This document shows positions 1-64,000 of a stretch of 64,000 nucleotides of DNA, in pieces. Position 1 is the first letter of the stretch. Every line of letters begins with the position of its first letter. This DNA comes from Pseudomonadota bacterium (lineage in GTDB: Bacteria; Pseudomonadota; Gammaproteobacteria; Xanthomonadales; Xanthomonadaceae): NCBI GenBank assembly GCA_021821195.1, contig JAKACT010000006.1, positions 1-64,000 on the forward strand, read 5' to 3'. Below the pieces are notes generated by a model. It did not search any database and was not told the DNA's origin. It was given only the letters and a program-made list of their open reading frames with translations. The position numbers and the translations under genes are program-made.

Positions 1-100
1 GCGCGCGCACGCTCTCTCGCTCGCCACACCACAAGCAACTTCGGGTAGGATCGGTACGTGCGCTCTCGCGCTCGGGCGTCAACGCTTCGTCAGGCTTGGC

Positions 101-127
101 GCCCTAACAAATCGTTCAAGCCGACGC
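101..127 (+). other. Truncated left half of an integron attC site (R'' plus L''), cut by the IS left end
   Basis: GCCCTAACAAATCGTTCAAGCCGACGC matches the left arm of the complete attC at 1544-1603 (GGCTAACAATTCATTCAAGCCGAAGC), then the IS inverted repeat starts at 128. Confidence 0.6.
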
Positions 128-196
128 TGACCTGAGACGGATCGTGTAGCCAGTTGGCTGGTGAGTTCTCTACCCTTTACAGGCAAGGAGAGCTCC

Positions 197-460
197 ATGA
201 AGAAGCGATTCACCGACGAGCAGATCATCGGCATCCTGCGCGAGGCCGAGGTCGGCGCCATGTCGATCAAGGCCCTGTGCAAGAAGCACAACCTTACCGA
301 GCAGACCTTTTTCCGCTGGCGCAACAAGTTCGGCGGCCTGGACGTGCCCGATGCCCGTCGGCTCAAAGATCTCGAGTCCGAGAACGCTCGGCTCAAGCGG
401 CTGGTGGCCGAGCAGATGCTGGTCATCGACGGGATGAAGGAGATCGTCCGAAAAAAATGA
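197..460 (+). CDS. IS3 family transposase OrfA (helix-turn-helix plus leucine zipper)
   Basis: [47 protein letters not shown]...; typical IS407-group OrfA. Confidence 0.93.
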
Positions 461-1296
461 TGACCCCGTCGGAACAACGCGACACGGTCCAGATGCTGGT
501 CCGTCGGGGTCTCTCGCAGCGCAAGGCCCTTCGATACCTGGGCCTGAGCCGCCGCATCGCCAGCTACGCCCCGCGCCAGGCCGCCAAGGACCAGGCGGTG
601 GCCGAACGCCTGCTGGCCGCGTCGCCGAAGGTGCCGCGGTTCGGGTATCGCCGCATGGCGGCCTGGCTGGACCTGGGCGAGGCCCGGGTGCGGCGCCTGT
701 GGCGTCAGCTGGGTTTGAACATTCCCCGCCGCCGCCCGCGTCGCCGCCGTTCCGGCAACGACATCCGGTTGCCGGGCGCGGTTCGCCCGAACGCCGTCTG
801 GAGCTACGACTTCGTCCACGACCAGATGGTCGACGGGCGCGCCCTGAAGATGCTGTGCGTGATCGACGAGTACACCCGGGAATGCCTGGCCATCGAGGTC
901 GGGGCCAGCCTGCGGGCGCAGGACGTGATCCTGACCTTGTCGCGGTTGATGCGGATTTACGGCAAGCCGGCCTTTGTCCGCTCCGACAACGGTGCCGAGT
1001 TCACCGCGGCCAAGGTGATGCGCTGGCTGCGCGACGCGGCAATTGGTCCGGCCTTCATCGCGCCGGGCAGCCCCTGGCAGAACGGGTTCGTCGAAAGCTT
1101 CAACGGCAAGCTGCGGGACGAGCTGCTGAACCGGGAATGGTTCCGCAGCCGCGCCGAGGCGAAGGTGCTGATCGAGCGCTGGCGGCAGTTCTACAACGAG
1201 CAGCGGCCGCACAGCGCCCATGGCTACAAGCCCCCGGCGACCGTTCGCCGGAACTGGGCAGAGCCCGATATCATCCACCTCGGACTCACTGGCTAG
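457..1296 (+). CDS. IS3 family transposase OrfB (DDE integrase, rve)
   Basis: DDE motifs in YDFVHD, DNGAEF and [17 protein letters not shown]; start ATG overlaps the OrfA stop (ATGA) after an A7 run. Confidence 0.93.
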
Positions 1297-1323
1297 TTGG
1301 CTACAAGTTCCATACTCAGGTCA

Positions 1324-1549
1324 CTCAATACCGTTCATTTTCGGCACGTATTCGGGCAGCTCACTCCTTGGTGGTGATAAGTGCAATGCAGTGCTTAACC
1401 AGATCTCTATCACTGCCTACACCAGCACTCATCGGTCAGAGCGCGCTATCGTTCCGGCGGGCAAGAGTTCTCAGATCCTTGCAGCCCCCATACAGATCGA
1501 CCGCGCCATTGAGCGAGAGCCTCTCTGGCCCGACGAGACTGGGGGCTAA
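1324..1549 (+). pseudogene. 3' remnant of a cassette ORF of unknown function, 5' end replaced by the IS
   Basis: The frame ...SIPFIFGTYSGSSLLGGDKCNAVLNQISITAYTSTHRSERAIVPAGKSSQILAAPIQIDRAIEREPLWPDETGG* enters from inside the IS and its TAA stop lies in the attC R'' 7-mer. Confidence 0.45.
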
Positions 1550-1603
1550 CAATTCATTCAAGCCGAAGCCGCTTCGCGGCTCGGCTTAATTCAGGTGCTA
1601 GGC
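1544..1603 (+). other. attC recombination site (integron cassette 59-base element)
   Basis: GGCTAAC-AATTCATT-CAAGCCGAAGCCGC-TTC-GCGGCTCGGCTTAATTCAGGT-GCTAGGC. Imperfect palindrome with a bulged A in the stem and outer 7-mers close to RYYYAAC/GTTRRRY. Confidence 0.8.
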
Positions 1604-1614
1604 AGCAGACCACA

Positions 1615-2010
1615 GTGACCCACGATCTCAGGAACCTGCTGGCCAACATGGCGCCAACGCTCAACCCGGGCACGTATGCCTTTGTCATCGCGCCTACTGA
1701 CGTTCAAATCCCGCAAGACGAGGTCATCGCTTCCGTCAGGGAGCCAGAGGGGCTCTCGCTGGTGATAGCGGAATCCCTCGCCCGGAACCTCAACCTACCT
1801 GTTGCCTACTCCGCGGCGTGGATCACGCTGGCCGTTCATTCCGACTTGGCCGCAGTCGGCCTGACAGCCGCATTCTCCAGTGCGTTAGGCCAGGCAGGCA
1901 TCAGTTGCAATGTCGTCGCCGGCACGCACCACGACCATCTCTTCGTACCTGTCGAACATGCACGGCACGCCATGGAAATCCTGACCGAGCTGCAAGCGTC
2001 CGCTGCCTAA
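1615..2010 (+). CDS. ACT-domain-containing protein (integron cassette gene)
   Basis: MTHDLRNLLANMAPTLNPGTYAFVIAP...GISCNVVAGTHHDHLFVPVEHARHAMEILTELQ resembles tandem ACT (CASTOR-like) proteins; GTG start 12 bp after attC; TAA stop inside GCCTAAC. Confidence 0.7.
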   Translation: MTHDLRNLLANMAPTLNPGTYAFVIAPTDVQIPQDEVIASVREPEGLSLVIAESLARNLNLPVAYSAAWITLAVHSDLAAVGLTAAFSSALGQAGISCNVVAGTHHDHLFVPVEHARHAMEILTELQASAA

Positions 2011-2106
2011 CAAATCGGCCATGCCGACACCATTCCGCTGCGTCGGCAGAGCCTCTATGATCGTGGCCCTGCCGACGCCGCGAAGCGGCGCGGCCTGACT
2101 CCTGCA
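2005..2106 (+). other. Degenerate attC-like site (expanded or decayed)
   Basis: Perfect RYYYAAC 7-mer GCCTAAC at 2005-2011; stem GCCGACGCCGC-GAA-GCGGCGCGGC at 2071-2094 with a bulged A as in the first attC; right arm CTGACTCCTGCACC resembles an eroded TTAATTCAGGTGC. Confidence 0.5.
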
Positions 2107-2127
2107 CCAGCCCTTGCGGACTTCGAC

Positions 2128-2433
2128 ATGGCCTTTGATCCCATTCCTACCGCAGCGCTCGGTCTCCTCGGCATCATCTTGGTGGTGGTGGCGCGCGCGG
2201 ATCGACGGGCAGAGAAAAACGAACGCCGCTTGCTTGAATTGCTCCGGCACTTCGGCATGGAGGACGTCAGGCACCCGGCACCGTCGGACGAGGTACTGGC
2301 GTTTCTCGCCAAGGGGCAAAAGACCGCTGCCGTCCGCCAATATCGGCAAGACACGCGCCTGGGGCTGAAGGCGGCGCTGGAAGCAATCGAATCCTTTCCA
2401 ACCCCAGCTTCGGCCGGTGCGCGGGAAGGATGA
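2128..2433 (+). CDS. Small membrane-anchored protein with a ribosomal L7/L12 C-terminal (ClpS-like) type domain; cassette-like
   Basis: N-terminal TM segment TAALGLLGIILVVVARADRR; C-terminal EVLAFLAKGQKTAAVRQYRQDTRLGLKAALEAIESF resembles the L7/L12 CTD (KIEAIKxYRExTGLGLKEAKxxVE). Confidence 0.6.
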   Translation: MAFDPIPTAALGLLGIILVVVARADRRAEKNERRLLELLRHFGMEDVRHPAPSDEVLAFLAKGQKTAAVRQYRQDTRLGLKAALEAIESFPTPASAGAREG

Positions 2434-2440
2434 TCCCACC

Positions 2441-2490
2441 AAGCCTGCGCTGCGCCGCGTTGCGGCGTGGCTGGACTCGGGTGCTTTGCC
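2441..2490 (+). other. Degenerate attC-like hairpin
   Basis: AAGCC...CGCCGC-GTT-GCGGCG...TGGCTGGACTCGGGTGCTTTGCC aligns to the first attC right arm GGCTTAATTCAGGTGCTAGGC. Confidence 0.45.
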
Positions 2491-2509
2491 ATGCAAGCAA
2501 TGGAGCTAA

Positions 2510-2731
2510 ATGATGGGTACAGCGTTCTGGCTGAAGCGATTCCTGCTGGCAACGACGGTGGCCTTCTTCGTCCTTTTCGGCACAAGGCTCGCCAAAGGGC
2601 ACCCGCAAATGGCGGCACTTCAATTCGCCGGGGGGTGGGCCCTTGCCACCGGCGTGGCCTTTACCCTCGCTGGCTATGCCCGCTACAGGCGCAATCCCAG
2701 CTGCTGGCTCCCTAAAGATCGCAGGGCGTAG
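2510..2731 (+). CDS. Small membrane protein (two predicted TM helices), unknown function
   Basis: MMGTAFWLKRFLLATTVAFFVLFGTRLAKGHPQMAALQFAGGWALATGVAFTLAGYARYRRN; SD-like GGAG upstream. Confidence 0.5.
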   Translation: MMGTAFWLKRFLLATTVAFFVLFGTRLAKGHPQMAALQFAGGWALATGVAFTLAGYARYRRNPSCWLPKDRRA

Positions 2732-2760
2732 GTCCAATGTGGCCCTCGATCCGCCTTGCC

Positions 2761-2801
2761 CACCGCCGCGTTGCGGTGCGTCCTGCCCCAGGCGCCGGGC
2801 C
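2761..2801 (+). other. Degenerate attC-like hairpin
   Basis: CACCGC-CGCGTT-GCGGTG followed by CAGGCGCCGGGC, which differs from the first attC end CAGGTGCTAGGC only by transitions. Confidence 0.35.
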
Positions 2802-2802
2802 C

Positions 2803-3168
2803 ATGTGCCGGCTTGTCGCCTCCACCCTCTTGGCGCTGCCCTTGGGCTGCGCCACTAGCCAGTCGGCGCCATCGAGCGTCCTTGCGACCAAGTCGTACTT
2901 CCTTGTCCTCTGGTCCCACTGTGCCGAGGGAGAGGTGGATTGCCGCCAACTCACCGGGGATCTTGTACCCGCGGACACGAACAAGGCCGTCCACCTAACC
3001 GGCAGCACCCGGATGGTCGCGTGCGCAGGCGGGGCCACGCCCTGCCATGTTGGCTACTACGCCTTCACTGGCGCGGGGTTTTCGATCCTTGCATATCCCG
3101 ACGGCACGCTTGAGGTCACGCCGCCCTCTGGATTGCGCACCACTGAAAAAGGCACGTGGCGATACTGA
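2803..3168 (+). CDS. Small putative lipoprotein, unknown function
   Basis: Signal plus lipobox MCRLVASTLLALPLGCATS; Cys-containing mature part (SHCAEGEVDCRQLTGD..., CAGGATPCHVGYY). Confidence 0.55.
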   Translation: MCRLVASTLLALPLGCATSQSAPSSVLATKSYFLVLWSHCAEGEVDCRQLTGDLVPADTNKAVHLTGSTRMVACAGGATPCHVGYYAFTGAGFSILAYPDGTLEVTPPSGLRTTEKGTWRY

Positions 3169-3364
3169 AACCAGGCCGAGCCGCCCAAGCAAACTTGCGT
3201 GCGCCTAGGCCCTGCGCGATGCCGCGAATCCCCGCGGATTGCACTGGTTTCCATTGACCTGCCGGACTTGCGCAGGCTGGCGGCAGCCGAACCCTTGGAC
3301 ATGCCGGCCACGCAGGAGCGCCGCCCCCGCCACATGCCGTCGTCCGGCTGGCGACGGGCGCGGC

Positions 3365-5921
<2,557 letters not shown>

Positions 5922-5922
<1 letters not shown>

Positions 5923-6467
5923 TGACGCTGCCCGCCTATCCCGCCGACGTCCTCGAACGCGCCGCGCGCATCCGCCTGGTCGGCTTCGACGTCGACGGCA
6001 CCCTCACCGACGGCGGCCTGCAGTTCGACAGCGACGGCCGCGAGCACAAGCGCTTCCACGTGCAGGACGGGCTGGGCCTGGTGCTGCTGCGCCACGCCGG
6101 CATCGAGGTGGCGCTGGTCAGCGCGCGACGCAGCGAAGTCACCCTTGCGCGCGGCCGCGAGCTGAAGGTGGCGCGCCTGCACATCGGCGAGCGCGGCAAG
6201 CTGGACTGCATGCGCGGCATCGCCGCGGACATGGGCATCGGCATGGACCAGGCCGCCTTCATGGGCGACGACCTGCCCGATCTGGCGACGATGCGCGCGG
6301 TCGGCCTTGCCATTGCGCCCGCCAACGCGCATCCGTGGGTGCTGCCGGCCACGCATTGGGTCACCCCGCAACGCGGCGGCGACGGTGCGGCGCGCGACGC
6401 CTGCGACCTGCTGCTGCACGCGCAGGGCAAGGTCGAGGCGCTGCTCGAACACGGCGAGCACCCGTGA
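5922..6467 (+). CDS. kdsC: KDO-8-phosphate phosphatase (HAD)
   Basis: VGFDVDGTLTDGGLQFDSDGREHKRFHVQDGLG; synteny. Confidence 0.95.
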
Positions 6468-7018
6468 ACTGGCGCCTGCCCCTGACCCTGGCACTGCTGC
6501 TGAGCGCGATCGCCACCGGCTGGTCGGTGTGGCGGATGTCGCACCCGGCCGACGACGGCGTGCTGCGCACCCGCCCGGACTACGTGTTGCGCGACTACGA
6601 GATCACCGCGCTGGACAAGCAGGGCAAGGAATCGTTCACCCTGCGCGGCCCGGTGCTGCAGCGCGATCCGGCCGACCGCACCATGACCCTGGCCACCCCC
6701 CGGTTCCTGGTGCCGGACCGGCTGGGCCGCTACTGGAACGTGGTGGCGCAGCAGGGCTTCGTGCCCGCCGACGGCGGCCAGCTGGAACTGCGCGGGCAGG
6801 TGCGCGCGGACAGCCCGGCCGACGCGCCGCCGCCCACCCGCATCGAAACCGACTGGCTGGCGCTGGACCTGCAGCGCAACCGCGCCCGTTCCACCGCCGC
6901 CGTCACCGTGACCCGGCCCGGACTTACAATGCGCGGCACCGGTCTGGAGGCGGACTTCGACCGCCAGCAGGTCTCGCTTCTCTCGCAGGTACGCACCCAC
7001 TATGTCCCGCACGACTGA
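6464..7018 (+). CDS. lptC: LPS export ABC transporter periplasmic protein LptC
   Basis: GTG start overlapping the kdsC stop: VNWRLPLTLALLLSAIATGWSVWRMS...; kdsC-lptC-lptA-lptB order. Confidence 0.88.
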   Translation: MNWRLPLTLALLLSAIATGWSVWRMSHPADDGVLRTRPDYVLRDYEITALDKQGKESFTLRGPVLQRDPADRTMTLATPRFLVPDRLGRYWNVVAQQGFVPADGGQLELRGQVRADSPADAPPPTRIETDWLALDLQRNRARSTAAVTVTRPGLTMRGTGLEADFDRQQVSLLSQVRTHYVPHD

Positions 7019-7532
7019 ATTCGCCGCCACCGTCCTGGCGCTGGCCCTGCTGGCCGCCGGCACCGCCGTCGCGCGCACCTCCGACCGCAACCAGCCGATG
7101 GACATCGAAGCCGCGCGCAGCGACTGCGGCCTGGGCGAGAACGCCACCTGCACCTTCAGCGGGCAGGCCACCATCACCCAGGGCAGCCTGCGCATCGCCG
7201 CCGAGAAGGCGGTGGTCACGCAGGTGGCAGGCAAGCCCAGCCGCGCGCAGTTCAGCGGTGGCGTGCAGCTGCAGCAAGACATGGACGACGGCGACCATAT
7301 CGATGCGCGCTCGAACAGCGTCGATTACGACATGCGCAACGAGGTGATCGTGTTCACCGGCAACGTCAGCATCGCCCAGCGGCGCGGCAGCTTGAGCGGC
7401 GAGCGGGTGGTCTACAACCTCAAGACCGGCCAGCTGGAAAGCGGCGGCGGCACCGGTGGCGGCCGGGTCAAGATGCGGATCTTGCCGAAGCAGGCGCAGC
7501 CGGCGCAGGACAGCGGCAAGGGCACGCCCTGA
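7002..7532 (+). CDS. lptA: Lipopolysaccharide transport periplasmic protein LptA
   Basis: [40 protein letters not shown]...[27 protein letters not shown] (OstA fold). Confidence 0.93.
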
Positions 7533-8251
7533 TGCTGTCGGCGGAAGGGCTGCGCAAGCGCTACCGTTCGCGCGAGGTGGTTCGCGATTTCGGGCTGACG
7601 CTGGCGCCGGGCGAAGTGGTGGGCCTGCTTGGCCCCAATGGCGCCGGCAAGACTACCTGCTTCTACATGATCGTGGGGCTGGTGCCCGCCGACGCCGGCC
7701 GCATCGTGCTGGACGGCAAGGACATCACCGACCAGCCGATGTACGCGCGTGCCAAGCTGGGGCTGGGCTACCTGCCGCAGGAGCCATCGGTGTTCCGCAA
7801 GCTCAGCGTGGCCGACAACATCCGGCTGGTGCTGGAACTGCGCCCGGACCTCGACGAGGACGGCCGCGAAGACGAATTGAACGCGCTGCTGGACGAACTG
7901 CAGATCGGCCACGTCACCGAACAGCTCGGCGCCAGCCTGTCAGGCGGCGAGCGGCGACGGGTGGAGATCGCCCGCGCCCTGGCCGGCAAGCCGCGCATGA
8001 TCCTGCTGGACGAGCCCTTCGCCGGCGTCGATCCGATCTCGGTGAACGAGATCCAGCGCATCGTCCGCCACCTCAAGCAGCGCGGCATCGGCGTGCTGAT
8101 CACCGACCACAACGTGCGCGAGACGCTGGGCATCTGCGACCGTGCCTACATCCTGGCCGACGGCGCCGTGCTGGCGCAGGGCGCGCCGGCCGACCTGCTG
8201 GAGAACCCGGACGTGCGCCGGGTCTACCTAGGCGACAGCTTCCGCCTGTAA
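7532..8251 (+). CDS. lptB: LPS export ABC transporter ATP-binding protein
   Basis: Walker [32 protein letters not shown] signature. Confidence 0.97.
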
Positions 8252-8325
8252 CGCGCCGCGACGGCGGGGCACCGCCCATCGCCAGCCACGGTTTTTTAGC
8301 GCCGCCGGGGATATGCTGGGGGCGG

Positions 8326-9753
8326 ATGAAGCAGCGCCTGTCCCCCGCGACGCAGCAACACCTGGTCCTGACCCCGCAGCTTCGTCAGGCGATCCGCCTG
8401 TTGCAGCTTTCCGCCGCGGAGCTGGAGGCCGAAGTAGCCGAAGCCGTGGCCAGCAACCCGCTGCTGGACTGGCAGGACAACGGGGGGCCGGTCGACTCGT
8501 CGGCCGATCCCGCGGCGGGATCCGCATCGCCCGAACCTGGCGCCTCCGGCGATATCGAACCCGCGCCGGATGACCGCTGGGAGCCGGACGCCGATCAATG
8601 GCAGGCCCCCGGCGGCGCGCCTGCGGGACGCGATGACGGCAGCGAGCTCGAACAGCCCGATACCGAGGAGTCCCTGCAGGACCACCTGCTGTGGCAGCTG
8701 CACCTGGGCCACTTCAGCCCGCGCGACACCCGCATCGGCATCGCCCTGGTCGACGCCATCGACGACGACGGCTACCTGCGCGAAGACCTGTCCACGCTGG
8801 CGGCCAGCCTGCGCCCGGATCTCGACACCTGCGCCGAAGAGGTGCTGCCGGTGCTGCGCCGCATCCAGCAGTTCGACCCGGTCGGGGTAGGCGCGCGCGA
8901 CCTGGGCGAATGCCTGCGCCTGCAGCTGCAAGCGCTGCCGGCGGACACGCCAGCGCGCGCGCTGGCGCTTGCCATCGCGGCCGGCCCGCTGCAGCAGCTG
9001 CCGAAGCTCGGCATCGACGGCATCCGCGCCCTGCTCGGCTGCCCCCCGGCCGCGGCGGAAACCGCGGTGCAGCTGCTGCGCACGCTGGATCCGCGCCCCG
9101 GCGCCCAGCACGGCGCCCTGCCCGCCGGCAGCTACATTCGCCCCGACTGCGTGGCATGGCGCCAGCGGGGCTTGTGGCAGGTGGCGCTGGCGGCCGGCGC
9201 GCTGCCACGGGTGGCGATCCAGCGCGACTACCAGCAGATGATCCGGCACGCCAACGCCGGCGATGCCGACTACCTGCGCGGCCACCTGCAGGAAGCGCGC
9301 TGGCTGCTGAAGGGGCTGGAAGCGCGCGCCGACACCCTGCTGCGGGTGGTGCGCTGGCTGGTGCGCGGACAGGCCGCGTTCCTGGAATTCTGCCCGCAGG
9401 CGCTACGCCCGCTGACCCTACGCAGCGTCGCCGCGGAACTGGGCCTGCACGAGTCCACCGTATCGCGCGCGATCGCCCGCAAATACGTGCGCACGCCGCG
9501 CGGCACGCTGGCGCTGCGCGACTTCTTCGCCTCCGGCATCGGCACCGACGATGGCGGCAGCGCGTCCAGCACCGCGATCCAGGACCGCATCCGCCAACTG
9601 GTGGCCGGCGAAAACCCGCGCAAGCCCTTGTCGGATGCACGGCTTGCCGATACGTTGAAGGCGGAAGGCGTGCCGGTGGCGAGGCGGACGGTGGCGAAGT
9701 ACCGCGAAGCCCTGCAGATCCCGGCGTCGCACGAGCGTATGCGCATCGGCTGA
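8326..9753 (+). CDS. rpoN: RNA polymerase sigma-54 factor
   Basis: MKQRLSPATQQHLVLTPQLRQAIRLLQLSAAEL; C-terminal RpoN box ARRTVAKYREAL. Confidence 0.96.
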   Translation: MKQRLSPATQQHLVLTPQLRQAIRLLQLSAAELEAEVAEAVASNPLLDWQDNGGPVDSSADPAAGSASPEPGASGDIEPAPDDRWEPDADQWQAPGGAPAGRDDGSELEQPDTEESLQDHLLWQLHLGHFSPRDTRIGIALVDAIDDDGYLREDLSTLAASLRPDLDTCAEEVLPVLRRIQQFDPVGVGARDLGECLRLQLQALPADTPARALALAIAAGPLQQLPKLGIDGIRALLGCPPAAAETAVQLLRTLDPRPGAQHGALPAGSYIRPDCVAWRQRGLWQVALAAGALPRVAIQRDYQQMIRHANAGDADYLRGHLQEARWLLKGLEARADTLLRVVRWLVRGQAAFLEFCPQALRPLTLRSVAAELGLHESTVSRAIARKYVRTPRGTLALRDFFASGIGTDDGGSASSTAIQDRIRQLVAGENPRKPLSDARLADTLKAEGVPVARRTVAKYREALQIPASHERMRIG

Positions 9754-9813
9754 GCCGCTGCGCCATCCCGGCCACGGGCACCCTGCCCGCGGCCACAGCA
9801 GAAGGAGGTCAAG

Positions 9814-10140
9814 ATGCAGATCGAAACCTACGGCCAGCAGATGGACGTCACGCCCGCCCTGCGCAGCTACGTGGAGACCCGCTTCGAGCGGCTCGGCCGG
9901 CATTTCGAGGGCGACTGCGAGATCCGCGTCCAACTCGGGCTGGAAAAGCCTGACCACAAGGCCGAGGCCAACGTCACCGTTGCCGGCCGCAAGCTGCACG
10001 CCGATGCCGTGGGCCAGGACATGTACGCGGCGATCGACCTGCTGGTGGACAAGCTGGACCGGCAATTGATCAAGCACAAGGAAAAGCAGGTCGAGCAGCG
10101 CCGCAGCGAAGGGCTGGCCCGGATGAGCGCGGAAGACTGA
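9814..10140 (+). CDS. hpf: Ribosome hibernation promoting factor
   Basis: MQIETYGQQMDVTPALRSYVETRFERLGRHFEG; SD AGGAGGT upstream. Confidence 0.94.
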   Translation: MQIETYGQQMDVTPALRSYVETRFERLGRHFEGDCEIRVQLGLEKPDHKAEANVTVAGRKLHADAVGQDMYAAIDLLVDKLDRQLIKHKEKQVEQRRSEGLARMSAED

Positions 10141-10179
10141 GCCGGCGCCGATGACTGTCCTCCCTTCGCCCCACGCCGC

Positions 10180-11136
10180 ATGAGCGCCGCCCGCATCACC
10201 GCCGCCGAGCTGTTCGCCAACCAGCAGGAGCGGCTGTCGCTGCGCTGGGTGGCCGGCCAGGAAACCGGCGGCCAGCGTGTGCTGGAAGCGGTGGACACGG
10301 TGGCCCGCCGGCCTTCGCTGGCGGGCTACCTCAACGCCATCTACCCGAACAAGGTGCAGATCCTCGGCACCGAGGAACTGGAATGGCTGGACGGGCTGGA
10401 CGCCCGCCAGCGCTGGGAGACCATCCACAAGATCATCGATTTCCGCCCGCTGGCGCTGGTCATCAGCAAGAGCCAGTCGTGCCCGGAGGACCTGCGCATC
10501 GCCGCCGAGGAATCCGACACCCCCCTGTGGGTGTCGCCGCGGCGCGGCCATGAGCTGCTCAACCACCTGCAATACATGCTGGCGCGCACGCTGGCGCCGC
10601 GGGTCACCCTGCACGGCGTGTTCATGGAGATCTACTCCATCGGCGTGCTGATCACCGGCGAATCCGGCTCCGGCAAGAGCGAGTTGGCGTTGGAGCTGGT
10701 CACCCGCGGCCATCGGCTGGTCGCCGACGACGCCCCCGAATTCACCCAGATCGCCCCCGACGTGCTGGACGGCGCCTGCCCCGAGTTGCTGCAGGACATG
10801 CTGGAGCTGCGCGGCCTCGGCGTGCTCAACATCCGGCAGATGTTCGGTGACACCGCGGTCAAGCGGAACAAGTACCTGCGCCTGATCGTCCACCTCAGCA
10901 AGCCGTCGCTGGAGCCCAGCACCGGCGGGATGGAGCGGCTGACCGGCGACCTCGGCATCCGCCGCGTGCTCGACCTCGACGTGCCGATGATCACCATCCC
11001 GGTGATGGCCGGGCGCAACCTGGCGGTGCTCACCGAAGCCGCCACCCGCATGCACATCCTGCGCAGCAAGGGCATCGACCCGGCGGCCGCGTTCATGGCC
11101 CGGCACAGCCATTTCCTCGAGCACGCCGCGCAATGA
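10180..11136 (+). CDS. hprK: HPr(Ser) kinase/phosphorylase
   Basis: P-loop [29 protein letters not shown]. Confidence 0.95.
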
Positions 11137-12002
11137 ACGCCCGCGAAGTGCCCACCATGCTGGTCGTCAGCGGCATGTCCGGTTCCGGCAAGTCCGGCGC
11201 GCTGCATACGCTGGAGGACCTGGGCTATTACTGCGTGGACAACCTGCCGGCGGAACTGCTGCCGGAATTCGTCCGCCTGCTGCAGAACGGCGAATCGGCG
11301 CCGTCGAAGATCGCGGTGGTCATCGACGCACGCAGCCTCAGCGACCTTGCCGAGGTCCCGATCGTGCTGTCGCGGCTCGGTGCGCTCGGTGCCAATCCGC
11401 GCCTGCTCTACCTGGAGGCGCGCGACGAGGTGATCCTGCGCCGCTACGCCGACACCCGCCGCCGGCATCCGCTCAGCCACCTCGGGCTGGTGCTGGCGGA
11501 CGCGATCTCGCTGGACCGGCAGGCGCTCAAGCCGCTGCGGCAGATCGCCGACATCCGCATCGACACCAGCGAACTGAACGTCCACCAGATGCGCCGGCGC
11601 GTGCTGGAGGAATTCGGCCTGTCCGGCACCGGGCTGTCGCTGCTGTTCCAGTCGTTCGCCTATCGCCACGGCGTACCGCCCGACGCCGACTTCGTGTTCG
11701 ACGCGCGGGTGCTGCCCAACCCGCACTGGGACGCGCGCCTGCGGCCGCTTTCCGGGCGCGACCCGGAAGTGCGCGAATACCTCGACGCCGAACCCGACGT
11801 GGTGGCCTATGCCGGCCAGGTGCAGGCCTTCCTCGACAGCTGGCTGTCCAAGCTGCGCTCGGAAACCCGCAGCTACGCCACCGTCGCGTTCGGCTGCAGC
11901 GGCGGCCGCCATCGCTCGGTCTACCTGGCCGAACGGCTGGCCCGCCACTGCCGCGACAGCGGCTGGGCGGAAGTGGCCGTGCATCACCGCGAACTGGACT
12001 GA
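11133..12002 (+). CDS. rapZ: RNase adapter protein RapZ
   Basis: [36 protein letters not shown]-terminal [15 protein letters not shown]. Confidence 0.95.
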
Positions 12003-12090
12003 CCCGACGCCCCTGGCGGACGCCAGGCAGGCGCACGAATCCGCGCCGGAACGCTTTCGCGGCATCACCCGCGTCTGTTAAGTTTGCGGG

Positions 12091-12483
12091 ATGTCCGTTG
12101 GCATCCTCCTCGTCACCCATGAAGGCGTCGGCAGCGCGTTGCTAGCCGTGGCCACGCGCCTGCTGCGCAACCTGCCGCTGGCCTGCGAGGCGTTCGAGGT
12201 GCCGTTCGATGCCGACCCCGACGCACTGCTGCCGCTGGCCAGCGCGGCGATGCGCCGGGTCGACGGCGGCCATGGGGTGCTGCTGCTGACCGACCTGTAC
12301 GGCGCCACCCCCGCCAACATCGCCGCAAGGCTGGCGCGGATCGGCACCCCGGCGCGGCGGGTGTCGGCGCTGAGCCTGCCGATGCTGCTGCGGGTGATGA
12401 ACTACGCGGAGCTGGATCTGGACGATCTACCGTCGGTGGCCGCCGCCGGTTCGCGCAATGGAGCCATCATCGATGACGCCTAA
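12091..12483 (+). CDS. PTS mannose-family EIIA component
   Basis: MSVGILLVTHEGVGSALL active-site His; LLLTDLYGATPANIAARL. Confidence 0.92.
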   Translation: MSVGILLVTHEGVGSALLAVATRLLRNLPLACEAFEVPFDADPDALLPLASAAMRRVDGGHGVLLLTDLYGATPANIAARLARIGTPARRVSALSLPMLLRVMNYAELDLDDLPSVAAAGSRNGAIIDDA

Positions 12484-12513
12484 CCCCCACCCCCACCGCC
12501 GCGGAGCACGCGC

Positions 12514-12783
12514 GTGATCCGCCGCGAACTGACCATCAACAACCGCCTCGGCCTGCATGCGCGCGCCACCGCCAAGCTGGTGCAGCTGCTGTCGGGCTTC
12601 CGCTGCCAGGCCACGCTGGAAGCGCGCGGCCGCGAGGTCAACGCCAAGAGCATCATGGGCGTGATGCTGCTGGCCGCCGGCCCCGGCGCCGAGGTCGTGC
12701 TGCGCGTGGACGGCGAGGATGAACAGGCCGCCGCCGATGCGGTGACGGCGCTGTTCGAGCGCCGCTTCGACGAGGACAGCTGA
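12514..12783 (+). CDS. ptsH: HPr family phosphocarrier protein
   Basis: GLHARATAKL (His15) and NAKSIMGVM (Ser46) both present; GTG start. Confidence 0.93.
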   Translation: MIRRELTINNRLGLHARATAKLVQLLSGFRCQATLEARGREVNAKSIMGVMLLAAGPGAEVVLRVDGEDEQAAADAVTALFERRFDEDS

Positions 12784-14504
12784 TGCGCCAGATCCTGTCC
12801 GGCACCGCCGCCGCCCGTGGCAGCGCGCTTGGACGGGCCCGCGTGCGCCTGCCGCACGCGCTGGACATCGACGAAGCCCGCATCACCGCGGACGAGGTGG
12901 AGCCGGAGCTCGCCCGCTTCCATGACGCGGTGGCCACGGTACGCACCGAGATGCGCGGCCTGCGCGAGCGCCTGCACGGCGCGCTGGCGCAGGAAATCGG
13001 TGAATTCCTCGACCTGCACGCGCTGCTGCTGGATGACCCCGAACTGCTGTCCGGCATCGATGCACTGATCCGCACCGGGCTGTACACCGCCGACTACGCC
13101 CTGCGCCTGCAGCGCAACCGCATCGCGGCGGTGTTCGAGGGCATGGACGATCCCTACCTGCGCAGCCGCATCGACGACATCGACCAGGTGATCGGCCGCC
13201 TGCACGCCGCCCTGCACAGCCAGCGCGCGGCGCTGCAGGGCGCCTCCGGCGAGATCCTGGTCACCGACACCGTGGCCCCGGCGGAGCTAGCCGAACTGCA
13301 GGCGCAGGGCGTGGTCGGCGTGGTCACCGCCAGCGGCAGCCCGCTCTCGCACAGCGCGATCCTGGCGCGCAGCCTGCACCTGCCGCTGGTGGTGGGCGCG
13401 GCGCAGGCGCTGCAGAAGATCAACGACGGCGACGTGCTGGCGATCGACGGCGGCAGCGGCCTGGTGGTGCTGGAACCCGATGCGGCCGATCTGCGCGGCC
13501 ACCACCGCCGCGTCGCCGAGGTCAAGCGCGAGCGCCGCCAGCTCAACCGCCTGCGCCGCGAGCCCACCCGCACCCTAGACGGCGTCGACATCAAGCTGTG
13601 GGCCAACGCGGAATCGCGCAACGACGTCACCGACGCGCATGCGCTGGGCGCCGCCGGGGTCGGCCTGTATCGCACCGAGTTCCTGTTCCTCGGCAGCAGC
13701 GAACTGCCCGACGAGGAGGCGCAGTTCCGCGCCTATCGCGACGCGGTGCTGGCGATGACTGGCCGCACCGTCACCATCCGTACCCTCGACCTTGGTGCCG
13801 ACAAGGCCGACAAGACCGGGCTGGCGCTGCGCGACGAGCCCAACCCCGCGCTGGGCCTGCGCGGCGTGCGCCTGTCGCTGGCGCGCAGCGGGCTGCTGCG
13901 CACCCAGCTGCGCGCCATTGCCCGCGCCTCCGGCTATGGCCCGCTGCGGGTGCTGGTGCCGATGGTCAGCGGCGGCGAGGAAGTGCGCGCGGTCCGCCAC
14001 GCGCTGGACGACGTGCTGCGCGAGCTGCACGCCGAAGGCCGCGAAACCGCGGCGCAGATCCCGCTGGGGGCGATGGTCGAGGTACCGTCGGCGGCGCTGG
14101 CGCTGCCCACCTTCGTCGGCCTGTGCGACTTCCTCTCCATCGGCACCAATGACCTGGTGCAGTACCTGCTGGCCGCCGACCGCACCAACGAGGCGCTGGA
14201 CGGCCTGTATTCGCCACTGCACCCGGCGGTGCTGCGGGTACTGCGCGACGTGGTGCGGACCGGCCAGCGCCGCGGCAAGCCGGTCACGGTCTGCGGCGAG
14301 ATCGCCGCGGATCCCGCCTTCGTGCCGCTGCTGCTGGCGCTGGGCCTGACCGAACTGAGCCTGCACCCGGCCACCCTGCTGGAAGTGCGCCGCACCATCC
14401 GGGCCTGCGACCTCGGCCGCCTGCGTGCGGCCGCGCCGGCGCTGCTGCGCGCGCGCAACCGCGACGGCATCGAGCGCTGGCTGCGGGCAAACCCGGCCGG
14501 TTGA
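12783..14504 (+). CDS. ptsI: Phosphoenolpyruvate-protein phosphotransferase (PTS enzyme I)
   Basis: GSPLSHSAILARSLHLPLVVG (active His), LYRTEFLFL, IGTNDLVQYLLAADRTNE. Confidence 0.96.
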   Translation: MRQILSGTAAARGSALGRARVRLPHALDIDEARITADEVEPELARFHDAVATVRTEMRGLRERLHGALAQEIGEFLDLHALLLDDPELLSGIDALIRTGLYTADYALRLQRNRIAAVFEGMDDPYLRSRIDDIDQVIGRLHAALHSQRAALQGASGEILVTDTVAPAELAELQAQGVVGVVTASGSPLSHSAILARSLHLPLVVGAAQALQKINDGDVLAIDGGSGLVVLEPDAADLRGHHRRVAEVKRERRQLNRLRREPTRTLDGVDIKLWANAESRNDVTDAHALGAAGVGLYRTEFLFLGSSELPDEEAQFRAYRDAVLAMTGRTVTIRTLDLGADKADKTGLALRDEPNPALGLRGVRLSLARSGLLRTQLRAIARASGYGPLRVLVPMVSGGEEVRAVRHALDDVLRELHAEGRETAAQIPLGAMVEVPSAALALPTFVGLCDFLSIGTNDLVQYLLAADRTNEALDGLYSPLHPAVLRVLRDVVRTGQRRGKPVTVCGEIAADPAFVPLLLALGLTELSLHPATLLEVRRTIRACDLGRLRAAAPALLRARNRDGIERWLRANPAG

Positions 14505-14678
14505 GCGCCGCCCGCGCGGTTGCGCAGGCACATCCATCGCATCCGCGACCGTTTTGGGGTGGGCACCGCCACCGCGACGGGCGATAATGCCCACACTATG
14601 AACGCCTGATCCGCTGCGGCTCGCAGGGCATCCCGTCGATGCCCCGGTCGCGGCCCACCCCGCCACCGGACGCCGCGC

Positions 14679-16040
14679 ATGGCCGAACCCATCCGCCACG
14701 ACAAGACCGCGCGCCAGCTGCGCCTGCTCAGCGACGCGCTGGACAGCGGCCGGCTGGGCCCGGTGCGGCGGCTGGTCAACACCCTGTCGCCGGCCGAGAT
14801 CGGCAACCTGCTGGAGTCGCTGCCGCCCGGCAAGCGCACCGTGGTGTGGGGGCTGGTCGATCCCGAGGACGACGGCGAGGTGCTGGTGCACGTCGGCGAC
14901 GAGGTGCGCGAGGGCCTGATCGCGGACATGGACCAGGACGAACTGGTCGCCGCCGCCGAAGGCCTCGACATCGACGACCTTGCCGACCTGGTCGAGGACC
15001 TACCGGACACGGTGATCGACGAAGTCCTGAAGTCGATGGACCGCGAGAACCGCGAGCGCCTGGAGCAGGTGCTGTCCTACGACGAGGACAGCGCCGGCCG
15101 CCTGATGAACCCGGACGTGGTGACGGTGCGCGCCGACACCACCATCGACGTGGTGCTGCGCTACCTACGCCTGCGCGGCGAGCTGCCCGACCACACCGAC
15201 CACCTGTACGTGGTCAGCAAGCGCCACCAGTACCTTGGCCGGATCGCGCTGCAGGCGCTGCTGACCCACGAGGCCGGCACCCCGATCAACCAGCTGCTGG
15301 ACGACGAGCAGCCGGCCATCGACGTCAACGAGAGCTCGAGCGAAGTGGCGCGGCAGTTCTCCGACCACGACTGGATTTCCGCGCCGGTGGTGGACGACAA
15401 CAACATCCTGCTCGGCCGCATCACCATCGACGACGTAGTCGACATCATCCGCGAGCAGGCCGAGCACCAGGTGCTGTCGGCGGCCGGCCTGGACGAGGAC
15501 GAGGACCTGTTCAGCCCCGTCTGGCGCGCGATGCGCCGCCGGCTGGTATGGCTGTCGATCAACCTGTGCACCGCCTTCCTGGCCGCCAGCGTGGTCGGCC
15601 AGTTCGAGGCCACCATCGACAAGCTGGTGGCGCTGGCGGTGCTGATGCCGATCGTGGCCGGCATGGGCGGCAACGCCGGCACCCAGGTGCTGGCGCTGAT
15701 GGTGCGCGGCCTCGCGCTGGGCCAGGTGGGCGCGTCCAACATCAAGCCGCTGCTGTGGAAGGAAGCCCGCGTCGCCCTGCTCAACGGGCTGGTGCTGGGG
15801 GCGGCGCTGGGGCTGATCGTGCTGGCCTGGTTCCACAGCGTGGGGCTGTCGCTGGTGATCTTCGTCGCGCTGACCTGCAATCTGGTGTTCGCCGCCGTGG
15901 CCGGCGTGCTGGTGCCGGTGACGCTCAAGCGCGCGGGCTACGATCCGGCGCTGGCCAGCAGCATCTTCCTCACCACCGTCACCGACGTGATGGGCTTCTT
16001 CACCTTCCTCGGGCTGGCGACCGTGGTGTTGCTGCGCTGA
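14679..16040 (+). CDS. mgtE: Magnesium transporter MgtE
   Basis: N domain, CBS pair, C-terminal TM domain with PIVAGMGGNAGTQVLALMVRGLALGQV. Confidence 0.95.
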   Translation: MAEPIRHDKTARQLRLLSDALDSGRLGPVRRLVNTLSPAEIGNLLESLPPGKRTVVWGLVDPEDDGEVLVHVGDEVREGLIADMDQDELVAAAEGLDIDDLADLVEDLPDTVIDEVLKSMDRENRERLEQVLSYDEDSAGRLMNPDVVTVRADTTIDVVLRYLRLRGELPDHTDHLYVVSKRHQYLGRIALQALLTHEAGTPINQLLDDEQPAIDVNESSSEVARQFSDHDWISAPVVDDNNILLGRITIDDVVDIIREQAEHQVLSAAGLDEDEDLFSPVWRAMRRRLVWLSINLCTAFLAASVVGQFEATIDKLVALAVLMPIVAGMGGNAGTQVLALMVRGLALGQVGASNIKPLLWKEARVALLNGLVLGAALGLIVLAWFHSVGLSLVIFVALTCNLVFAAVAGVLVPVTLKRAGYDPALASSIFLTTVTDVMGFFTFLGLATVVLLR

Positions 16041-16136
16041 GGCACTGGCCGGATCCGCGGCCAAATCCGTGGCATTGAGGTGGAGGCAGCGTGCCCGCAT
16101 GATCGCGGCCCTTCGTCCACCACAGATGCCGCTTCC

Positions 16137-16628
16137 ATGCCCCCACGCCTTTCGCTGTCGCTCGCCCTCGCCCTTGCCTTGTCCGCCTGCGCCGGACAGG
16201 ACGCGCCTGCCGCCACCGCAACGGCGCCAGCCGCGACCGCCGCGGCCAGCACCGACGAGTTCGAGCTCGACATGGCCCGAGTGGACCGGTTCCTGGCGGC
16301 CACCCGCCAGCTGGCGGCGGCAGAGCGGGCGGACAGCACGCTGGACAGCGCGATGAACGCCTCGACCGAGGACACCGCCGCCTACATCGCGCGCCTCGAA
16401 AGCACGCCCGCACTGCGCGAGGCGATCACGCGCGGCGGCATGACCACGCGCGAATACGCTCAGACCAGCGAGGCACTGGTGGCCACGCTAATGGCACTGG
16501 GCGCGCAGGAAGCCGGCCTGCTCAAGGACCCGCCGGCCGAACTGGCCCCACGGCACCTGGACTTCGTGCGCGCGCACCGCGCGGAACTGGAGCGCAAGCT
16601 GCAGGCGACGGACGCCGCGGAAGGCTGA
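16137..16628 (+). CDS. Putative lipoprotein, unknown function
   Basis: MPPRLSLSLALALALSACAGQD lipobox. Confidence 0.7.
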   Translation: MPPRLSLSLALALALSACAGQDAPAATATAPAATAAASTDEFELDMARVDRFLAATRQLAAAERADSTLDSAMNASTEDTAAYIARLESTPALREAITRGGMTTREYAQTSEALVATLMALGAQEAGLLKDPPAELAPRHLDFVRAHRAELERKLQATDAAEG

Positions 16629-16629
16629 T

Positions 16630-17565
16630 TCAGCCGGCCAGCAGCGCCTCCAGCACCGCCATCCTTACCGCCACGCCGTTGCCGACCTGCGCCAGCACGC
16701 GCGAGTGCGGGCCGTCGGCCACCGCGTCGCTGATCTCCACGCCGCGGTTCATCGGGCCGGGATGCATGACGATGGCATCCGGCGCGGCGCGGCGCAGGCG
16801 GGCCTCGGTCAGCCCGTAGTCGCGGTGGTAGTCGTCCAGCGAATCGACCAGACCCTCGGCCATGCGCTCGCGCTGCAGGCGCAGCATCATCGCCGCGTCC
16901 ACGCCTTCCAACGCGGCGTCGAAGTCGTGGCTGACGATGCAGCCATGCAGGGTGTCGTCGTCCGGCAGCAGCGACTTCGGTCCGCACACGCGGATCTCGC
17001 CGCAGCCCAGCGCACGCAGCGCATGCAGGTCGCTGCGGGCGACCCGCGAGTGCTTGACGTCGCCGACGATCACCACCTTCAGCTTCGAGAAGTCCTCGCC
17101 CTTCGCCTGCCGCAGGGTCAGCATGTCCAGCAGCCCCTGCGTGGGGTGGTGGCTGCGGCCATCCCCGGCATTGAGCAACGCCACGCCGGGATTGGCCGCC
17201 GCCGCCAACGCGGCTACCGCGCCGTCGGCCTTGTGGCGCACCACGAAGCCGCGCACGCCCATCGCCTGGATGGTGCGGAAGGTGTCGAGGTCGGTTTCGC
17301 CCTTGGTGGCCGACGAGGTGGAGGCGTCGAAGTTGAGGATGTGCGCGCCCAGCCGCTGCGCCGCCAGCTGGAAGCTCAGGCGGGTGCGGGTGGAAGGCTC
17401 GAAGAACAGCGTGCACACGGCCACGCCAGCCAGCGCGGCCGGCGCCTGCGCGCCCTCGACGAAGGCCTGGGCGCGGCGCAGCAGCGCGTCCAGCTGCGCC
17501 GGCGACAGGCGCTCCAGGTCCAGCAGGTGGCGGAGGCGGCCGTCGGCGTCGTTATGCGGGTTCAT
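16630..17565 (-). CDS. pyrB: Aspartate carbamoyltransferase catalytic subunit
   Basis: FFEPSTRTRLSFQLAAQRLGAHILNFD; GRSHHPTQGLLDMLTL. Confidence 0.96.
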   Translation of the reverse strand: MNPHNDADGRLRHLLDLERLSPAQLDALLRRAQAFVEGAQAPAALAGVAVCTLFFEPSTRTRLSFQLAAQRLGAHILNFDASTSSATKGETDLDTFRTIQAMGVRGFVVRHKADGAVAALAAAANPGVALLNAGDGRSHHPTQGLLDMLTLRQAKGEDFSKLKVVIVGDVKHSRVARSDLHALRALGCGEIRVCGPKSLLPDDDTLHGCIVSHDFDAALEGVDAAMMLRLQRERMAEGLVDSLDDYHRDYGLTEARLRRAAPDAIVMHPGPMNRGVEISDAVADGPHSRVLAQVGNGVAVRMAVLEALLAG

Positions 17566-17597
17566 GCGGATCCGGAAGTGGGATGACAAGGGAAGGA

Positions 17598-18071
17598 TCA
17601 GTCCACCGGCTGCGCTTCGCGCGGCGAGGACAGCCAGCGTTCGACGATGACCGCCGCCGCCACGGCGTCCAGCACCTCGGCATCGCGGCGCTTGCGGCGG
17701 CCCTCGGCGCGCGCGGCGGCGAAGCGGCGCGCCGCCTCCTGCGAGCTGTTGCGTTCGTCGATCATCACCACTGGCAAATGCGTGCGTTGGCGGAGTTCGC
17801 GCGCGAACGCGCGGGCGGCCCTGCGGATCGGCTGGTCGCCGCCATCCAGGGTCATCGGATCGCCGACCACCAGCCCGTCGGGCCGCCACTCGCGCAGCAG
17901 TCGCTCCACCTGCGCCCACTCGGGGCCGGCGTCGCGCACGTCCACCACCGCCACCACGCGCGCGCCGCCGGTCATGGCATTGCCCACCGCCACGCCGATC
18001 CGGCGCATGCCGACGTCGAAGCCCAGCACGGTGCCGTCGGGACGGATCTGCGGCGCGGCGTCTTCGCTCAT
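17598..18071 (-). CDS. ruvX: Holliday junction resolvase RuvX/YqgF
   Basis: [20 protein letters not shown]...[13 protein letters not shown]. Confidence 0.92.
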
Positions 18072-18643
18072 GCGTGACCGCTATGGCTGGCGTGGTTGAG
18101 CAGGTCGATGCCGATGCTCCCGGCCGCGGCCTGCCAGCGCTGCGCGATCGGCAGCTGGAACAGTACGTCGGGGCGGTTCGGCACCAGCAGCCAACTGTCG
18201 TCGACCAGCTCCTGTTCCAGCTGGCCTTCGCCCCAGCCGGCGCAACCCAGCGCCACCAGCGCCTGCTTGGGGCCGTCGCCGCGCGCCATCGCTTCCAGCA
18301 CGTCGCGCGAAGTGGTCAGGTACAGGCCGTCGGCGACCTCCAGGCTGGAGTCGAAGGCGTGGTCGCCATCGTGCAGGACGAAGCCGCGCTCGGGGTGCAC
18401 CGGGCCACCGGACAGCACCAGCTGGGCCTGCAGCGCGGCGTCCTCGCTGGCGATGCCCATCTGCCGGAATACCTCGCCCAGCGTGTACTCGGAAGGACGG
18501 TTGACCATCACCCCCATCGCCCCGTCGCCGTCGTGCTGGCAGACCAGGGTGACGCTGCGCTCGAAATACGGATCGCGCAGCGATGGCAGCGCGATCAGCA
18601 GGTGGTTGCCGAAGCGTTGGCCGTGCTCATCCATGGCGCGCAT
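18068..18643 (-). CDS. YqgE/AlgH family protein (UPF0301)
   Basis: [47 protein letters not shown]. Confidence 0.93.
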
Positions 18644-18676
18644 TCTAGCGTGGCGGGCGCGCCCCGGCCGAGGCGG

Positions 18677-19807
18677 TCAACGCGCCTCGGCGATCTCCAC
18701 CCCGTCCAACCCCTGCGACAGGGTGCGGGCGTCGCCGCCCTGCGCCAGCTTGATGCGCAGGCGCACTTCGTTGGCCGAGTCGGCGAAACGCAGCGCGTCC
18801 TCGTAGCTGATCTCGCCGGCCTGGTAGAGCTCGAACAGGCTCTGGTCGAAGGTCTTCATGCCCAGCTGGACCGATTCCTTCATCACTTCCTTGAGCTTGT
18901 GGATCTCGCCGTCGCGGATGTAGTCCTGCACCAGCGGGGTGCCCAGCAGGATTTCCATCGCCACCCGCCGCGCCTTTCCGTCCGGGGTCGGGATCAGCTG
19001 CTGCGCGACCACGCCCTTCAGGTTCAGCGACAGGTCCATCAACAGCTGGCCGCGGCGGTCTTCCGGGAAGAAGTTGATGATGCGGTCCATCGCCTGGTTG
19101 GCGTTGTTGGCGTGCAGCGTGCACAGCACCAGGTGGCCGGTTTCGGCGAAGGCGATGGCGTGGTCCATGCCCTCGCGGGTGCGCACCTCGCCGATCATGA
19201 TCACGTCCGGCGCCTGCCGCAGGGTGTTCTTCAGCGCGTTGTCCCAGCTGTCGGTGTCGATGCCGACCTCGCGCTGGGTGATGATGCAGCCGTCGTGCTT
19301 GTGCACGAACTCGATCGGGTCCTCGATGGTGATGATGTGGCCGGTCGAATTGGCGTTGCGATAACCGATCATCGCCGCCAGCGAGGTCGACTTACCCGTG
19401 CCGGTGGCGCCGACGAAGATGATGATGCCGCGCTTGGTCATCGCCAGCGTCTTGATGATGGGCGGCAGGCTCAGCTCCTCCACCGTCGGGATGCGGGTCT
19501 CGATCCGGCGCAGCACCATGCCGACCTGGTTGCGCTGGTAGAAGCAGCTCACGCGGAAGCGACCCACGCCGGCCACGCCGATCGCGAAGTTGCACTCGTG
19601 GGTTTTTTCGAACTCTTCGCGCTGCTGCGGCGACATCACGTTCAGTACCAGGTCGCGCGACTGCTGCGGCGTGAGCGGGTTCTGGGTGATCGGGCTGATC
19701 TTGCCGTGGACCTTCATCGACGGCGGCATGCCTGCGGTGATGAACAGGTCCGACGCCTTCTGGTGCGCCATCAGCTTGAGGAACGAGGTGAAGTCGATGC
19801 TGCTCAT
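18677..19807 (-). CDS. pilU: Type IV pilus ATPase PilU
   Basis: PilT/PilU family ATPase, VGATGTGKSTSLAAMIGYRN; located beside pilT. Confidence 0.94.
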   Translation of the reverse strand: MSSIDFTSFLKLMAHQKASDLFITAGMPPSMKVHGKISPITQNPLTPQQSRDLVLNVMSPQQREEFEKTHECNFAIGVAGVGRFRVSCFYQRNQVGMVLRRIETRIPTVEELSLPPIIKTLAMTKRGIIIFVGATGTGKSTSLAAMIGYRNANSTGHIITIEDPIEFVHKHDGCIITQREVGIDTDSWDNALKNTLRQAPDVIMIGEVRTREGMDHAIAFAETGHLVLCTLHANNANQAMDRIINFFPEDRRGQLLMDLSLNLKGVVAQQLIPTPDGKARRVAMEILLGTPLVQDYIRDGEIHKLKEVMKESVQLGMKTFDQSLFELYQAGEISYEDALRFADSANEVRLRIKLAQGGDARTLSQGLDGVEIAEAR

Positions 19808-19855
19808 CCTGGATGCTCCGATGTCCTTGCCACGCCGGTCCCGGCGAACCGGCGG

Positions 19856-20893
19856 TTATTCGAACAGACGCTTGTCCTTGGCGTACTCGCGGGCCTGCTG
19901 GCGGCTGACCATGCCGCGCTTGACCAATTCCTGCAGGTGCTGGTCGAGCGTCTGCATGCCCTGGCCCTGGCCGGTCTGGATGGAGGAATACATCTGCGCC
20001 ACCTTGTCCTCGCGGATCAGGTTGCGGATGGCCGGGGTGCCGACCATGATTTCCCACGCCGCGGTGCGGCCGCCGCCGACTTTCTTCAGCAGCGCCTGCG
20101 CGATCACCGCGCGCAGCGATTCCGACAGCATCGAGCGGACCATCGGCTTCTCGCCGGCGGGGAACACGTCGATGATGCGGTCGATGGTCTTGGCTGCCGA
20201 GCTGGTGTGCAGGGTGGCGAACACCAGGTGGCCGGTTTCCGCAGCGGTCAGCGCCAGGCGGATGGTCTCGAGGTCGCGCAACTCGCCGACCAGGATGATG
20301 TCCGGGTCCTCGCGCAGCGCGCTGCGCAGCGCCTCGTTGAAGCCGTGGGTGTCGCGGTGCACTTCGCGCTGGTTGATCAGGCACTTCTGCGAGGTGTGCA
20401 CGAACTCGATCGGGTCCTCGACCGAGAGGATGTGGCTGTATTCGCTCTTGTTGATGTGGTCGATCATCGCCGCCAGCGTGGTCGACTTGCCCGAGCCGGT
20501 GGGCCCGGTCACCAGGATCAGGCCCTGCGGCTGCTCGATCAGCTCCTTGAAGATGCGCGGGCAGCCCAGGTCCTCCAGCGTCAGCACTTCCGAGGGAATG
20601 GTGCGGAACACCGCGCCGGCGCCGCGGTTCTGGTTGAACGCGTTGACGCGGAAGCGGGCCAGGCTGGGGATCTCGAAGCTGAAGTCGACCTCGAGGAATT
20701 CCTCGAAATCGCGGCGCTGCTTGTCCGACATGATGTCGTAGACCAGCGCGTGCACCTGCTTGTGGTCCAGCGCGGGGATGTTGATCCGGCGGACGTCGCC
20801 ATCGACGCGGATCATCGGCGGAAGCCCCGCGGACAGATGCAGGTCCGAGGCCTTGTTCTTGACCGAAAATGCCAGAAGTTCGGCGATATCCAT
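19856..20893 (-). CDS. pilT: Type IV pilus retraction ATPase PilT
   Basis: MDIAELLAFSVKNKASDLHLSAGLPPMIRVDGDVRRI; VTGPTGSGKSTTLAAMIDHIN. Confidence 0.96.
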   Translation of the reverse strand: MDIAELLAFSVKNKASDLHLSAGLPPMIRVDGDVRRINIPALDHKQVHALVYDIMSDKQRRDFEEFLEVDFSFEIPSLARFRVNAFNQNRGAGAVFRTIPSEVLTLEDLGCPRIFKELIEQPQGLILVTGPTGSGKSTTLAAMIDHINKSEYSHILSVEDPIEFVHTSQKCLINQREVHRDTHGFNEALRSALREDPDIILVGELRDLETIRLALTAAETGHLVFATLHTSSAAKTIDRIIDVFPAGEKPMVRSMLSESLRAVIAQALLKKVGGGRTAAWEIMVGTPAIRNLIREDKVAQMYSSIQTGQGQGMQTLDQHLQELVKRGMVSRQQAREYAKDKRLFE

Positions 20894-21008
20894 GCGTTCC
20901 CCTTGCGCCTAATCGTTTGAGTGGAATCCACTGCCGCCGGCCGGATGGTTGGCACCGGCCGCACCCCGCAGGCAGTATGAGCGCCACCGACGCCAGCGTA
21001 CAACCACC

Positions 21009-22631
21009 GTGCCGCAGCCTTCCCTGCCCGCCACCGTCCCGGCCGCTGCCGCGCTGCGGACGACCCTGTCTTTGATCGATAACGCGAGCCGGCTGCCCGA
21101 CAGGCCAGCGCCGCGGCTGCTGGCGGTGTCCAAGACCCGCGACGCCGATGCCGTGGCGGCGATGGCGGCGGCCGGGCAGCGCGCCTTCGGCGAGAACTAC
21201 GTGCAGGAGGCGCTGCCCAAGATCGAGGCGCTGCGCGGGCTGGGGCTGGAATGGCACCTGATCGGCCACCTGCAGTCGAACAAGGCCGACGACGCCGCGC
21301 GCGCCTTCGACTGGGTGCAGACGGTGGATCGCGCCAAACTGGTGGACGCGCTGGCCAAACACCGGCCGGCGGCGCTGCCCCCGCTCAACGTGCTGATCCA
21401 GGTCAACATCGACGACGAAGCCGGCAAGCACGGTTGCCGCCCGGAGGAAGTGGAGGCACTGGCCGCGGCCATCGGCGCGCAGCCGACGCTGCGGCTGCGC
21501 GGCCTGATGGCGATCCCCACGCCCGACCCCGACATGGCGCGCCGGCGCGCCGCCTTCCGCGCGATGTCGGCATTGTTCGACGCCACCGCGGCGCGCCATC
21601 CCGGCCTCGACACGCTGTCGATGGGCATGAGCGAGGACTGCGTCGAGGCGATCGAGGAAGGCGCCACCATGGTACGCGTGGGCAGCGCACTGTTCGGCGC
21701 CCGTCCCGCCAAGGAAACGGGCTGGCGCCCGGCCATCCGACGCGACACGGCCATCGGCCGCACAGACATGGCAACCGGGCGCAGGCCCACGGAACAGGAG
21801 TCCAGCATGAACAACGGCGATATCGCCTTCATCGGCGGCGGCAACATGGCGCGCAGCCTGATCGGCGGGCTGGTGGCGCAGGGCCACGCTGCCAGCGCGA
21901 TCCGGGTGGCCGAACCGATGCCCGCACTGCGCGAGGCGCTGCGCGCGGACTTCGGCGTGGCGGTGTTCGAAAGCGGCGCGGAAGCGGTCGAAGGCGCCGA
22001 TACCTGGGTGCTGGCGACCAAACCGCAGGTGCTGCGCGAAGTCTGCGAAGCGCTGGCCGCGCAGGCGCGAACGGCGCGCCCGCTGGTGGTGTCGATTGCC
22101 GCCGGCATCACCACCGTGCAGATCGCGCGCTGGCTGGGCGATGCCGGGCTGGCGGTGGTTCGGACGATGCCGAACACCCCGGCCCTGCTCGGCGCCGGCG
22201 CCACCGGGCTGTATGCCAATGCCTCGGTGGACGCGACCAGCCGGCACTTCGCGGAAACCCTGCTGTCCGCCGCCGGCACCACCGTCTGGATCGACGACGA
22301 GGCGCGGATGGACGCGGTGACCGCGGTGTCCGGCAGCGGCCCGGCCTATGTGTTCCTGCTGGCCGAGGCGATGGTTGCCGCCGGCGTGGAGGAAGGGCTG
22401 CCCGCCGAAGCGGCCCGCGCACTGGCCCTGCAGACGGTGCTGGGCGCGGCGCGCATGCTGACCGAATCCGATGTCGACGCGGCCGAGCTGCGCCGCCGGG
22501 TCACCTCGCCCGGCGGCACCACCCAGGCCGCCATCGACACCTTCGAAGCCGGCGGCTTCCGCGCGCTGGTCGCCGCCGCCATCCACGCTGCCCGCGTCCG
22601 CGGCGCAGCGCTGTCCGCCGCCAACGACTGA
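21009..22631 (+). CDS. In-frame fusion: YggS/PipY-family PLP homeostasis protein (N-term) plus pyrroline-5-carboxylate reductase ProC (C-term)
   Basis: Single ORF with no stop. N part LLAVSKTRDADAVAAMAAAGQRAFGENYVQEALPKI...LSMGMSEDCVEAIEEGATMVRVGSALFGAR. C part from M at 21807: MNNGDIAFIGGGNMARSLIGGLV...VSGSGPAYVFLLAEAM...VTSPGGTTQAAI. AGGAG SD 6 nt before the internal ATG. Confidence 0.85.
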   Translation: MPQPSLPATVPAAAALRTTLSLIDNASRLPDRPAPRLLAVSKTRDADAVAAMAAAGQRAFGENYVQEALPKIEALRGLGLEWHLIGHLQSNKADDAARAFDWVQTVDRAKLVDALAKHRPAALPPLNVLIQVNIDDEAGKHGCRPEEVEALAAAIGAQPTLRLRGLMAIPTPDPDMARRRAAFRAMSALFDATAARHPGLDTLSMGMSEDCVEAIEEGATMVRVGSALFGARPAKETGWRPAIRRDTAIGRTDMATGRRPTEQESSMNNGDIAFIGGGNMARSLIGGLVAQGHAASAIRVAEPMPALREALRADFGVAVFESGAEAVEGADTWVLATKPQVLREVCEALAAQARTARPLVVSIAAGITTVQIARWLGDAGLAVVRTMPNTPALLGAGATGLYANASVDATSRHFAETLLSAAGTTVWIDDEARMDAVTAVSGSGPAYVFLLAEAMVAAGVEEGLPAEAARALALQTVLGAARMLTESDVDAAELRRRVTSPGGTTQAAIDTFEAGGFRALVAAAIHAARVRGAALSAAND

Positions 22632-22639
22632 GATCCGTC

Positions 22640-23116
22640 ATGCGCCTGCCAACCGTCCTGCTGTCCCTGCTGCTCCCCGCCGCCCTGCTAACCGCCTGCG
22701 GGCGCGGCGATCCGGCACCCGCGCCTGCCACCCTGGCCAGCACCACCGCCGTCACCGCGACGGTCGGCGGCGCGACCCTGCAGGCCTCGTCCGTGGCCAT
22801 CGCCAACCTGGACCCGGCGATAGCGGCGCGCTACGGCTTCGATCCCGGGCACGACGGCGCGCTGCTGCTGGTCACCCTGCGCGATGCCGACGGCAACGCC
22901 CTCCCGCCCGGCGACCTGCAGCTGACCGCCACCGCCAGCGTGCTGCCGGACCCGCCGAGGCCGCTGGAGCTGCAGCGGATCGAGGTCGGCAACCTGATCG
23001 ATTACGTCGGCGTGTTCCCGGCCCGGCCGCCGGCCAGCGTGCGGTTCCACGTCACCGCCAGCCGCGGCGGCGCGCGTGCGGAAATGGACACGACTGCGGA
23101 GCTGTATCCGCGCTGA
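22640..23116 (+). CDS. DUF4426-like lipoprotein
   Basis: MRLPTVLLSLLLPAALLTACGRGD lipobox; position downstream of proC typical of this family. Confidence 0.6.
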   Translation: MRLPTVLLSLLLPAALLTACGRGDPAPAPATLASTTAVTATVGGATLQASSVAIANLDPAIAARYGFDPGHDGALLLVTLRDADGNALPPGDLQLTATASVLPDPPRPLELQRIEVGNLIDYVGVFPARPPASVRFHVTASRGGARAEMDTTAELYPR

Positions 23117-23146
23117 GGCCCGGCGCTGCGCGGGCCGGGAAAGGGC

Positions 23147-23965
23147 TCAGCCCGTCTGCCGCTTGCCCCACGCCTGCACGATGGCGGCAATCCGCGCCAC
23201 CCCGTCGGTCAGCGCGGCCGGCCCCGGCTGCAGGATGATCGGCGACTTGATCTCGTGCAGCTCGCCGTCGCGCACCGCCGGGATGTCGTTCCAGCCGGGG
23301 CGCGCGGCCACCCGCTCGGGGCGGAACTTCTTGCCGCACCACGACCCCAGGATGATGTCCGGCGCGCGCCGCACCACTTCGCCCGCGTCTTCGAGGATGC
23401 GGGCCCTGGCCAGCGGTTCGACGGCGCGTTCGGGGAAGATGTCGTCGCCGCCGGCGATGCGCACCAGTTCGGCCACCCAGCGGATGCCGGTGATCGGCGG
23501 CTCGTCCCATTCCTCGAAATAGACCCTGGGCCTGCGCGGCAGCGATGCAGCTTCGCGTTCGATGGCGTCCAGCCCGCGTCGCAGCTCGTCCGCATACGCT
23601 TCCGCCCGCGCGCCGGCGCCGACCAGCGCGCCCAGCCGGCGGATGTAGTCGAGGATGCCGTCGACGCTGCGATGGTTGGAAATCCACACCTCCACGCCCG
23701 CCTTGACCAGCTCGCGGGCGATGTCGGCCTGGATGTCGGAGAAGCCGACCACGAAGTCCGGCTGCAGCTTGAGGATCTCGCCGATCTTCGCGCTGGTGAA
23801 GGCGCTGACCTTGGGCTTCTCGCGGCGCGCCTGCGCTGGCCGCACGGTGAAGCCGCTGATGCCGACGATGCGGTCCTGCTCGCCCAGCGCGTACAGGACT
23901 TCGGTGGGCTCTTCGGTGAGGCAGACGATGCGCCGCGGACCCACCGCGGGACGGCTCACGGATAC
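23147..23965 (-). CDS. Cobalamin/iron-siderophore-type periplasmic-binding-like protein (BtuF-like)
   Basis: [67 protein letters not shown]; no obvious signal peptide. Confidence 0.8.
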
Positions 23966-24552
23966 AGCATCCGCTTCGACCACGCGCCGTCCGCATCGCG
24001 TTCGTGCAGCCAGCGCTCGTGCAGGCGGAAGGTGGCGGCGTACCAGAACTCCACCGCGCGCGGCACCACCCGGAACCCGGTCCAGCGCGGCGGACGCGGC
24101 ACCTCGCGGCCTTCGAACTCGGCCTCGAAGCGGGCCAGCCGCGCCTCGAAGGTTTCCCGCGCGTCCAGCGTTTCGGACTGGTGCGAGGCCCACGCGCCCA
24201 GCTGGCTGACCCGCGGCCGGGTGGCGAAATAGGCGTCGGCTTCGGCGTCCGTGACCAGTTCGACGTCGCCCTCGATCCGCACCTGCACGCCATTGCGCAC
24301 GCGCGGCCAGTGGAACAGCAGCGCCGCCCGGGGGTTGGCCTGCAGTTCGCGGCCCTTGCGACCGTCGAGGTGGCTGTAGAAGACGAAGCCGTCGGCATCG
24401 AACGCCTTGAGCAGGACGACGCGCGCGGACGGCCGCCCGCCTTCGCCGACCGTGGCCACGGTCATCGCGGTGCGGTCGGGCTCGCCGACGGCGGCGGCCT
24501 CGTCGAAGAGGGCCTGGAAGGTGGCAAGGATGTCGGCGGGCACGGTAGGCAT
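23956..24552 (-). CDS. pdxH: Pyridoxamine 5'-phosphate oxidase
   Basis: [53 protein letters not shown]. Confidence 0.95.
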
Positions 24553-24590
24553 GCGCACATTGTCGCGCGCATGCGCTCCGCGCGCACGCC

Positions 24591-24794
24591 TCAGTCGACG
24601 ACGAAGCTGACCCGCAGGTTGACCCGCCATTCCTGCACGTTACCGCCCTCGTCGGTGACCACCTTGATCTCGTTGACCCAGGCGCCCTTGATGTTCTTGA
24701 CCGATTCGGCGCATTTCTTCAGCCCATGCTTCACCGCGTCCTCCATGCTGGTGGTGGACGAGGCGTTGAGTTCGATGACCTTGGCGACGGACAT
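24591..24794 (-). CDS. Dodecin family protein
   Basis: [67 protein letters not shown]. Confidence 0.95.
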
Positions 24795-24904
24795 GGCGGC
24801 TCTCCGGTGGCGTCCCGGCGGATTGCCGGTGCCGCAGCTTCGCCGCGCATGCGTTAATTCCGCGCAGTCATAGGCGCGCCGGTCGGCGCTGTTAGCATGC
24901 TGCG

Positions 24905-26536
24905 ATGCAAAACCGCGAACACCTCGTCCTGGTCGGCCCGATGGGGTCAGGCAAGAGCACGCTGGGCCGCGCGCTGGCCGCGCGGCTGCAGCGGCCGTTC
25001 GTGGACGTGGACGCACGCATCGAGGCCGAGGCCGGCTGCAGCATCGCCGCGCTGTTCGAGGCGGAAGGCGAGGCCGGCTTCCGCGCCCGCGAGGCGCGCG
25101 TGCTGTCGGCGGTGCTGGGCGAGCCGGCCGCCGTCATCGCCACCGGCGGCGGTGCGGTGCTGGCGCAGGCCAACCGCGCGGCGATGCGCGCTGCCGGCAT
25201 CGTCGTCTACCTGCAGGTGGATGCCGCCACCCAGCTGGTGCGCCTGCAGGACGACGCCACCCGCCCGCTGCTGCAGGCAACGGATCGCGCGATGCGGCTG
25301 GCCCGGCTGCAGGCGCAGCGCGAGCCGCTCTACCGAGCCGCGGCGCACCTGCTGTTCGACGCCGCAAGCCTTGCGCCGGAAGCCGCCGCCGCGGCGCTGG
25401 CCGGGCAACTCGACACATTCGGAGCCACCACCGGCATGAGCACGCCCCTGCAGACGCTGACCGTCGCTGCCGCCGCGCCCTACCCCATCCACATCGGCGC
25501 CGGCCTGCTGGAAGACGGCGCGCTGCTGGCGCAGCCGCTGCGCGGCCGGCATGCGCTGCTGGTCAGCGACGCCAACGTCGCGCCGCTGTACGCCGACCGC
25601 GTGGAGGCCGCGCTGCGCGCCGCGCGGCCGGCGCTGCATATCGCCCGCCACGTCATCGCCGCCGGGGAGGCGGAAAAGACGCTGGCGAATTTCGCCGGCG
25701 TCATCGACGCACTGGCGGCGCTCGGCGCCACCCGCGATGCCTGCGTGTACGCGCTGGGCGGCGGCGTGGTCGGCGACCTGACCGGGTTCGCCGCGGCCTG
25801 CTGGATGCGCGGGATCGACATCGTGCAGCTGCCCACCACCCTGCTGTCGATGGTGGATTCCTCGGTCGGCGGCAAGACCGCGGTGGACATCCCGCAGGGC
25901 AAGAACCTGGTCGGCGCCTTCCACGTCCCACGCGCGGTGCTGGCCGATACCGCCAGCCTGCGCACGCTGCCGCCGCGCGAACTGCGCGCCGGCCTGGCCG
26001 AAGTCATCAAGTACGGCGCGATCATGGACGCCGATTTCCTGCACTGGCTGGACGCGCACCACGCCGCCCTGCTGGCCGGCGACGACGCCGCGCTGGCCGA
26101 GGCGATCGCCCGCAGTTGCGCGCACAAGGCGGCGATCACCGCGCGCGACCCGCTGGAACAAGGCGAGCGTGCCCTGCTCAACTTCGGCCATACCTTCGGC
26201 CACGCCATCGAAGCCGAACAGGGCTATGCCGAGGGCCTCAACCACGGCGAGGCCGTAGCCGTGGGCATGCTGCTGGCCGCGCGCCTGTCGGCCGCGCTGG
26301 GTCTGGCGTCGTGGAGCGATGCGGAAGCGCTGCGCGCGTTGCTGCAGCGCTTCGGATTGCCGGTGGACGTGCCCACCGGGCTGGCGCCGGAAGCACTGCT
26401 GGCGCGGATGCGGCTGGACAAGAAAGTGCAGGCCAGCGGGCTGCGTTTCATCCTGTGGGACGGCCCGGGCGCCGCGCGGATCGTCGCCGACGTGGGCGAA
26501 GCCGCGGTGCTGGCGGTGCTGCGCGACGCCGGCTGA
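24905..26536 (+). CDS. aroKB: Bifunctional shikimate kinase / 3-dehydroquinate synthase (AroK-AroB fusion)
   Basis: AroK P-loop [31 protein letters not shown]; AroB from ~M178: [46 protein letters not shown]. No stop between. Confidence 0.93.
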
Positions 26537-26546
26537 CGGCCGCGGC

Positions 26547-26927
26547 TCACTGCCCCGACGGCGGCTCCCACAGCTCGATCTTGTTGCCGTCCGGATCGAT
26601 CACCCAGCCGAACCGGCCGTGTTCGGAATCCTCGCGCTTGTCGAGCACGTCGCAGCCTTCCTCGCGCAGCGCGGCCAGCAGGGCGTCGAGGTCCGCCACC
26701 CGGAAATTGACCATGAACGGCGCGGTGCTGGGCGCCATGTAGTCGGTGTCCGCGGCGAACGGGCTCCACAGCGTCATCCCCGGCGAACTGTCCGGGCCGC
26801 CCCACTGGAACACCACGCCGCCCCAGTCGGTGACGTCCAAGCCCAAGTGGTCCCGATACCACGTGCCGAGGCGCTTGGGGTCGGGGGACTTGAAGAAAAT
26901 GCCGCCAATGCCTGTCACGCGCTGCAT
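26547..26927 (-). CDS. VOC (glyoxalase/bleomycin-resistance-like) family protein
   Basis: MQRVTGIGGIFFKSPDPKRLGTWYRDHLGLDV...FGWVIDPDGNKIELWEP. Confidence 0.92.
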   Translation of the reverse strand: MQRVTGIGGIFFKSPDPKRLGTWYRDHLGLDVTDWGGVVFQWGGPDSSPGMTLWSPFAADTDYMAPSTAPFMVNFRVADLDALLAALREEGCDVLDKREDSEHGRFGWVIDPDGNKIELWEPPSGQ

Positions 26928-27013
26928 GTCGTCCTCCCGAGGTCGCCAACTGGAATCCGACCCGCCGCGCCGGAACGCGCCGATGCCGGTCCTGCACCTT
27001 ACAATGCCGCCCC

Positions 27014-27268
27014 ATGCGCCTGCTGCTGCAACAACGTCCCGATGGCCGCGAAGCCCCGCGCTTCGTCCAGCTCCAGCTCCAGCCCGACCTGCTGGGCGGC
27101 TGGGAGCTGCTGCGCGAAACCGGCCAGACCGGTGGCCGCAGCACCCTGCGCAGGACCCTGTACAGCGACCAGCCCAGCGCCCTTGCGGCACTGGAGAAGG
27201 AACGCGACGCGCAGCTGAAGAAAGGCTTCCAGCTGGTGTTCGCGCAGGGTGCGGACGCGCCGAGATGA
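27014..27268 (+). CDS. Small WGR-domain-like protein
   Basis: RFVQLQLQPDLLGGWELLRETGQTGGRSTLRRTLYSDQPSALAALEKERDAQLKKGF. Confidence 0.7.
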   Translation: MRLLLQQRPDGREAPRFVQLQLQPDLLGGWELLRETGQTGGRSTLRRTLYSDQPSALAALEKERDAQLKKGFQLVFAQGADAPR

Positions 27269-27358
27269 CCGCCGACGTGGCCAGCCAGCGCTGGCCTGCA
27301 TGACCGTTCCCGCCGCCGCACCGCGCACCGGCAAGCACATCCTCATGGAGTAACGCCC

Positions 27359-28420
27359 TTGTCCACGCCCCTCAAGAACGACCGCTTCCTGCGCGCACTG
27401 CGCCGCGAACCCGTGGACGCGACCCCCGTCTGGCTGATGCGCCAGGCCGGGCGCTACCTGCCGGAGTACCGCGCCACCCGTAAGGCCGCCGGCAGCTTCC
27501 TGGGCATGGCCAAGAATCCCGAGATCGCCTGCGAGGTCACCCTGCAGCCGCTGCGCCGGTTCCCGCTGGACGCGGCGATCCTGTTTTCCGACATCCTCAC
27601 CGTGCCCGACGCGATGGGCCTGGGCCTGTATTTCGTCGAAGGCGAAGGCCCGAAGTTCGAGCGCCCGCTGCGCAGCGTGGCCGATATCGACGCGCTGGCC
27701 GTGCCCGACATGGGCAGCAGCCTGCGTTACGTGATGGACGCGGTCAGCCTGATCCGCCGCGAGCTGGACGGCAGCGTGCCGCTGATCGGTTTCTCCGGCA
27801 GCCCGTGGACGCTGGCCTGCTACATGGTGGAAGGCGGCGGCAGCAAGGACTGGGGCAAGATCAAGGCGCTGGCGCTGAATGAACCGGCCGCCATGCACAG
27901 GCTGCTGGGCACGATCACCGACGCGGTGATCGCGTACCTGTCCGCGCAGCACGCGGCGGGCGCGCAGGCGCTGCAGGTGTTCGACACCTGGGGCGGCACC
28001 CTCGGTCCGGCGATGTACCGCGAGTTCTCGCTGCCCTACCTCGTCCGCATCGCGGATTCGCTGAAGGCGCACGGGGTGCCGGTGATCCTGTTCGGCAAGG
28101 GCAACGCCCCGCATCTGGACGCGCTGTTCACCAGCGGCGCCGATGCCATCGGCGTGGACTGGACGGTGACGCTGGAGGACGCCGCACGCCGCAACGGCGG
28201 CCGGGTGGCGCTGCAGGGCAACATGGACCCGGCGATGCTGTACGGCAGTCCCGATGCGGTGCGCGCGCAGGCACGCGCGGTGCTGGACAGCTACCGCGAC
28301 GGCAACGGCGGCAGCCGCGAAGGCCACGTGTTCAACCTCGGCCACGGCATGTCGCCGGACATGAACCCCGACCATGTGGCCGCGCTGGTGGACGAAGTGC
28401 ACGCCTACAGCGCGCGCTGA
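27359..28420 (+). CDS. hemE: Uroporphyrinogen decarboxylase
   Basis: [43 protein letters not shown]. Confidence 0.97.
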
Positions 28421-28440
28421 GGACGCACACGCGCGACAAG

Positions 28441-28580
28441 CATCCGGCGCGCCCGCGGCAGCGCAACCAAGCGAGTATCGGGGAGCGACTTGCGCTGCCG
28501 CGGGCGCACCGGATGCGCGGCCACAACCACGCGAGCATCGGGAAGCGGCTTGCGCTGCCCCGGTCGCACCGGGTGCGCTG
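28441..28580. repeat. REP/BIME-like intergenic element: two 60-bp-spaced repeat copies plus a 26-bp-arm palindrome
   Basis: CATCCGGCGCGCCCGCGGCAGCGCAA (28441-28466) pairs with TTGCGCTGCCGCGGGCGCACCGGATG (28490-28515), one mismatch. AACCAAGCGAGTATCGGGGAGCGACTTGCGCTGCC at 28465 recurs as AACCACGCGAGCATCGGGAAGCGGCTTGCGCTGCC at 28525. Confidence 0.85.
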
Positions 28581-28615
28581 CTGCAGCGAAGCCGACCTCG
28601 CCTCTTGCCGAAGCG

Positions 28616-31600
28616 CTAAACCGCTTCCGCCAGCAGCACCTCCAGCGCCTGCGCCAGCATCTCCCCGCTCACCGGCTTGCGCAGGAAGCCATCGAAGCCG
28701 GCCGCGCGTGCCTGCGTTTCCGCATCGCCGTCGGAGCGCGCCGTCACCGCCAGCAGCGGCGCCGCGAACCCGCGTCCGCGCAGCGCGCTGGCCAGCGCCA
28801 GACCGTCCATGCCGGGCAGGTCCAGATCCAGCAATGCCGCATCGAAGCGGCGGGTGGCGGCCTCCGTGAGCGCCCCCAGCCCATGGCCAGCGTGGGTCAC
28901 CGCATGGCCCTGCGCGCGCAGCAGGCCGGCGATGGCCTGCGCCACGATCGGATCGTCCTCCACCAGCAACAGCTCCAGCGCAGGCGACGCCGGCCGGCCC
29001 ATGGGCGCGGCTGCCGAGGCTGCGGCACCGGGCACGTCGGCCGCTGCCGGCAGCGGCAGCTCCACCACGAAACGCGTGCCTGCGCCAGGCGCGCTTTCCA
29101 CCGTGATGCGCCCACCCATCGCCGCCGCCAGCTCCTGCGAGATCGCCAGCCCCAGCCCGCTGCCGCCATAGCGGGCTGCGGTACGCGCGCCGTCGGCCTG
29201 CTCGAAGCGGCGGAACAACCGCTCGCGCTGCTCCGGGTTGAGCCCGGGACCGCTGTCGGCGACCACGAAGCGCACGCCCTGCGGCCGCAGCGCTGCCACT
29301 TCCAGTGACACGTGTCCGGCATCGGTGAACTTCACCGCATTGCCGATCAGGTTGAGCAGGATCTGCTGGACACGCGTGCGGTCGCCTTGCAGTGCGCGCG
29401 GCGTGGCGGCATCGATGTGTTCGGCGAACACCAGCCCCTTGCGCTCGGCCAGCGGCGCCATCAGCCCGGCCACCTCGTCCAGCAGCGGTTTCAGCGCAAA
29501 CGGGGCGTTCACCAGCTCCAGCTTGCCGGCCTCGATGCGGGCCATGTCCAGCGCGTCGTTGACCAGCCGCAGCAGGTGCTCGCCGGCGCGACGGATGGCA
29601 TCGACGTGGCCGCGCTGCTGCGTATCCAGCGGCGTGCCCTGCAGCAGTTCGGCCATGCCCAGCACGCCGGTCATCGGCGTGCGCACCTCGTGGCCGAGGG
29701 TGGCGAGGAAGCGCGACTTGGCCTGCGACGCCTGTTCGGCCAGCGTGCGCTTGTGCTCGGCCAGCTGCCAGGCATGGCGGCGCTTCAGGCGCTCGCGATA
29801 CGCCAGCGCCAGCCCGGCCAGCAGCGTCAGCGCCAACAACGTCCACGCCGCCAGCGCCCAGCCGCTGCGCCACCACGGCGGCGGCACGTCGAAGGCCAGC
29901 TGCTGCTCCGCGGCGGCGTTGCCGGCGGCATCCTGGCCGCGGATGCGCAGCACGTAGCGACCGGGTGCCAGCCCCGTCAGGACGCGCTCGCCGCCGCCGT
30001 CCAGCGCCACCCAGCCATGGTCGAAGCCGTCCAGCCGCGACCAGTAGCGGTTCGCCGCCGGGTCGTCATACGCCAGCAGGCGCGCACGGATGCGGAACTC
30101 GCGGTCATCGCTGCGCAACGCCAGGCCCGGGCCGAACGGCAAGGCCTGCCATTCCCCCTCGCGGCGCACCGCGAATCCGTCGATGCGCAGGACCGGACGC
30201 ATCGGGAGGGGGTCCGCGGCCCCGGTATCGACCAGCCGCAACCCGCCATCCGCGGTGGCCGCAACCAGCACGCCATCGTCGCGCAGCAGCGCCGCGCGGT
30301 CCAGGTATTCCTCGCTGCCACCGGCATCGCGGGTGCCGATGCGCCGCAGGTTGCGGCGCGCGGGGTCCCAGCGGTACAGGCCGCGCGAGGTGGTGACCCA
30401 GGCCCGCCCGCGGGCATCCACCAGCAGCGCCGCCGCCGCCGCCGCCGGCATGCCGGAGCGCGCGCCGATGTGCTCCGCCTGCGTCCAGCCGGCGGCGCCG
30501 CGCCGGTAGCGCTCCAGCCCACCGAGGCGCTGCACCCACAGGGTGTCGGTACCGTCGAAGGCGAGCGCGAAGGCGCGCTCGCTGCCCAGCGCCGGCTGCG
30601 GCTGGAACCGCCTGCCGGCGGCATCGAAGCGCAGCAGGCCGGTGCTGGTGGCAAGCCAGGGCTCGCCGCCGGGCGCCAGCGCCATGTCTTCGATGTCGGC
30701 ATCACCCAGCCCACTGCCGGCGCCGGCAGGCATGTCCCGCAGGATCGCCCCGGTAGCCGCATCGCGCTGCTGCACGCCGGCGCCGGGCGCCGCCAGCCAC
30801 AGGCTGCCATCGGCGGCGGGCAGCAGCCGGGTGACCAGGCTGGACGGCGCCGGTGCCCGTGGGTCGCCCGCCGTCCATTCGTCGATGGCGCCGTCCGCGC
30901 CGATCCGGATCAGGCCGCCGCGGTGCGATACCCACAGCCGCCGCGCCGCATCCTCGGCGATCGCCGCCAATTTGATGTTGCGCAGCCGGGTCAGCGCGTC
31001 GTCACCCAGCGCGGTGACCACGCCGTCCGCGTCCATGTGCTCGACCATCCCGCCCAGCCCGCCCAGCCAGGCGCCGCCGTCGCCAGCCTTGCCCAGCGCG
31101 CGATAGATCCCACCCTGCAAGCCGTCCACGGCGCCGTGGAATTCCGCCAATTGGCGCCAGTCCGAGCGCAGGTAGCCCAGGCCCAGGCCCATCAGCGGCA
31201 CCCACAGTGCACCGTCGCGCTCGGTCGACAGCGTGCTGACCGCGCGCGGGATATCCGGGCCGCCCAGCGGCACCGGCACCGGCGGCGCATCGCCACGCTG
31301 GTGCCACAAACCGCGCTGGCTGCCGATCCAGCGGTCGCCGCGCGGATCGGTGGCCAGCGCCATCATCGCATTGGGACGATGGAACATCGGCGACCATGGC
31401 GGTTGCACCCAGCCACCGCGCGCATGCCGCCAGATGCCGGCCGAGGTGCCCACCCACAGCCCGTCGGGCTGCATGGCCAGCGTGTACACCATCGGCTCGC
31501 CTTCGGCACCGGGCAACGCCACCCGCTCGAACACACCGTCACCGCGACGACGGGCGAGGCCGGCGGTCGTGCCCACCCACAGCACGCCGTCGGCATCGGT

Positions 31601-32143
31601 GGCCAGCGCCAGGATGGTGTCCGAGGGCAGGCCATCGCGATCCGCGGAGAAATGCCGCATCGCGCCGTTGGCATCGATGCGGGTCAGGCCGCCGTCGTAG
31701 GTGCCCAGCCAAGCCGCGTCGCCCTGCCGCGCCAGCGCCCACACGTCATCGCTGGCCAGCGCCGGGTGGGTGGCCTTGCGATAGTGGGTGAACCGCTGTC
31801 GGCTGGCGTCGAGCACGCTGACGCCCTCGCCTTCCACCGCCACCCAGACCCGGTCCGCCGCGTCCACCAGCAGCGCCTGCACGTGATTGCCCGGCAGGCC
31901 GCCGTCGGCCCCAGGCGCATGGCGCCAGACCCGCATGTCCACGCCGTCGAAGCGGGCCAGCCCATCCACCGTGCCGATCCACAGATAGCCGTCGGCATCG
32001 CGCGCCAGCGCCTTGATCTCCGAGGATGGCAGGCCCTGCGCCGGGCCCGCCACGCGGAACCGCGGGCGCTCGGGCACCCCCGCCAGCGCGCAGGCGCAGG
32101 CCAGCCACAGCAGTAGCAGCACGAACCGGAATCGATGCGTCAT
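28616..32143 (-). CDS. Hybrid sensor histidine kinase: signal peptide, Reg_prop beta-propellers, Y_Y_Y, TM, HisKA, HATPase, REC
   Basis: Repeated (L)WIGT..GLARFDG propeller motifs; [24 protein letters not shown]-box; [23 protein letters not shown]-terminal [12 protein letters not shown]...[12 protein letters not shown]. Confidence 0.93.
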
Positions 32144-32256
32144 GTCCCCTCCCCGGCACTGATGCTGGCAACGCTACGTTTCACTTGCAAGCACGCCGGC
32201 ACGACCGGCCGCCGCCTAGAATCCCCCGCACCATCCGACACCGTGGCGAGAACCCG

Positions 32257-32847
32257 ATGCCCAAGACCTCCCCGCGCAGCGATTGGCCCGCCCTGAGCAA
32301 GGCGCTGCACTGGCTGGTCGCCGCGCTGATCCTGGTGATGGCCTGGCTGGGCCTGACCATGGGCGAGATGCCCAACGGCCCGGACAAGATCGCCACCTAT
32401 GCGCTGCACAAGTCGATCGGCCTGGGCATCCTCGCGCTGGTGGCGCTGCGGCTGTCGTGGCGCCTGTACGCCGGTACACCGGCGCCGGTGGCGGGCACGC
32501 CGCGCTGGCAGGCACGCATCGCCGGCGTGACGCACGTGGCGCTGTACGCGCTGCTGCTGGCGCTGCCGTTGAGCGGCTGGCTGCTGAACTCCGCGGCCGG
32601 CTTCCCGCTGCAATGGTTCGGCCTGTTCAACCTGCCGGCGCTGGCCGGCCGCGACGAGGCCCTGCACGCGCTGGCCGGACAGGCGCACGAACTGCTGTTC
32701 TGGGCGCTGGCCGGGCTGGTGGTGCTGCATGCCGCGGCCGCGCTCCACCACCACCTGTTCCTGGGCGATGCCACCCTCGCCCGCATGCTGCCGCGCGGCT
32801 GGCTGCGCGCCGGCGCCGCCCCCGAATCGGAGAACCGCGATGCGTAA
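32257..32847 (+). CDS. Cytochrome b561 family protein
   Basis: WPALSKALHWLVAALILVMAWLGLTMG...LHKSIGLGILALVALRLSWRL; conserved His in TM helices. Confidence 0.92.
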   Translation: MPKTSPRSDWPALSKALHWLVAALILVMAWLGLTMGEMPNGPDKIATYALHKSIGLGILALVALRLSWRLYAGTPAPVAGTPRWQARIAGVTHVALYALLLALPLSGWLLNSAAGFPLQWFGLFNLPALAGRDEALHALAGQAHELLFWALAGLVVLHAAAALHHHLFLGDATLARMLPRGWLRAGAAPESENRDA

Positions 32848-33385
32848 GTTGCTGCTGCCGGCGCTGCTGGCCCTGTCCATCCCTGCCGTCGCCGCCGACT
32901 ACGTGCAGGCGCCCGGCTCGACCCTGGCGTTCGCCGGCAAGTACCAGGGCGAAGTCTTCGTCGGCCGCTTCCCCGGCTTTTCCACCAAGCTGTCGTTCGA
33001 CCCGCGCAAGCTGGACGCCTCGCGGCTGGAAGTGACCATCCCGATGGCCACCGCCACCACCCGCAACGCCGATTACGACGGCGAGATGCGCGGCGCCGCG
33101 TTCTTCGATGCGGCGAAGTTCCCCCAAGCCACCTACGTGGCCACGAAGTTCCGCGCCCTCGGCGGCAACCGCTACGCCGCCGACGGCACCCTGATCCTGC
33201 GCGGGGCCAGCAAGCCGGTGACGCTGACCTTCGAGTGGACGCAGGGCGCGAACCCGGTGCTGTTCGGCCGCGCCGCGGTGCAGCGGCTGGATTTCGGGGT
33301 GGGCGGCGGGCAATGGGCGGATACCGGGCTGATCCCCAATGCCATCGCGGTGAGCACGCGGGTGGTGCTGAAGCCGGCGCCGTAA
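32840..33385 (+). CDS. YceI family protein
   Basis: MRKLLLPALLALSIPAVAADYVQAPGSTLAFAGKYQGEVFVGRFPGFSTKLSFDPRKLDASRLEVTI; paired with cytochrome b561. Confidence 0.92.
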   Translation: MRKLLLPALLALSIPAVAADYVQAPGSTLAFAGKYQGEVFVGRFPGFSTKLSFDPRKLDASRLEVTIPMATATTRNADYDGEMRGAAFFDAAKFPQATYVATKFRALGGNRYAADGTLILRGASKPVTLTFEWTQGANPVLFGRAAVQRLDFGVGGGQWADTGLIPNAIAVSTRVVLKPAP

Positions 33386-33402
33386 CCGCGGCGCTCGCCC
33401 GG

Positions 33403-33633
33403 CTACACGCCGCTGCAGAACGCGCGCACGCGCTCGGCGTCGAACGGCCACTCCAGCTCGGCGTCGCTGTCGTCGTCGCACAGCACCGGCACCCGCAGGC
33501 CATAGCGCGCTTCCAGGGCCTCGTCGTCGTCGACGAACACGGTGTCGAATTCAGGGATCCGCGCCACCGCCAGCACGTCCAGCGCCAGGTCGCACAGGTG
33601 GCAGCGGTCGCGCTGGTAGAGGATCAGGGCCAT
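33403..33633 (-). CDS. Glutaredoxin-like family protein
   Basis: [52 protein letters not shown] (CxxC). Confidence 0.88.
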
Positions 33634-33706
33634 ACGCACGCGTCCTTGGGGCGGAGATTGCCGGCCTAGAATAGCGGCCTCCCCCCGCCCGGCAATCCCC
33701 ACGCAC

Positions 33707-35104
<1,398 letters not shown>

Positions 35105-35253
35105 CGGCCGCGGCCGGTATCAAGTCTTCCCCCTGCGAGCCGCTACCGGTTTCGAGGTAATCTCGACCGCACGGGATCCGGGGGGAAATCTCGATCGCCT
35201 GTCCATCCGCCACCAGCCGCGCCTCCACGCTCCGCCGGGCCTGCACGTGCCTG

Positions 35254-38200
35254 TTGCGGCGATGGCTGCTGTTGCTTGCGCTGGCCGTTCCGCCGGGCGT
35301 CGGCGCGCTGGAGACCCACAAGCCGTTCGACGATTACGTCGTTGATACCTGGGACGTAAAGCAGGGGCTGCCGCAAATCAGCGTGCTGGCGATGACCCAA
35401 GACGCCGACGGCTACCTGTGGTTCGGCACCCAAGCCGGGTTGGCCCGCTTCGACGGGGTGCGCTTCCACCGCTACAACCCGCGCGACACCCTCGGCGTGA
35501 ACAGCAACATCCAGGCGCTGCTGGCCGACCGCCAGCACCGGCTCTGGATCGGTACCGCGCTGGGCCTGCTGGTGCTGGAGGACGGCCGTTTCCGGCGGGT
35601 GCTGCCGGTGGACGCCGGCGGCCAGCCGGCGCTCGCCTTCCCGGTGCGGGCGCTGGCGATGGCAGACGGCCGCGTGCTGGTGGCGGGTGCGGAGGGCATC
35701 TACACCCCCCAGGGCGGCCGCCTGCGCCTGTTGCATGCGCTGCCGGAGCCGGCCTTGAGCCTGCTGGTGCGGCCCGACGGACTGTGGGCGGGCGGCGCCG
35801 GGCGGGTCTATCGGATCCGTCAAGGCACGACCGAGGCCTTCCCGCTGCCGGCAGCGGCAGGCGGCCCGGTCACTGCGCTGGCCTGGCACCACGGCGCCAT
35901 CTGGGCGGGCGGCAACCGCGGCCTGTTCCGCCTGCAGCACGGCGCCTTCCTCGGCGCGGGCACGGGCAACGCGCCCACCATCGAGGCAATGGCCGGCGAC
36001 CGCGACGACAACCTGTGGGTCGCGACCTCGCAGTACCTGGAGCGCTGGCGCGGCGGCCAGCCGGTCGAGCGCATCCAGGGTACGCCGGGCAGCATCGGCA
36101 TCCGCGCGATCTACGAAGACCACGACGGCAACCTGTGGCTGGGCAGCCAGACCGAAGGCGTGGCGCGGGCCTGGAACGGCTACACCCGGCGCGTCGACCA
36201 GTCCCATGGCCTGGCCAACCCGCTGCTGTGGGCGATTTCCGGGGCACCCGACGGCAGCGTCTGGCTGGGCACCGTCAACGGGGTGGAAGTCTGGCGCGAT
36301 GGCCGCGTCCAGCAGGCGGTGGCCGGCGCGCGGCTGCCGCATCCGGAGGCCTACAGCCTGCTGGCGGAAGCCGGCCAGGTCTGGATCGGCACCCGCGCCG
36401 GTGTGGCCGTGTTGCGCGGCGGCCGGCTGGAGCAGCCGGCGGTGTTGGCGCCGCTGCGTAACCTGCAGATCAACGGCATCGTCCGCGACCGCAGCGGGCG
36501 GCTGTGGTTCGCCAGCGGCGACGGGCTGTTCCTGCTCGACCGCGATCACCGGCTGCTCCGCTACGGCCGGGCCGAAGGCCTGGCCGACGCCCGCGTCCGG
36601 GTCATCCACGAAACCCGCGAGGGTCGCCTGCTGGTGGGCTCCAGCCATGGCCTGTACGAGTGGCGCGACGGCCGCATCCTCGCGTTGGGACGACAGACCG
36701 GGCTCGATGACGACATCGCCGTCACTGCCCTGCTCGAACTGGCGAACGGGCAGTGGGTGGTGGGCAGCAGCAACGGCGACAGCCTGCACGTGTTCGACGG
36801 CAAGCGCTGGCACGCCTTCGACGGCAGGCGCGGCCTGCCGACCAACATTCCCTTCCACCTCGCCGAGGACGCCGGCAGCCTGTGGGTGGCCGGCATGCAG
36901 GGCGTGTACCGGCTGCCGCTGGCGCAGCTCGAGCGGGCGCTGCGCTCGCCCGCCCTGCAACTGGACCCGCAGCTGGTCATCAATTCCGGTTTCGACCGTC
37001 CCGGCGGCCAACAGGACAAATGCTGCAACGGTTCCGGCAACGGCCGCGGCCTGCTGCGCGACGGCCAGCTGTGGCTGCCTACCCGCGACGGCGCGCTGCT
37101 GGTGCGGCTGGCCACCGCCGAGGCCGGCACGCCGCGGCCGGTGCGGATTGAAAGCGTGGCAACGCAGGCTCGCGCCTACGTCCCCGGCAAGGACACGCTG
37201 CGGCTGCCGATGGACGCGCGCGACCTGCGCTTCGACTTCACCGTGCCGGCATTCCAACCAACCCAGTCGCCGCGGCTGCGCTACCGGCTCAGCGGCTTCG
37301 AGCAGCGCTGGCGGGATTTGGAAAACCCGTCGCTGCGCTCGGCCAGCTACGTCAACCTGCCACCCGGCCATTACCGCTTCGAAGTGGCCGACTTCAGCCG
37401 CGCCGATCCGCTGGCCGGTAGTGCGCATCTGGACGTGACCCTGCCGCCGCACCTGCATGAAACCCTGGCCTTCCGCGTCCTGGCGGGGCTGCTGGCGGTG
37501 GCGCTGGTGTGGCTGGGCTACCTCGGCCTGCGCCACCGCTATGCGCGCCAGCGGATGGTGCTGGAGCAGTTGGTGCAGGAGCGCACCCGCGACCTGCAGG
37601 CCGCCAACGCCAGGCTGAAGGAAATCAGCTTCACCGACCCGCTGACCGGCCTGCACAACCGCCGCTACCTGGCCCAGCAGATTCCCGTCGACCTGTCGTT
37701 CTACCAGCGCGACGCCGCCTACCGCGAAGGCCGCGACGCGCTGGTGATCGCGCTACTCGACGTCGACCACTTCAAGGTCATCAACGATACCTGGGGCCAC
37801 GCCGCGGGCGACCGTGTGCTGGAGCAACTTGGCCAGCTGCTGGGGGAACTCAAGCGCAGCGGCGACTACGTGGCGCGCTGGGGCGGCGAGGAATTCCTGC
37901 TGGTGCTGCGGCCGCTGCCGCGCGGCAGCATGGCCAATATCGGCGAGCGCCTGCGCTCGCGCATCGCCGCGCACCGGTTCGACCTAGGCAACGGCGCCGA
38001 GCATCGCCTGACCGTTTCGATCGGCCTGGTCGAATGCCCGCTGTTCCGCGACCATCCGGACCTGCTCGGCTGGGAACAGCTGGTCACGCTGGCCGATCGC
38101 GCCATGTACGCGGTCAAGAATTCCGGGCGCAATGGCTGGATGGCCTATCGCCCGTTGCCCCAGGCACGACTGCCCGAGGACCCCTCGGCCTACCGCGACA

Positions 38201-38325
38201 ATCCGCGCCAGCTGCTCGACAGCGGCCTGCTGGAACTGTTCGGCGCCCCGCGCGGGGCATCCGGCCACTCCCCGCCCGCGGCGGACGCCACGCCGCCTTC
38301 CAGCGATTCTCCGGCAGAGGGATGA
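35254..38325 (+). CDS. Diguanylate cyclase with periplasmic Reg_prop propellers and Y_Y_Y domain
   Basis: [23 protein letters not shown] repeats; Y_Y_Y LRYRLSGFEQRWRDLENPSLRSASYVNLPPGHYRFEVAD; GGDEF domain with RSGDYVARWGGEEF (I-site RxxD plus GGEEF). Confidence 0.93.
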   Translation: MRRWLLLLALAVPPGVGALETHKPFDDYVVDTWDVKQGLPQISVLAMTQDADGYLWFGTQAGLARFDGVRFHRYNPRDTLGVNSNIQALLADRQHRLWIGTALGLLVLEDGRFRRVLPVDAGGQPALAFPVRALAMADGRVLVAGAEGIYTPQGGRLRLLHALPEPALSLLVRPDGLWAGGAGRVYRIRQGTTEAFPLPAAAGGPVTALAWHHGAIWAGGNRGLFRLQHGAFLGAGTGNAPTIEAMAGDRDDNLWVATSQYLERWRGGQPVERIQGTPGSIGIRAIYEDHDGNLWLGSQTEGVARAWNGYTRRVDQSHGLANPLLWAISGAPDGSVWLGTVNGVEVWRDGRVQQAVAGARLPHPEAYSLLAEAGQVWIGTRAGVAVLRGGRLEQPAVLAPLRNLQINGIVRDRSGRLWFASGDGLFLLDRDHRLLRYGRAEGLADARVRVIHETREGRLLVGSSHGLYEWRDGRILALGRQTGLDDDIAVTALLELANGQWVVGSSNGDSLHVFDGKRWHAFDGRRGLPTNIPFHLAEDAGSLWVAGMQGVYRLPLAQLERALRSPALQLDPQLVINSGFDRPGGQQDKCCNGSGNGRGLLRDGQLWLPTRDGALLVRLATAEAGTPRPVRIESVATQARAYVPGKDTLRLPMDARDLRFDFTVPAFQPTQSPRLRYRLSGFEQRWRDLENPSLRSASYVNLPPGHYRFEVADFSRADPLAGSAHLDVTLPPHLHETLAFRVLAGLLAVALVWLGYLGLRHRYARQRMVLEQLVQERTRDLQAANARLKEISFTDPLTGLHNRRYLAQQIPVDLSFYQRDAAYREGRDALVIALLDVDHFKVINDTWGHAAGDRVLEQLGQLLGELKRSGDYVARWGGEEFLLVLRPLPRGSMANIGERLRSRIAAHRFDLGNGAEHRLTVSIGLVECPLFRDHPDLLGWEQLVTLADRAMYAVKNSGRNGWMAYRPLPQARLPEDPSAYRDNPRQLLDSGLLELFGAPRGASGHSPPAADATPPSSDSPAEG

Positions 38326-38329
38326 CGCC

Positions 38330-40513
38330 ATGCGGAACGTCCTCGCAACCGCGCTGCATGGCGCCCTGCTGACCGCCCTCTACTTCGCCGGCGCGGTGGT
38401 CGCGGTGCTGTACCTGCGCACGCCGGCCGACGTCACCCTGTTCTGGCCGGCCGCCGGTATCGGCTACGCGCTGGTGCTGCGGTACGGCCTGCGCTACGCG
38501 CTGGTGATCCCGCTGGCGCAGTTGCTGCTGCACCTGCTGGTGGTGCCGGTACCGGCGTCCTTCCTGCCGTTCTCGCTGGCCAGCAACTATGTCGGCACCG
38601 TGGTTGCCTGCGCCTACGTGGCAAGCCGCCAGATGCGCCTGCAGCTGCGGATCGGCGATGGCTTCCTGCTGCTGCGCGGCGGCATCCTGCTGTCCATCGT
38701 GAGCGCACTGGTCGGCTCCACCGGCATGCTGCTCGCAGGGATGGCGCCGGCGACGGAACTGCCGCGGGTGCTGCTGCAGTGGACGCTGGGTGACCTGCTG
38801 GGGGTGACCGCGATCGTCCCCTTCCTGCTGCTGTTCTTCGCCCGCAACCTGCCGGTGACCCTGCCCGCACCCAGCGGCGCCAGCCGCCGCGAACGCCTGG
38901 CCTGGATCATCGCGATGCTGCTGGCGCTGGCCGGCGGTTTTTCCATCACCCGTGACGGCAGCCTCTACCCGCTGTCGCTGGCAACCCTGCCGATGGCATT
39001 GCTGCTGTGGTCGGCCGCGCGCTACCCGCCCCTGTTCACCGCGGGCGCGACCATGCTGGTCACCCTGCTGCTGGCGCTGGTGCTGGGGCTGGGACTGGGC
39101 GGCACCGACCGACCGGAGCTGCTGCACGACACCGCGTTGATGATGGGCACGCTGGTGATCAACTCGGTGGTCCCGATCCTGCTGGTGGCGTCCTACAACG
39201 AGCGCGCCGACACCATGGAGGCGCTGCGCATCCGCGCCACCACCGACCCGCTGACCGGCCTGCTCAACCGCGACGCCTTCGAAGAGCAGGCGCGTGCGCG
39301 ACTGGCCCGCTCGACCGAGGCGCAGACCCTGCTGTACGTGGACCTGGACAACTTCAAGCTGGTCAACGATGCCGCCAGCCACGCCGCCGGCGACGAGGCG
39401 CTGCGGCACGTGGCCACGCTGGTGCGCGATGCCTTCGACGATGACGCGCTGGTGGCGCACAGCAGCGGCGACGAATTCACCATCTTGGCGCCGCAGGACG
39501 TGGCCACCGCCACCGTCGCCGGGCGCCGGCTGCTGGGCGCGATCGAAGAGCTGCGGGTGGTTTGGCAAGGCGGCACCCTACGCGCCACCGCCAGCATCGG
39601 CATCGCCGCCAGCCTGCCGCCGCACGCCAGCTTCGACGACCTGCTGTCGCAAGTGGACACCGCCTGCCACGAGGCCAAGGAGCTGGGCGGCAACCGGCTG
39701 CTGGTGGCCGGCCAGAACGCCGAGAGCCTGCGCAGCCGCAGCCGGATGATGCGCAATGCGTTGGACGCGCGCGAAGCGCTGGACCAGCGTCGCTTCGAGC
39801 TGTGGTGCCAGCCGATCGTGAACCTGCGCGCACCCGGCGCGGTGCAGACGCATTTCGAGGTGCTGCTGCGCTGGCGCGACGGCGACGACCGCCTGCGCGC
39901 GCCGGCCGACATGATCGCCGCGGCCGAGCGTTACCGGCTGGGGCCGCGGCTGGACCGCCACGTGCTGGATACGGTGCTGGACTGGCTGGATGCGCACCGC
40001 GCGGCGGCCGCGCAGATCGGCCAGTGCAACATCAATCTCGGCGCAGCCACCCTGGCCGACGACGAGTTCGCCGACTACGTCGCCGGCCGCCTGCGCCACA
40101 GTCCGCTGCGGCCGGGCCAGCTGTGCCTGGAAATCACCGAAACCAGCGTAGTCCGCGACCTCACCCGCACGCGCCGGTTCATCGCCCGCATGCGCGAGCT
40201 GGGCTGCCGGTTCGCGCTCGACGATTTCGGCACCGGCTTTTGTTCGTTCGGCTACCTGCGCGACCTGCAGGTGGACTACCTCAAGATCGACGGCGGCTTC
40301 GTCCGCGACCTGACCGAATCACGGCTGTCGGAAGCGGTGGTGCGCTCGATCACCGAAATCGCCCACCTGCTGGACATGCGCGCGGTGGGCGAACAGGTGG
40401 AGACCGAGGAGCAGTTGCACCGCCTGCAGGCCTTGCAGGTGGACTACGCGCAGGGTTACGTGTTCCAGCGGCCGGTGCCGATCGCCGACTTCTTCGGCCT
40501 GCCCACCGGCTGA
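38330..40513 (+). CDS. MASE1-like membrane sensor GGDEF-EAL protein
   Basis: N-terminal MASE1-like TM domain (LFWPAAGIGYALVLRYG); SGDEF motif; EAL domain with EVLLRW, DDFGTGF, KIDG, GEQVET, QGY. Confidence 0.9.
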   Translation: MRNVLATALHGALLTALYFAGAVVAVLYLRTPADVTLFWPAAGIGYALVLRYGLRYALVIPLAQLLLHLLVVPVPASFLPFSLASNYVGTVVACAYVASRQMRLQLRIGDGFLLLRGGILLSIVSALVGSTGMLLAGMAPATELPRVLLQWTLGDLLGVTAIVPFLLLFFARNLPVTLPAPSGASRRERLAWIIAMLLALAGGFSITRDGSLYPLSLATLPMALLLWSAARYPPLFTAGATMLVTLLLALVLGLGLGGTDRPELLHDTALMMGTLVINSVVPILLVASYNERADTMEALRIRATTDPLTGLLNRDAFEEQARARLARSTEAQTLLYVDLDNFKLVNDAASHAAGDEALRHVATLVRDAFDDDALVAHSSGDEFTILAPQDVATATVAGRRLLGAIEELRVVWQGGTLRATASIGIAASLPPHASFDDLLSQVDTACHEAKELGGNRLLVAGQNAESLRSRSRMMRNALDAREALDQRRFELWCQPIVNLRAPGAVQTHFEVLLRWRDGDDRLRAPADMIAAAERYRLGPRLDRHVLDTVLDWLDAHRAAAAQIGQCNINLGAATLADDEFADYVAGRLRHSPLRPGQLCLEITETSVVRDLTRTRRFIARMRELGCRFALDDFGTGFCSFGYLRDLQVDYLKIDGGFVRDLTESRLSEAVVRSITEIAHLLDMRAVGEQVETEEQLHRLQALQVDYAQGYVFQRPVPIADFFGLPTG

Positions 40514-41601
40514 GCCGTGTCGGCCTGGATCGCCAGCGCATCGTCCAGCAGCGCCGCTGCGGTGACCGCCGCGCCGGCACCCGGCCCCTGGATCACCAGC
40601 GGCTGCTCGCGATAGCGATCCGACCAGATCGCCACCCGGTTGTCGGTGCCGCCGCCGCCCACCAGTGGGTGCTCGGCGGGCAGGGCTTCCAGGCCCACCG
40701 TGGCGCGCCCGTCGGCACCCAGCCGGGCGACAAAGCGCAGCTCCTCGCCGTTCTTATAGGCGCCGGCGTAGCGCTCGCGCAGCGGCGCATCCAGCGCCGG
40801 CAGCGCGGCGTCCAGCGCCTCGCGCGGCAGCGCCGCCAGCGTCGGTGGCACCAGCGACTGCACCCGCACCGCCTCGGCCTCCAGCGCGAAGCCCGAAGCA
40901 CGCGCCAGGATCAGCAGCTTGCGGCGCACGTCCTCGCCGGACAGGTCTTCGCGCGGATCCGGCTCGGTGTAGCCGGCGTCGCGTGCCTGCCGGACGAAGC
41001 CGGAAAACGGCTGCTTGCCGTCGTAATGGTTGAACAGCCAGGCCAGCGAACCGGACAGCACCCCGGCAATCGCGTGGATGCGGTCGCCACCGGCCTGCAG
41101 CGCGCGCAACGAACGCAGCAGCGGCAGCCCGGCGCCGACCGTGGCGCTGTCGCCGTAGTGGCTGCCGCCCGCCCGCTGCGCGGCCTGGATCGCCTGCCAG
41201 CGCGACAGCGCAGTGCCCTGTCCCAGCTTGCAGGCGGTGACCACGTGGATGCCGCGCGCCAGCCAGTGTGCATGTTTCGCCGCCACCGCTTCCGAGGCGG
41301 TGGCGTCGATGACGATGCGGGTGCCGGTACCCGCCAGCGCGTCTTCCACCGCGGCCAGCGAACTGGCCTGCGGCGCATGCTGGAGCAGCAGCTCGCCGGC
41401 GTCGCTGGGAATGCCGGCGGGATTGCCGAGCGCGTAGCGCGAATTGGCTGCATGCACCAGCGACAACCGCTGCCCCAGCGGGGTGCCCTGCCAACCGGCC
41501 AACCGCGCCCACACCGCGCTGCCGACAGTACCGGTGCCCAGCAGTGCCAGCCGCGCCGGCGCGACCTGCGCCGTGCGCAGCGCCGCGATGCGCGCGCTCA
41601 C
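40456..41601 (-). CDS. hom: Homoserine dehydrogenase
   Basis: LALLGTGTVGSAVWARL...IAGVLSGSLAWLFNHYDG...AGYTEPDPREDLSGEDVRRKLLILAR; GTG start overlaps the metB stop. Confidence 0.93.
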   Translation of the reverse strand: MSARIAALRTAQVAPARLALLGTGTVGSAVWARLAGWQGTPLGQRLSLVHAANSRYALGNPAGIPSDAGELLLQHAPQASSLAAVEDALAGTGTRIVIDATASEAVAAKHAHWLARGIHVVTACKLGQGTALSRWQAIQAAQRAGGSHYGDSATVGAGLPLLRSLRALQAGGDRIHAIAGVLSGSLAWLFNHYDGKQPFSGFVRQARDAGYTEPDPREDLSGEDVRRKLLILARASGFALEAEAVRVQSLVPPTLAALPREALDAALPALDAPLRERYAGAYKNGEELRFVARLGADGRATVGLEALPAEHPLVGGGGTDNRVAIWSDRYREQPLVIQGPGAGAAVTAAALLDDALAIQADTAQPVGRPKKSAIGTGRWNT

Positions 41602-42809
41602 CGTGCAGCCTGGCGTTTGTCCGCGCCCGCAGCCTGCGCGCGCGCCAGCGCCTCGGACAGATCGGCCAGCAGGTCGTCGACGTGCTCGATGCCCACCGAC
41701 AGCCGCAGCAGCCCATCACCGATACCGGCGGCGGCGCGCGCCTCGGCGCTCATCGCCGCGTGGGTCATGGTGGCCGGGTGCGCCACCAGGCTCTCCACCC
41801 CGCCCAGCGACTCGGCCAGGGTGAAGTAGCGCAGGCCATCGACGAAGGCGCGCACCGCCGCCTCGCCGCCGTCCAGTTCCACGCTGAGCATCGCCCCGAA
41901 GCCATGCTGCTGACGCGCCGCCAGCGCGTGACCGGGGTGGCTTTCCAGTCCCGGGTAATGCACGACGCGCACCGCCGGGTGGCCATCCAGCAGCGCCACC
42001 AGCGCGCGGGTGTTCTCCTGGTGCACGCGCAGGCGCGCGTCCAGCGTGCGCAGGCCGCGCAGGGTCAGGAAGCTGTCGAACGGCGAGCCGGTCAGGCCCA
42101 GCGCGTTCGCCCACCACGCCAGCTGCGCATGCACCTCGGCGTCCTTCGCCACCGCCGCACCACCGACAACGTCGCTGTGGCCGTTGATGTACTTGGTGGT
42201 GGAATGCACCACCACGTCGGCGCCGAAATCGGCGATCGGCCGCTGCAGCGCCGGCGACAGGAAGGTGTTGTCGGCCACCGCCAGCGCGCCCGCGGCGTGC
42301 GCGGCCTCGATCACCGCGTGCAGGTCGGTGATCCGCAGCAGCGGGTTCGACGGGGTTTCGATCCACACCAGCCGGGGGTTGCGCGCCAGCGCCGCGGCCA
42401 CCGCCTGCGGATCGGTGAGGTTGCAGGTGAGCAGCTCGAACGCGCCCTTCTTCGCCAGTGCGTTGAACAGCCGCCAGCTGCCGCCATAGCAATCGTGCGG
42501 CACCACCAGCACGTCGCCGGGTTGCAGCAGCGCGTGCAGCACCAGTGTGATCGCGCCCATCCCGGTGGCGGTGACGACGCCGCCGGCGCCGCCTTCCAGT
42601 TCGGCCAGCGCTTCGCCCAGCAGGTCGCGGGTGGGGTTGCCGCTGCGGGTGTAGTCGTAGGCGCGCTTGTCGTTGAAGCCGGCGAAGCTGAAGTTCGACG
42701 ACAGCACCAGCGGCGGGGTGACCGCGCCGAAGGCGGTGTCGCGGTCGATGCCGGCGCGCACCGCGCGGGTGGCGGCGCGGCTGTCCGCGGCGGGGATGCC
42801 AGTACTCAT
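41598..42809 (-). CDS. metB: Cystathionine gamma-synthase (PLP, Cys/Met metabolism)
   Basis: AYDYTRSGNPTRDLLGEALAELEGGAGGVVTATGMGAI...VVHSTTKYINGHSDVVGG. Confidence 0.93.
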   Translation of the reverse strand: MSTGIPAADSRAATRAVRAGIDRDTAFGAVTPPLVLSSNFSFAGFNDKRAYDYTRSGNPTRDLLGEALAELEGGAGGVVTATGMGAITLVLHALLQPGDVLVVPHDCYGGSWRLFNALAKKGAFELLTCNLTDPQAVAAALARNPRLVWIETPSNPLLRITDLHAVIEAAHAAGALAVADNTFLSPALQRPIADFGADVVVHSTTKYINGHSDVVGGAAVAKDAEVHAQLAWWANALGLTGSPFDSFLTLRGLRTLDARLRVHQENTRALVALLDGHPAVRVVHYPGLESHPGHALAARQQHGFGAMLSVELDGGEAAVRAFVDGLRYFTLAESLGGVESLVAHPATMTHAAMSAEARAAAGIGDGLLRLSVGIEHVDDLLADLSEALARAQAAGADKRQAAR

Positions 42810-43879
42810 GCAGGAACTCCGGAGGATGCGGGAAGGGGAATGCGGGAGGCGGGGCCGAACAGTTCGCTGGCCAGCAGCGCGTCGATGCGGTCGGTTTCCT
42901 TGAGGAAGGCGTCGTGGCCGTAGGGCGAGCGCAGCACGCGCAGGCGGCCGCGGCCGCCGAGGCCTTCGATCAGCTCCACCGCGTCGGCCATCGGCACCAG
43001 CCGGTCGCCTTCGACCGCGATCACCGACACCGGCACGCCCACCTGCGCGGGATCGATGCGGTGCAGGTCGATGGACTCGGACAGCCGCAGCCAGGCGGTA
43101 GGCGAGACGCGGGCAACGAACTTCGCCCCGGCCGCATCCAGGTAATCCTCGGCCGCGACCCGCACCTGGCCGTTGCAGATCCGCGGCAGCGCGTCGAAGC
43201 GCTCGGCGAATTCCTCCGGGGTGCGGTAGCTCAGCATCGCGAACTGGCGCGCCAGCGACAGGCCCTGCTCGTCGGCGCACTGCAGCCGCCCCAGCGCCAC
43301 CGCCTTGCGCTGCAGCGCACGCCACGCCGCGGCATACGGATGCGGGCGATGCACGCCGCTCACCGCCACCAGCTTGCGCAGCCGCTGCGCATGCCGCACC
43401 GCCAGCTGCAGCCCGACCAGCGCTCCGTAGGAATAGCCCACGTAACCGGCCAGCGCGTCGATGCCCAGTGCGTCCAGCAGCAGCGCCACCGCATCGGCCT
43501 GATCGGCGGTGTCGATGGGTGCATCCAGGCTGCCGTCGGCGCCGACGTAGTCGAAGGCGAGGATGCGCAGCCGCGACGGATCCAGCGCGCGGCCGGCCCC
43601 CAGCAGGCCCTCGGCCCAGCCGGGGGCGGCGTCCAGCGCATTGGCGGCGACGTGGCGATGCGCGGAAATCCCGCCGGCCACGAACACCACCGGCGCACCG
43701 GCGGGGCCCACCAGTTCGTAGTCCAGGCGCAGCCTGCGGGTGCCGGCATGACGGCTGGCCAGCACCGCATCGAGGCTGCCGCGGCGGGCATCGGCGGCGT
43801 CCGCCGGAACCGCAGGCATCGGCTCCGCCGCCCGGGGAAGGGGATGGCAGGACGGGGCGAGGCGGTTGGCAAGGTTCAC
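42806..43879 (-). CDS. metX: Homoserine O-acyltransferase (MetX, succinyl/acetyl type)
   Basis: YVGYSYGALVGLQLAVRHAQRLRKLVAVSGVHRPHPYAAAWRALQRKAV; operon with metB-hom. GTG start chosen from SD position. Confidence 0.88.
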   Translation of the reverse strand: MNLANRLAPSCHPLPRAAEPMPAVPADAADARRGSLDAVLASRHAGTRRLRLDYELVGPAGAPVVFVAGGISAHRHVAANALDAAPGWAEGLLGAGRALDPSRLRILAFDYVGADGSLDAPIDTADQADAVALLLDALGIDALAGYVGYSYGALVGLQLAVRHAQRLRKLVAVSGVHRPHPYAAAWRALQRKAVALGRLQCADEQGLSLARQFAMLSYRTPEEFAERFDALPRICNGQVRVAAEDYLDAAGAKFVARVSPTAWLRLSESIDLHRIDPAQVGVPVSVIAVEGDRLVPMADAVELIEGLGGRGRLRVLRSPYGHDAFLKETDRIDALLASELFGPASRIPLPASSGVPA

Positions 43880-43883
43880 GGCG

Positions 43884-43913
43884 GACTCCGGCGATGGACA
43901 GCCCATCGGAGTC
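43884..43913 (-). promoter_or_regulatory. Stem-loop predicted to occlude the metX SD (riboswitch expression platform)
   Basis: mRNA-sense GACTCCG-ATGG-GCTGT-CCAT-CGC-CGGAGTC; the GGAG in the 3' arm lies 6 nt before the GTG start. Confidence 0.55.
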
Positions 43914-43970
43914 GCGCGGGGATGCGGGAAGGCCGAACGCGTCGGCGTCGCGAACCGCAGCCTGCGGCTT

Positions 43971-44096
43971 CGCAACCATCTTCCGGCAGACGCTCAGGTC
44001 CCCGCAGGATTTGGCACCTCGCCGACGCGCCTGCGCGCGCCGTCAGGTTGCCCCGGCATCAAAGGGCCTGTCCCTCCGCCGGTCTCGATGGATGCG
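43971..44096 (-). promoter_or_regulatory. SAM-I (S-box) riboswitch aptamer upstream of metX-metB-hom
   Basis: RNA-sense CGCATCCATCGAGACCGGCGGAGGGACAGGCCCTTTGATGCCGGGGCAACC...GAGGTGCCAAATCCTGCGGGG...GATGGTTGCG; S-box core GGAGGGACnGGCCC / GAUGCCnGGCAACC / GGUGCCAAAUCCUGC; P1 closes CGCATCCATC with GATGGTTGCG. Confidence 0.9.
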
Positions 44097-44250
44097 TCCA
44101 GTCTGGAGGTGCCTCGCCACCATGTCAATCTCTTCATTCGGATGAAGCGATGTTAATAACCAAACATCATGACCCGGCGTGGCAGCCTCCCGCGCTGCCG
44201 CGCCCGCACCCTGCAGGGACAGGTTGCCGCCCGGCCGGCATACTCCGGCG

Positions 44251-45150
44251 ATGCGTCCGCTTCTCCTCCTCCTGCTGGCCTGCCTGTGCAGCGCCTCCAA
44301 CGCCGCCGCGCCGGCGGCCGATACGCCAGCCGTGGCGCGGCTGCGCATCGAGCCCAGCGACGATGGCTATCTGGCGTGGGCCGACAACCTGCTGGCCGGA
44401 CCGATCGAGGTACGGCTGGATGTGGCCGGGGGCACCCCGCCGCCCAGCCAGCCGCTGTTGCCCGCACGCGCCGGCGTGCCCGCGGCAGGCAGCGCCCTGG
44501 TGGCGCGGCTGCAGGCGCCTGCCGGGCGCAATGGCTGGCTGCGGCTGCGCCTGCAAGGGATACCCGGCAGCTCCAACGCGCGGCCCCGCGACGTGATCTA
44601 CGCCCTGCCCGTGGCGCAGGCACAGGCCTGCATCGACCAGGGCTTCGATGGCGGATTCAGCCACCACGACGCGGAAAACCGCCATGCGCTGGATTTCGCG
44701 GTGCCGGTGGGCACGCCCGTCCTGGCCGCGCGCGGCGGGGTGGTGATGCAGACGCAGGGCGGGTTCCGCGACCACGGCCTGGACCGGGCGCGCGATGCCG
44801 GCCGCGCCAACTACATCCGCATCCTGCATGACGACGGCAGCATGGGGCTGTATGCGCACCTGGCCGAAGCCGGGGTGCTGGTCGACGTCGGCCAGCGGGT
44901 GGTGGCCGGGCAGCGCATCGGACTATCCGGCAACACCGGTTACAGCACCGCGCCGCACCTGCACTTCGCGGTGCAGGTCAACCGCGGCATGCAGCTGGAA
45001 ACGATTCCCTTCCGCATGCCGTCGGCACAGCCAGGCCCGGGCGCGGTGGCGTCCGGAACGGCTCAGGCCACTTCTTCGTCGAGCGTCGACGGTTCGACCA
45101 GCTCGCGCCACTGCGGCAGCTTGTCCAGCATGCCGACCGAGCGCAGGTAG
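44251..45150 (+). CDS. M23 family metallopeptidase (LytM-like)
   Basis: HHDAENRHALDFAVPVGTPVLAARGGVV...GLYAHLAEAGVLVDVGQRVVAGQRIGLSGNTGYSTAPHLHFAVQ. Confidence 0.93.
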   Translation: MRPLLLLLLACLCSASNAAAPAADTPAVARLRIEPSDDGYLAWADNLLAGPIEVRLDVAGGTPPPSQPLLPARAGVPAAGSALVARLQAPAGRNGWLRLRLQGIPGSSNARPRDVIYALPVAQAQACIDQGFDGGFSHHDAENRHALDFAVPVGTPVLAARGGVVMQTQGGFRDHGLDRARDAGRANYIRILHDDGSMGLYAHLAEAGVLVDVGQRVVAGQRIGLSGNTGYSTAPHLHFAVQVNRGMQLETIPFRMPSAQPGPGAVASGTAQATSSSSVDGSTSSRHCGSLSSMPTERR

Positions 45151-46181
45151 CTTTCGTCCGGCTCAAGGCCGGCCACCAGGGCGCTGGCCACGTGCACCGC
45201 GCCGGTGACCCAGAAGCCGCCGGAGCGCATCTGCCCCGGCCGGCGCTGGTAGGCCACCGCCTCCACGATCGGCATCGGCAGGCCCCACAGGCCGAGCAGG
45301 TAGGCGCCCGCCTCCGCGAAGTGCGGCTTGGGCTCGCCGAACTCATTGGTTTCCTCTTCCTCGCCCGCGGCCACGCCCGGCAGCAGCCGGCCCACTTCGG
45401 CCAGCAGGCTGGCGGTGGCCGCCAGCTCGGCGCTGGGCCCGGGCAGCAGCCGCCGCGCCAGGTTGGAGGCGCGCAGCGCGCGATCCTGCACTTCCTCGCG
45501 CTGCTTGCTGCCGCCGAATCCGGCCCCGCCGAACGCTTCGATGGTCAGCACCATCCGCAGCAGCGCCTGATGCCCCAACCGCAGCACCGCCGCCCGCATG
45601 TCGCTGATCTCGCGGCCGCCGGAGAAATAGGCGGAGTTGCACAGCCGCAGCACCTTGGCGGCAATCGCCGGATCCTGCGACAGCGCCTGCGAAATGGCCT
45701 GGTTGCTGGCCTCCGGATCGCGCAGCAGGCGGGTCAGCTGCAGGTACAGCCGCGGCGGCGGCGGCAGCGAGCTGATCCTGCCCAGGGTCTTCTTGAGCGC
45801 CTCGTTGTCGAGCAGCTCGCGCAGTTCGATGACGCTCTCGACCGCCGCCACCAGCTCGCCCGGATCCAGCGGCCGGCCCAGCACCCGGTGCGCGCACTCC
45901 AGCCCCTGCGCGATGTCCACGCTGTCCTGGTCGGGCGACTGGTCCAGCAGCAGGATGCGGACCGCCTGCGGATACAGCGCGGCCACCCGCGCCAGCAGCT
46001 CCGGCCCGCTCATCGCGCCGGGGCTCAGGCCGCAGACGAACACGTCGAACGCGGGCATGCCCGCCTCCACCTGCACGCCTTCCGGCAGCCAGGCGATATC
46101 CCAGTCCAGCCCGAAATCGGCCAGCAGGCCTTCGAATTCGGCGGCCCGCGCCGCGTCCTCACCGACAATGACTATGTGCAC
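45063..46181 (-). CDS. HDOD domain protein with N-terminal receiver-like domain
   Basis: [66 protein letters not shown]-term [24 protein letters not shown]. Confidence 0.88.
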
Positions 46182-46341
46182 TACGACACCTTTTGAGCAG
46201 GTTTCCCCGGGGCGCGCCGCGGCGGCGGCGGACTGGCATCGCGTCGCCCCGCCTTGCAGGGACGCGCCCACCATGAAACGCGGAAACCGGCCAGCGCCGG
46301 CACCGCTGCGGCCATGCTGCCCCCGCCGGTATAATTTGGCA

Positions 46342-47946
46342 ATGTCAGAAGTCGCCATCGAAGCTGCGCGCCGTCGCACTTTCGCCATCATCTCCCACCC
46401 CGACGCCGGCAAGACCACGCTCACCGAAAAGCTGCTGCTGTTCGGGGGCGCGATCCAGATGGCCGGTTCGGTGAAGGGCCGCAAGGCCGCCCGCCACGCG
46501 ACATCCGACTGGATGGCGCTCGAGAAGGAGCGCGGCATTTCCGTGACCAGCTCGGTGATGCAGTTCCCCTACGAGGGCCGCATCGTCAACCTGCTGGACA
46601 CCCCCGGCCACGCCGACTTCGGCGAGGACACCTACCGCGTGCTCACCGCGGTGGACAGCGCGCTGATGGTGATCGACGTCGCCAAGGGCGTGGAGGAACG
46701 CACCATCAAGCTGATGGAGGTGTGCCGCCTGCGCGACACGCCAATCATGACCTTCGTCAACAAGCTCGACCGCGAGGGCAAGGACCCGATCGACCTGCTG
46801 GACGAGATCGAATCGGTGCTGGGCATCCAGTGCGCCCCGGTGACTTGGCCGATCGGCATGGGCAAGCGCCTGAAGGGCGTGGTGCACCTGATCAGCGGCG
46901 AAGTGCATCTGTACGAATCCGGGCGCAACTTCACCCGCCAGGACTCCACCATCTTCCCGTCGCTGGACGATCCGGGCGTGGAGGCCGCGATCGGCGCGCC
47001 CATGCTTGCAGAAGTGCGCGAACAGCTGGAACTGGTGCAGGGTGCGTCGGCGGCGTTCGACCACGCCGAATACCTGGCCGGCAGGCAGTCGCCGGTGTTC
47101 TTCGGCTCCGGCGTCAACAACTTCGGCGTGCAGCCGCTGCTGGACTTTTTCGTGCAGCACGCGCCCGCGCCCGGCGCACGCGCCACCACCAGCCGCGAGG
47201 TGGCGGCCTCGGAAAACAAGCTCACCGGCTTCGTGTTCAAGATCCAAGCCAACATGGACCCGATGCATCGCGACCGGGTGGCGTTCATGCGCGTGTGTTC
47301 CGGCAAGTTCAGCGCCGGCATGAAGGCGTTCCACGTGCGCAGCGGCAAGGAAGTGAAGCTGGCCAACGCGCTAACCTTCATGGCCAGCGACCGCGAGATC
47401 GCCGAATCCGCCTTCCCCGGCGATGTGATCGGCATCCACAACCACGGCACCATCTCCATCGGCGACACCTTCACCGAAGGCGAGAAGCTGTCGTTCACCG
47501 GCATCCCCAGCTTCGCCCCGGAGCTGTTCCGGCGCGCGCGCCTGCGCGACCCGCTCAAGCTCAAGCAGCTGCAGAAGGGCCTGGCCCAACTCAGCGAGGA
47601 AGGCGCCACCCAGTTCTTCAAGCCGCTGATGAGCAACGACCTGGTGCTGGGCGCGGTCGGCGTGCTGCAGTTCGACGTGGCGGCGTACCGCCTGAAGGAC
47701 GAATACGGCGTCGAGGCGATCTTCGAACAGGTGCAGGTGGCCACCGCGCGCTGGATCCGCTGCAACGACGCGAAGAAGCTGGAGGAGTTCCGCGAGAAGA
47801 ACGCGCTGAACCTCGCCATCGACGCGTCCGGCGCGCTGGTTTACCTCGCGCCCAGCCGGGTCAACCTGCAATTGGCGCAGGAGCGCGCGCCGGGCGTGGA
47901 ATTCCTCGCCACCCGCGAGCACGCGCAGTCGGCAGGCATCGCATAA
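46342..47946 (+). CDS. prfC: Peptide chain release factor 3
   Basis: [66 protein letters not shown]. Confidence 0.97.
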
Positions 47947-48015
47947 GGCCGGCCTGTGGGGCGGTGGCCGCGGCTGCGCTGGCGGAATCAAAGCGGCGAT
48001 GGCCGGCCTCTGCCG

Positions 48016-48306
48016 ATGACGCCGTTGTACCCGGAGTTGCGGCAGCCAGCCGCCTACTCCGAGGACCCCGCCGTGGATGCCAGCACCAAGACCATCCTGC
48101 AGTCGCAACTCAGCGTACTTTCCAGCACCAATGCCGGCTTCAAGGCGATGCTGAACATTCCCCCGCCGATGCTCATGGCCGGAATGCCGCCGATGCCGGT
48201 ATCGCTGCAGCCGGCACTGGCGCCGTATCTGGCGGCGATGAAGGGGCAGGCCGACAACTACGACAAGCTGATCAAGCTGGTGTCGGAAGTCATCGACAAG
48301 AGCTGA
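48016..48306 (+). CDS. Hypothetical protein
   Basis: Small ORF MTPLYPELRQPAAYSEDPAVDASTKTILQSQLSVLSSTNAGFKAMLNIPPPMLM...; coherent composition. Confidence 0.55.
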   Translation: MTPLYPELRQPAAYSEDPAVDASTKTILQSQLSVLSSTNAGFKAMLNIPPPMLMAGMPPMPVSLQPALAPYLAAMKGQADNYDKLIKLVSEVIDKS

Positions 48307-48333
48307 GGCCCGTCACGGGCCGCCAGGCGAGTG

Positions 48334-48762
48334 TCAGGAAGCGATATAGCGCTGCAGCTGGTCGATGTCGCGCTGCTGCAGCTCGATCACGGTCTTGACC
48401 AGGTCGCCGATCGACAGCACGCCAACCACCGCGCCGCCGTCGACCACCGGCAGGTGGCGGATCCGGCGGTCGGTCACCAGCTGCATGCAGTGGTCGATGT
48501 GGTCGCCAGGCGCCACCGTCACCACCTCGGCGGTCATGATGTCGCGCACCGGCGTATCCCGCGACGAACGCCCCTGCAGCACGATCTTGCGCGCGTAGTC
48601 GCGCTCGGAAAGGATGCCGGCCAGCCGCGCGCCGTCCATCACCAACAGTGCGCCGATACCGCGCTCGGCCATCAGGCGGATGGCATCGATGACCGGCGCC
48701 TCCGGTCCGATCGCGATGACCTCAGGCGACTTCGCCTCCAGCAGCTGGCGCACCGTGCGCAT
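48334..48762 (-). CDS. CBS domain pair protein
   Basis: VIDAIRLMAERGIGALLVMDGARLAGILSERDYARKIVLQGRSSRDTPVRDIMTAEVVTV. Confidence 0.94.
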   Translation of the reverse strand: MRTVRQLLEAKSPEVIAIGPEAPVIDAIRLMAERGIGALLVMDGARLAGILSERDYARKIVLQGRSSRDTPVRDIMTAEVVTVAPGDHIDHCMQLVTDRRIRHLPVVDGGAVVGVLSIGDLVKTVIELQQRDIDQLQRYIAS

Positions 48763-49774
48763 GGCGGACTCCTCTCGTTCCGGGAAGAAGATCGGGATGC
48801 TCGGCCGAGGATACTCCCTCCGCGGGACGCCAGGCATCGACGAGGTACAGCGGGCGCTGCTTGGATTCCTCGTACAGCCGGCCCAGGTATTCCCCGATCA
48901 TCCCCAGCGCCATCAGCTGCACGCCCCCCAGGAACAGGATCACCGCCATCATCGACGGCCAACCCGCCACCTGGTCGCCCCACAACAGCGCCTTCAGGAT
49001 GACCCAGCCACCATAGCCAAACGCGAACAGCGCGGTGAGCAGGCCGGCATAAGTCGCCAACCGCAGCGGCGCGGTGGAAAAACTGGTGATGCCCTCCAGC
49101 GCGAAGTTCCACAGCTTCCAAGCGTTGAACTTGCTGCGCCCGGCCGCACGCGCATCGCGCTGGTAAGGCACCGACACGGCATTGAACCCGATCCAGCCGA
49201 ACAGTCCCTTCATGAAGCGGTGGCGTTCGCGCAGCTGGCGCAGCGCCGCCAGCGCGCGCGGCGACAGCAGCCGGAAGTCGCCGGTGTCGCGCGGCACCGG
49301 CGTCTTCGACAGCGCACCGATGACCCGGTAGAAACCGTGCGCGCTGGCGCGCTTGAACAGGCCATCACCTTCGCGGGCGACGCGGGTGCCGTGTACGTCG
49401 TCGTAGCCCTCGCGCCACTTGGCGACGAACTGCGGCAACAGCTCGGGGGGATCCTGCCCATCGGCGTCCAGGATCAGCGCCGCGCCGCGCTCGATGCGGT
49501 CGAGCCCGGCGGTCAGCGCCGCCTCCTTGCCGAAATTGCGCGACAACCGCAGCAGCGCCACCCGCGCGTCCTCGCGCGCGAACTGCTGCAGCAGCGTCCA
49601 AGTACCGTCGCGGCTGCCGTCGTCGACATACAGCACGCGCGCCTCCAAGCCCTCGGCCTCGGCCATGTCCAGCGCGGTGCGGATGCGCAGGTGCAGGCGC
49701 GGCAGCGCGTCCTCCTCGTTGAAGGCGGCAATGACCAGCGTCAGGCAGCGGTGTTCCGGCGCGATCCCATCCAT
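48722..49774 (-). CDS. Family 2 glycosyltransferase (GtrB/ArnC-like)
   Basis: LTLVIAAFNEEDALPRLHLRIRTAL...VLYVDDGSRDGTWTLL...DADGQDPPELL; two C-terminal TM helices. Confidence 0.92.
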   Translation of the reverse strand: MDGIAPEHRCLTLVIAAFNEEDALPRLHLRIRTALDMAEAEGLEARVLYVDDGSRDGTWTLLQQFAREDARVALLRLSRNFGKEAALTAGLDRIERGAALILDADGQDPPELLPQFVAKWREGYDDVHGTRVAREGDGLFKRASAHGFYRVIGALSKTPVPRDTGDFRLLSPRALAALRQLRERHRFMKGLFGWIGFNAVSVPYQRDARAAGRSKFNAWKLWNFALEGITSFSTAPLRLATYAGLLTALFAFGYGGWVILKALLWGDQVAGWPSMMAVILFLGGVQLMALGMIGEYLGRLYEESKQRPLYLVDAWRPAEGVSSAEHPDLLPGTRGVRHAHGAPAAGGEVA

Positions 49775-49823
49775 CCGCGAAGTATGCCAGCCGCGCCCTG
49801 CCGCGCCGGCTGGCAGCGGCCGA

Positions 49824-50579
49824 TCAATCCAGCGTGCGCAGGTAGCCGGTGCCGCCCAGCGCCCCCATCTGCCGCTGGATCGCCGCCGCACGGCGCTGCA
49901 CGTACGGCCCCGGCCGCGCCGCGCTGTAGCGCTTCGGGCTGGGCAGCACCGCCGCCAGCCGCGCCGCCTCGGCACGGCTGAGCCGCGCTGCGTCCTTGCC
50001 GAAGAAACTGCGCGATGCCGCCTGCGCGCCGTACACGCCATCGCCGAACTCGGCGATGTTGGCGTACACCTCCAGGATCCGCCGCTTCGGCCACAGCGCC
50101 TCGATCAACGCGGTGTACCAGACCTCCAGCCCCTTGCGCAGCCAGCGGGTGGGCCCGACGCCCTGCCACAGGAACAGGTTCTTGGCGGTCTGCTGGCTGA
50201 TGGTGCTGGCGCCGCGGATGCGCTTGACCGGCGTGCCGCGCTTCTCGGCGCGCGCGCGCATCTTCTCGTTGTGCGCCTGCGCCTTTTCAATGGCGGCGAA
50301 GTCGAAGCCGTGGTGCTGGGCGAAGTTCTGGTCTTCCGCCGCCACCAACGCCAGCGGCAGGTTCGGCGAGATCGCGCGCAGGTCGCGCCAGTCGTGGGCG
50401 ATGCGGAAACCGGGATTGCCGGCCAGCGCCGCGTCCAGCCAGCGCGCCGCCATGAACGCCGACATCGGCGGATCGATGGCGCGTAGCACCAGCACTTGCA
50501 GCACGCTGGCCGCCACGAACAGCAGCGGCAATTTCCACCACCAGCCGCGCAGGCGGCGCTTGCGTACCTTGCCGCTCAT
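49824..50579 (-). CDS. mtgA: Monofunctional biosynthetic peptidoglycan transglycosylase
   Basis: [22 protein letters not shown]...[16 protein letters not shown]...[20 protein letters not shown]. Confidence 0.95.
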
Positions 50580-50683
50580 GCGGCGGTGCCTTGCGAACGG
50601 CGCATGCGCGCCCCATCTCGGTTCATCATCATCCCCCTACTGCCCGCGCATTATCCGCATCCGGGCCCTTCCACGGTATCCAC

Positions 50684-51583
50684 ATGGACATGATTCCCGA
50701 CGCGCAGCTGCGCTTCCTGCTTCCCGCCGCCGGCGTGCGCGGCGTGGCCGTGCACTTGGGCGAGACTTGGCGCAGCATCGCCGCGCGCGCCGACTACCCG
50801 CCGGCCGCCGCCGAGCTGCTGGGCGAAGCAGCAGCAGCCGCCGCCCTGTTCACCGGCCATGCCAAGGTCGATGGCCGGCTGTCGGTGCAACTGCGCAGCA
50901 AGGGCGCGATCGGCACCCTGTTCGCCGAGTGCACCGCCGCCGGCACCCTGCGCGGCATCGTCCGCCTGGACGAGTCCGCCGACGCTCCCGTGCGCGACCT
51001 GCGCGCGCTGGGCGCTGACGCGCTGCTGGCCATCACCATCGAGAACCCGCCGCTGGGCAACGGCGAGCCGATGCGCTACCAGGGCCTAGTCGCGCTGCAG
51101 GCGGAGCGGTTGGATGCGGCATTCGAGGACTACTTCCACCAGTCGGAGCAATTGCCCACCCGCCTGCTGCTGGCCTGCAACGGCCAGCGCGCCGCCGGCC
51201 TGCTGCTGCAGAAGTTGCCCGGCGAAGAAGGCGACGAGGACGGCTTCCGCCGCGCCAGCGCGCTCTTCGACACCCTCGGCGGCGATGAACTGCTGGCACT
51301 GGCGCCGGCCGACGTGATCCACCGCCTGTTCCACGAGGAAGCCCCGCAGTTGGTCGGCGAGAAGCCGCTGCGCTTCGCTTGCTCCTGCTCGCGCGAGCGG
51401 GTGGAGGGCATGCTGGTGTCGCTGGGACGCGAGGAAGCCGACGCCGCGGTGGTTGCCGGCGATGGCACCGCCTCGATCTTGTGCGAGTTCTGCGGCCAAG
51501 GCTATGGCTTCGACGCTGGCCAGATCGCGGCCCTGTTCAGCCGGGAAGCCAGCGCCCAGCCGGCGGCACCGGGGCTGCAGTAA
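50684..51583 (+). CDS. hslO: Hsp33 redox-regulated chaperone
   Basis: SKGAIGTLFAECTAAGTLRGIVR; C-terminal Zn motif CSCSRER...ILCEFCGQGY. Confidence 0.94.
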   Translation: MDMIPDAQLRFLLPAAGVRGVAVHLGETWRSIAARADYPPAAAELLGEAAAAAALFTGHAKVDGRLSVQLRSKGAIGTLFAECTAAGTLRGIVRLDESADAPVRDLRALGADALLAITIENPPLGNGEPMRYQGLVALQAERLDAAFEDYFHQSEQLPTRLLLACNGQRAAGLLLQKLPGEEGDEDGFRRASALFDTLGGDELLALAPADVIHRLFHEEAPQLVGEKPLRFACSCSRERVEGMLVSLGREEADAAVVAGDGTASILCEFCGQGYGFDAGQIAALFSREASAQPAAPGLQ

Positions 51584-51781
51584 CGCAGTCCGCCCCCGGC
51601 AAGGCATTCGGGCATGAGCGGCCATCGCCCGCCGCGGGAGCCACGTCAGTGGCCGGCGGGCTCATCGAGGGGGCTCGCGCAGTTGGCGCTATTGTTAAAT
51701 AATCATAAACGGGCTAGGCTTTTCGGGCAGTCTGGCCACCTCTACCGGGGAACTTCGGCTTAACAAGCCGGTCACATCAGC

Positions 51782-52651
51782 ATGTCCTTGCGCTTCCTGC
51801 CAATCGTCGCCGCCGTGCTTGCCCTGGTGTTCGCCAGCGGCAACGTCGCCGCGCAAGCGAAAAAGGCCAAGCGCAGCGACTCCCGGGTGGTGCCGGTGCT
51901 CAACCGCGACAGCGGCAAGCTGGAGGCCGTGCTGCTGCTGGAGCCCGCCACCGGCGGCACCGGCGCCGGCGCGCGCTGGCGTTTCGGCAAGACCACGCTG
52001 GAAGCGACCTATGGCCTGCAAACCGGCGACTCGCTGGCACTGCTGTGCGATCGCCGCAGCGGCATGGCGCCCGCCATCGGCCAACTGGCTAGTAATTGCG
52101 TGTTGGCCTCGCTGGAAAGCGACAAGCCCGGCTCGACCAGCCGCCACGCCAGCGCCGGCGTCAGCTTGGCCCGCAACGGCGGCAAGCTGGGCCTGAGCTT
52201 CGGCAATGGCCGCGACACTCTGCCCGCGTGGCTGGCTCCCGGCCAGCTTGGAGGTGCCCGCTACAACCAGAACGATTTCTCGCTGTTCGCGGAAAAGGCG
52301 ATCAGCCGCGAGGGCTTCGTCAGCGTCGGCGGCACGGTCGCCCGCGCCCGCCTGGTCCCCGCGGCGGACGTACCGCAGCTGGCCGACCAGTGGAATACCC
52401 GCAGCCTCAGCGTCGGCGGCGGCTATGGCGCGTTCGGCGCCAATATCGTCGGCCGGGTGGTCAACGTACCGGGTGAAAGCGAGGTCTGGAAAGGCCTGGG
52501 CTTGGGCCTGACTTGGCGCACGCCGTGGAACGGCCAACTTAGCGTCGGTGCCGACAACGTCGTCACCCGCGGCAAGAACCCATTCCCGATCAAGGGCGAT
52601 CCGAGCGACGAAGGCACCGTGCCCTACGTCCGCTACCAGCAGGATCTCTGA
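51782..52651 (+). CDS. Putative exported/outer-membrane protein, unknown function
   Basis: Signal peptide MSLRFLPIVAAVLALVFASGNVAAQA; alternating beta-strand-like Gly/aromatic pattern. Confidence 0.65.
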   Translation: MSLRFLPIVAAVLALVFASGNVAAQAKKAKRSDSRVVPVLNRDSGKLEAVLLLEPATGGTGAGARWRFGKTTLEATYGLQTGDSLALLCDRRSGMAPAIGQLASNCVLASLESDKPGSTSRHASAGVSLARNGGKLGLSFGNGRDTLPAWLAPGQLGGARYNQNDFSLFAEKAISREGFVSVGGTVARARLVPAADVPQLADQWNTRSLSVGGGYGAFGANIVGRVVNVPGESEVWKGLGLGLTWRTPWNGQLSVGADNVVTRGKNPFPIKGDPSDEGTVPYVRYQQDL

Positions 52652-52729
52652 CGCCTAGCGCGGGGAGGGCATTTCCACGCCCCGCTGCCGCATGTTCCTG
52701 CCCCCCTTCGTTCGCGCCAAAGGCACACG

Positions 52730-54010
52730 ATGTCCCACCCAGAACAACTGATCGCGGAAGCCGACCAGCTGGCCGCGTCCGGCAGCGCCTTGCAGGCCAT
52801 TTCCAAACTGCGCCAGGCTGCAACGCTACAGCCAGGGAATCCCTACCCCCGCACCCGCATGGCCGACTTGCTGATCCAGCAGGGCCAGCTTGACGAGGCC
52901 AAGGCGCTGCTGCAGTCGGTCATCGCCTCCGTGCGCCAATATTCGCCCGCACACATGCTGCTGGCGCAGATCGCCATCGGCAATGGCGAACACGAGGCGG
53001 CGCTGGCATCGTTGGACGAAGCGATCCGCCACGACAACTCCGCCTGGGGTGCGCGCATGGAAAAGGCGCGCCTGCTCGAGTCCCTAGGCGGGCGCCAGCG
53101 CGAGGCCGCACTGAGCTGGTCGGAAGCGGTGCGATCGATGCCGGAAGGCCTGCGCGAATCCCCGCAGTTTGCCGGCGTCGTCGCCCATGCGCGCACGCTG
53201 GTGACGCGCAACTTCGATACGCTGCGCGAGTTCCTGCAGCAGCGCCTGGACGGATTGGCCAGTGGCGAGCGCGGGGCCGACCTGGAGCGCTTCCAGCACG
53301 CCCTGGACATCATCACCGGGCGGCGCGAATTCGTCACCGCCAATCCGCTGTTCCTGCCGATTCCGCGCCTGCCCGCGATCCCGTTCTTCCGCCGCGAGGA
53401 TTTCGATTGGGCGCCGCGCATCGAGGCAGCCTATCCGGACATCCTGGACGAACTGCGCGCGCTTCCCGAAGCAGATGCCGGCTTCACTCCCTATGTCCAG
53501 ACCCGGCAGGGCAACAGCAGCGGGCAGTTTGCCGCGCTCGACCGCAACCCGGCGTGGAGTGCCTACTTCCTATGGAAGCATGGCGAACGGATCGAAGCGC
53601 ACTGCCAGGCCTGCCCGGCGACTGCCGCCGCGATCGAAGCCGCACCGCTGCCGCGCATCCGCGCTCGCGCGCCAGCAGCCTTCTTCTCCCGCCTGGATCC
53701 CGGGATCCACATCCCGCCGCACAACGGCGCCACCAACGCGCGCCTCACCGTCCACCTGCCGCTGGTCGTGCCGGACGGCTGTGCGTTCCGGGTTGGCGAC
53801 GAGACCCGGCAATGGGTGCCCGGCGAACTGATGATCTTCGACGACACCATCTTGCATGAGGCCTGGAACGGCTCCCGCGAGCGCCGGGTGGTGATGATCT
53901 TCGATGTCTGGCACCCGCACCTGAGCCCGCTTGAGCGCGAACTGGTGACCCGGACGGTCGAGGGCTTGGTGGAATATTACGGCGAGGCCAGCGAGCTCGG
54001 CGAACTCTGA
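52730..54010 (+). CDS. TPR protein with C-terminal aspartyl/asparaginyl beta-hydroxylase domain
   Basis: N-terminal TPRs; C-terminal FFSRLDPGIHIPPHNGATNARLTVHLPLVVPDGCAFRVGDETRQWVPGELMIFDDTILHEAWNGSRERRVVMIFDVWHP. Confidence 0.92.
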   Translation: MSHPEQLIAEADQLAASGSALQAISKLRQAATLQPGNPYPRTRMADLLIQQGQLDEAKALLQSVIASVRQYSPAHMLLAQIAIGNGEHEAALASLDEAIRHDNSAWGARMEKARLLESLGGRQREAALSWSEAVRSMPEGLRESPQFAGVVAHARTLVTRNFDTLREFLQQRLDGLASGERGADLERFQHALDIITGRREFVTANPLFLPIPRLPAIPFFRREDFDWAPRIEAAYPDILDELRALPEADAGFTPYVQTRQGNSSGQFAALDRNPAWSAYFLWKHGERIEAHCQACPATAAAIEAAPLPRIRARAPAAFFSRLDPGIHIPPHNGATNARLTVHLPLVVPDGCAFRVGDETRQWVPGELMIFDDTILHEAWNGSRERRVVMIFDVWHPHLSPLERELVTRTVEGLVEYYGEASELGEL

Positions 54011-54040
54011 TCCGCGCCAGGGGCCAAGCTGCCCGCGCCT

Positions 54041-54994
54041 TCAGTCGGCGCGCATCCCGCGCACGGCCCAGGCGATGAGCTTGCCGTCCTGCAGCAGGGG
54101 CGATGCCTCCAGCGCAGGCATCGCCTCGCGGAACCCCGTAAGGAAGGCATCCAGCTGCCCGCGGGTCATCGCGGCTTGGATCTGTTCGCGAGCCCGCACT
54201 GCGGCTGCAGCCAGCTCGTCCCGGTAGGCCGCAAGTTTTCCCAGCGCCTCGTGCAGGTTGCCTGGATGCACGGCCAGCAGCATCCCTTGGACACCGGCCT
54301 GGGCCTGGCCCAGCACGTCGGCAACCTCCAGTGTCGCCATCAGCGCCGACACTTCGCGCATCGCACGATTGAACGCTTCACGGGCGGCATATGCCGCCGG
54401 GCTTGGGGCCTGTCCACCGCGCAGCGCCGCCATGTGCGGCAGTACCACGGTCGTTGCCGCCAGCAAGCCATCGTCGGCTGCCAGCAGGTCCAGCGCACGC
54501 AGTTCATCGGCGGCAACCCGCGTCACCACCGACTCCGCATGATGGACCACCAGCGCGAGCCGCCCGCCTGGCGCCAGTAGACGCAGGGCTTCCCGCACCA
54601 CTTGCTGGTGATCTGCATATTCGATGCCGAACTGGCTTACCAGCAGGTTGATCGCCCCCGACGGCAGCGGTACCTGCTCCATCCGCGTTTCCGCGAACAG
54701 CTGGATCCTGCCGCCGTCGCGTCCTGCGTCCAACCACGGCAAGATCGGCCGCGACAGGTCGACGCCGGACAGCTGCCAAGCTTGCAGTGCCCTTGAAGCC
54801 GCCAGCATCAGGCCGCCGTTGCCAGTCCCCAGGTCCAGCAGGTGGCCTTGCGTCGGCGCGTCGATGAAGGCCGCGCGCCAAAAGGCGGCAATCGCACCCT
54901 CGCCCTCAAGCGCAAAACTACCGTCGCAGGAGTGCAGCGCGCCACTTGCCCAATAGCGGGTCCACGCCCGGCTTCGTATGTCTGTCTGGACCAT
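54041..54994 (-). CDS. Class I SAM-dependent methyltransferase
   Basis: HLLDLGTGNGGLMLAASRALQAWQLSGVDLS...LAPGGRLALVVHH. Confidence 0.88.
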   Translation of the reverse strand: MVQTDIRSRAWTRYWASGALHSCDGSFALEGEGAIAAFWRAAFIDAPTQGHLLDLGTGNGGLMLAASRALQAWQLSGVDLSRPILPWLDAGRDGGRIQLFAETRMEQVPLPSGAINLLVSQFGIEYADHQQVVREALRLLAPGGRLALVVHHAESVVTRVAADELRALDLLAADDGLLAATTVVLPHMAALRGGQAPSPAAYAAREAFNRAMREVSALMATLEVADVLGQAQAGVQGMLLAVHPGNLHEALGKLAAYRDELAAAAVRAREQIQAAMTRGQLDAFLTGFREAMPALEASPLLQDGKLIAWAVRGMRAD

Positions 54995-55011
54995 GCCTAC
55001 CTTCCCGATAA

Positions 55012-55041
55012 GGAAAAGGCCCCGTTACCGGGGCCTTTCCT
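55012..55041. terminator. Rho-independent terminator-like hairpin (bidirectional)
   Basis: GGAAAAGGCCCCG-TTA-CCGGGGCCTTTCC just downstream of the TBDR stop. Confidence 0.75.
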
Positions 55042-55069
55042 TTAACACGTGACTGCTACTGCTATCCGA

Positions 55070-57625
55070 TCAGAAACGCTGCGTGTAACGCATGTAGACC
55101 GTGCGGCCGTAAGCGTCGTACAGGTTGAAGTTCCACGGACGGCCGTCGTAGCCGATCAGCTGCGGGTAACGGTTGCCGGCGTTGTTGACGCCGATGGTCA
55201 CGTCACCGTTCCACGGCGCCTTCACGTTGGCGTACACGTCGTTCAGCGTGTAACCACCGGTACGGGTGGTCTCACCCGGATCCTGCTGACCCTTGATGTA
55301 GCGGGTGATGGTGCCGAAGGTCCAGGCGCCGACGCTGAAGGTATTGGCCAGGTTGGCGCGGGTATCCGGCGCGCCCTGCGAACCAGCCAGGTCCGTGCCG
55401 CCGTCGATCTTGTAGCTGTTGACGAAGCCGACCTGCAGCTGGCTGGCCAGGCGGCCACCCATCACGTCGAAGTTGGTACGGATGTTCAGGTCCAGGCCAT
55501 CGGTGGTCAGGGTGCCTTCATTGCCGTAACCCGCGTTGATCTGCTTGATCGAGCCGTCGGCGTTGCGCACCACGCCCAGGCCGGCGGGAATCGGGCCCAG
55601 CGCCGGGTTGTTGGTACGGTCGATCAGAGTCTGCGCGCTGAACGAACGGATGCGATCCTCGATCTCGATGTTGTAGTAATCGAGGGTCACGTTCATCCAG
55701 GTGGTCGGGTCGTACGCAACGCCCAACGCCCACTGCTTGGACTGCTCCGAACCCATGTCCGGATTGGCCTTGTAGTAGGTGTCCACCTGCACGGAGGTCA
55801 CGTCGTTGTCGCACTTGACCGGATCACCACCGAAGATCTTACAGGTCGCCGGGTCATAGACCGAGTCGGCCGAGAAGCTGGTCTTCTGGGTCAGGATGTC
55901 CAGCGGCGGCGCGCGGAAGCCGGTGCCATAAGAACCGCGGAAGGTCAGGTTGTCGAGCGGGTGCCAACGCAGGCCGAGCTTCGGGGCGAAGTCCGAGCCG
56001 TAGTCGTTGTACTTGTCGAAACGACCGGCCAGGGTAGCTTCGAAGCTGCTGGTGATCGGGAACAGCCACTCGGCGAACACCGACTTGACGTTGCGGCCAC
56101 CGGCGGCGGAGTTGCCGGCCGAACCGTCGATCACGCCCGCCTCGGACAGCGAGTCGTACAGGTCGGCGTAGGTCTCCTTGCGATACTCGGCGCCAACGGC
56201 CATGTTGGAAGTGCCGCCGGCCATTTCGAACACGTCGAAGTTGGCGGTGGCATACAGCTCTTCCACGGTCGAGGTGGAGCGGCGGTTGATGGTCGCCTGG
56301 ATGGCGGCCAGCACGGCCGGGTCGTTGCCGAACGGATCCAGCACGTCGTAGCTACCGTCTTCCAGCGCGGCGCGAGCCAGCGGGTTCACGGTGTAGCCGG
56401 TGCCGAACTCGTTGTAGCGGTAGTTGCTACGGCGCATGCCGAAGTCCACGTCGACCTTGTCGAACATGTAACCCTGGAAGCCCAGCAGGAAGTCGGTGAC
56501 GTTGGCGTCCGAGGAAGTGTCACGGTTGCCGGCCGCCGCGAAGCGGTGGTACAGGGCGGTGGCGAAGCCGTCACCCTTGACCACGTCGTTCGGGGTATTG
56601 TCGGCCACCAGCACCAGCGCCGGCACCGGCGCGTAGCGGCCGAAGCTGTTGACCTTCTGCGCCATCGCGGTCATGTAGACCGACCAGTCGTTGTTGATCT
56701 GGTAGTCGCCGCGGGCGAACAGGCCCTTGTTCTTGATCGAGGCTTCGTTGGCGGCCACCGAGTTGAAGTCGAACGAGCAGGTGCCGGCCGAGGTCTTCCA
56801 GAAGCCGCCGCTGTCGCAGGCGAAGCCCGGGATGGCCTTCGGCGCGGTCAGGAACGCACCAGTGTTCTGGTTATAGACGCGGTAGTTGTTGCCGTACACG
56901 GACACGCCCTGCCTGTAACCGATCTGGTCGCGGGTGAAGACCATGCCGCGATCGTTGGCCGAAGCCGAGATCAGCAGGCGGCCGCGCTCGCCCGAGGTGC
57001 CCATGGTGGCGGCGTATTCGTGGGTGTCGCCGCCCGTCACGTCGGTCTTGCCGTAGCCGGCGCGGATCTCGGCGCCTTCGAAGTCCTTGCGCAGGACGAT
57101 GTTGACCACGCCGCCGATCGCGTCGGAGCCGTACACGGCGGAGGCGCCGTCCGACAGGATTTCAATGCGCTCGACCGCCGAGGTCGGGATCGCGTTCAAG
57201 TCCTGGCTGCCAGCGGCAAACGGCGCCTTCGGCGCGCGACGGCCGTCGATCAGCACCAGCGTACGCGACGAACCCAGGCCACGCAGGTCGATATCGGCCA
57301 GCGCCTGGGCGGAGCTGCCGGACTGCGGGCGGAAGTTGCCGAACGAGGCAAAGGTGGTGTCACGCAGCACGTCGGCCACGGAAGCCTTGCCGGTGGCGTC
57401 GATAGCGGCGCGGTCGATGACGGTGACCGGCAGCGCGCCTTCGATTTCTGCGCGCTTCAGGCGCGAGCCGACCACTTCGACGCGATCGAGGGTCTTGGTC
57501 TCGCTCTTCTGGCCTTCCTGCTTGGCGTCCTGGTCCTGCGCGAAAGCAGGAGCGGCCACCAGCGAAGTCGTGCCGATGAACAACGCGATCTTGATCGCGC
57601 TCGTCAGCTTCTTGGCGTTCAACAT
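55070..57625 (-). CDS. TonB-dependent receptor
   Basis: Signal peptide; LDRVEVVGSRLKRAEIEGALPVTVIDRAAIDATGKASVADVLRDTTFA plug; C-terminal YMRYTQRF. Confidence 0.96.
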   Translation of the reverse strand: MLNAKKLTSAIKIALFIGTTSLVAAPAFAQDQDAKQEGQKSETKTLDRVEVVGSRLKRAEIEGALPVTVIDRAAIDATGKASVADVLRDTTFASFGNFRPQSGSSAQALADIDLRGLGSSRTLVLIDGRRAPKAPFAAGSQDLNAIPTSAVERIEILSDGASAVYGSDAIGGVVNIVLRKDFEGAEIRAGYGKTDVTGGDTHEYAATMGTSGERGRLLISASANDRGMVFTRDQIGYRQGVSVYGNNYRVYNQNTGAFLTAPKAIPGFACDSGGFWKTSAGTCSFDFNSVAANEASIKNKGLFARGDYQINNDWSVYMTAMAQKVNSFGRYAPVPALVLVADNTPNDVVKGDGFATALYHRFAAAGNRDTSSDANVTDFLLGFQGYMFDKVDVDFGMRRSNYRYNEFGTGYTVNPLARAALEDGSYDVLDPFGNDPAVLAAIQATINRRSTSTVEELYATANFDVFEMAGGTSNMAVGAEYRKETYADLYDSLSEAGVIDGSAGNSAAGGRNVKSVFAEWLFPITSSFEATLAGRFDKYNDYGSDFAPKLGLRWHPLDNLTFRGSYGTGFRAPPLDILTQKTSFSADSVYDPATCKIFGGDPVKCDNDVTSVQVDTYYKANPDMGSEQSKQWALGVAYDPTTWMNVTLDYYNIEIEDRIRSFSAQTLIDRTNNPALGPIPAGLGVVRNADGSIKQINAGYGNEGTLTTDGLDLNIRTNFDVMGGRLASQLQVGFVNSYKIDGGTDLAGSQGAPDTRANLANTFSVGAWTFGTITRYIKGQQDPGETTRTGGYTLNDVYANVKAPWNGDVTIGVNNAGNRYPQLIGYDGRPWNFNLYDAYGRTVYMRYTQRF

Positions 57626-57784
57626 GATGATTGTGCTCTCTAGTTATGTTGGATAGCCCCTCCCCCATTAGGGCAAGGCCAACCGGAAAATAACACAAAC
57701 TTCACGGGCTTTACATGCTGCGTACCACAAACCGCCCATTCATAATTGAACTCCGGCCCAATGGCGCAGCACTAAACGGGCGCC

Positions 57785-58681
57785 CTAGCGCGGCAGGCTG
57801 AGGCGCACGTCACCCGAAAACGTCTGCAGGCGCACATCGCCCTTGCCCGCTCCGTAGCGCACGCGGAAGCTGGAGCCGGGGCCAAATTCCTCCTTGCGGA
57901 TCTTCGCCCCCGGCGCGGCCAGGTCGCCGCTGAAGGTTTCACCCGAGACCTGTGCCGACAGGCTCGCCGGTAGGCGCAGGCGCAGGTCGCCGCTCACGCT
58001 TTCCATGCGGATCTCGCCGTCCTCGGCCAGCGCCAGGCCCAAGTCCATGTCACCGGACACCGAACTCGCCGAGAGCTTGCGCGCATGCTCGCCCAGCGTG
58101 TCCAGGCGGATGTCGCCCGACACGCTTTCCAGCGCGATCGCACCATTCAACCGCCCCTGCACGACCAGCTGGCCGCTGACCGTTTCCACCCGCAAATCCG
58201 GCCCGTTCATCGCCAGCCGGATGTCACCGCTCACCGAACTGATCCCGCCACGCCGCGGCGCGCCGTTGGCGACGATATCGCCGCTGACCGACTCCAACCC
58301 AAGTTCGCGCGAGGCCATGCCGCTCACGCTGATGTCGGCCGAAACGGTTTCCACTTCCAGGTCGGCCAACAGCGGCATCTGCACGACCAGGTGGCTCGGC
58401 TCCGCGTTGCCGCTGCGCGACGGGTACTTGACCCTGATTCGCAGCACGCGGCCATCGCCCTCGACCGAAAGCCTTTCCACCCCGTCGCCCAGCGTGCCCG
58501 CCAGCTTCACCTCCGGCCGATCCCAGGCCACGACTTCGACCTTGCCCTTGGGGTTCTCGATCTCGACCCGACCGCGCGCATCCAGCGGGCGGACCTGGTT
58601 GATCGGTGTCGCCGCCATCACCGGCAGTGCGGCCGCGGCGACCAACGTGGTCCATAGCATCTTGGCTAGCATTTCCATCAT
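57785..58681 (-). CDS. DUF4097-like beta-helix repeat exported protein
   Basis: Signal peptide; repeated LESVSGDI/ISSVSGDI/METVSGQL units. Confidence 0.85.
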   Translation of the reverse strand: MMEMLAKMLWTTLVAAAALPVMAATPINQVRPLDARGRVEIENPKGKVEVVAWDRPEVKLAGTLGDGVERLSVEGDGRVLRIRVKYPSRSGNAEPSHLVVQMPLLADLEVETVSADISVSGMASRELGLESVSGDIVANGAPRRGGISSVSGDIRLAMNGPDLRVETVSGQLVVQGRLNGAIALESVSGDIRLDTLGEHARKLSASSVSGDMDLGLALAEDGEIRMESVSGDLRLRLPASLSAQVSGETFSGDLAAPGAKIRKEEFGPGSSFRVRYGAGKGDVRLQTFSGDVRLSLPR

Positions 58682-58688
58682 CGGTTCC

Positions 58689-59192
58689 TCAGGCAAAAAG
58701 CGCGCGGCGCGACAGGGCGAGCCGGCGGGCATAGATCTGGCGCAGTCGCTCCAGCAGCTGCGGGGACTGCGGGCTCTGGCGCAGTGCAGCGAGCACTTGT
58801 TGGGCGCCGTGGTCCAGCGCGTCCAGTCCCGGCTGCCAGCTAGCCGGCGCCGCGCGCGCGTCAAACTCGCGCAACGCAGCCTGGTAATGCAGGGTCAAGG
58901 CCTCCGCTTCGCTGGCCACCGGCGCGCCCGCGGCAGGCGTCGCCGCGGGCGCCGCCACCACCAACGGCCGCGCCAGATCGGGCGCACCCTGCCGGGCCAA
59001 GCCCAGCGCCAGCAACATCGACGCCGCTATTGCGAATGGCCAGGTGCGGCGCGGGGGGCGTGCCGCCACCGGCTGCGGCGACAGCTTCGCCGCGATGCCC
59101 GGCCACAGGTCGTGCCCGGGTTCGATGTCGCGACGCAGCGACTGCAGCGCCATGCGCAGGGCGGCCTCGCCGATCTCGTGTTTTCCGTTCAT
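58689..59192 (-). CDS. Putative anti-sigma/membrane-anchored protein
   Basis: Single TM (WPFAIAASMLLALGLA); overlaps the sigma factor stop and lies between sigma and DUF4097 genes. Confidence 0.6.
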   Translation of the reverse strand: MNGKHEIGEAALRMALQSLRRDIEPGHDLWPGIAAKLSPQPVAARPPRRTWPFAIAASMLLALGLARQGAPDLARPLVVAAPAATPAAGAPVASEAEALTLHYQAALREFDARAAPASWQPGLDALDHGAQQVLAALRQSPQSPQLLERLRQIYARRLALSRRALFA

Positions 59193-59767
59193 GCCGTTCC
59201 TCCAATCCGCGCGCGCAGCAGTCCGCGCGCACGATGCAGCTGCGCCTTCGAACTGCCCACCGCCATGCCCAGCTCGCCGGCGATTTCCTCGTGCTTCCAG
59301 CCTTCCACGTCGTGCAGTACCAGCACCGCGCGCGCGCGCGGCGGCAGGCTGGCGACTGCCCGCTCCAGGTCGCGCCCAAGCACGGCGCGGCCGGCGGTAT
59401 CCGGGGTGGACACCGCATCGAGGGCATCCTCGTCATCTTCCTGCCACGGCCGGCTGCGGCGCGCGCGCAGTTCCATCAGCGCGGTATTGACCGCCAACCG
59501 ATGCAGCCAGGTCGACACCGCGCTCTCGAACCGGAACGCCGGCAGCGCCTGCCAAGCGCGCACGAACGCCTCCTGGGTAAGGTCTTCCGCGCGGGCCCCC
59601 GCCTGCCCCACTAGCCGCACGATCACCCCGTGCACGCGGCGGTGGTGGCGGCGGTAGAGCTGCTCGAATGCCGATACGTCGGCGCAGGCCGCGCGCCGCG
59701 CCAAGCCGTCGTCGTCGTCGTCGTCGGTTTCAACGGGCTGCGGTAGCGGCATGGTCTGCATCAGCAT
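59189..59767 (-). CDS. ECF-type RNA polymerase sigma factor
   Basis: AFEQLYRRHHRRVHGVIVRLVG...AEDLTQEAFVRAWQALPAFRFESAVSTWLHRLAVNTAL...GWKHEEIAGELGMAVGSSKAQLHRARGLL. Confidence 0.95.
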   Translation of the reverse strand: MLMQTMPLPQPVETDDDDDDGLARRAACADVSAFEQLYRRHHRRVHGVIVRLVGQAGARAEDLTQEAFVRAWQALPAFRFESAVSTWLHRLAVNTALMELRARRSRPWQEDDEDALDAVSTPDTAGRAVLGRDLERAVASLPPRARAVLVLHDVEGWKHEEIAGELGMAVGSSKAQLHRARGLLRARIGGTA

Positions 59768-59799
59768 ACGTACTGTGATGCAGTTGCGGGCGCAAGGGT

Positions 59800-60951
59800 T
59801 TAATCCCGGGGTGGACTACCCGCTCCCCTGCGCATGTTCCTTAATGCCGCAAGTTTCCCCTCGTACCTTGCGCGCAGCGCCCCATCGGTGAGCGCGTGGG
59901 CCCGGACCAGCTCCCGACCCGCCCTATCCGGATACCCCATTGCGAAATAGGTTCGGGCCAAGGCGAAGTGGAACCGATGCTCTCCCCGCGCCAGGCGGAT
60001 CGCTTGCCGGTAATGACGGGCGGCCTCTTCGGCCTTGCCCGCGACCTCACTCTGCCTTCCCAGCTGGTACTGGTAGTAGGGGGCCTTGCGCAACACGCGC
60101 TGGGACCTTGCTTGCCATTCGCGCATCCGCTTGGCGTCCCCCTGCCGCCGGTAGAAATCCACCAGGTTCGACAACGCACTGGTTTGATCGGGAGCCAACT
60201 GAACCGCCTTCAGGAACCAGGCCTCGGCCTCCCCGGGCCTTCCCATTCGCAAGCTGAGTACCCCCGCGTTGTTCCATAGCGTCACGTCCCCGGGACTGTG
60301 CTTGATTGCGATTTCCGACCATGTCCTAGCGGCCTGGTACCGCCCCTCCAGCATGAGCTCGGCTGCACGGTTCCCGTAATAGCTCGCCAGCAATTGCGCG
60401 TCTTCGACCGGATGGAGTGCATCAGTCGCTTCGGATCCGCTCGCGTCCACGTCGACTACAAAACGTCGCCGCCCGCCCACGTCCACGATGGCATTGGCAT
60501 GGCGGCTCTGGACCACCAGCTCGCCCTCGGCACCCCATACCGGGACATCCTCGACAAGCTGCCCGTGGGCGTCGAGGCCTGCTTCGCGCGCTAGCGCGAC
60601 AACCAGCATCGTCGACGTCAGGCAATTGGCCGTCCGCGCCTCGACGGCCTCCGCGATGGTGAGGGTCGCGTCCGCCTTGTAGGCAATACCCAGCCCATCC
60701 TTGTCGAATACGAACTTTATCAAGCGCCCAAGCCTCGCCTCCGGGAAGCGGGTCGCCTCGATGACCTCCCTCCGGAAGGAATCCCGCACCCCCTCTGGCA
60801 AGGCCATCACGCGTTCCGGCGACGGCACGCTTGCGTCCACCACCGTGGCTTGCATGGCGGGCGGCATGGCCAAGGCGGCTGACAGGACCCATTCCAACAT
60901 CTGCGCCACACCCCTCGGACAGCCGCCACTCCAGCCCTTGATACGCCACAT
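59800..60951 (-). CDS. Transglutaminase-like plus TPR protein
   Basis: TIAEAVEARTANCLTSTMLVVALAREAGLDAHGQLVEDVPVW...SRHANAIVDVGGRRRFVVDVDAS, then TPR motifs. Confidence 0.75.
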   Translation of the reverse strand: MWRIKGWSGGCPRGVAQMLEWVLSAALAMPPAMQATVVDASVPSPERVMALPEGVRDSFRREVIEATRFPEARLGRLIKFVFDKDGLGIAYKADATLTIAEAVEARTANCLTSTMLVVALAREAGLDAHGQLVEDVPVWGAEGELVVQSRHANAIVDVGGRRRFVVDVDASGSEATDALHPVEDAQLLASYYGNRAAELMLEGRYQAARTWSEIAIKHSPGDVTLWNNAGVLSLRMGRPGEAEAWFLKAVQLAPDQTSALSNLVDFYRRQGDAKRMREWQARSQRVLRKAPYYQYQLGRQSEVAGKAEEAARHYRQAIRLARGEHRFHFALARTYFAMGYPDRAGRELVRAHALTDGALRARYEGKLAALRNMRRGAGSPPRD

Positions 60952-60984
60952 CGGCACGATGTCAAGCGCCCAGCGCGGCTCGAT

Positions 60985-61020
60985 AAAAAAAAAGAGGCCG
61001 GTGCTTCCGCACCGGCCTCC
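60985..61020 (-). terminator. Rho-independent terminator of the TonB-dependent receptor gene
   Basis: RNA-sense GAGGCCGGTGC-TTCC-GCACCGGCCTC followed by TTTTTTTTT. Confidence 0.92.
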
Positions 61021-61045
61021 AGCACATCTGCTACTCGACGCTAGG

Positions 61046-64000
61046 TCAGAACGAGTAACGAACGCCCAGGTAGGCGCGCCGCGGCTCGACCCAGGCGTTG
61101 GCCTGGCCGAAGGCGTACACGCCGTTACCCGCAAGCAGGTCCATTTCCGAAGTCGCGGACTGCTTGTCGAGGATGTTGAACACGTCCAAGAACACCTCGA
61201 TCTTGCCGACCGGCAGCGGACGGGTGTACTTGGCACGCACGTCCAACGTGTAGTACGCCGGGCCGTTCTCGCCGCCTACCGCACCCGGAGCCAGCCAGCT
61301 GTCTTCCACGTCGCCGTACACGTAGTCGGGCCCCATCTCCGGGAGGTTGCGCCCGTACAGCGAATAAGTACGGCTGTAGAGGACGCCACTGTTCCAGTTG
61401 AACACGCCGCTCAACTCAAGGCCGAAGTCGAACTCGTACGAACCCCAAGCCTTGAACTGGTGCTTGATGTTGCCAGGCTGCGGGCCGTACTGGTTGGGGG
61501 CACGCGGATCCAGCGCGATCCAGTCGCCCTGGAAGTCGGCATTGCCATCCGAGTTGGAGTTGCCCTTGGCGCCGTTGAAGGTGTAGTTCGCGGCGGCCTG
61601 CCAGTTGTCGCTCTTGAACTTCTGCAGCGTCACCTCGAAACCGTGGTAGTTGCGCTTGCCGCCCACCAGCGTGGCCAGCACGTAGTTCGTGCCGGGGTTG
61701 CCCGAGTAGCCGAAATACTCGTACGGAATGTAGAAGGGCGAGCTCGGGCACGCGGCACCATAGCTGCCGCACGGCGTGGTCGGATCCGAGTACAGGCTCA
61801 GGTCGTAGTCTTCCAGCAAGTCGCGGGTCTTGCGGCTGGTCAACGCGATCGACAGGCCGACGTCGGTACCGAACGTGGTGGCGAAGCCGAGCATGATCTC
61901 GTCCGTGTACGGCGTCTTGGTGGTCGGCGCCACGGCCGCGTCACCCGGGCCGCGCTGGCGATAGGTGTACCAGGTGCCGTTGATGTTGACCTGCTCGTCG
62001 TAGGTCGGGCCGGTCACCGCACCCGCAAAGTCCGCCATGTCGGCGCGCACCGGATCGTAGTAGCGGCCGAAGAAGCCCCAGATCTTGCTGCGGCCATCGC
62101 CGTCGAGGTCATAGGTGACCGAAACACGCGGGGCGATATCCCAGTCGAACTTGTGGATGCTGCCGCCGGCCGAGTTGACCATTTCGTTGCGCTCGAAACG
62201 CGCACCGACATTGGCCGACCACTGGCCAAGCGTCCACTGGTCCTGCAGGAACAGCGCGGTCTGCTTGTTGATCACCGTGTAGGCCAGACCTTCGTTCGCG
62301 GACTGCAGGATGCGATAGACGTTCACCATCCCATCCGGGTTGCCAGTGGTGTCGCTGAGCGTGCTGGCGAGCAGCTGGGCCGAGGTCATGCCGGTCGCGG
62401 CCTCGATGCGGGCCAGATCGGACTGCTGAACCTGACGCGTACCCCGCCAGCCATAGGCGCTGCTGAAGTAGTCGGCCAGGGTGATGCCGGCATCCGCCGC
62501 ACTGATCGAGGTGTAGCGCGCGCCCGCGGCGCCGGAACCGAGGTAGGACACCTGCTCGGTGTACGAACCCTCGCTCCTCGACACGCCACCACGGATCGTG
62601 TGCTCGCCCCAACCGGTGGACAGATACCAGTCGAAGTTCAGGCCAAATTCCTCGTTGTCGCGGTTGGTCAGGGTGTTCGAACCGGAGCCGCCCATGTTCA
62701 GGTCGGCATTGGTCTTGGTGCTGCGACCCGTGTGGTAGGCGACGTTGTTGAACGGATCCGACGTCGATGCGAGCGACGAGATCTGCCCTTCGTGGCGGAA
62801 CGCGTAAGCGCCGATGCTGAAGCTATCCCAATCGTGCGAGTAGTCGATCTTGTAGTTGTCGCCGCCCTGCTCGGTGACGTTGCTGCGGCTGTTGACCGTG
62901 CTCGGGCTGAGGGAGCCGCTGATGGTCGTCGGGTCGTTGAAGAAGGTCGCGGTCAGGCGATCGTTGTCGGTGACCTGCCAAGTGATCTTACCGAACGCAA
63001 GTTCGCTCTCGCGGGACACCGAGCGCAGGAACTGCTGCGACACCGGATCGGTGACGTCCTCTTCGTGGTTCTTCTTCTGGAACGAACCGAAGAACCAGAT
63101 CCGATCCTTGAGGATGGGGCCACCAAGGGTGACGGCGGCATCGTAGGTGGAGAACTCGCTGGCGGCCAGGTGCTTGTTCTTCGCCACCAGGTTGGAGTTC
63201 TGCAGGTAGTAGTTGATCGAGCCGTGGAACTCGTTGCCGCCCGACTTGGTGATCACCTTGGAGATCAGGCCGGCACCACCGGCGAACTCCGCCGGAATGC
63301 CGCCGGTCATCACCTGCATTTCCTGGATGATCTCGGAATTGAGGTTGGAACCGAAGGTGCCGGTGAGCGGGTCGGTGACGTTGACGCCGTCGATGTAGTA
63401 CAGGTTGTCCGTGGACTGGCCGACGGCACCACCGATGTCGGCGTAGTTGACGCCCGACTTGGAAGAGGGGTTGCCGCCACTGCTGGGCTTCACGCCCGGC
63501 ACCAGCTGCAGGTAGCTCTGGTAGCTGCGCGCAGTCGGCAGGGATTCCACCTGATCCAACGTCAGCACGGTGGAAACCGTTGCCGAGGTGGTGTCCACCG
63601 CTGCCAGCGACGCGCCGGTCACCACGATGGCATCCAGGTTGGTGGCGTCGCCACCGCCGGTACGGCCCAGCACATAACCCACGCTCAGGTTCTTGTCGCT
63701 GATCACCGCGACGTTGCTGGAGCTGAAGGGGCTGTAACCCGAGGCCTGCACCTCGACCGTGTAGTTGGTCGCAGGATCGAGGCCGACGATGTTGACGTTG
63801 CCGTTTGCATCGGTCACGCCGCTCTTCGAGACCAGGCTGGAGGGAGAGCTCAACTTGACGGTTGCGCCGGCGACAGGCTGGCCATCGGCGCCCTTGATGC
63901 TGATGCGCAGGCCGCCGGAGTTGGCCGCGATTGCTGCACCCACGAAGCAGAGCCCAAGCGCCAATGTCAGCACGCTCCGCTTTAGGCTCTTAGTACGGTT
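61046..64000 (-). CDS. TonB-dependent receptor with N-terminal carboxypeptidase-regulatory-like domain (Oar-like); 5' end beyond the window
   Basis: LRISIKGADGQPVAGATVKLSSPSSLVSKSGVTDANGNVNIVGLDPATNYTVEVQASGY; plug VPGVKPSSGGNPSSKSGVNYADIGGAVGQSTDNLYYIDGVNVTDPLTGTFGSNLN; frame stays open to the window end (...NRTKSLKRSVLTLALGLCFVGAAIA). Confidence 0.93.
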   Translation of the reverse strand, partial: NRTKSLKRSVLTLALGLCFVGAAIAANSGGLRISIKGADGQPVAGATVKLSSPSSLVSKSGVTDANGNVNIVGLDPATNYTVEVQASGYSPFSSSNVAVISDKNLSVGYVLGRTGGGDATNLDAIVVTGASLAAVDTTSATVSTVLTLDQVESLPTARSYQSYLQLVPGVKPSSGGNPSSKSGVNYADIGGAVGQSTDNLYYIDGVNVTDPLTGTFGSNLNSEIIQEMQVMTGGIPAEFAGGAGLISKVITKSGGNEFHGSINYYLQNSNLVAKNKHLAASEFSTYDAAVTLGGPILKDRIWFFGSFQKKNHEEDVTDPVSQQFLRSVSRESELAFGKITWQVTDNDRLTATFFNDPTTISGSLSPSTVNSRSNVTEQGGDNYKIDYSHDWDSFSIGAYAFRHEGQISSLASTSDPFNNVAYHTGRSTKTNADLNMGGSGSNTLTNRDNEEFGLNFDWYLSTGWGEHTIRGGVSRSEGSYTEQVSYLGSGAAGARYTSISAADAGITLADYFSSAYGWRGTRQVQQSDLARIEAATGMTSAQLLASTLSDTTGNPDGMVNVYRILQSANEGLAYTVINKQTALFLQDQWTLGQWSANVGARFERNEMVNSAGGSIHKFDWDIAPRVSVTYDLDGDGRSKIWGFFGRYYDPVRADMADFAGAVTGPTYDEQVNINGTWYTYRQRGPGDAAVAPTTKTPYTDEIMLGFATTFGTDVGLSIALTSRKTRDLLEDYDLSLYSDPTTPCGSYGAACPSSPFYIPYEYFGYSGNPGTNYVLATLVGGKRNYHGFEVTLQKFKSDNWQAAANYTFNGAKGNSNSDGNADFQGDWIALDPRAPNQYGPQPGNIKHQFKAWGSYEFDFGLELSGVFNWNSGVLYSRTYSLYGRNLPEMGPDYVYGDVEDSWLAPGAVGGENGPAYYTLDVRAKYTRPLPVGKIEVFLDVFNILDKQSATSEMDLLAGNGVYAFGQANAWVEPRRAYLGVRYSF

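Follow-up and report, generated by a model that had tools for sequence, protein, structure and literature searches.

Between the first base of contig C5 and murA, this genome carries a short run of small plus-strand ORFs separated by hairpins that range from a textbook attC to stem-loops of little apparent resemblance to one. Is this the worn end of an integron cassette array, or an ordinary stretch of chromosome that happens to begin beside one? The window analysed here is the first 64 kb of that contig (base 1 of C5 is the window start) in a Xanthomonadales assembly of 2.92 Mb in 13 contigs. The original prediction, made from the window alone, was that of a decayed chromosomal-integron array with four progressively eroded sites and perhaps a fifth. 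Our analysis supports it for sites 1–4 but not for the fifth. We conclude, with a probability of roughly 0.9, that the window begins with the distal, and thus oldest, end of a chromosomal integron that has a full-length intI, and that its sites are decaying in place.

Detection of attC sites

The attC training set was drawn entirely from other members of the genus, with the window sites excluded, and two covariance models were built from it, one for a 60-nt class (R1) and one for a 108-nt class (R2). All 64 kb were scanned on both strands with filters off. A strict two-arm pattern scan missed both significant window sites, and the trained models were used instead. Right arms were assessed by the number of matches to the consensus (of 22) relative to shuffles of the same intergenic gap, and hairpins by the folding of the single DNA strand relative to shuffled sequence, expressed as a z score.

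Exactly two significant matches were found in the window, at 1544-1603 and 2005-2112 (Table 1), and both are attC sites with statistical certainty. An Rfam search of positions 1-6000 returned no relevant family. The first match bears out the near-canonical attC that had been predicted there. Its arms match the consensus at 22/23 (left) and 21/22 (right) positions, its R′ is GCTAGGC rather than the usual GTTAGGC, and its fold z is −3.3. The second had been described as a hairpin at 2071-2094; it is indeed an attC, but the hairpin is only part of it. The search does not stop at the near-canonical site, as the second reaches E 3.5e-12 with a model derived from other genomes. Its left arm is nearly intact (19/23), its right arm is eroded (14/22) and its fold z is −3.9. 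The right core site has been destroyed, GTTAGGC now reading roughly CACCAGC, and an alignment with an intact attC of the congener G001 (L259:817-925), on the cassette that holds the ORF1 relative, shows mostly substitutions, with an indel in the right arm. The stop codons expected inside the left 7-mers are present, as GGC[TAA]C at 1547-1549 and GCC[TAA]C at 2008-2010.

Table 1. Features of the array end beside murA, in window coordinates, and the attI-like core on contig C2
Feature	Position	Strand	Details
attC left half (R″/L″ side)	101-130	+	GCCCTAACAAATCGTTCAAGCCGACGCTGA; right half missing beyond the IS
IS3-family element, 1161 bp	145-1305	+	Ends TGTAGCCA...TGGCTACA, inverted
Cassette gene 3′ remnant, truncated by the IS	1306-1549	+	Open frame from the IS to 1549
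attC 1, 60-nt class, nearly intact	1544-1603	+	R1 80.2 bits, E 3.4e-19 over 64 kb
ORF1, 131 aa	1615-2010	+	Two ACT domains (ACT_3, ACT_7; Pfam E 3e-14, 5e-10)
attC 2, 108-nt class	2005-2112	+	R2 45.8 bits, E 3.5e-12
ORF2, 101 aa	2128-2433	+	Apparent N-terminal membrane segment (by eye)
attC 3, strongly decayed (putative)	2434-2490	+	Stem-loop and part of right arm only
ORF3, 73 aa	2510-2731	+	Small apparent membrane protein (by eye)
attC 4, very strongly decayed (putative)	2732-2801	+	Right arm ends CAGGCGCCGGGC at 2800
ORF4, 121 aa	2803-3168	+	Probable lipoprotein (MCRLVASTLLALPLGCA, by eye)
Gap to murA, array end	3169-3364		murA at 3365-4636, − strand
attI-like core (candidate)	~C2:3619-3639		GGTCGACTCAGGTGTTAGGTG, by eye; similar core in G002

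The sites nearest murA

The two further hairpins of the original prediction do exist, and their right arms lie above chance, but neither obtains a significant attC score nor folds better than shuffled sequence. The right arm of site 3, TGGCTGGACTCGGGTGCTTTGC at 2468-2489, matches the consensus at 15/22 positions (p 0.004 in its gap) and ends 20 nt before the next ORF, while that of site 4 matches at 14/22 (p 0.018 in its gap) and ends 2 nt before the start of ORF4. The best covariance scores were 8.5-9.6 bits for site 3 and 3.1-3.4 bits for site 4, and both sites remained insignificant even with the search limited to 401 bases. Folded as DNA strands, the two hairpins are at shuffle level (z −0.19 and −0.06).

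The corresponding places in a relative, however, hold attC sites. In locus L251 of a genome of another genus (G357), which carries a relative of ORF3, the place of site 3 is held by a recognisable attC (25.8 bits, E 3.6e-6) and that of site 4, after the ORF3 relative, by another (38.2 bits, E 3.4e-10). The DNA similarity between the window and L251 at ORF3 runs into the leader beside the attC. Since the right arms beat shuffles and adjoin the following ORF, and the ORF3 relative is bounded by attCs, position and homology support reading sites 3 and 4 as probable decayed descendants of attCs, not as functional attCs. A fifth remnant, proposed at 3201-3210, is not above chance; p is 0.22 for the best-matching right arm of that gap, which is at another position.

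The four cassette ORFs

Each interval holds one plus-strand ORF, as predicted, and ∼400 genomes of the order were searched for homologues of the four. In G001, a cassette gene with intact attCs on either side (L259:427-819) shares 72% identity with ORF1; relatives of ORF1 also occur where no attC was detected in the vicinity. ORF3 shares 65% identity with the cassette gene at L251:1501-1716 in G357, which likewise has attCs on both sides. For ORF4, for which an alternative longer start at 2737 would cross site 4, a 36% identical relative (L240 in G077) is a cassette within a stretch of seven attCs and has its stop in GCCTAAC. Judged by homology, these attC-bounded relatives identify ORFs 1, 3 and 4 as gene cassettes. 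The weak relative of ORF2 (L225 in G252; 39% identity over 41 aa) is also attC-bounded with its stop in GCCTAAC. The match is to a widespread domain: the C-terminal stretch of ORF2 weakly resembles the ribosomal L12 C-terminal domain (PF00542 E 0.04, below cut-off). Because the relative is weak and the matched stretch resembles so widespread a domain, ORF2 is the least certain cassette of the four.

In 20 further genomes of the genus, tblastn found none of ORFs 1-4 in the neighbourhood of murA; the genes are thus not a fixed feature of the murA locus in these congeners. Compared with their relatives, ORF1 (dN 0.22, dS saturated) and ORF3 (dN 0.25, dS 0.84) have changed mainly at synonymous positions, and so appear to have been kept as coding genes while the sites decayed; these are two-sequence comparisons, which do not give the age of the constraint.

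Placement of the window in the genome

No intI is present in the 64 kb of the window, as originally stated. A full-length intI of 335 aa is found elsewhere in the same genome, at C2:2466-3473 (TIGR02249 488.6 bits, cut-off 265), on a contig of 4089 bp and, by eye, near the 3′ end of an mfd-like gene. On C2 this intI is followed by the attI-like site, one cassette, an attC at C2:3878-3969 and the contig end. The C2 attC and the two significant window sites are all on the plus strand and point away from intI. The best ORF of that first cassette (L016:3634-3879) encodes 81 aa, weakly DUF551-like, and runs opposite to the usual cassette direction.

The order of these parts can be read in relatives. 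In the closest one, G002, whose murA is 95% identical to that of the window, intI and murA are contiguous, 3.6 kb apart with four attCs in between, and a lipoprotein-like gene behind intI is common to G002 and C2. The same order of intI, array and murA is contiguous in G016, over 40 kb with ∼94 attCs (loci L183, L184 and L165); the G001 array (L185, L258-L260) has ∼130 attCs over ∼67 kb. Since intI, array and murA follow one another without interruption in relatives, we infer that the integron array of this genome has its distal end in the window, that it probably runs from C2 to C5, which are unjoined in the assembly, and that its middle is unassembled. An array without an integrase (CALIN) was rejected, given the intI in the same genome and its syntenic position.

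Additional intI-like genes occur in the genus. A second one above the family cut-off is present in G002, G008, G010, G001, G017 and G023; two lie in tandem, ∼0.1 kb apart, in G001 and in G010, and one copy is apparently split in G023.

An IS3-family element upstream of the first complete site

Upstream of attC 1 lie two features that the original prediction did not mention, an attC left half and an IS3-family element. Within the left half, positions 105-124 match exactly the degenerate left-arm pattern of the genus attCs. The element has a two-ORF transposase (161-460 and 457-1296; NCBIfam transpos_IS3 E 1e-65, Pfam rve), and copies 93% and 92% identical with exactly the same 1161-bp ends are found in G004. 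No target duplication was seen at the element, which suggests, by inference, a deletion adjoining it. On its other side, the truncated cassette gene runs into attC 1, its stop lying in the left 7-mer GGC[TAA]C, and has no Pfam or NCBIfam match.

Decay at the ends of this and other arrays

In the window, the match to the attC consensus drops towards murA, from 43/45 to 33/45 and then, for the right arm alone, to 15/22 and 14/22. The last sites of the G016 array score 41, 41, 37 and 32, a graded loss without any IS. We compared both arms of the terminal sites with the consensus in the seven other arrays at hand, which do not form a designed sample. In five of the seven, no more than one site scores below the terminal attC: it ranks worst among 94 sites in G016, 51 in G010, 4 in G002 and 10 in G252, and second worst among 133 sites in G001, where G001 and G010 share some array-end sequence and are not fully independent. 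It is unremarkable in G019 (13th of 75) and G009 (9th of 24). Over the last two sites, mismatches average 2.7 in the left arm and 4.5 in the right, against 1.0 and 1.0 for interior sites. No description of a distal gradient of attC decay was found in the non-subscription literature searched.

DISCUSSION

New cassettes are inserted at attI, so that distal cassettes are the oldest, and excision requires two working R′ core sites. The window may be explained on this basis. New cassettes would enter beside intI and displace older ones outward, and attC sites at the far end of the array would mutate. A cassette that has lost its right core site, where crossover takes place, would no longer be excisable; in time, cassettes with good sites would disappear and those whose sites are broken would stay, accumulating distally. 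The noncoding right arm would erode faster, the left arm being slowed because it overlaps the end of the gene, whose stop codon lies in R″. The enclosed genes, still open and coding, would be turning into ordinary fixed chromosomal genes. The genes at the very end of the array can probably no longer leave the chromosome.

The alternatives differ in how much of the array they accept. If the sites were stand-alone terminators or REP-like hairpins with no relation to an integron, their appearance as GC-rich stem-loops behind short genes would be accounted for. Sites 1 and 2, however, match attCs of the genus from end to end (E 3e-19 and 4e-12), which refutes this reading for those two, and the genus contains intI and arrays of up to ∼130 matching sites; we give the idea practically no credence. 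One could instead accept ORF1 as a cassette and take ORFs 2-4 as ordinary genes between murA and the integron, with hairpins 3 and 4 as chance stem-loops. The failure of those hairpins with both the covariance models and the folding test fits such a view, as do the ordinary-looking genes between the last attC and murA in G002 and G016. Four observations argue against it. The 65% relative of ORF3 in another genus has an attC on either side, with homology extending into the leader; the relative of ORF4 is an attC-bounded cassette; the right arms match the consensus better than shuffled sequence does and stop 20 and 2 nt short of the following ORF; and the ORFs are absent beside murA in the 20 congeners. 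We regard it as very unlikely.

Local rearrangement, through IS3 activity or deletion, might also have produced the right-hand boundaries, in place of decay of the attCs by point mutation where they stand. Just upstream, both a cassette and an attC have been cut short by an IS3-family element that lacks a target duplication, and Vibrio arrays are reported to carry IS3-family elements at their last cassette (PMC11023631, PMC1382264). Yet the differences between attC 2 and the intact G001 site are mostly substitutions, with one right-arm indel, and the end of the G016 array shows its graded loss without an IS. This origin of the boundaries is improbable in our view, if worth some weight, and we favour the decay in place of the distal sites of a chromosomal integron.

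The integron system itself is ordinary. Like the sedentary chromosomal integrons of the Xanthomonadales, of which that of Xanthomonas is an example (PMC12444791), it has a tyrosine recombinase IntI and attC-bounded cassette arrays, with a candidate attI-like site in the place of their attI, and the cassette genes in both are small and mostly of unknown function. The Xanthomonas integrons lie downstream of ilvD and their intI is often inactive (PMC12444791), whereas the present array is flanked by intI and murA, has a full-length intI and is decayed at its distal end. In Vibrio, cassettes have been proposed to undergo ‘de-recruitment’ when the attC is lost (PMC1382264), which, as here, would leave cassette genes fixed in the chromosome through loss of the 59-be/attC. 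The Vibrio inference concerned genes that had undergone non-specific integration, while the present locus has graded intermediates in place. The Vibrio cholerae superintegron, for which an IS3-family element was reported in the last cassette (PMC11023631), is also a large array; the serial erosion of attCs is the feature of the window. The graded decay at the array end seems little described and modestly novel.

For the annotation of such arrays, attC searches that demand significant scores would miss the last boundaries. Because these terminal boundaries fall below a significant score, estimates of array length and of the number of cassette genes may be slightly too low. The window array would represent an in-place series of cassettes losing mobility, and offers a simple explanation of how integron cassettes may become ordinary chromosomal genes. 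Whether sedentary chromosomal integrons in general are subject to a ratchet, with distal attC decay continuously fixing cassettes through loss of the right core, is a more tentative matter, to which we give somewhat less than even odds. If true, the ratchet would be a one-way route from the cassette pool to the fixed genome, readable as a time series.
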